From a virus: 26,458 bases of DNA. The position numbers and the translations under genes were made by a program. Position 1 is the first letter of the stretch, and each line of letters starts with the position of its first letter. The stretch covers positions 1 to 26,458 of IMG/VR virus record IMGVR_UViG_3300009428_002469; one strand, given 5' to 3'. Below the pieces are notes generated by a model that was not told where the DNA came from, made no database searches, and saw only the letters and a program-made list of their open reading frames with translations. Positions 1 to 26,458 of this stretch are shown piece after piece.

Positions 1-336
1 AACATTTCCGTTTTCAAGTGTATCTGTAAGCACGATGCTAAGAGATGATAGAGCTATTAAGTCATTGCTTTCTGCACCGTCCCAGCTGATTACATCGTTA
101 GCGATGCTAAATTCTCTAGCTACTCCGTCTACTATCCATTGGTCATTGCATACTGTTACACTAGGCCAAGCTTCTGGTTCACTTATAGCTGTTGGTTCTA
201 CTAATGTGATAGTGTTGTTATTCCACTGACCTTGAATTAATTCTGTTTGAGTTAATACTACTGGTTCGATTACTTCTTTTTTACAAGATACTAAACCTAA
301 TACTGCTACTGCTGCTGTTAAAATAATTGCTTTCAT
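1..336 (-). CDS. Putative phage-encoded lipoprotein (partial, C-terminus beyond window)
   Basis: The ATG is at 336 on the minus strand and the frame stays open for 112 codons to the window edge, so the C-terminus is missing. The N-terminus is a lipoprotein signal: Met-Lys, a hydrophobic stretch of about 14 residues, then a lipobox LVSC with the modifiable Cys at residue 18, followed by KKE. After cleavage the protein would be anchored by lipid in a membrane and face the periplasm or the cell surface. The mature part begins with a polar linker and a segment (LIQGQWNNNTITL) that loosely resembles the first strand of lipocalin-like domains common in Bacteroidota; this is only a weak resemblance. 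Phage lipoproteins often act in superinfection exclusion, which is inference here. It lies downstream of a tRNA-like gene on the same strand. The lipoprotein call is firm; the function is unknown. Confidence 0.75.
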   Translation of the reverse strand, partial: MKAIILTAAVAVLGLVSCKKEVIEPVVLTQTELIQGQWNNNTITLVEPTAISEPEAWPSVTVCNDQWIVDGVAREFSIANDVISWDGAESNDLIALSSLSIVLTDTLENGNV

Positions 337-392
337 AATTTTTGTTTTTAATTGTTTGTTTTTAATTATTTGTTGTAATTTGTTATTATTAG

Positions 393-459
393 TTCCGCCA
401 TCAGGAATCGAACCTGATACTTCGTATTGCTACGCACTCTACCAATGAGCTATGACGGG
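393..459 (-). tRNA. tRNA-like RNA lacking a normal anticodon loop (67 nt)
   Basis: On the minus strand this segment folds as a tRNA with one striking exception. The acceptor stem is CCCGTCA/TGGCGGA, seven positions with a C-A mismatch at the first pair and one G-U. Positions 8-9 are TA. The D arm is GCTC, loop ATTGGTA, GAGT. The variable loop is AAGTA. The T arm is TCAGG, loop TTCGATT, CCTGA, and the discriminator is A. CCA is not encoded. The anticodon arm (423-434) is only 12 nt instead of 17: a 4-bp stem CGTA/TACG closed by GCAA, a GNRA-type tetraloop. No 7-nt loop with U33 can be formed, so it probably cannot decode. It may be a decoy, a non-decoding tRNA mimic or a decaying tRNA gene. 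The tRNA-like fold is well supported; function is unknown. Confidence 0.65.
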
Positions 460-499
460 TGGATCGTATATATTTCACTCTGATCCGTAACGCTATACA

Positions 500-549
500 C
501 GCAGGACACTACAATTAAGTAAGTATACTACGATCCAAGCGATCCTGCG
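500..549. repeat. Inverted repeat (7-bp stem) between radical SAM gene and tRNA-like gene
   Basis: CGCAGGA (500-506) is perfectly complementary to TCCTGCG (543-549) across a 36-nt loop. It lies in the 143-bp gap downstream of the radical SAM gene and upstream of the tRNA-like gene, both on the minus strand. It could be a processing or termination structure for the leftward transcript. There is no clear U-run, so a classical terminator is not supported. Confidence 0.35.
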
Positions 550-602
550 CGGTCCTCATGTATTGCTACTAAGGCGACTGTCCAGAATATTATATAATAC
601 AA

Positions 603-1478
603 CTAGAATATATATCTAATAGTATTCCATGCAATTGTATCTTTGTGTACTTTTTTCCATTCCTTTATAAATACAGGCTTGTGCTTGTACGAGTAACGGA
701 TATTTTTACCACCATACTGTGATACTTTTTTCTCTTGATTCTCAGGAGTCCAAAGTAAGTCTTCACCTGTTAAGTTATCTTCTAAATTTCTCACGTGTTT
801 ATCTTCGTTGTGAGTAAGGAATATAACTTCGGCTTTAACTTGAGATTTATACTCATCTTTTACATGTGTATCTAATTGATCGAATAGCTCTTCGTAATCT
901 GCCAACCATCCGTTATAGTGGACTACTGGACTGAAGTTTACGTGCACATCATAACCAGCGTCTATAAAGCTATTGATAGCTTTTATGCGATCTAGTATGA
1001 GTGGGGTATTAGGCTCTAATTCTGTAGATATACTTTGTGGCATTAAGCTAAATCTAATCCTTACTTTTTTATTAGGATTAAATGCTAGGAATTGCTTAGG
1101 TATAACTTTAGTAGCGAATGAGGCCATAGCTATCGGGTGCTCTTTAAAGAACGTAAATATTTCTTCCCACTTATGAAATTTAGCATGAAGAGCGAAGTCT
1201 TCGTTACAGCTGATATCATACGTAGTGTATTCTGCATGCGTTTGATTGGGTTTCTCTACATTTGTAAAGAATGCATGATTATTTACTTCTGATAGAATTT
1301 GTGCGTAGTTTTGTGCTACATTTAATCCTTTGGGTAAGTGCCGTTTCATGTAGCAATAGCTACAATTTAGTAAGCACCCATATCCGAAAGAAGGCGTTAT
1401 GAAGTCTGTACTTCTACCGCTCTCCCGAATCAGCATTGATTTCCTTGTTACTTTGTTTACTTTACTTTGTGATGACAT
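603..1478 (-). CDS. Radical SAM protein, spore photoproduct lyase (SPL)-like family
   Basis: A 291-residue protein when started at the first ATG (1478). A longer frame to 1541 begins with TTG and would overlap a small upstream ORF, so it is rejected. The radical SAM cluster motif CX3CX2C is present as GCLLNCSYCYM (Cys35, Cys39, Cys42), which binds the [4Fe-4S] cluster that cleaves S-adenosylmethionine. Further SPL-type signatures are DISCNEDF near residues 88-95, RFSLMPQ, a segment NFSPVVHYNGW, and a C-terminus ending RYIF. Cys91 sits at about the spacing expected for the hydrogen-donor Cys141 of Bacillus SPL. The founding enzyme directly reverses the thymine dimer spore photoproduct; the substrate of phage and Bacteroidota members is not known. 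A DNA-repair role is a reasonable inference. It belongs to the leftward accessory arm. Confidence 0.8.
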   Translation of the reverse strand: MSSQSKVNKVTRKSMLIRESGRSTDFITPSFGYGCLLNCSYCYMKRHLPKGLNVAQNYAQILSEVNNHAFFTNVEKPNQTHAEYTTYDISCNEDFALHAKFHKWEEIFTFFKEHPIAMASFATKVIPKQFLAFNPNKKVRIRFSLMPQSISTELEPNTPLILDRIKAINSFIDAGYDVHVNFSPVVHYNGWLADYEELFDQLDTHVKDEYKSQVKAEVIFLTHNEDKHVRNLEDNLTGEDLLWTPENQEKKVSQYGGKNIRYSYKHKPVFIKEWKKVHKDTIAWNTIRYIF

Positions 1479-1509
1479 TTTAATTGGGTTTAACTTGTTT
1501 ACAAGTTTG

Positions 1510-1590
1510 TTACTTATTTTTAGGCATTGTTGCAAGTGCAATAAGGAATAATATAAGTGATATTCCGAAACCTATTAACATTCTTTCCAT
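1510..1590 (-). CDS. Tiny hydrophobic peptide, 26 aa, single membrane helix
   Basis: ATG at 1590, TAA at 1510-1512. The peptide starts MERMLIGFGISLIL, continues with a hydrophobic run to about residue 21 and ends in a basic tail PKNK, giving one predicted transmembrane helix. It lies directly upstream of the radical SAM gene with a 31-base gap to that gene's ATG, so the two could be co-transcribed. Similar short hydrophobic ORFs recur on the same strand nearby. It is too short for homology, and its coding status is inferred from the hydrophobic pattern and the repeated arrangement. Confidence 0.4.
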   Translation of the reverse strand: MERMLIGFGISLILFLIALATMPKNK

Positions 1591-1611
1591 AATTTTAATA
1601 TATATAGTTAT

Positions 1612-1626
1612 GTAGGTCGTACCTAC
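1612..1626. promoter_or_regulatory. Perfect 6-bp dyad GTAGGT/ACCTAC, possible operator
   Basis: GTAGGT, three spacer bases CGT, then ACCTAC. It lies in the gap upstream of the tiny ORF at 1510-1590 and the radical SAM gene. A related sequence, TAGGT followed by TACCT, recurs at 4767-4779 in the divergent control region. It could be a repressor site or a small hairpin; no regulator is identified. Confidence 0.3.
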
Positions 1627-1694
1627 TTATATCCACGTTACACTACTACCGAATCAATATTGAAACGAATCTCAATCGAACGTAGTGTACCTTT

Positions 1695-2024
1695 TTACCC
1701 TACTAGACCTGCCGACTCTAACCTCAGCGGTAAACTTAATTCTAAGAAGAAGTCCCGTATATCTTTAGGTTCCATTAGGTCTAATTTAGTAATGTCATCA
1801 ATAACAATAGGTAAATAGAATGCTCCATTACCATGTGTGCTTTTGAATCGTAGTTCTGCTATATCTCTATTTACAAATATACCTCCATAGTTGAACCAAG
1901 CTGGATGTTCTATGGGATTAATATCGGCTAATAATGTATATGCGTTAGTTTGTTTTGAAAGTAGTGACAAGTAATTAGTCTTATACTTATGCAACCACTC
2001 TGAGTTGGGATTAAGTTCTTCCAT
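1695..2024 (-). CDS. Hypothetical phage protein, 109 aa
   Basis: ATG at 2024 and a 109-residue acidic-to-neutral protein that I do not recognise. It has no signal peptide or membrane segment. Visible features are an aromatic patch AWFNYGGIF near residues 42-50, a mixed strand/turn segment FYLPIVIDDITKLDL near residues 70-84, and a helical leucine-rich C-terminus FFLELSLPLRLES. The composition suggests a small globular cytoplasmic protein. It sits in the leftward accessory arm between two groups of tiny ORFs. The gap downstream of it holds an 8-bp inverted repeat (TACACTAC near 1639-1646 and GTAGTGTA near 1683-1690) that may end its transcript. Confidence 0.7.
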   Translation of the reverse strand: MEELNPNSEWLHKYKTNYLSLLSKQTNAYTLLADINPIEHPAWFNYGGIFVNRDIAELRFKSTHGNGAFYLPIVIDDITKLDLMEPKDIRDFFLELSLPLRLESAGLVG

Positions 2025-2047
2025 TACTTTTTATTTTTAAGGTTAAT

Positions 2048-2101
2048 TTATATATATCCACCTATCACTAGGATTACTACTGTTATTAAAAACAATATCA
2101 T
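2048..2101 (-). CDS. Tiny hydrophobic peptide, 17 aa
   Basis: ATG at 2101, TAA at 2048-2050. The peptide is MILFLITVVILVIGGYI, almost wholly hydrophobic and long enough for one short membrane helix. It lies 15 bases downstream of the stop of another tiny hydrophobic ORF and 24 bases upstream of the 109-aa gene, all on the minus strand. Three consecutive short ORFs with tight spacing argue for real coding, but a random hydrophobic frame in AT-rich DNA cannot be excluded. Confidence 0.33.
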   Translation of the reverse strand: MILFLITVVILVIGGYI

Positions 2102-2116
2102 ATATATTTAATTTAG

Positions 2117-2176
2117 TTATTTCTCGTATGTAGCTACGATTATCGCAACTACTATTACTAATGCAAGTACATTCAT
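2117..2176 (-). CDS. Tiny hydrophobic peptide, 19 aa
   Basis: ATG at 2176, TAA at 2117-2119. The peptide is MNVLALVIVVAIIVATYEK: a 14-residue run of V, I, A and L ending in TYEK. A single membrane helix with a charged C-terminal end is predicted. The next tiny ORF upstream stops four bases before this ATG (2181), so the two look translationally linked. Function is unknown. Confidence 0.37.
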   Translation of the reverse strand: MNVLALVIVVAIIVATYEK

Positions 2177-2180
2177 ACTT

Positions 2181-2282
2181 TTAATTTTTAAGTGCACATG
2201 CGGCACCAATTGCCATACTTGAAAGTGTTTCTTTTGTCACTTTTATTGCACGTCTTACTTTTACTTTTGTTCTCTTTGACAT
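2181..2282 (-). CDS. Small basic peptide, 33 aa
   Basis: ATG at 2282, TAA at 2181-2183. The N-terminal half is strongly basic (MSKRTKVKVRRAIKVTK), followed by a mildly hydrophobic segment (SSMAIGAACAL) ending in KN. It could be a nucleic-acid-binding or membrane-associated peptide. It sits between the 46-aa ORF (stop at 2290) and the 19-aa hydrophobic ORF (start 2176), with spacings of 7 and 4 bases. That compact packing is the main support for coding. Confidence 0.42.
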   Translation of the reverse strand: MSKRTKVKVRRAIKVTKETLSSMAIGAACALKN

Positions 2283-2289
2283 AGTATAG

Positions 2290-2430
2290 TTATTTAGTTG
2301 TTATATAATTTGTAATATACTCTAGAAGATCTGCATCATCTGGTATAGATTCTTGCTTGTCATTTAACATGTTAAGTATGTCTAGTACAAGTTGAGGTAT
2401 TTCTTCTATATTATAGTTAGTCTTCTTCAT
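2290..2430 (-). CDS. Small acidic hypothetical protein, 46 aa
   Basis: ATG at 2430, TAA at 2290-2292. The start overlaps the end of the 148-aa gene (stop at 2417) by 14 bases, an arrangement typical of coupled phage genes. The product begins MKKTNYNIEEIPQLVLDIL, is rich in Asp, Glu and Ile/Leu, and is probably mostly helical. It has no membrane segment. It is not recognised. Confidence 0.55.
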   Translation of the reverse strand: MKKTNYNIEEIPQLVLDILNMLNDKQESIPDDADLLEYITNYITTK

Positions 2431-2863
2431 AAAGCTTGCCTTTTAATGTAAATTCATAATCATTACATAAGCATAGGGTATTCAATCCTTCATCTGAATA
2501 CACATACTCACTATCATCATGTAGCGCGTTTATTACTCTATTTGCATTACCATCTTGTTGCATGCTTTCAATTAAATCAACATCCCAACATACTCCAGTT
2601 AATGGGCAGTCATCAGCAACTAGTCTATCTAGCAATTTATCATCGTAACTTGTAAAGGATACAAATTCACTTTTACTTGGGAATTGTCCGATTGAATAAG
2701 AAACAACTCCTCCTATTAATTCACTTAGGCTATTTATGCTATCTATAACTTCAGTTACAGAATGATCATTCAAATCATGCATAGTATTTCTTATATTATC
2801 TAAGCATAACTCTTTGTTAGGATGATTATCTATTGTGTAAATTGTTGTTTTTATAGTTCTCAT
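2417..2863 (-). CDS. Hypothetical phage protein, 148 aa
   Basis: ATG at 2863. The opening RTIKTTIYTID resembles a widespread group of short phage proteins of unknown function that begin with a K-T-I-T-T-x-Y-T type strand; that resemblance is from memory and modest. Other visible features are a segment VVSYSIGQFPSKSEFVSF near residues 53-70, CPLTGVCWDVDLIESM near residues 85-100, and a C-terminal CLCNDYEFTLKGKL. Five cysteines are present, with no obvious metal-site spacing. It is probably a soluble early or accessory protein. It lies downstream of the large noncoding gap at 2864-3290. Confidence 0.65.
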   Translation of the reverse strand: MRTIKTTIYTIDNHPNKELCLDNIRNTMHDLNDHSVTEVIDSINSLSELIGGVVSYSIGQFPSKSEFVSFTSYDDKLLDRLVADDCPLTGVCWDVDLIESMQQDGNANRVINALHDDSEYVYSDEGLNTLCLCNDYEFTLKGKLYEED

Positions 2864-3290
2864 TATATTTAGTTTTAGTTATTTATACGGGCTTGTTTAT
2901 AGCACGTTATTCTTGTAAATATACACATACACTAGCCTAAGGTCGTCCTCATTGCTTTTTTCCACGCAAATTGATGGAAATTGTACAGCCAAGTGGAAGG
3001 GTCGTAGTGGGAAGTAGTTATGTAATTTTTATGTTGGGTGAAGAGAATTTGTTGGGATTGAGGGGTGGATGGGTTGTTAATCATAGGTGGTCTCTTACAT
3101 TCCTAAGAATTCCCCACCAGTTTCAACAACTCACCCACCCGTCTCCCCCGTCCTTATGTATTTCGGGTAATATAGCTACGACTCCGTGCGAATTACGCGT
3201 CAACCCTTTATAAGGAAGCCGATATACATCCAGAGGACTTAGTTATTCCCCCTCCGTCCCCTCCTCTTATAGTTTTAGGATGGGAATTCT
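2864..3290. other. 427-bp noncoding gap with G-rich then C-rich tracts
   Basis: No convincing gene is present on either strand. The plus strand is G-rich in 2997-3073, with several GGG runs, and C-rich in 3112-3150 and 3248-3266. A long inverted repeat (3063-3140, listed separately) joins the two. The far end carries a CCCCCTCCGTCCCCTCCTC tract at 3248-3266. A structured RNA, a leader for the 148-aa gene or a replication-related element are all possible. No recognisable iterons or protein-binding arrays were seen. Confidence 0.5.
3063..3140. repeat. Long inverted repeat / stable hairpin
   Basis: The left arm 3063-3078 and right arm 3125-3140 pair over 16 positions, with one A-C mismatch and one G-U. 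Inside, GGTGG (3086-3090) pairs with CCACC (3114-3118), and ATTC/GAAT forms a small apical stem. GGGA (3054-3057) and TCCC (3144-3147) can extend the base. The G+C content of the stem is far above the surroundings. There is no terminator-like T-run. It is best read as a structured RNA or cruciform element. Confidence 0.6.
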
Positions 3291-3620
3291 TTACGCGTTG
3301 GTAAGACTTCTACAAGCCATTCCATTAGCGGCATCAAGTTCATCATAAGCATTGGCGAGTAATTCTTTCAATGTTTCATAGTCCCAGGCAGAGTACGCCA
3401 TATCATCTTCTGTTGGAAGTTTGGACAGCTGAACAGTTAGCCAAAGTATATGATTGTTAAGTTGGTCAATACATCTCATAGTTATATATTTAGGGTTAGT
3501 ATTAAATACGCTGCCAGTACATCCCTTAACCCTATCATGGGAATCATTATATTTGGGTTGTACTAGCGAGGATAGGTCACTTTCTGTGCGGATAAAATGA
3601 TGTACATCATAATAAGGCAT
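3291..3620 (-). CDS. Hypothetical phage protein, 109 aa
   Basis: ATG at 3620. The product starts MPYYDVHHFIRTESDL and is not recognised. The C-terminal half is predicted helical (LNNHILWLTVQLSKL near residues 54-68, then ETLKELLANAYDELDAANGMA), suggesting a small helical soluble protein. There is no signal peptide or membrane segment. Its stop lies at the edge of the 427-bp noncoding gap, and about 230 bases of untranslated DNA lie upstream before the next small ORF on this strand. Confidence 0.6.
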   Translation of the reverse strand: MPYYDVHHFIRTESDLSSLVQPKYNDSHDRVKGCTGSVFNTNPKYITMRCIDQLNNHILWLTVQLSKLPTEDDMAYSAWDYETLKELLANAYDELDAANGMACRSLTNA

Positions 3621-3852
3621 TAGGTGGTTATCCAGTTGTCGGTGAGTGCGATAGTAGTCTAGCTAAAATCACGGGCGGTTACCCTACACTCAATGTCTTG
3701 AAGTTGCTTATTATTAGCTGGCAACTTATAAAAAGGTACTGTTTTAACTTAACATAGTATATAACATGTTAGGCTAGTTTTAATTAAATACAAGTCCACT
3801 GTATACAATAAGCTTTGTAGCCTATTATATACAGCCCCTTGTTGACTTTATC
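3621..3852. other. Noncoding gap with several hairpins
   Basis: Three stems are visible. TGAGTG (3643-3648) pairs with CACTCA (3687-3692). AAGTTGC (3701-3707) pairs perfectly with GCAACTT (3721-3727). CTGTATA (3799-3805) pairs with TATACAG (3828-3834), with an inner AATA/TATT stem. The last lies 18 bases downstream of the stop of the 33-aa hydrophobic ORF and could end its leftward transcript. No ORF longer than a few codons with good context was found. Confidence 0.4.
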
Positions 3853-3954
3853 TTATGCAGCCGCAAATGCAGCCCAGAAGATTGGTACAATAACTAATAC
3901 TATAAATAGTAATGAGTATTTAACCTCTTCTTTTGCAGTGTTTTTATGTATCAT
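3853..3954 (-). CDS. Small membrane peptide, 33 aa
   Basis: ATG at 3954, TAA at 3853-3855. The N-terminus is polar (MIHKNTAKEEVKYS), followed by a hydrophobic segment LLFIVLVIVPIFWAAFAAA that runs to the end. This gives one membrane helix with the charged end probably cytoplasmic. It is the longest of the four tiny hydrophobic ORFs in this arm. A hairpin lies just downstream. Function is unknown. Confidence 0.45.
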   Translation of the reverse strand: MIHKNTAKEEVKYSLLFIVLVIVPIFWAAFAAA

Positions 3955-3977
3955 GGTAGTGATTTTAAAGTTAAGTA

Positions 3978-4004
3978 AATCCCTCCACACTAGGTGAAGG
4001 GATT
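3978..4004 (-). terminator. Hairpin, possible leftward terminator
   Basis: AATCCCT (3978-3984) pairs with AGGGATT (3998-4004), with an inner CAC/GTG stem. It lies just downstream of the 24-aa ORF stop (4012). In the leftward direction the hairpin is followed by an AT-rich stretch without a strong U-run, so termination is plausible but weakly supported. Confidence 0.4.
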
Positions 4005-4011
4005 AATGTTG

Positions 4012-4086
4012 TTACATGTTCGGGTTGAACACGTTTGTGTGATCTGTAAGAAGACCATCTGCTGTGATAACTAATTGCTTTTTCAT
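4012..4086 (-). CDS. Possible small peptide, 24 aa
   Basis: ATG at 4086, TAA at 4012-4014. The peptide begins MKKQLVITADGLLTDH and is soluble, with no membrane segment. It lies between two hairpins that could bound a short transcript. Its length makes coding uncertain, but the MKK start and the position downstream of the OB-fold-candidate gene are reasonable. Confidence 0.3.
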   Translation of the reverse strand: MKKQLVITADGLLTDHTNVFNPNM

Positions 4087-4136
4087 GTGATGATGAATTA
4101 AAAGTGACACATAACTTATGTTATGCGGTATTAAAG

Positions 4137-4168
4137 TTCCCTACAACCCAATCAAGGATTGTAGGGAA
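4137..4168 (-). terminator. Perfect 10-bp hairpin after the OB-fold-candidate gene
   Basis: TTCCCTACAA (4137-4146) and TTGTAGGGAA (4159-4168) are perfectly complementary across a 12-nt loop. The hairpin lies six bases beyond the stop of the 120-aa leftward gene and is followed in that direction by CTTTAATA. It is a good candidate for a leftward transcription terminator or a 3' stabilising hairpin. Confidence 0.6.
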
Positions 4169-4174
4169 TGTCTA

Positions 4175-4537
4175 CTATGCTTCTTCTACCTCAGCAGCCT
4201 CTGCAACTAATGCAGAAAGACCAGCGAACATAGACTTGTTAGCGCGAGATGCACCTTCCAAGTGAGATACACGGATAGTAGGTTCTCCTGCATCGTCAAA
4301 TGACAATGTAGAAAGGTAAGAGCGACCAGCTTCCATACCATGTGCGAAATTCGCAGCATTGATGAATGCAGTAGCAACCTCACGCTTCCCTTGAGGATTT
4401 GTAAATGATACAGACGCAATGCGGTATCCTTTACCCTTAGATGTAATCAATTCTTTTGAACCAATAGATTGAACTACTGATGTAAATTGGTATTCTGTGG
4501 CACCTGTTTGTGCGTTTTGAATAGCTTTAAATGACAT
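4175..4537 (-). CDS. Small protein with acidic tail, candidate single-stranded-DNA-binding (OB-fold) protein
   Basis: ATG at 4537, 120 residues. The body is strand-rich: TEYQFTSVVQSI, a glycine turn GKGYRIASVSFTNPQGKREVATAFI, a helix-like AANFAHGM and then SYLSTLSFDDAGEPTIRVSHL. It ends in an acidic, alanine-rich tail AEAAEVEEA. Small beta-barrel bodies with acidic C-termini are typical of phage single-stranded-DNA-binding proteins, so that role is proposed by inference only; no sequence signature proves it. It is the first gene of the leftward arm, next to the divergent control region, and its transcript probably ends at the hairpin 4137-4168. Strong expression would fit an abundant DNA-binding protein. 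Confidence 0.5.
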   Translation of the reverse strand: MSFKAIQNAQTGATEYQFTSVVQSIGSKELITSKGKGYRIASVSFTNPQGKREVATAFINAANFAHGMEAGRSYLSTLSFDDAGEPTIRVSHLEGASRANKSMFAGLSALVAEAAEVEEA

Positions 4538-4628
4538 AATGTGTGATGTTTGGGTATAATTATTAATGGTGTCCGTCTAGTGGACAAATCTTTTAGCCTA
4601 TTCTTAGAAAAGACCGGGGGTAAACCCC

Positions 4629-4636
4629 CAAACTTA
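4629..4636 (-). promoter_or_regulatory. Leftward promoter -7-like element TAAGTTTG
   Basis: Read on the minus strand the sequence is TAAGTTTG, matching the Bacteroidota -7 consensus TAnnTTTG, about 92 bases upstream of the 120-aa gene. A GGGGGT/ACCCCC dyad overlaps the expected start of transcription and might act as an operator. The upstream -33 element is not clear, so confidence is modest. Confidence 0.35.
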
Positions 4637-4685
4637 AGAAAGGGTGGGGATAAAGTTAATTAGAGTTCTCTCACAACCCCTCACC

Positions 4686-4717
4686 AAAAAAAAAAAATAA
4701 AAAATAAAAAAATAAAA
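4686..4717. repeat. A-rich tract
   Basis: A run of twelve A's followed by further A-runs broken by single T's, on the plus strand. It lies in the middle of the divergent intergenic region. Such tracts can bend DNA or act as upstream promoter elements. Confidence 0.7.
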
Positions 4718-4766
4718 TCCACGATGGTCCCCAAAAGTATAACGGCTTACATACATTACTACCCGC

Positions 4767-4793
4767 TAGGTCATTACCTTTCAGGTAAACCTA
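4767..4793. promoter_or_regulatory. Bulged hairpin/dyad upstream of P1
   Basis: TAGGT (4767-4771) pairs with ACCTA (4789-4793). After a CA bulge, TTACCT (4774-4779) pairs with AGGTAA (4783-4788) around a TTC loop. It lies about 40 bases upstream of the P1 upstream element and shares the TAGGT...TACCT half-sites with the dyad at 1612-1626. It is a possible operator. Confidence 0.35.
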
Positions 4794-4830
4794 CGTATAG
4801 TACTAGTATATTTAACAATAATTAGTTAAA

Positions 4831-4867
4831 TTACTAGGAATAATCGCAAACATTATATATCTTTGTA
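4831..4867 (+). promoter_or_regulatory. Promoter P1 (extended phage motif)
   Basis: TTACTAGGAATAA at 4831-4843, 14 bases, then TATCTTTGTA at 4858-4867. The -7 element fits the Bacteroidota TAnnTTTG consensus. The upstream element and its spacing are almost identical to P2 at 8801. It drives the 192-aa gene starting 31 bases downstream and probably the following gene up to the terminator at 6138. Confidence 0.75.
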
Positions 4868-4898
4868 CCACCAATTACCATTATAAACCGTTAAGCCT

Positions 4899-5477
4899 AT
4901 GAAAAATTCAACAAGAATAGAACTCGCCCTAGCAATACTGATACTGATAGTATGCACACTACTAGTGATACGTGGGTGTAATAGGGAAACAGAATCGGCA
5001 AGTAAGGTAGTAGAGCTAAGGACGCAGCGAGTATTAGTAAAGACAGAGCACTCGATTGACTCAGCTGCGTATCAAATGGAGATTACGTATTTAAACGCCA
5101 AGCTAGTGGAACTAGAGGAGAAGGTTGCTGCTAAAAAAGTAAAGTACGTAACTGTATACAGAGATTACCTAACGGATCCTACAGACTCTGTAGTAATTAC
5201 AGAAGTAGTTGAAGTATGCAATGACTTAGTAATAGAACAAGCCGAAGTAATTGTAGCTCAGGATTCGGTGATTACAACACAAGAAGAGTTCATCGTGGTA
5301 CAGGATAGTACTATCACGCGACTAGATATCCTACTACTAAAATCACATGATGTATTAGAAACAGTAGAGGTAGCAAACATTAAGTTAAAAACTAAACTAA
5401 AGCGGACCCGTAAGATTGGAATAGTCGGGTTTATATCTGGAGTGATTGGTGGCGTTATACTTACAATAGCAATTTAA
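4899..5477 (+). CDS. Membrane protein with N- and C-terminal hydrophobic segments and central coiled coil (spanin-like)
   Basis: 192 residues. An N-terminal hydrophobic segment (residues about 8-25, LALAILILIVCTLLVIR) is followed by Gly-Cys at 26-27. The central 120 residues are charged and heptad-like, with repeated phrases such as VIVAQDSVITTQEEF and FIVVQDSTITRL, indicating a coiled coil. A second hydrophobic segment covers residues about 173-192 at the extreme C-terminus. A rod between two membrane anchors is the layout of spanins, which fuse inner and outer membranes during lysis. The IRGC at 24-27 is an imperfect lipobox, so either a lipoprotein (unimolecular spanin) or a transmembrane anchor is possible. 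It is the first gene after P1. No endolysin is adjacent, which weakens the lysis interpretation. Confidence 0.45.
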   Translation: MKNSTRIELALAILILIVCTLLVIRGCNRETESASKVVELRTQRVLVKTEHSIDSAAYQMEITYLNAKLVELEEKVAAKKVKYVTVYRDYLTDPTDSVVITEVVEVCNDLVIEQAEVIVAQDSVITTQEEFIVVQDSTITRLDILLLKSHDVLETVEVANIKLKTKLKRTRKIGIVGFISGVIGGVILTIAI

Positions 5478-5517
5478 GAGGAAGTAAATATAGTTTAATA
5501 ACAAATAACAGTAAACA

Positions 5518-6075
5518 ATGGTGGAAGTAAACAAAGGGAGAACGTGGACAGCATTACAGGAAGATGTAATTGTATTTGTCAATGAGAGAGAAGGGTCGGC
5601 ATTTCCTAGACCAAGTAATAGTGGAGTAGCTATTCTTGCAGGAGTGTTTAATAGTGGGTACTTAAATGAAGGAGGTAAATTACTATCGTCTAAAGTAGCT
5701 TTAAAGGAATTACTAGGTTCGTATGAAGTAGAGACTAGCTTAGACCTTAATATAAACTCAGATAAGAATGAGTGGCATTATGTACTTACTATGGACAAAA
5801 GTGGGTCTATCACACCTGCAACTACAGTAGCACCCGCAATACCTAAAGCAGAAGAAAAGGTAGAGGACGCTGTAGACTTCGAAGAAGTAGCTATGCTAGA
5901 GAGTGAGGATAAAATTGAACTACCCCATGAAGGTATTGGTGGAATGAAGAATGCAGATGTAATTGCATACGTACTACAAAAGACTGGTGAAAAAATACCA
6001 GCCAGAACTAAACGTGGGCAACTAATTAAGATGGCTGATGACCTCTTAGATAAAGCAAGAGATAACAAAAAATAA
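5518..6075 (+). CDS. Hypothetical protein with possible C-terminal HeH/SAP-like helical domain
   Basis: 185 residues from the ATG at 5518. The N-terminal 100 residues are a mixed globular part (WTALQEDVIVFVNEREGS, then SSKVALKELLGSYEV). A linker of Ala, Pro, Thr and Glu (residues about 100-140) leads to a C-terminal helical segment, NADVIAYVLQKTGEKIPARTKR to DDLLDKARDNKK. This has the spacing of HeH/SAP-type helix-extension-helix modules, which bind nucleic acid or proteins and are common at the ends of small phage head proteins; the assignment is inference. It is the second gene of the P1 unit, 40 bases after the spanin-like gene, and is followed by a strong terminator. Confidence 0.5.
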   Translation: MVEVNKGRTWTALQEDVIVFVNEREGSAFPRPSNSGVAILAGVFNSGYLNEGGKLLSSKVALKELLGSYEVETSLDLNINSDKNEWHYVLTMDKSGSITPATTVAPAIPKAEEKVEDAVDFEEVAMLESEDKIELPHEGIGGMKNADVIAYVLQKTGEKIPARTKRGQLIKMADDLLDKARDNKK

Positions 6076-6098
6076 CACTACTCACACAATAGCACAAA

Positions 6099-6138
6099 AG
6101 AGCAGTGCTCCTTTAGTAATAGGGGGTGCTGCTTTTTT
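6099..6138 (+). terminator. Rho-independent terminator
   Basis: AGCAGTGCTCCT (6101-6112) pairs with AGGGGGTGCTGCT (6121-6133), with several G-U pairs, and is followed by TTTTTT. It ends the two-gene unit started at P1. Confidence 0.8.
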
Positions 6139-6146
6139 AGTATATA

Positions 6147-6183
6147 CCTCTAGGTTAGGGTGTAAAAAATCCTTAACTTTGTA
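6147..6183 (+). promoter_or_regulatory. Promoter P5 before the tail-spike gene
   Basis: CTAGG (6150-6154) lies 24 bases before TAACTTTGTA (6174-6183), the same spacing as in P1 and P2. It lies right after the terminator and 14 bases before the ATG of the beta-helix gene, so it should drive the spike and esterase genes as a separate unit. Confidence 0.65.
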
Positions 6184-6197
6184 ATAAAATTAAAATT

Positions 6198-7574
6198 ATG
6201 AAAATATTTAGAAAATCAATTCCTACTATTAAGAAGTTAAAAACAGGAGGGACATCCCTACTATTGTTTGACGGGAATAAAGATTACGCATACCAAGCAA
6301 ACTTAAAAGACGTACAAGAAGCATTGAATGCTTTTGCACCTGCTGCAGAAGAAGCAGAAGAAAGTACTGGAGGTTGGCTCATACCAGAAACAGCATTCAT
6401 CCTGCCAGGAGCTACAGGTGGGGTAATTGGTGATGGAAATGATCCTTTTCCAACTCACGCAGCTGCGGTAACCGCAGGAGCAACTTCATTTGTATTATTG
6501 CCAGGTAATTACTCAGAGTTATTTGACCTAGTGTCAGGAGCAAACTACTACTCTTACGAAGGGGTTACTTTTGTAGCAGGTGGGATTACAGCTACTGTAA
6601 ATCAAGACGGAACTAAGTGGCTAGGGAATGCTGATTTTATTGGTAATTTTCAAATGTTGTATTTCAATTCTGCTGTGGATTTAGTTGATGTCGAAATTGA
6701 ATTCAATGAGATAGAGGAAACAGGTTCAGGCGGAAGAGGATTAACTTTAAAAGTAGGTACTACAAATTTATCTAATGTAAGTGTTAAGGGTAATAAATTT
6801 ACAGGTCTTGGTGGAAACGCGTATGGTATTTATTTAAGAGGAAGACTAGGAGGAGCTATTAATATAAATGAAATTTATGGAGATTACAGTGTTATAGACG
6901 CCTTCACTCACTCGAATGCTACTTTAATTATTTCTTACAATAAGTTAGTATTAAGAGACGGTGGTATTGGAGGTAATTTACCTCAGTACAAGCATGCATT
7001 TATATCTTACTTATCGGACGCTACATCTAATATAACATTACGAGGGGATATTTATAATGAAGTATCTACCTTGATGGCAAGTAACGGGGCAGCTGTAGTT
7101 AGTTGGACAGCTAACCTTGGTACAGTGACTATTGAAGGTGATATCTATGCTCTTAATAATAGAGGTATTATTTGTACAACTGGTAACGTTGTCCACAAAG
7201 GAAACCTTAAATCTTTAGATAGAGCTTATGTAATTGACGGTACTGGTAAAATAGACGCTGTAAATAGCATTGTAGAGCAAGGTAAAACTTGTACTATTGG
7301 TGGTACAGGAGAATTAGTGATACTTAATTCTACAATTAAATCTACTGCTGCAGATCATATTATTGACGTTGTAGCCAGTGGAGCATCAGTTAGAATTACA
7401 AATTCAATTTTAGAAGGTACTTCAGGAGTTTGTGTTGAACATAATGCAACTACACCTACTATAGCATTCCAAGGGAGTGTTTCTTCTAACTTAGCAAATA
7501 GCGCATTTACAGACGCGTGTTCTCCAACAGGTTTCACACAGCAAACTGGTCTTGTTGCACCTATTGTAAATTAA
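6198..7574 (+). CDS. Beta-helix tail-spike/fibre-like protein
   Basis: 458 residues. The N-terminal 60 residues (MKIFRKSIPTIKKLKTGG, then a helical DVQEALNAFAPAAEEAEES) look like a virion-attachment domain, similar to short N-terminal modules of Bacteroidota phage fibre proteins. From about residue 65 a series of short strands with regular Gly/Asn turns begins: FVLLPGNYSELFDLVSG, GVTFVAGGITATV, then repeated NI/NV/TI phrases such as NLSNVSVKGNKFTGL and TVTIEGDIYALNN. This is the pattern of right-handed parallel beta-helix proteins, which in phages are receptor-binding or polysaccharide-degrading spikes. No catalytic residues can be identified. It has its own promoter and is followed after one base by an SGNH esterase gene, which supports a glycan-directed role. 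Confidence 0.65.
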   Translation: MKIFRKSIPTIKKLKTGGTSLLLFDGNKDYAYQANLKDVQEALNAFAPAAEEAEESTGGWLIPETAFILPGATGGVIGDGNDPFPTHAAAVTAGATSFVLLPGNYSELFDLVSGANYYSYEGVTFVAGGITATVNQDGTKWLGNADFIGNFQMLYFNSAVDLVDVEIEFNEIEETGSGGRGLTLKVGTTNLSNVSVKGNKFTGLGGNAYGIYLRGRLGGAININEIYGDYSVIDAFTHSNATLIISYNKLVLRDGGIGGNLPQYKHAFISYLSDATSNITLRGDIYNEVSTLMASNGAAVVSWTANLGTVTIEGDIYALNNRGIICTTGNVVHKGNLKSLDRAYVIDGTGKIDAVNSIVEQGKTCTIGGTGELVILNSTIKSTAADHIIDVVASGASVRITNSILEGTSGVCVEHNATTPTIAFQGSVSSNLANSAFTDACSPTGFTQQTGLVAPIVN

Positions 7575-7575
7575 T

Positions 7576-8241
7576 ATGCGACATACTATGGAAAAAATAG
7601 CTAGATTAAGTAATAAGAAATGGAGCCTGGGTAAAGCTAAGGTCGTTTCTCAAGCTACAGAGATAGTACTACTAGGAGACTCCATGTTAAAGTATACGGA
7701 AGTAGGTAACTACCCTGTGAACTTAGAACCGTGGACAAGTCTATTAGGTACGGATAATGTATTTAATTACTCTACAAGTGGAGCACGAATTCGTAATATG
7801 TGGGACTATGGTACTCCTACTAACTTAAGTGAAGCTCTTGCTAAAGCACCTGACTTTACTTTAGTATCTATTGGAGCAAATAATAGACCTGACTCGGATA
7901 GTACAATAAGAAGTGAATACATTACTCTAGGTGAGTCACTGGAAACTCTAGGGACACCATTTGCTTTTAGCCTTGTGTTCCCTTGTACGGAAGCCTACAG
8001 AGATACATATAATAACGGGTTTAATACTAGGATACCTGAAATTATAGACTTACTAATAGGTGTATGTGAAGATAAGGGTTGGGAATATGTAGACCTTAAA
8101 AAACAACTAGTCTACACAAGCCTAGCTGATAACTTATCTTACTTGCGAGCAGATTATTCAAGTGATGGACTACACCTTAACAATAAAGGATATAAAGAGT
8201 TCAGTAAAGCAATTGCCGGATTTATCAATACCAAATTTTAA
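7576..8241 (+). CDS. SGNH/GDSL-family hydrolase (probable carbohydrate esterase)
   Basis: 221 residues starting one base after the stop of the spike gene. Four SGNH landmarks are visible: block I LLGDSML with the nucleophile Ser36; a glycine in TSGAR (Gly69) as block II; GANN at residues 100-103 as block III, with Asn102-Asn103 replacing the usual Asn-Asp; and block V SDGLHLN with Asp197 and His200 as the remaining catalytic residues. There is no signal peptide, as expected for a virion component. Members of this family remove acetyl or acyl groups from polysaccharides, so with the neighbouring beta-helix protein it may de-esterify capsule or exopolysaccharide on the host surface. The substrate cannot be read from sequence. 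A terminator follows within 20 bases. Confidence 0.8.
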   Translation: MRHTMEKIARLSNKKWSLGKAKVVSQATEIVLLGDSMLKYTEVGNYPVNLEPWTSLLGTDNVFNYSTSGARIRNMWDYGTPTNLSEALAKAPDFTLVSIGANNRPDSDSTIRSEYITLGESLETLGTPFAFSLVFPCTEAYRDTYNNGFNTRIPEIIDLLIGVCEDKGWEYVDLKKQLVYTSLADNLSYLRADYSSDGLHLNNKGYKEFSKAIAGFINTKF

Positions 8242-8256
8242 TACAAATAAATAACT

Positions 8257-8290
8257 AATGAAACCCTAGGAGCAATCCTGGGGTTTTTTG
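8257..8290 (+). terminator. Rho-independent terminator after esterase gene
   Basis: An AAACCCTAGGA arm and a TCCTGGGGTTT arm form a stem with one mismatch around a short loop, followed by TTTTTT. It closes the spike-esterase unit. Confidence 0.8.
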
Positions 8291-8339
8291 GGTTTAGGGC
8301 ATACCTGAGGTACGAAGGTATGTGTAGTAATAAGGGCGA

Positions 8340-8356
8340 AAGCCTTCGGCTTTTTG
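8340..8356 (+). terminator. Second short terminator-like hairpin
   Basis: AAAGCC (8340-8345) pairs with GGCTTT (8349-8354) around TTC, and the run of T's continues to 8356. It may back up the preceding terminator. Confidence 0.55.
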
Positions 8357-8494
8357 TTCTGTGTGTTAGATTCGGCACAGCAGGCCCTGGCGCGGTAAAT
8401 TTTCGGATTTGATTCGTTTTACCCCCAAGGGTGGCCGCCGAGTTTTTAAGTCGCTTAGATCGCGTCAAATGACTTTTGCAAATAAATATTAACT

Positions 8495-8532
8495 TTTCTT
8501 GGAAGTATGAGAATTAAATGCGTACCTTTGTA
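8495..8532 (+). promoter_or_regulatory. Promoter P3 upstream of the noncoding structured segment
   Basis: TTTCTTGGAAGTA at 8495-8507, 15 bases, then TACCTTTGTA at 8523-8532. The elements match P1 and P2, with one extra spacer base. No ORF begins within the next 300 bases, so transcription from here would give an untranslated RNA or a very long leader for the gene at 8861. Confidence 0.7.
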
Positions 8533-8539
8533 CCACATC

Positions 8540-8762
8540 ACACACATAACAATAGTAATTCCTTTACGGTGCTCCTCTCTTAGACGGGTAATACTTACGC
8601 ACTAGTTCGGCGTTTGGATCAGGCAACTGCTTTTATAAAAAGCAACATAAGTATAGGAGAGGGTAGGAAGGAAGTATAAGTATAGAATATTCTACACTTA
8701 TAATAGCCAAGTACACCTGTAGTGTTAACTCAGACTCCTTCTGATAAGTGTACCGGCTATGA
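8540..8762 (+). ncRNA. Candidate structured noncoding RNA
   Basis: Downstream of P3 the sequence folds into ordered stems. CCTCTCTT (8574-8581) pairs with AGGAGAGG (8655-8662) with one G-U. After a 9-base bulge, ATACTTA (8591-8597) pairs with TAAGTAT (8648-8654). Inside, TGCTTTT (8628-8634) pairs with AAAAGCA (8638-8644). Then comes a 28-base palindrome (8675-8702), and TAGCC/GGCTA plus GTACAC/GTGTAC (8704-8759) enclose a TCAGA/TCTGA hairpin. No ORF with an ATG of useful length lies within. The transcript ends are estimates. It could be a free phage RNA or a 5' leader; function is unknown. Confidence 0.5.
8675..8702. repeat. 28-bp near-perfect palindrome
   Basis: TATAAGT and ACTTATA flank the perfect 12-bp core TAGAATATTCTA, with a single mismatched base on each side of the core (A at 8682, C at 8695). 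It could bind a dimeric regulator or form the 3' hairpin of an RNA started at P3. Confidence 0.7.
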
Positions 8763-8800
8763 TACGTCTCTGTAAATATAACTAAAAATAATCCCATAAA

Positions 8801-8837
8801 TTACTTGGAATAACCCTAGAGATTACGTAACTTTGTA
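8801..8837 (+). promoter_or_regulatory. Promoter P2 for the head-gene block
   Basis: TTACTTGGAATAA at 8801-8813, 14 bases, then TAACTTTGTA at 8828-8837. It differs from P1 at one position in the upstream element and one in the -7 element, at identical spacing. The winged-helix gene begins 24 bases downstream. Confidence 0.75.
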
Positions 8838-8860
8838 CCTAGAGACAGAGAAACAATAAC

Positions 8861-9232
8861 ATGGAAAAGAAAGAATTTAATATACCAACAAAGCAAAACA
8901 GACAGGCCGTTAAAATGTACTTTGCACTTATACGCCCCTTTCTTAAGGGGCTGCAGCCAAAAGAGGCTGACATATATGCAGAGATAGTTTACCAGTATGC
9001 AGTGAAGTCGCTAACCGTACCTAACAAAGAAGACTGCCTAGCACTTGTGCTAAATACTGCAGGACGAAAAGTGATCAGTGACGAATTAGGGATTACCCAG
9101 CAAATACTAAGAAACGTATTAGCTAAGTTAAAGAAGACTGGGATTTTAAAAAACGGAAGTATAAGTGATACTTACTTATTAAAATTAAATAGTGATAGTC
9201 TTCAAATTTGTTTTAACTTTGTAATAAAGTAA
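8861..9232 (+). CDS. Small winged-helix/HTH phage protein
   Basis: 123 residues. The C-terminal half contains a helix-turn-helix with a wing-like tail: VISDELGITQQILRNVLAKL (residues 71-90), then KKTGILKNGSISDTYLLKL. The N-terminal part (MYFALIRPFLKG, then EADIYAEIVYQYA) is helical. Such proteins in phages are transcription regulators or DNA-recognition subunits. It is the first gene of the head block, directly after P2 and the structured noncoding segment, and could therefore control late transcription; a DNA-recognition role in packaging is an alternative. Its last codons overlap another TAACTTTGTA promoter element at 9214-9223. Confidence 0.6.
   Translation: MEKKEFNIPTKQNRQAVKMYFALIRPFLKGLQPKEADIYAEIVYQYAVKSLTVPNKEDCLALVLNTAGRKVISDELGITQQILRNVLAKLKKTGILKNGSISDTYLLKLNSDSLQICFNFVIK
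9214..9223 (+). promoter_or_regulatory. -7-like element TAACTTTGTA inside gene end
   Basis: TAACTTTGTA followed by ATAAA matches the P5 sequence over this stretch and lies 23 bases before the next ATG, the same distance as in P5. No good upstream element is seen, and the sequence also encodes the end of the winged-helix protein. Confidence 0.35.
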
Positions 9233-9236
9233 CACA

Positions 9237-9386
9237 ATGAGAAACACAAACGAGCAAGATATCGAGTTTGCTCTATTTGATTTAGAAGAAGCAAACAGAG
9301 CCAAGAGAGTAGCATTAAAAGATATGCAAATTAAAAGACCTAAGAATGCAAAGAAAAGTAAAAAGGATACTAGAACAAGTAGCTAA
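9237..9386 (+). CDS. Small charged protein, 49 aa
   Basis: ATG at 9237, TAA at 9384-9386. The N-terminal half is acidic (MRNTNEQDIEFALFDLEEAN) and the C-terminal half is strongly basic (KRPKNAKKSKKDTRTSS). The gene starts four bases after the winged-helix stop and overlaps the next gene by 41 bases. The basic tail suggests nucleic-acid binding. The protein is not recognised. Confidence 0.5.
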   Translation: MRNTNEQDIEFALFDLEEANRAKRVALKDMQIKRPKNAKKSKKDTRTSS

Positions 9387-9597
9387 GGAATCAAACATAC
9401 CAGTCTCAGTTGTCCAGGCTGCAGTGGAGTCCCAATTCCAGTGCGCTCGTGAAGCCACTAAGTCCGGAATATCTGGTGTGCCTAGTTCGTTTAAAAATAT
9501 TCGCTTTCCAAACTTAGGTCTTTTAGTTGCAAAAGAGTGGAAAATTAAAATGCTACACTCACGTAAAGAAAATAAAGTTAAAGCTACAAATAAATAA
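9346..9597 (+). CDS. HU/IHF-like small DNA-binding protein (candidate)
   Basis: 83 residues. The layout matches the shorter HU/IHF-like proteins found near structural genes of some phages: two N-terminal helices (KRILEQVAKESNIPVSVVQA and AAVESQFQCAREATKSG) followed by a strand with the FPNLG phrase (FKNIRFPNLGLLVAKEW), which corresponds to the GFGxF region of HU proteins. A basic C-terminal tail (HSRKENKVKATNK) follows. The long DNA-binding arms of full-length HU are not evident. The family assignment rests on pattern and length only. It overlaps the preceding 49-aa gene by 41 bases, or it could start at a downstream Met. Confidence 0.45.
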   Translation: MQRKVKRILEQVAKESNIPVSVVQAAVESQFQCAREATKSGISGVPSSFKNIRFPNLGLLVAKEWKIKMLHSRKENKVKATNK

Positions 9598-9710
9598 AAA
9601 CTTAGCAGTGTTATTGAGAAGTAAGCACTACAGGTAAGGATAAGCTTAAGCAAATGGACTTAAGACACCTTTAATAGTATAACCGCCTAGGGGCAAAAAG
9701 TAAACAAGTA

Positions 9711-10091
9711 ATGGAGAATGTAAACAAAGAATTAACAGCAGCATTAGATGATTTAGCATCTAGATTTGAGAACTACACAGTATCAGAGTGTCCTACTCCA
9801 ACAGGTAATGATGTAATTATTATCAATCCTGAGGCAGCGCATTTTAAAGAGGTACAAACAATTGTAGAAGACTTACCTAAAAAGCATCACGAACAGTTTA
9901 CATCTATGTATGTAACATTGGCATGGTCTAGACCTCATAGGATTATTAAAGCAGGTCCTACTTGTACACGTTATTCTAAAGATGATTTAGCACTATCAAG
10001 TGAAACTACTAAGTTACTTTCAAAAGTTATTCTAGGTGGGAAGTACCTAGTTTTACCAGAGAACGCATTTACAGTTAAAGTAAACGGATAG
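9711..10091 (+). CDS. Candidate divergent GroES-like co-chaperonin
   Basis: 126 residues, ending four bases before the GroEL-family gene. After a helical N-terminal extension of about 30 residues comes PTGNDVIIINPEAA (residues about 29-42), comparable to the first strand of co-chaperonins (DRVLVK-type). The end, GKYLVLPENAFTVKV, is comparable to the final strands of GroES (EYLILRE, DILAIV). Between them, IIKAGPTCTRYSKDDLAL may match the strand and GD turn after the roof loop, and HHEQFTSMYVTLAWS may replace the mobile loop. No clear IVL-type mobile-loop tripeptide is seen. Phage T4 gp31 shows that phage co-chaperonins can be extremely divergent. The call depends heavily on genome context. Confidence 0.45.
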   Translation: MENVNKELTAALDDLASRFENYTVSECPTPTGNDVIIINPEAAHFKEVQTIVEDLPKKHHEQFTSMYVTLAWSRPHRIIKAGPTCTRYSKDDLALSSETTKLLSKVILGGKYLVLPENAFTVKVNG

Positions 10092-10095
10092 TAAG

Positions 10096-11640
10096 ATGAT
10101 CGGATCAGGAACAACAGAAAATGTAACAGGTTCAGCGGTTCGCAAAGGATTAATTGAAGGTAGTGCAGAGATCGCGGAAGCGGTCTCTACTACTTTTGGA
10201 CCTTACGGGCGCAACGTAGCTATTACAATGAAATACAATGTACCACGTATTACTAAAGATGGGGCTACTGTAGCAGGCTATATGGCTTCTACTGACCCTA
10301 TACGTAACGTAGCTATACAAATTATTAATCAAGCTGCAAATGAGACAGCTATATTAGCAGGTGACGGTACTACAAGTACAACTATCCTTTCTAATGAGTT
10401 AGTTAAACAGTGCTTTGAAATGATATCGCAAGGTTACCAACCTATGCAACTAAAGAGAGATTTATTAGATTTACAAGATGTATTACTACGTCACCTTGAA
10501 GTAGAGAGTGCGGAGTTAGGAGTAGATCAAATTAAATCAATTGCAATGGTAGCTTGTAATGGTAATGAGGAGTTAGCTAATTTAGTTACAGAAGCTTTTC
10601 AGGTAATAGGTGAAGATGGATCTGTTACAGTAGTACCTTCTCAAAGTCAGTACACAACTTTAGAGGCTACAGAGGGAATTAGACTTGAGCGTAGTAACAT
10701 ACTTACAAATGTAAGTGGAGAAGCTGCAAGAGTTAAGCACGAGAACTGTAAAGTTCTAGTAACAGATTTAGATATTACAACTTTAGCTCAGGCGCAGGTT
10801 GTTGTAAATATACAGGCTGAGTTAGGCTCACCGCTTTTGATTATTTGTAATGATTTAGTAGGGGAAGCTGCAGAAGCAATTACATTTCACGTAAGAGAGC
10901 ATAAGTCTCCTATTTCAATTATCAGAGGTCCCGGTGTAGCTGTAGCTCGTAGGGAGTCCCTAAAAGACCTGGCTATAGTTACAGGTGCTAAGTTTATCTC
11001 TAAAGATGCAGGGTATGACATGGAAGATGTTAAATCTAAATTTGTAGGTAAAGCTGATATTGTTGAGATTACTGCAAATGAAACTAATATTGTAGGCCGC
11101 CACGGTGATCCTAAGTTAATTGAAGATAGAATTAACTATTACAACGAATTAATTGATCAAGATAAGCAAGGGAATACTACTAATTACAAATTACGCCGGG
11201 CTTATTTTACTTCAGGTGCCGCTGTTCTATATGTAGGAGGTACTAGTGAATCTGAAATTGATGAGAAAAAGGATTCGCTTGATGATACTATCCGGGCAGT
11301 ACGAAGTGCACTAGCAGATGGATATGTAACAGGTGGGGGTTTAACTTACGCCAGACTAATGCCTAAAAGGTTATTAGCTTCTATACCTAAGAAAAAATGG
11401 TATAAAAAACACAAGTTAACAAGTGTAGAGGTTATGCAAAATAGTTTAACTAGTTTAATGACCCTTATCCTTTCTAACTCAGGGATTACAACTGCAGAAA
11501 TGCACGAAGAATCCGTAATTACAAACAAAATAATTGACCCTACATTAGTAATCAAGTCAACTATCAGTAATGCAATAGGTGCAGCAATACTTATTAGCAC
11601 TACGGATTGTGTAGTAGTCAGAGAAGAATTACACCATTAA
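10096..11640 (+). CDS. GroEL-family (group I) phage chaperonin
   Basis: 514 residues. The nucleotide site is conserved: TFGPYGRN (33-40), ITKDGATVA (52-60, Asp55), AGDGTT (88-93, Asp90), Asp397 in the DDTIRAVRSALADG region, VTGGGLTY (411-418) and IDPT (480-483, Asp481), matching E. coli Asp52, Asp87, Asp398, GGG and Asp495. The apical domain keeps GSPLLIICNDLVGEA and a GPGVAVARRESLKDLAIVTG segment equivalent to the APGFGDRRK region. Differences are Tyr for Lys in GPKGRN, a shortened equatorial segment before IDPT, a divergent substrate-binding strand near residues 195-210, and no Gly-Gly-Met tail. It should form an ATP-driven folding ring. It sits between head genes, so the capsid or tail proteins are likely clients. 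Confidence 0.92.
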   Translation: MIGSGTTENVTGSAVRKGLIEGSAEIAEAVSTTFGPYGRNVAITMKYNVPRITKDGATVAGYMASTDPIRNVAIQIINQAANETAILAGDGTTSTTILSNELVKQCFEMISQGYQPMQLKRDLLDLQDVLLRHLEVESAELGVDQIKSIAMVACNGNEELANLVTEAFQVIGEDGSVTVVPSQSQYTTLEATEGIRLERSNILTNVSGEAARVKHENCKVLVTDLDITTLAQAQVVVNIQAELGSPLLIICNDLVGEAAEAITFHVREHKSPISIIRGPGVAVARRESLKDLAIVTGAKFISKDAGYDMEDVKSKFVGKADIVEITANETNIVGRHGDPKLIEDRINYYNELIDQDKQGNTTNYKLRRAYFTSGAAVLYVGGTSESEIDEKKDSLDDTIRAVRSALADGYVTGGGLTYARLMPKRLLASIPKKKWYKKHKLTSVEVMQNSLTSLMTLILSNSGITTAEMHEESVITNKIIDPTLVIKSTISNAIGAAILISTTDCVVVREELHH

Positions 11641-11641
11641 T

Positions 11642-12220
11642 ATGAATAGTTTAGTTAAAGCCTGGAATCCTACTGAGAACTACTGGTCACTGCATCCAAT
11701 GATGACTACATTTCTTGCGTTTAAAGAATACTATGCGCAAGATAAAACCAAAGGCAAAGTAGAATCAAGTAGGGTTATGTGGGCTATAGCTATGTTATTA
11801 GATCCGCACACTGATAACGTGCTTAGATCAATTGAACGTGGAGATCGCATTCGTATAATCTCAGAAGACTTCTTAGAAGCACCTGACTTTGACTGGGATC
11901 ACACGTATGTAGTTGAGTTGATTAAGGATTATAAATTTTTAGCCTTGACGCATTTAGAGCGTCAGGTTATTAATTTTCAAAAGAAATTAGAACAACGTGA
12001 CATTTTCTTGGATCAAACTAATTATACGTTAGATTCTTACAGCGAAAGTAGTAAGGCCGTTGTAAAAGGTACAGCCAAGGAATTAGATGTGATGATGATT
12101 AATACCTCTAAGCTTAATGTAGAATACAGAGGATTAACCGCATCTCTAGAAGCAGAGGAAAACGCAGGTGATATGAAAGGCGGTGCTACAGAAAGTGCCG
12201 GAGAAAGTGGAGCATTGTAA
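11642..12220 (+). CDS. Candidate small terminase-type protein upstream of terminase large subunit
   Basis: 192 residues, starting one base after the chaperonin stop. The last base of its stop is the first base of the terminase large-subunit ATG (TAATG), indicating translational coupling. The protein is mostly helical and acidic: VMWAIAMLLDPHTDNVLRS (residues about 45-63), a coiled-coil-like LERQVINFQKKLEQRDIFL (residues about 104-122), then SKAVVKGTAKELDVMM and a low-complexity Gly/Ala/Glu tail. No helix-turn-helix is evident. Position directly before the large subunit suggests a small-subunit role in DNA recognition, as in many phages; sequence alone does not prove it. Confidence 0.45.
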   Translation: MNSLVKAWNPTENYWSLHPMMTTFLAFKEYYAQDKTKGKVESSRVMWAIAMLLDPHTDNVLRSIERGDRIRIISEDFLEAPDFDWDHTYVVELIKDYKFLALTHLERQVINFQKKLEQRDIFLDQTNYTLDSYSESSKAVVKGTAKELDVMMINTSKLNVEYRGLTASLEAEENAGDMKGGATESAGESGAL

Positions 12221-14562
12221 TGATAAAAGAAGAAATAGAAGGAACTATAGTAAAAGAAGATGTAGGTGTACTCACAGAAGACGTAGTAAATTACTTTATT
12301 ACTATTAAAAATAGAAGTAATTTCCTACTAAGTAGCATACCTACGTTGCACCCTAAATCAGGTGCTTACTTGGCGTGGTGGAAACTACACAAGCAACGTT
12401 GTATAGAAGGGTTTTGGTCTCAGGATGCAGCGGACGTTACTGTAGATGTTGACAAGTCGTTGCCTAAGGCAATACGTAACTTAGAGGGAGGTTGGCGATT
12501 TATGCCAGGTAACCTTTATTTTTACGTTAATTTTGGTACTATTATGCACCAAGATCCTACAGGCCCTAAGACTGCCCCAAAAAAAGCTATGAGACCATTT
12601 TTACGTGACGTAGAGTGGGAGTTTTTTTATAACTGGTTAGAGGCTCGTGGGTTTTCTGGATTTGCAGATGATGATGTTTACACTTGTGATAGGGCTGTCT
12701 TATCTGCAGGCAAAGATGAGTTTGTAGAAATAGGAAAAGATTGTTACAATAGTGAAGGGGAGTTAAAAGAATATATAGATGCAAGGGCTTATTTAAAGCA
12801 ACTTCATTTAAAACCACTGGGGTTGCCTCTATATGAAAACGAAGCTAGAAACTTATTTATGCTAGGGTCTAGGGGATTTGGTAAGTCTTTTATGGTAGGC
12901 GGCGGAGTAATACTCCCCGAATTACTTTTTGATGGAGCACAGGCTTACACAAAAGAGTCTAGAGAAAATCCATTTAAAGTTGAGATATTCGTAGGAGCTG
13001 CGATATCATCTAAATCAGCAGATATACTAAACAAAACTAAAGAAGGACTTAATAGCTTACCTGGGGGTTGGGGTGAGGGCACTAGGTCTGCAGTGCCTGC
13101 ACCATTCTCGAAGATAATGGCAGGGTCGCTTGCGCCTAACAACATGAAGAAGCCTTGGGAGCACCGTTACTCTAAGAAAATTGGAGGTATATGGAGAGAT
13201 GACTGTGGTACTGGTTCTAATATTAAACACGGACTATATACAACAGCTAACCCAGAGGCTGCAGCAGGTACACGACCTGGAGTAATGGTTGTGGAGGAAG
13301 TAGGACTTTTACCTAATGTACTTACTGTACACGGTTCTAATACAGCCTGTCAGTTAGAGGGATCTTGGAAATTTGGATCAACAGTATATTTAGGGACAGG
13401 GGGTAACGTTGAGAAAATTATGCAATCTGAAATTATATTCAGAGACCCTGAGGGGTTTGATTTTACATCGTTTCCAGATATATGGGAAGGTAGTGGCAAG
13501 TTAGGTTGGTTTGTACCAGCCATTTACGCCCTTAACCAATTTAAAGACGAGAACGGTAATACGGATGTATTTAAGTCTACTCGCTTTCTTAATAAAATTA
13601 GAGCTAAGAAAAAGAAATCAAAGGATGTGTCAGCCCTTGCGCTTGAGATGATGAATAGACCTATGGTCCCTTCTGAAATGTTTTTAAATGCAAAAGGAGC
13701 AATGTTCCCACAAGTAGAACTTAAAGAACATTTAGCACACATAGTAACGCATCCAAAACAGTATATAGACTCACATTGGCATGGGGAGTTGGTATGGGAT
13801 GATAAAGGTAAACTTAAATGGGTAGCAGGCGATTCTGCCACCTTAGAGCGTACATGGCCTATTACAAGTAATAAAAATAGACCTGGTACTATTGAGATTT
13901 ACGAAATGCCTAAAAAAGATGCACAAGGAGATGTTTACAGTAGCCGTTACCTACAAGGTACGGATACTTATGATGATGATGAGTCTAATACTTCGTCACT
14001 AGGATCCACTTGGATTCTTGATTCTCTTACAGATCGTATAGTAGCAGAGTATACAGGTAGACGTGGTACAAAAGCATTTTACGAGATTACACGTAAACTA
14101 AATATCTTTTATAGATGTGCTCATAACTATGAGCAGAATAAGAAAGGACTATACGCACACTATGACAATAAGAACTCAGTACACTGGTTAGCTGATACAC
14201 CAGAGTCTCTTAAGGATGTGGCAGATATTTCAATATCTAAAGTGGGAAATAAACGAAAAGGTACAACGGCATCTGCACCGGTCAACGCTTACGGGCTGCG
14301 ACTAATACTAGATTGGCTAATGACTCCTGCGTATGGGGCAGAAAATCAAGAAATACTAAATCTACATACAATAAAAAGCCCTGGCTTACTATTGGAGTTA
14401 ATAAGTTACAGTGAAGACGGTAACTTTGATAGGGTGTCAGGTATGATTATGCTTATGATTATTCGAGAGGATAAGTTAAAATATGCATTTAAAAAACAAC
14501 AAGCAAAAGTAGAGACTTTACTAGAAGATGATGATTTCTTTAATAGAAATTACGCAGTCTAA
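12220..14562 (+). CDS. terL: Terminase large subunit (DNA-packaging ATPase/nuclease)
   Basis: 780 residues. The ATPase domain has a Walker A motif LGSRGFGKSF (residues 215-224), a Walker B motif VMVVEE (355-360) with the catalytic Glu, and a coupling motif LGTGG (391-395). The C-terminal RuvC-like nuclease domain begins near residue 575 with YLQGTDTYDDDES (Asp582, Asp585-587), and further acidic residues occur in FDRVSGM near residue 735. It cuts concatemeric phage DNA and pumps it through the portal into the procapsid. The length is at the long end for terminases, with a 200-residue N-terminal extension before Walker A; large terminases of crAss-like and related Bacteroidota phages are similarly long. 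It overlaps the upstream small gene by one base. The portal gene follows after 54 bases containing promoter P4. Confidence 0.9.
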   Translation: MIKEEIEGTIVKEDVGVLTEDVVNYFITIKNRSNFLLSSIPTLHPKSGAYLAWWKLHKQRCIEGFWSQDAADVTVDVDKSLPKAIRNLEGGWRFMPGNLYFYVNFGTIMHQDPTGPKTAPKKAMRPFLRDVEWEFFYNWLEARGFSGFADDDVYTCDRAVLSAGKDEFVEIGKDCYNSEGELKEYIDARAYLKQLHLKPLGLPLYENEARNLFMLGSRGFGKSFMVGGGVILPELLFDGAQAYTKESRENPFKVEIFVGAAISSKSADILNKTKEGLNSLPGGWGEGTRSAVPAPFSKIMAGSLAPNNMKKPWEHRYSKKIGGIWRDDCGTGSNIKHGLYTTANPEAAAGTRPGVMVVEEVGLLPNVLTVHGSNTACQLEGSWKFGSTVYLGTGGNVEKIMQSEIIFRDPEGFDFTSFPDIWEGSGKLGWFVPAIYALNQFKDENGNTDVFKSTRFLNKIRAKKKKSKDVSALALEMMNRPMVPSEMFLNAKGAMFPQVELKEHLAHIVTHPKQYIDSHWHGELVWDDKGKLKWVAGDSATLERTWPITSNKNRPGTIEIYEMPKKDAQGDVYSSRYLQGTDTYDDDESNTSSLGSTWILDSLTDRIVAEYTGRRGTKAFYEITRKLNIFYRCAHNYEQNKKGLYAHYDNKNSVHWLADTPESLKDVADISISKVGNKRKGTTASAPVNAYGLRLILDWLMTPAYGAENQEILNLHTIKSPGLLLELISYSEDGNFDRVSGMIMLMIIREDKLKYAFKKQQAKVETLLEDDDFFNRNYAV

Positions 14563-14595
14563 TAGGAAATATTAATATAATCGCGTATCTTTGCA
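14559..14595 (+). promoter_or_regulatory. Promoter P4 before the portal gene
   Basis: ATAGGAA (14562-14568) then TATCTTTGCA (14586-14595), with GGAA placed 21 bases before the -7 element exactly as in P1 and P2. It occupies the 54-bp terminase-portal gap. Confidence 0.6.
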
Positions 14596-14616
14596 AGGTA
14601 CTGTAATACATAACAT

Positions 14617-17043
14617 ATGACAAATTTAACATCTAGATTTCCTTCTCAAAAGAAGACTTTAGCTCAGAAAACAAAAAAGTGGCGTAAAGACTCCGTACAA
14701 GGAGCAATAGCCTTGGCACTTAATCGAGATGAAGGAGTGAGAGCTTCTTATAAAAATAAAGTAATTAACTTTAATTTATATTCAGATATATTAGATCCAG
14801 CAGATGTAGAGAAAATCTGTAATCCATCCGGATTAACAGGTAATATGACTGCTCCTGCTAAGTTACAGAATATGCCTATAGCTAATCCTAAGATTGACTT
14901 ATTATATGGAGAATCTATTAATCGTAAATTTGATTACGCAGTTCGTGTAATTAACCCTGATGCTATAAGTGATAAAGAAAATAAATTAAAAGAAGAATTT
15001 ACTCAGTTGCTAACTTCTCACATAACAGAGAATAAGTCAGAAGAAGAAATGAAGAAGGCGTTGGGTGATTTCCAACAATACTCTGAATTTGAATTCCAGG
15101 ATTTTAGAGAACGCAGTGCTACTCAAATATTAAACTACTTAAACAAACACTTACGATTAGATTATAAATTTGCAAATGGGTTTAAGGATGCTTTAATTAG
15201 TTCAGAAGAAATTTACCAAGTTGACATAGTGGCTCAAGAGCCTGTTTTAAAAAAACTAAATGTACTTAACGTACATACGGTAAGATCAGGTGAATCTAAC
15301 TACATTGAGGATTCCGATATTATTGCTATACGAGGTAAGATGTCACCAGGGCAAATTGTAGACGCTTTCCATGATGATCTTAAACCACATGAAATAGCTA
15401 GAATTGAAGGTGGACTTAAAAGCGCAGATGACGCAGAAGCAGGTAAGTTTGGACTTAACATTGGGAAAACAGGTAATGCTGTACCTATGGCGGCAGAAGG
15501 CCTTGATTTAGAATCCTTAGCTGGTACAGGTGACGCAGATTACACTGCAGCAGTAGATTCTGGAGGTAACATTACTGTTACTCATGTAATATGGAAGTCT
15601 TTACGTAAAGTTAAACGTGTAAAGTATTACGATCAACACGGTGATGCTCAATCTGATATTATGGATGAGACATACGAAATTGATAAGGCAGCTGGAGAAG
15701 AGGAAAAAATCCTCTGGATTAACGAATGCTGGGAAGGGACTGAGATTGGTGGAACTAACGGATTAGGTGGAACAACTGAGCCTATTTATATTAAAATGCG
15801 CCCTAGAGTTAATCAATTTAGAAGTGCAGAAAATCCTTCACGATGTCATCCAGGTATTGTAGGTACTGTATACAACACTAACGGTAACTCAGGTATGTCC
15901 CTCATGGATAGAATGAAACCATACCAGTATTTATATAATATACTAGCGTACAATGTTAACTTGTCTATTTCTAAAAACTACGGGAAGATAATGGCCCTAG
16001 ATTTAGCAGAAGTACCGGGTAACTGGAAAATTGACAAATGGCTAGGGTTTGCTCAAAACATGGGTATTGCTGTTAAAGATTCATTTAAGGAAGGTGTAAA
16101 AGGCTCCGCTCAAGGTAAGTTAGCAGGGCAAATGCAAAAAGGATCTTCAGTTATTGATATGGAAATGGGTAACACTATTCAGCTATATATGAATATGATG
16201 GCTTTTGTCAAAGATGAGATGGGTGAAATAGCCGGTGTATCTAAAGGAAGACAAGGTCAAATCTCTAATCGCTCTACTTCTGGTAACGTAGAGAGAGAAG
16301 TATCACAGTCTTCGCATATTACAGAGTACTGGTTTATGGAACACGATGAAACTAAACTAAGATGTTTACAGTTGCTATTAGATACGGCTAGATCAGCTTG
16401 GAGTGATAAGACTAATAAAAAAGTACAGCACGTTCTTGATGACGGGTCTACTACTCTTATTGATATGGATCTTGATAAGTTTAGAGAATCTGAGTTTGGT
16501 TTACTTATTACTAGTGGAGGGGGTTCACATGCTCTAATGAGTACTATGAAGCAACTAGCACACGCAGGTATTCAGAATGGTATGATTAATTACACACAAC
16601 TGATGGACATATTCTCAACAGAGTCCCAATCTTCAGTTAGACGTAAACTTGAAAAAGTAGAACGCCTTAAAGAAGAAAAAGACGCTAAGTCTGCAGAGCA
16701 ACAGCAAAAGATGCAAGAGGAAATGATAAAGCACCAAGCCAAGCAAGAAGAATTAAAGAAGGACTTTGTACGAGAGGGCTGGTCAAGAGAAGATAATATA
16801 ACTAAATCTAAATTAGATAACGACATTGTAATAGAAAGAATGCGTCAGGACAACAATGACTCTGATTCATTTAAAGATACTCATGTGGATGACTCTATGG
16901 TTAAGCTTGCTGAAATCAGAAGAGAAACTGCCACTACGGACAAAGAGTACAAATTAAAAAATAGAGTACAGGCAGAGGTAGAACGTCACAATAAAGTACA
17001 CGAAGCTCAAACAAAAAGTCACAATAAATTCAAAAGTAAATAG
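14617..17043 (+). CDS. Portal protein
   Basis: 808 residues, directly after the large terminase and before the scaffold-like and capsid genes, the standard portal position. The N-terminal part has a basic start (KKTLAQKTKKWRKD) and a helical region (NKEN-type repeats, YSEFEFQDFRERSATQILNY). The centre carries DRMKPYQYLYNILAYNVNL and ISKNYGKIMALDL (residues about 430-465), a pattern typical of portals of crAss-like and related phages. It continues with MGEIAGVSKGRQGQIS, resembling the portal stem/clip region. The last 130 residues are a highly charged coiled coil (KEEKDAKSAEQQQKMQEEM and following), probably facing the capsid interior. It forms the dodecameric gate for DNA entry and tail attachment. 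The length fits the large portal class of these phages. Confidence 0.85.
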   Translation: MTNLTSRFPSQKKTLAQKTKKWRKDSVQGAIALALNRDEGVRASYKNKVINFNLYSDILDPADVEKICNPSGLTGNMTAPAKLQNMPIANPKIDLLYGESINRKFDYAVRVINPDAISDKENKLKEEFTQLLTSHITENKSEEEMKKALGDFQQYSEFEFQDFRERSATQILNYLNKHLRLDYKFANGFKDALISSEEIYQVDIVAQEPVLKKLNVLNVHTVRSGESNYIEDSDIIAIRGKMSPGQIVDAFHDDLKPHEIARIEGGLKSADDAEAGKFGLNIGKTGNAVPMAAEGLDLESLAGTGDADYTAAVDSGGNITVTHVIWKSLRKVKRVKYYDQHGDAQSDIMDETYEIDKAAGEEEKILWINECWEGTEIGGTNGLGGTTEPIYIKMRPRVNQFRSAENPSRCHPGIVGTVYNTNGNSGMSLMDRMKPYQYLYNILAYNVNLSISKNYGKIMALDLAEVPGNWKIDKWLGFAQNMGIAVKDSFKEGVKGSAQGKLAGQMQKGSSVIDMEMGNTIQLYMNMMAFVKDEMGEIAGVSKGRQGQISNRSTSGNVEREVSQSSHITEYWFMEHDETKLRCLQLLLDTARSAWSDKTNKKVQHVLDDGSTTLIDMDLDKFRESEFGLLITSGGGSHALMSTMKQLAHAGIQNGMINYTQLMDIFSTESQSSVRRKLEKVERLKEEKDAKSAEQQQKMQEEMIKHQAKQEELKKDFVREGWSREDNITKSKLDNDIVIERMRQDNNDSDSFKDTHVDDSMVKLAEIRRETATTDKEYKLKNRVQAEVERHNKVHEAQTKSHNKFKSK

Positions 17044-17126
17044 TCCCTGTGAGTTTTAGCTATAGAAAAGGGTAAAAATTAAAAGCTACCTTGTAAAATG
17101 ATGGTACGTAATTAAAATAAATACAC

Positions 17127-17136
17127 TAAATTTGTA
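17127..17136 (+). promoter_or_regulatory. -7-like element TAAATTTGTA (P6)
   Basis: TAAATTTGTA lies in the 128-bp gap between the portal and scaffold-like genes, 36 bases before the ATG. The upstream CTAGGAA element is not recognisable at the usual distance, so this is weaker than the other promoters. No terminator was seen after the portal gene. Confidence 0.45.
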
Positions 17137-17171
17137 CCAGGGAAATAAATATAAATTTAAAGGGAAGAAAT

Positions 17172-18329
17172 ATGGAATTTGATGGAATTGACTTAGATGA
17201 GATTGCTAACGCAGACTCAGTAACTGATGCTACTGATATTAAAACAGAAGAAGTAGCTATTACAGAAGACATTGCAGTAGAAGTAGATAGTAAAGATAGT
17301 GATGCGGATGATGGAGAAGAATCAAACGCAATAGATTTAGATGTGCTCGAGGATAGCGGTGACGCTGTTGAAGGTGGTGAAGATAAAGAAAAGGCAAAAG
17401 GAAATAATAAAGCTCCCTCTGATAGCACAGCCAATTTCTCTTCTCCAGATAAGTTTACTTCCCTAGCTTCGGCTTTGCGTGAAGAGGGGGCTTTAGGTAA
17501 CTTAGAAGACGAGGATTTTTCAGAAATCTCAAACTCAACGGAGTTAATTGCAGCTATGGCAAAACACGCCAAAGCAAGTATGTACGAAGATTCACTAAAT
17601 GAGGATCAACGTCAGTACTTAGATGCAATGGAGTCAGGTTTACCCCAGGCTATATTCCAAGACCGAAAGGCGGAATTAGACCAATACCAAGCTCTTACAG
17701 ATGAGCGTATTACTGGTAGTAAAGCTCTTACAGAAGAATTAATTAAAAGATCATACGTAGCAGACGGATTAAGTGTAGAAAAAGCATCTAAATTTGCAGC
17801 TAGAGATATGGAAGGAGAATACTCTGCACAAGCAGGCATAGAAGCTAAAAACGCCCTAGTTGCCAGTGAAAGTGCTAAGCTGAATGCAGAGATTGAAACC
17901 AGTAGAGCTAAGAAGGAAGCCGATATTAAGGACGCCACTGCAAATCTTGCAGCTTTAAAATCTAAAGTCAACGAAGCCACTGATGTTATTCCTGGAATGA
18001 AAGTGAACGCGACTGTTCGAAGTAAAGTATTCAAGTCCATGACAGAAAACGTGGCAAAAAGGGGAGAGTCTCCTATGAATACTTTAATGAGAGAGTACGA
18101 AACTGATGAAGGGTTTAAAATAAAGTTGCATACGCTGTACGCACTAACGAATGGTTTAAAGGATTTCAGTAAGTTCACCAAGTCAAAACAATCTGACATT
18201 GCAGCTAAATTAGATGCAAAATTAGGATCTACGGCTAGATCTGCTGGAACACCCGTAGGATTGGGTACAGGCGCAACTACAAATAATATCGGTGCTGCAT
18301 TAGCGCACTGGGAGTACGGTAAAGAGTAA
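17172..18329 (+). CDS. Putative scaffold protein (acidic, coiled coil)
   Basis: 385 residues between portal and major capsid genes, the usual scaffold position. The first 90 residues are extremely acidic and low-complexity (Asp/Glu/Ala/Val). A helical region follows from about residue 90 (KFTSLASALREEGAL), with a long alanine- and lysine-rich coiled coil at about 200-270 (AKNALVASESAKLNAEIE, then KKEADIKDATANLAALK). The C-terminal end is Gly/Thr-rich (GTPVGLGTGATTNN), ending AHWEYGKE. Acidic, helical, non-globular scaffolds organise capsid assembly and are removed before packaging. No protease signature is visible, so cleavage would need another enzyme. The shadow frame on the opposite strand is an artefact of its composition. 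Confidence 0.7.
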   Translation: MEFDGIDLDEIANADSVTDATDIKTEEVAITEDIAVEVDSKDSDADDGEESNAIDLDVLEDSGDAVEGGEDKEKAKGNNKAPSDSTANFSSPDKFTSLASALREEGALGNLEDEDFSEISNSTELIAAMAKHAKASMYEDSLNEDQRQYLDAMESGLPQAIFQDRKAELDQYQALTDERITGSKALTEELIKRSYVADGLSVEKASKFAARDMEGEYSAQAGIEAKNALVASESAKLNAEIETSRAKKEADIKDATANLAALKSKVNEATDVIPGMKVNATVRSKVFKSMTENVAKRGESPMNTLMREYETDEGFKIKLHTLYALTNGLKDFSKFTKSKQSDIAAKLDAKLGSTARSAGTPVGLGTGATTNNIGAALAHWEYGKE

Positions 18330-18337
18330 AAACAACT

Positions 18338-18352
18338 AAAAAAAAAAAAAAA
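18338..18352 (+). promoter_or_regulatory. Poly-A leader before the capsid gene
   Basis: A run of about fifteen A's abuts the ATG of the major capsid gene. Bacteroidota translate efficiently from A-rich, unstructured leaders without a Shine-Dalgarno sequence, so this fits very high expression. A shorter A-run precedes the holin gene at 24526. Confidence 0.6.
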
Positions 18353-19818
18353 TGAAAATTTCACCATTACAAATGACAGGTGCAACTAGTTGGAAAGGAT
18401 TAACTACAGAAAACCATATTGGTAAAATCTGGCAGTCTGCTCCACAAAAAGTATCTGACATGATTATGACAGTGCAACAAAATGCATTTGGGAATAACAT
18501 CGACAGCGTTTTGGCACAGTTCCCTACAAAAGAATTAGATTCAGATGACGATTTTACATGGGAGCTTCAATCACAAGGTGTTGATAACGTAGCATTACTT
18601 GAGTGTAGAATTAACGGAACTGCAATTGTAGCTTCTGACGAGCCAGGTAAAAACCACACAGAATTTGAATTAGTATTCCCTAAAGATTGGTTCTCTGATA
18701 CTCAACGTATCGTAGGAGAAATGAACGAGATGTACCCAGTATTAATCCAAGGAACACGTTCTGAAGGAATGACTACAGTTTACACTTGTGTTATGGATAC
18801 AGGTTCAATGGAAGACTTCATTCCTTACGAAGAAGTTATTGCAGGGAAATTGTTCTCCGGAGAGTATTCTCCAGTTGAGCGTACTATGTCAAGAAAAGGT
18901 CGTGAGATCGCTTACAAGTCGCACATTACAATGAGAAATGCATTCTCTCAAATCAGAATTGAGAAAAAGACTCCAGGTAACATGAGAGACAAGAAGATGG
19001 GTTCTTTCTTCAAAGGTCCTAATGGAGAAGTTATTAAATTCTGGCAACACTATGAGTCTTTTATGTTTGACAATGCGTTCCGTGAAGATATCAACAAATT
19101 GATGATGTTCGGAACTTCTAACAGAAGCTCAGATGGTAAATACAAAGTATCAGGTAAATCAGGTTATAAGATTACTGAAGGTGCTGGTATCCGTCAACAA
19201 ATGGAAGCAGCTAACACTAGTTACTACAACACTTTCGCTATTGATGATTTGTCTTCAAGATTATTAGATCTTTCAGAAGGTAAATTGATCGCAGATGAGC
19301 GTGGGTTTGTATTGAGAACAGGTGAGCGTGGTGCGTGGGAATTCCACAAGTCACTTGAGAAGTTTGCTCAATTGTTTACACCATTACAAGATCAGTCAAG
19401 AATGTACAGCACTAAAGCTGGAATTTCAAGAATGGAAAAAGGTTTTGGAGGTCAGTTTGTTGAATTTATGGGACCAAACAACACGAAAGTGAGTTTGTCT
19501 GTTGATTCAATGTACGATGATAAAACTCGTAACAAATTGAAACATCCTAATGGAGGTGTGGTTGAGTCTTACAGATATGATGTATTTGACATCGGAACTG
19601 CAGAAGGTGAACCAAACGTTCAAAAGTACGGTGTAAAAGGAACACCAATTATGCACAAGTATATTGCTGGATTCAGAAACCCTTTCTCACCAGATGGTGA
19701 AGTATCGGCTATTGGAACTGCAGAAGATGCATGGGAAGAGCACAAAATGTTCGTAGGAGCGGCTATCGTAAGAGACCCGTCAAGAACACTTAGCTTCATC
19801 AACAACATGCAAGCATAA
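18352..19818 (+). CDS. Major capsid protein (HK97-like, inferred)
   Basis: 488 residues, after portal and scaffold-like genes and with a poly-A translation leader consistent with abundant synthesis. Codon choice here is more uniform than in neighbours (many GTT, TTC, AAC and GAA codons), as expected for a highly expressed gene. The protein has a 60-residue N-terminal segment (MKISPLQMTGATSWKGL to VQQNAF), an elongated middle (EFELVFPKDWFSDTQRIVGEM), and a C-terminal domain ending SRTLSFINNMQA. The C-terminal phrase VGAAIVRDPSRT, right before the end, suits the terminal strand of HK97-type P-domains. Length matches major capsid proteins of crAss-like phages (about 490-500). No transmembrane or enzymatic signature is present. 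The assignment rests on order, size and expression signals. Confidence 0.8.
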   Translation: MKISPLQMTGATSWKGLTTENHIGKIWQSAPQKVSDMIMTVQQNAFGNNIDSVLAQFPTKELDSDDDFTWELQSQGVDNVALLECRINGTAIVASDEPGKNHTEFELVFPKDWFSDTQRIVGEMNEMYPVLIQGTRSEGMTTVYTCVMDTGSMEDFIPYEEVIAGKLFSGEYSPVERTMSRKGREIAYKSHITMRNAFSQIRIEKKTPGNMRDKKMGSFFKGPNGEVIKFWQHYESFMFDNAFREDINKLMMFGTSNRSSDGKYKVSGKSGYKITEGAGIRQQMEAANTSYYNTFAIDDLSSRLLDLSEGKLIADERGFVLRTGERGAWEFHKSLEKFAQLFTPLQDQSRMYSTKAGISRMEKGFGGQFVEFMGPNNTKVSLSVDSMYDDKTRNKLKHPNGGVVESYRYDVFDIGTAEGEPNVQKYGVKGTPIMHKYIAGFRNPFSPDGEVSAIGTAEDAWEEHKMFVGAAIVRDPSRTLSFINNMQA

Positions 19819-19840
19819 AAATAAACCAAATCACATGGGG

Positions 19841-19868
19841 CAAAGATGGGAAATTATTCCTATCTTTG
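19841..19868 (+). terminator. 12-bp hairpin overlapping a promoter -7 element
   Basis: CAAAGAT (19841-19847), a G, GGAA, loop ATTA, TTCC, a T, ATCTTTG (19862-19868). In RNA it forms a 12-bp stem including one G-U. The 3' arm contains TATCTTTG, a Bacteroidota -7 element. There is no U-run after it, so attenuation, RNA processing or regulated promoter activity are alternatives to termination. Confidence 0.5.
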
Positions 19869-19870
19869 TC
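19861..19870 (+). promoter_or_regulatory. Promoter -7-like element TATCTTTGTC (P7)
   Basis: TATCTTTGTC lies 32 bases before the next ATG (19902), and GGGG (19837-19840) lies near the expected upstream position. The element is part of the hairpin described above. Confidence 0.45.
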
Positions 19871-19901
19871 TTATGTAATTTAAACTTAAAGAGAGAAGAG
19901 A

Positions 19902-20756
19902 ATGAGTACACAAAACACAAATTGGAAAGCACCCTCGGGAAGGATTAAGGTGCAACCAGTACAACGAGCAATTAACTCTATGATTCAGGACCCTGCGCAC
20001 GAAGCGTATTTCCTTTTTGGTAATTCAACTAACGAGTATGTATTACCTAGAAACAAGAGCGGTTACCTAATGAATCCTTTTACTTCTGCTGAAGAGCAAG
20101 AGTGGTTGGAAAAAATACTAGAATTAGATTTAAACTACCATAAAAAAGGTAGTGAGTGGGAAAAAGTAAAAGTAGTTTTAGGTAAAGATGCAATTATCCT
20201 AGACATGTCAAATCCTAGAGATTACATGAATTACTTAATCCTATTGGCTAACAAGAGAGCTATTGCTCCAAATGGTACAGTACAAAAGAAGAAACTTTCT
20301 TACCGTTACGTAATGTTACAGGAAGACTTCGAAGTAAAAGAAAAAGCTAAATTAGTTAACAGTACTAAAGACGCATATATGTTCTTAGGTAAACTACAAG
20401 CTAATAAACAATCAATGTTAGACTTCTTGACAGTTTACGGTAAAGGTGTAGATGATCAGTCTACAGTTGCCTTTTTAACTGGAGCGGTTTCTAATGTAAT
20501 GGAAGAGGATCTAGAAGGATTCTTAGAAATTGCTAGAGACAAAGAAAACTACACGTTACGCCTAATGATCCAAAAAGCTGTTAAGCTTAATGTGGTAATA
20601 CTTACAGGACGTGAGTATTCTTTACCAGGTGGTGACAAATTAGCAGATGTTGGTACAGTGGCTACGTTAGAAAACGCACTACAGTACTTAAAAGCTACAG
20701 AGAATCAAGATATACTACTTACACTCGAAGCAAGAGTAAAAAATGCAAAAGACTAG
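19902..20756 (+). CDS. Hypothetical virion-associated protein, 284 aa
   Basis: 284 residues between the major capsid gene and the connector gene, starting 83 bases after the capsid stop. Visible features are an N-terminal segment VQPVQRAINSMIQDPAHEAYFLFGN, a region VKVVLGKDAIILDMSNPRDYMNYLILLANKRA (split here only for description) suggesting a folded alpha/beta part, and a helical C-terminus ENALQYLKATENQDILLTL. No membrane segment, signal peptide or enzyme motif is seen. Position suggests a head accessory or head-completion protein. I do not recognise a family. Confidence 0.6.
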   Translation: MSTQNTNWKAPSGRIKVQPVQRAINSMIQDPAHEAYFLFGNSTNEYVLPRNKSGYLMNPFTSAEEQEWLEKILELDLNYHKKGSEWEKVKVVLGKDAIILDMSNPRDYMNYLILLANKRAIAPNGTVQKKKLSYRYVMLQEDFEVKEKAKLVNSTKDAYMFLGKLQANKQSMLDFLTVYGKGVDDQSTVAFLTGAVSNVMEEDLEGFLEIARDKENYTLRLMIQKAVKLNVVILTGREYSLPGGDKLADVGTVATLENALQYLKATENQDILLTLEARVKNAKD

Positions 20757-20759
20757 ATT

Positions 20760-21470
20760 ATGGATAACTTAGACATGAAACGGGAGTTTTTAATTTTGTA
20801 CGATAAGATTACAAACTTTGAAGCTGCCGGATATGAGGATGAAGAAATAAGTCGTATCTTGACTAAAGCGCAAGAACGTGTTGTACTTTCTCGTTATAAG
20901 TCTCTAAGTAACCAAGTTCGCGAAGGGTTTGAAAACACAGAGATCAGACGTAAGGAACTACAAGAACTAGTAAAAGGTGTAACTATTACTACACCTTCAC
21001 TTGACCAGACACAGGCACTACCTAATGGAGTGTTCTATGACTTGCCTACAGATTGTCTACTTGCAGTATCAGAAGAGGTTACAATAGCCTCTTCTGTTGC
21101 TTGCACAAACGGCAATAGGGTTAGAGTGAAGCCCGTAACGCACGATGAATACAGTATTAACGTAAGTAATCCGTTTAAGAAGCCAAGTGCTCTCAGAGCT
21201 ATATGGAGGTTAGATTACCAAGGCCATAAACACGAGCTTATAACAGACGGGGCGTTTACAGTTAATGAATATCACTTAAGGTACATACAGGTTTTACAAC
21301 CGATTATCATAGGGGCACAAACAGTTGATGGCGCAACAGGTCCGTTGAATTGTGAATTAAACGATATCCTTCACAGGAGAATAGTTGATGAAGCAGTGAA
21401 GATAGCTACAGGGGTAACTGACCCAGCTATGTACCAGATTAAGACGGTAGAGCAACAGGGGAATGAATAA
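20760..21470 (+). CDS. Head-tail connector/ring protein (candidate)
   Basis: 236 residues, four bases after the previous gene. The layout matches a family of connector or ring proteins common in crAss-like and other Bacteroidota phages: an N-terminal helical part with ISRILTKAQERVVLSRY, then LPTDCLLAVSEEV, RVRVKPVTHDEYSINV with the recurring kPvt-x-dEy pattern, NPFKKPSALRAIWRLDY, then YHLRYIQVLQPIII, and a closing helix ILHRRIVDEAVKIATG. In these proteins the LP-x-D, NPF-x-x-P, WRL, YxIRY-x-x-x-P-PII and ELx-x-x-x-H-x-x-I elements occur in this order. It likely forms a ring below the portal. The family assignment is by pattern memory, not by alignment. Confidence 0.6.
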   Translation: MDNLDMKREFLILYDKITNFEAAGYEDEEISRILTKAQERVVLSRYKSLSNQVREGFENTEIRRKELQELVKGVTITTPSLDQTQALPNGVFYDLPTDCLLAVSEEVTIASSVACTNGNRVRVKPVTHDEYSINVSNPFKKPSALRAIWRLDYQGHKHELITDGAFTVNEYHLRYIQVLQPIIIGAQTVDGATGPLNCELNDILHRRIVDEAVKIATGVTDPAMYQIKTVEQQGNE

Positions 21471-21492
21471 TAATTAACAAAAACAAGGAAAA

Positions 21493-22731
21493 ATGACATT
21501 TTCACAAAAAGACATCCAAACTTTATTTGTAGGTAATGCAGCAGATATTACTGAAGGAGGAATGGATACAATGAATGCAGGTGAAATCGGGATCTTTAGT
21601 CCAGGTGGAACTAGAATGACTGAAGCTAGAGCTGTAACGGCATCTCATTTCGTTATTGCAAAGAAAGTAGGAACTGAATTGTTGGTTTCATCTAAAATTG
21701 CAAAAGCAAACATCACTGCAGCTTCACTTAAAGTAGGAGCAGCATCTACGGCTACTGTTTGTTCAGTAGGTTACAACGGAGTAAATGGTTCAATTGATGC
21801 AATCAATGACAACCCTTATTACCTTCGCTTAGAGATGATCGCAGGATGTGTAAATAACCACGGTGGTTACTACGCAAAACCTTCTTATTTCAAATCAGAT
21901 TTAGATACAACTGAAATGGAAGTAGCTAATGCTTTAGCAATTAACACAGTTAACAACTTCTCTAGAGAAGCTTCTAAAGCTGTCTCAGTAGATGTATTAA
22001 GTTCAGCAGCTGCTACAGCTTTTGGAGTAGGTACTGGTACTTTGTCTATTGTAAAAGGAAGCACTAAAGCTATTGCGTCTGTTGATGCAACAGTAGGTGT
22101 AGAAGTAGGATCGTTTGTACGTTTTGGTACAGCTTTGACTTCTCCAGTTTACAAAGTAGTTGCAGTTGATGCAGGTACAGACACTATCACATTTGATAGA
22201 AAAGTAACTCAGGCTACTACAGTTCTTGCTAACTCAGTAGCTTCTTACATTACATTGGCTGACGCTGAAGCAGGTAACTGTGGTCTTAGATTCACAGGAG
22301 TTGAAGACGCACACGTTCTAGGTAAACTTCACAATGACGGACAAATTGTAAACTTTGAAATTACTTTACAGGATTTCGGAACTACAACTAACGCTAAAGT
22401 TGGAGGAAACGTAGGAAGTGGTACAAACTTACTAGTTTCAGAATTGGAGTATTTTTGCCAAGGTAATGAAGGTGATTTCTACGGAGAAATGGGTTTCCCA
22501 AATAACTTCGCAATTAGAAAAGAAGCTGTATTGCCATTGTATAACTTACTTACAATCACTACAAAAGAGATCTACGCTGAGTCTATCGTAGCGGGTCCAA
22601 TTAGCAAAGAATTTACTTTAGCTATCCCTGCAGCTGCAGGATACGCAATTACAAGTTCTGATGATGACATCACTAACGTTCTTGAAGTTCTTTCTTCAGG
22701 TTCGGCAGATGGTGCACTAACAATGGTATAG
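21493..22731 (+). CDS. Abundant structural protein, possibly tail tube or head-decoration protein
   Basis: 412 residues. The sequence is rich in Ala, Gly, Val and Thr with alternating strands. The start is MTFSQKDIQTLFVGNAADI, then GEIGIFSPGGTRMTEARA. A central insertion (residues about 180-260, with phrases GTLSIVKGSTKAI and FDRKVTQATTVLAN) looks like an Ig-like or carbohydrate-type beta domain. Near the end come LEYFCQGNEGDFYGEMGFP and FAIRKEAVLPLYNLLTI. Codon usage is similar to the capsid gene, implying high expression. A strong terminator follows. Tail-tube proteins of long-tailed phages often have this place and composition, but a head decoration or short-tail component is equally possible. 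Confidence 0.5.
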   Translation: MTFSQKDIQTLFVGNAADITEGGMDTMNAGEIGIFSPGGTRMTEARAVTASHFVIAKKVGTELLVSSKIAKANITAASLKVGAASTATVCSVGYNGVNGSIDAINDNPYYLRLEMIAGCVNNHGGYYAKPSYFKSDLDTTEMEVANALAINTVNNFSREASKAVSVDVLSSAAATAFGVGTGTLSIVKGSTKAIASVDATVGVEVGSFVRFGTALTSPVYKVVAVDAGTDTITFDRKVTQATTVLANSVASYITLADAEAGNCGLRFTGVEDAHVLGKLHNDGQIVNFEITLQDFGTTTNAKVGGNVGSGTNLLVSELEYFCQGNEGDFYGEMGFPNNFAIRKEAVLPLYNLLTITTKEIYAESIVAGPISKEFTLAIPAAAGYAITSSDDDITNVLEVLSSGSADGALTMV

Positions 22732-22758
22732 ACCATTGTTTAACACAGTAATAACATC

Positions 22759-22791
22759 GGGGGTGTTGGTTCAATCCTTCACCCCCTTTTT
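22759..22791 (+). terminator. Strong rho-independent terminator
   Basis: GGGGGTG (22759-22765) pairs perfectly with CACCCCC (22780-22786) around a 14-nt loop, followed by TTTTT. It closes the capsid/tube unit. No clear promoter is seen between it and the next ATG at 22804, so downstream genes depend on read-through or an unseen promoter. Confidence 0.88.
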
Positions 22792-22803
22792 AATATCTAA
22801 AAA

Positions 22804-23385
22804 ATGGCAATAGCAACACTAGTTCCTACAATTAGAGTGTGTATTTCTAATAACAATACTACACTCCGCGTGTATGACACAACTAGTCAATACGCAGCTG
22901 AAAATACAGGTGGTTGGGGTTCTCCGAATTCTAGCGTACTGGATATAACAGCCGCTACATTAACGTATACTACTCCAGGTGGTACAACGGCTACTAACTC
23001 TGTACTTACAGTAGTTAATGCACAAGTCACTACTACAGGAGAATTTCTGTTAGGTGAGTACACAATTACACCTGAAGACGGACAATTTGATTTTAACTAC
23101 ATATTAACAGCATCAGATGGTACAGTTACAACTGACTTAGCTATATTCTGGCTAGGAAGTGTTAGGTGCTGTATAGATAAACTTTGGGCTAAACATGCTC
23201 AACACTTAATAGATAACGTGTGCGTATGCACAGGTAAATCAACTCCTTATGATATCCAGGCTATAGAAGCTGAAAGTATATACGGAGCAATTAGACATGG
23301 GGTTAGCTGCGCTAACACTGTGGAACGCGATAAGTTGCTAAAAAAGCTTCAACGTATTTGTAAACTAAATAAATGTAATTGCTAA
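22804..23385 (+). CDS. Cysteine-rich structural protein, 193 aa
   Basis: 193 residues with an N-terminal beta domain: VRVCISNNNTTLRVYDTT, a GGWGSPNSS motif near residues 36-44, then YTTPGGTTA and a strand-rich FDFNYILTASDGTV. A cysteine-rich C-terminal half follows (VRCCIDKLWAKH, VCVCTGKS, GVSCANTVERDKLLKKL, ending ICKLNKCNC). There are nine cysteines in total, eight of them in the last 80 residues. The pattern suggests disulfide-stabilised or metal-binding helices in a virion protein. Proteins with a GWG-x-N N-terminus and Cys-rich end occur near tail genes of Bacteroidota phages, by memory. Its stop overlaps the next ATG (TAATG), showing coupling. Confidence 0.6.
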   Translation: MAIATLVPTIRVCISNNNTTLRVYDTTSQYAAENTGGWGSPNSSVLDITAATLTYTTPGGTTATNSVLTVVNAQVTTTGEFLLGEYTITPEDGQFDFNYILTASDGTVTTDLAIFWLGSVRCCIDKLWAKHAQHLIDNVCVCTGKSTPYDIQAIEAESIYGAIRHGVSCANTVERDKLLKKLQRICKLNKCNC

Positions 23386-23867
23386 TGTGTAATTCATGTA
23401 ACAGCTGTTTAGATACAGCTCAAATAACAATACCTAACGGTGCTACCGGAGCAACCGGAGCTAATGGTACAGATGGTACAAATGGGACAGACGGTACAAA
23501 TGGGACAGACGGTACAAACGGTACGGATGGTACAAATGGTACAGACGCAACACTTGGGTACGCTCGGTACACTGCGTTAATAACACAAGACGATGGGGAT
23601 GACCCAGTAGTAACTGTACTTGGTACTAATGATATTGGCACACTTGTGTGGACAAGAGGAGCTGCTGGACAATACGGAGGTACGCTCGTAGGTGCTTTTC
23701 CTGCAGGGGCTACTTGGTTAGCAATAAATTCAGATGGTGGAACTAATGTTGAAATGGGCTTAGTACGACTATCTAACGATGTAGTAAGAATAACAACGGC
23801 AACTTTAGGAGTAGCTCAAGATGGGATGCTTAACGGGATGTCAATTGAAATTAGAGTATACAGTTAA
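23385..23867 (+). CDS. Collagen-like fibre protein with N-terminal CNSCNSC motif
   Basis: 160 residues from the ATG at 23385, whose A is the last base of the previous stop; an upstream TTG start is unlikely. The N-terminus is MCNSCNSCLDTAQ, with three closely spaced cysteines. A Gly-X-Y tract of about 13 triplets follows (GATGATGANGTDGTNGTDGT and onward), encoded by an 18-bp tandem repeat. The rest is a beta-rich domain with YTALITQDD, AFPAGATWLAINSDG and a C-terminal IEIRVYS. Collagen-type tracts in phages form triple-helical shafts of trimeric fibres. The C-terminal domain may trimerise or bind the receptor. It probably forms a fibre attached through the Cys-rich partner. Confidence 0.72.
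   Translation: MCNSCNSCLDTAQITIPNGATGATGANGTDGTNGTDGTNGTDGTNGTDGTNGTDATLGYARYTALITQDDGDDPVVTVLGTNDIGTLVWTRGAAGQYGGTLVGAFPAGATWLAINSDGGTNVEMGLVRLSNDVVRITTATLGVAQDGMLNGMSIEIRVYS
23461..23548 (+). repeat. Tandem 18-bp repeat encoding GTDGTN collagen-like units
   Basis: An 18-base unit (GGTACAAATGGGACAGAC and variants) is repeated about four to five times. Synonymous differences (GGG/GGT, AAT/AAC, GAC/GAT) show the protein repeat is selected. The copy number could vary by slippage. Confidence 0.75.
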
Positions 23868-23877
23868 ACCTTAAACT

Positions 23878-24483
23878 ATGACACTAGCAGACAAGATAAA
23901 ATTAATCCAAGATCTACAGTGTAAACATGCAAAGGGATTGGCCGCGTTTGATACCGGCCTCTCTTTAGGTTTATGTGTAGACAGTAAAATGAAGTCCAAC
24001 ATACAGGTTAACTATATGGTGGATACTTTATACCGTTATAGTCCATTTACGTCTGCCGTAACAAATGCAGACAAGATTACTATAAATGTTGCAACTACAG
24101 ACCCTACAGAAGAATATACTATTAGTATCGCTTATGGTTCTACGTTCCTAGTCGAAGATGCAATTATTGTGGGTACTCAGGCAACTGTAGTAGAAACACT
24201 TGTTAATTTAATAAATGCAGGAACAGATTCTCACGAATACTATTGCATATCAGCAGGAAATTTCGTATATTTGTACACGTATTCGGACACCTACAGTTAC
24301 AGCGACACGCCTATTCTTACATACGAAGAAGCTAACGCTAGTAGCCCTGAGCTAGTTATAACTACCACACCCCTAACTAGTGCAGACCTTTATCTTATCT
24401 TGGACACAATAAACTGTCTTACACTTGCTGAAGTTTGTGCATTAATTACAGAAACAAAGCGATTACTTTCAGAAAATTGTTAA
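23878..24483 (+). CDS. Hypothetical structural protein, 201 aa
   Basis: 201 residues, ten bases after the collagen-like gene. The N-terminus is helical with a cysteine (MTLADKIKLIQDLQCKHAKG). The middle (residues about 55-150) is a strand-rich domain with ITINVATTDPTEEYTISIAY and FVYLYTYSDTYSYSDT. A C-terminal helical part follows (LYLILDTINCLTLAEVCALI), ending SENC. Six cysteines are present, mainly near the termini, echoing the two preceding proteins. It probably assembles with them as part of a fibre or baseplate-like structure. I do not recognise a family. Confidence 0.55.
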   Translation: MTLADKIKLIQDLQCKHAKGLAAFDTGLSLGLCVDSKMKSNIQVNYMVDTLYRYSPFTSAVTNADKITINVATTDPTEEYTISIAYGSTFLVEDAIIVGTQATVVETLVNLINAGTDSHEYYCISAGNFVYLYTYSDTYSYSDTPILTYEEANASSPELVITTTPLTSADLYLILDTINCLTLAEVCALITETKRLLSENC

Positions 24484-24525
24484 ATATTTTAAAAGTCATC
24501 CGGTATACGCATTAAAAAAAAAATA

Positions 24526-25029
24526 ATGAATATAACCTCAAATAAAGATTTCCTGGGCTTCGAAAGTGGTCGGGATTTTATAACATCTACTCTCGGAATG
24601 AATTCTCCAATACTCAACTCAATCGGAGCATTAATTGCTCTTTTATCTAGCTTTATAACTGATTACATGTGGGACAGCTACGAAGCTGTCTATGTACTCT
24701 GGCTACTAATGGCTCTAGACTGGTTCACAGGACTAAGCTACGCAATAAAGTCTAAGACTTATTGGAGCCGTAAAAACTTCAGAATGCCTATTTACTTTAT
24801 CGCGACAAGTGTCCTGTTATCGTTATCCTGGCACCTATCCCACGTTAACGTCTTTTTCTACCCTCTACCTAGTCTAGTGTACGGTGGATTTTGCACGGTG
24901 TACCTTTCTTCTTTAATGGAGAACACAGGTAAACTAGGATGGTTACCTAAACCACTAGCGGATATGATTGCTAAAAGATTTGGACTTAAGGAACTTGCTA
25001 AAAAAAGAAATACTACCGATAAGTTGTAG
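24526..25029 (+). CDS. Phage holin, Phage_holin_4-like family
   Basis: 167 residues. Hydrophobic segments are seen at about residues 27-43 (PILNSIGALIALLSSFI), 55-75 (VYVLWLLMALDWFTG), 88-104 (MPIYFIATSVLLSLSW) and 112-130 (FYPLPSLVYGGFCTVY). The ALDWFTGLSYAIKSK segment is the characteristic D-x-x-T-G-x-x-x-A stretch of the TcdE/phage holin 4 family, and SLMENTGKLGWLPKPL fits the conserved ENL-x-x-x-G end. It would make pores in the inner membrane at lysis. No endolysin is in the window. An A-run lies directly before the ATG. Placement among fibre genes is usual in phages whose lysis genes sit after tail genes. Confidence 0.75.
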   Translation: MNITSNKDFLGFESGRDFITSTLGMNSPILNSIGALIALLSSFITDYMWDSYEAVYVLWLLMALDWFTGLSYAIKSKTYWSRKNFRMPIYFIATSVLLSLSWHLSHVNVFFYPLPSLVYGGFCTVYLSSLMENTGKLGWLPKPLADMIAKRFGLKELAKKRNTTDKL

Positions 25030-25087
25030 TCTTAACCTATACGCTACTCTCCGTATTTTATACTAACTAATAAACATTAAACTTAAA

Positions 25088-25471
25088 ATGACGCAATCAG
25101 AAATTAATACATTACAGCAAACACATAAAAGCGAACTATCCGCTCAAAATGCAATTGTAAAGCTGACAGGGGAATTAGTAAACGCTACTGATTTAGCTGC
25201 TTCACCTGGCACTGTAGGTTTTACTACAAATGAACCAGCAAGCCTAACTGCTGTTACTTTAAAGAATAGTAACGCTGTACGTAAATCTCTTAAAATAAAC
25301 AATGCAAGTGCAGGTGTTCTTTATATTCAAGAAGGAGCTAGTGTATCTACTAGTTTATATACTTGGAGACTTGTACCTAACGCAGTTGTCATTATAGATG
25401 ATTACACAGGAGTAGTTACCGGACTATGGGATGTATCTACCGGATCAGCAGTAATCACAGAAACAACTTAA
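25088..25471 (+). CDS. Small hypothetical structural protein, 127 aa
   Basis: 127 residues. A short helical N-terminus (MTQSEINTLQQTHKSELSAQ) is followed by a beta-rich body: VKLTGELVNATDLAASPGTV, then NNASAGVLYIQEGASVSTS and AVVIIDDYTGVVTGLWDV. The composition suggests a jelly-roll-like or Ig-like small beta domain. It sits between the holin and other probable virion genes with no membrane segment. Unrecognised; a minor structural role is inferred from context. Confidence 0.5.
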   Translation: MTQSEINTLQQTHKSELSAQNAIVKLTGELVNATDLAASPGTVGFTTNEPASLTAVTLKNSNAVRKSLKINNASAGVLYIQEGASVSTSLYTWRLVPNAVVIIDDYTGVVTGLWDVSTGSAVITETT

Positions 25472-25474
25472 AAT

Positions 25475-26071
25475 ATGTCAAGATTAATTGAACCAGCTTT
25501 AACTTCCGCAATAACCCGTACTGATATCCAAGGGTACCTTGGCTTATTAACGGCTGTATACTTTGACGGAGCCGCAACTTCTTCTGAAATTTTAATTACA
25601 GATGTAGACACATGGATAGACGTAGTAATGGACATACACCCTTCAGGTACAAGTGATGAAAGACCTACATCTATGAAATCGGCTCTATCTTCTGGATATT
25701 CAGGATCAGGTTCTGCGGGAGATCCTATTAAATTTCTACTAGAAGGATTAGAAGTATCTTCTTCTTGTAACATTAGAACATCTTTAACTTTTACTCCAGA
25801 TGAAGACGGGGGGCGTTTAGATTCAAGAGTGTTCTTAGAGCGACATTCAGTAGCAGTTCCATCAGCTGATTTCCCTATTAACGCAGCAGGGCTTGCAATG
25901 GAATCAGGTGCAGATGAGCCTTATCCTCACCTCGTAAACGTTCAGTTTTTTGTAGGAGATACAATTAATACTAACGGAGTAGGTGACGCAGGTAAAATAC
26001 GTTTCCAAGTAAAATCGGATGTACCTGGAACAATAGAAATGAACGAGATGGCATTATTTATTCAAAAATAG
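25475..26071 (+). CDS. Hypothetical structural protein, 198 aa
   Basis: 198 residues starting four bases after the previous gene. It is beta-rich throughout: LTAVYFDGAATSSEILI, DTWIDVVMDIHPSGTSD, CNIRTSLTFTPDEDGG, then FFVGDTINTNGVGDAG and a final strand EMNEMALFIQK. No signal, membrane segment or catalytic motif is visible. The character resembles fibre or head-surface proteins. It probably belongs with the adjacent 127-aa protein and the partial gene downstream as one structural module. Confidence 0.5.
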   Translation: MSRLIEPALTSAITRTDIQGYLGLLTAVYFDGAATSSEILITDVDTWIDVVMDIHPSGTSDERPTSMKSALSSGYSGSGSAGDPIKFLLEGLEVSSSCNIRTSLTFTPDEDGGRLDSRVFLERHSVAVPSADFPINAAGLAMESGADEPYPHLVNVQFFVGDTINTNGVGDAGKIRFQVKSDVPGTIEMNEMALFIQK

Positions 26072-26084
26072 TAAAAAATTAAAA

Positions 26085-26458
26085 ATGGGACAAATAAAAA
26101 TATATTCAGAATTAAAATCAGGACAAGTTAATTTTGAAGGGTCGAGAGTTAAAAACAAAGCAATTGGTACATTAACGGTAAACGCACATCCGTCTTTAAC
26201 AAATAGAATACAAATAAAATCTAACGTTTTATTAAAAAGAGACTCTGCAACAGATAACAGAGTGTTTTTTAGAAAATTAAACATTAACCGTATTCAAAAT
26301 AAAGAAGGGCAAAATTTAGTTGATGCACCTCTTAGTATGGATAGAGCAGCAGTTATTGCTTATATAGAAGGACAAATTACAAAGCCAATTATTACTGAGT
26401 ACTTTGAGTATGACCCCACTACAGATAGACTTGTAGCACAGAAGGATATTCAAGTAGA
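26085..26458 (+). CDS. Hypothetical structural protein (partial, runs off right edge)
   Basis: ATG at 26085, open for 124 codons to the window end. It begins MGQIKIYSELKSGQVNFEGS and continues with a strand-rich segment and a helical DRAAVIAYIEGQI near residues 86-98. It follows the 198-aa gene by 13 bases. No family is recognised from this fragment; a fibre or virion role is inferred from context. Confidence 0.55.
   Translation, partial: MGQIKIYSELKSGQVNFEGSRVKNKAIGTLTVNAHPSLTNRIQIKSNVLLKRDSATDNRVFFRKLNINRIQNKEGQNLVDAPLSMDRAAVIAYIEGQITKPIITEYFEYDPTTDRLVAQKDIQV

Follow-up and report, generated by a model that had tools for sequence, protein, structure and literature searches.

Codon supply and escape from tRNA-cutting defences are the usual explanations for phage tRNAs. 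A short locus near one end of the window (the whole stretch of DNA analysed here, a 26.5-kb linear virus record covering part of the genome of a marine crAss-like phage) raises the question of what a phage might do with a tRNA body in which the anticodon limb is cut down to a 4-bp GCAA hairpin, such that the RNA is unable to read codons. As tRNA bodies without an anticodon cannot supply codons, they would separate the codon-supply from the defence-escape idea or suggest a third use, such as RNA processing or enzyme titration.

Sequence and fold of the tRNA-like RNA

The original prediction placed a tRNA-like RNA at 393-459, and these coordinates proved right, with the RNA lying on the minus strand and reading from 459 to 393 as CCCGUCA-UA-GCUCAUUGGUAGAGU-G-(CGUA GCAA UACG)-AAGUA-UCAGGUUCGAUUCCUGA-UGGCGGA-A (Table 1). 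The 12-nt anticodon arm described there, CGTA/TACG closed by GCAA, is exact in the sequence and is also present in the MFE fold, a cloverleaf with a GCAA-capped 4-bp mini-arm at -19.2 kcal/mol (z -1.87, with 6/200 shuffles equal or better). The covariance-model scan proposed at that time returned the Rfam tRNA model (RF00005) with 41.8 bits where the gathering score is 29, the match running end to end over model positions 1-71. Its E-value is 7.4e-6 when the window is compared with the whole of Rfam and 9.2e-8 for a 331-base stretch, on which tRNA was the sole family matched. The D arm, the 5-nt variable loop and the T arm are canonical as claimed, and since U8, A14, G18-G19, G26/A44 and T54-U55-C56-G57-A58 are all kept the elbow is intact. 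The acceptor stem likewise pairs at six of seven positions, the single mismatch being C1xA72 next to A73, which we take to be the mismatch of bacterial initiator tRNA; the 11-24 pair is C-G and the RNA is otherwise unlike an initiator. Further deviations from the canonical pattern are a swapped U-A at Levitt position 15-48, a G-U wobble at 10-25 and the lack of an encoded CCA.

Compared with canonical bacterial and phage tRNAs (RF00005) the element shares the acceptor, D, variable and T parts and the elbow residues, and differs in the arm itself, where the 17 nt, 7-nt loop and readable anticodon of a decoding tRNA are replaced by 12 nt with a GNRA tetraloop. ARAGORN called no tRNA at this place in the window, because the element has no anticodon arm that the program accepts. 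A tmRNA identity was rejected, with neither ARAGORN nor Rfam yielding a tmRNA in the window.

Table 1. Features at and around the tRNA-like locus, in window coordinates
Feature	Position	Strand	Basis
Non-decoding tRNA-like RNA of 67 nt with its 5' end at 459	393..459	-	Rfam tRNA score, cloverleaf MFE, no ARAGORN call
Acceptor stem, 5' strand CCCGUCA, C1 opposite A72	453..459	-	6/7 pairs (sequence)
D arm GCUC-AUUGGUA-GAGU with G18 G19	436..450	-	sequence and Rfam
Mini anticodon arm CGUA-GCAA-UACG, 4 bp and GNRA tetraloop, 12 nt replacing 17	423..434	-	sequence and fold
T arm UCAGG-UUCGAUU-CCUGA	401..417	-	sequence and Rfam
Acceptor stem, 3' strand UGGCGGA, with discriminator A73 and no encoded CCA	393..400	-	sequence
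Strong hairpin (CGCGCAGGA ... UCCUGCGUG) in noncoding leader just upstream of tRNA-like RNA	498..555	-	-22.3 kcal/mol, z -3.64, 0/200 shuffles as good
Spore photoproduct lyase-like radical SAM protein gene (spl-like), upstream, same strand	603..1541	-	Pfam PF20903, 85.2 bits
Small lipoprotein-like protein gene (MKAIILTAAVAVLGLVSCKKE...), downstream, same strand, continuing past window edge	1..336	-	translation; signal and lipobox by eye

Genome context and related phages

In its large terminase the window shows 49.5% identity to Cellulophaga phage phi14:2 (Crassvirales, Steigviridae), and with the window MCP as query 45 loci were found in viral contigs, several of them on contigs of 85-95 kb. 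The operon arrangement on the minus strand is spl-like gene, noncoding leader, tRNA-like gene and lipoprotein-like gene. The 143-nt leader that holds the strong hairpin is unexceptional in structure overall (z -1.1 to -1.4). A second hairpin, GUA-GCAA-UAC, lies in the leader near 557-575 and repeats 10 nt of the mini-arm, GUAGCAAUAC.

Related phages were searched in 29 records, phi14:2 among them and most of the others related through MCP or GroEL, using both the tRNA model and a D-to-T-arm pattern permitting short as well as long arms. By these two screens 0/29 related records had a short-armed tRNA-like element, such that the search for the same shortened arm in relatives, proposed with the original prediction, leaves the window copy without a close homologue. 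Nothing similar was found at the corresponding place in the 29 records; a normal 17-nt arm in relatives had been named as evidence against the prediction, and as neither a normal nor a short tRNA lies there, the comparison speaks neither for nor against it. The tRNAs present in some of these records are ordinary and partly in clusters.

Searches beyond the relatives gave no near homologues of the region among phage records, 0 matches to the exact arm pattern in viral contigs and, for the tRNA body alone against phage records, no more than a resemblance to tRNA-Phe genes that falls short of significance (E about 2). Two loci found via the 5' half (L306 and L307) have the acceptor 5' strand and the T-arm 3' side in common with the window element; both are from Bacillota-type phages and their arms differ from that of the window. 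Homology is not claimed for them, the same T-arm/acceptor 3' side being present in ordinary tRNAs (called by ARAGORN as Thr in L309-L311 and as Arg in L308 and L312), and the resemblance may reflect merely a tRNA-Thr-like body.

The window encodes a GroEL-like chaperonin (10096-11640), as does phi14:2. In phi14:2 (NC_021806.1) a phage-encoded tmRNA was seen at L160:4031-4500, unannotated in the record, with the tag GSSVQKLAMVA* and 46.0 bits with Rfam tmRNA (cut-off 47). About 8 kb separate it from the phage GroEL gene, upstream of which it lies if the record is read across its origin, roughly the place that the tRNA-like gene has in the window.

Short-armed elements in other phages and in cells

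With the D and T arms fixed and the spacing set 5 nt short, exact-spacing matches were found at 16 loci in 2.9 million viral contigs and at 6 in about 85,000 cellular genomes. A wider pattern, allowing a gap of 14-24 nt against the usual 25-29, gave at least 120 matches in viral contigs, these viral figures being counts and not per-tRNA rates as 1.39 Mb of viral loci not chosen for tRNAs had neither short nor normal matches. The wider pattern gave 0 matches in 398 Bacillota genomes, the 399th, the centre genome, having been chosen for having one, while normal-length matches in the same Bacillota genomes numbered 149, spread over 26 genomes. The occurrence of similar non-decoding "tRNAs" in many other phages suggests that phages use the tRNA shape outside translation.

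About half of the short-arm elements are solitary, with no further tRNA within 1.5 kb (54/98). Only 26/98 overlap an ARAGORN call, mostly tRNA-???, the rest, including that of the window, being uncalled, and since standard tRNA callers miss most of these elements the class would go unnoticed in genome annotation. Unclear decoding is also a trait of the tRNA-like phage genes that carry the annotation tRNA-OTHER or tRNA-???, ScoobyDoobyDoo gene 159 being an example, although gene 159 is annotated Sup(cta) whereas most short-arm elements are uncalled altogether. No description of anticodon-less phage tRNAs was found in the open-access literature, and the window element is apparently one instance of a recurrent and apparently undescribed phage feature. 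An integrase or attachment-site origin was rejected, as a crude motif search placed an integrase within 3 kb of a single element out of about 100.

Whether the mini-arms are under selection bears on how this recurrence is read. The wider set was picked by D- and T-arm consensus, a choice favouring young relics too, and although the acceptor is fully paired in most short-arm elements, the D and T arms were set by the search itself and paired acceptors alone are therefore no proof of selection. Among 60 elements with at least 6 acceptor pairs, a mini-arm stem of at least 4 bp was found in 41, compared with a mean of 22.1 in 500 shuffles (sd 3.5, maximum 33); this excess is not decisive since small within-loop deletions leave stems too. 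In one phage family (L187/L240/L223/L232/L251) the mini-stem is CCNC/GNGG with pair 3 as A-U, G-C or U-A, a compensatory change seen in n = 5 sequences. The flanks are conserved in this family, a phrog_2152 gene lies downstream of the element in the three members checked of the five, and no chromosomal homologues were found in 399 Bacillota genomes. The architecture of the window arm, 4 bp and GCAA, is also found in L202 and in Acidovorax (L177/L181), with the arm of L181 being ACCC-GCAA-GGGU and that of Comamonas L179 CCUC-GCAU-GAGG; GNRA accounts for 4/22 tetraloops among the mini-arms. The Acidovorax and Comamonas elements (L177, L179, L181) are chromosomal, have a stem that is altered yet paired in both genera, and lie just 3' of what looks like the T arm and CCA end of a second tRNA.

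For the window arm itself, a single contiguous loss of 5 nt from a canonical arm is insufficient and at least one more change is needed, because the 3' side GCAAUACG puts a C at position 37, which is almost always a purine in tRNA, or breaks pair 31-39. Reasoned from the sequence in this way, the arm would not be explained by one contiguous deletion, and decay with substitutions would be possible.

Proposed role and rival explanations

We read the element as a functional non-decoding tRNA-like RNA of the crAss-like phage, with the acceptor/T limb and elbow kept and likely processed by RNase P and RNase Z, and put this close to an even chance (a probability of about 0.48), the expression, processing and function of the window RNA being what we infer. 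Transcription would most likely take place within the minus-strand operon, followed by host RNase P cutting before 459 and RNase Z after 393. Both cleavages would be expected since these enzymes recognise a substrate by its elbow and acceptor, without reading the anticodon, and the cuts would release a stable 67-nt RNA and part the upstream message from the downstream message. The released RNA could possibly be active in trans, for instance by competing for a tRNase or a tRNA-binding enzyme of the host. As the window element retains exactly the elbow and acceptor, processing of the spl/lipoprotein transcript would be the most economical model.

The nearest parallel is with mascRNA and menRNA (MALAT1, MEN-beta), which have a compact anticodon-arm loop, do not become aminoacylated and are recognised by RNase P and RNase Z through the elbow (PMC11693755). 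The anatomy relevant to such processing is present in the window, with an intact elbow, an acceptor paired at 6/7 positions and same-strand genes on either side, in keeping with the reduced loop, the position within a longer transcript and the elbow kept for RNase P/RNase Z in the eukaryotic RNAs. In the latter the D arm is reduced and the anticodon-arm stem longer, while the window element has a full D arm and a 4-bp stem, and common ancestry is not claimed. A tRNA-like RNA with a role outside translation is also known from Bacillus cereus, where the pseudo-tRNA tRNA-Other has regulatory effects (PMC3399842), but it is chromosomal with a Trp anticodon whereas the window element is from a phage and has none.

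The main rival is decay of a lone tRNA gene, in which the anticodon arm of an ordinary phage tRNA would have been shortened by about 5 nt and the gene fallen into disuse with the rest not yet decayed, an appreciable possibility although clearly short of probable. In keeping with decay, the copy is a lone one with ordinary tRNAs in its relatives as a possible source, a deletion within the 7-nt loop gives a shorter hairpin without any selection, and certain short-armed elements elsewhere have no stem in the arm at all. The lack of a homologue in 29 relatives, C1xA72 and U15-A48 as perhaps early decay, and a fold modestly above shuffles (z -1.87) could all argue against selection on the window copy. 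Decay by one contiguous 5-nt deletion is however inadequate for the arm, the same arm is found elsewhere (L202 and Acidovorax), one family keeps its mini-stem through compensatory change, and short-armed genes are very rare in cellular genomes despite the abundant tRNA genes there. The original prediction of a clean arm replacement in a non-decoding tRNA mimic is thus upheld in part: at the level of sequence the mimic is supported, with a perfect 4-bp GNRA hairpin, the same design in unrelated phages and Acidovorax and a compensatory stem in one phage family, while clean replacement still has to contend with decay. An artefact of assembly or sequencing, with a normal tRNA misassembled in a metagenome contig, would suit a locus known from a single contig, the near-identical contig L088 not extending to it; it is very unlikely given an arm that is a perfect hairpin, an intact remainder and the same design in independent contigs and isolate genomes.

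A different function, the decoy raised in the original prediction, would be that of a competitive inhibitor, in which the RNA binds host tRNA-acting enzymes (anticodon nucleases or other defence factors that bind tRNA) but is itself no substrate of theirs. The body and elbow are intact with no anticodon to cut, such elements are commoner in phages than in cells on the counts given above, and phage tRNAs are known to counter tRNA-cleaving defences (PMC10264068, PMC11555353). The anticodon loop that many anticodon nucleases read is missing here, and nothing with a link to defence was seen in the window, such that this speculative reading is rather unlikely. Competitive inhibition of an anticodon nuclease has been suggested for the tRNA-like domain of the bacterial Y RNA YrlA, a module thought to mimic tRNA toward protein partners (PMC7790460), and that domain is also what would favour a YrlA-like RNA with Ro60/Rsr as its partner. 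A Y RNA identity is the least probable of the readings and barely plausible. The element is not classed as a Y RNA because no Ro60 gene was found, the TROVE/Ro60 gene (PF05731) being present in 0/18 records covering the window (a fragment), relatives and the other short-arm phages tested; the flanks are unpaired, hence there is no Ro-binding stem extending the acceptor stem, and Rfam returns the tRNA family only.

If the non-decoding reading is extended beyond this phage, many kinds of phage may carry an undescribed class of anticodon-less tRNA gene, with a 3- to 5-bp mini-arm or none, selected for work outside translation, for example in processing transcripts or titrating host tRNA enzymes, of which class the crAss-like phage has one. 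We put this forward tentatively, as somewhat less than an even bet.

Other forms were seen among the short-armed elements. In viral contigs L191, L221, L239, L247, L213 and L225 the acceptor, D and T arms are fully paired and the spacer is 14-16 nt, leaving no anticodon arm. L236 (IMGVR_UViG_2529292852_000001) has two tRNA-like elements without an anticodon arm, that at 2063-2106 (minus strand) being immediately followed by a gene with a match to phrog_506 (transposase). In the archaeon Halapricum hydrolyticum a shortened-arm tRNA-like gene (L182:2501-2567) lies in an rRNA operon, in the spacer between 16S and 23S, and tmRNA-like genes lie near a short-armed tRNA-like gene in two viral contigs (L173:7268-7631 and L162:2306-2384).
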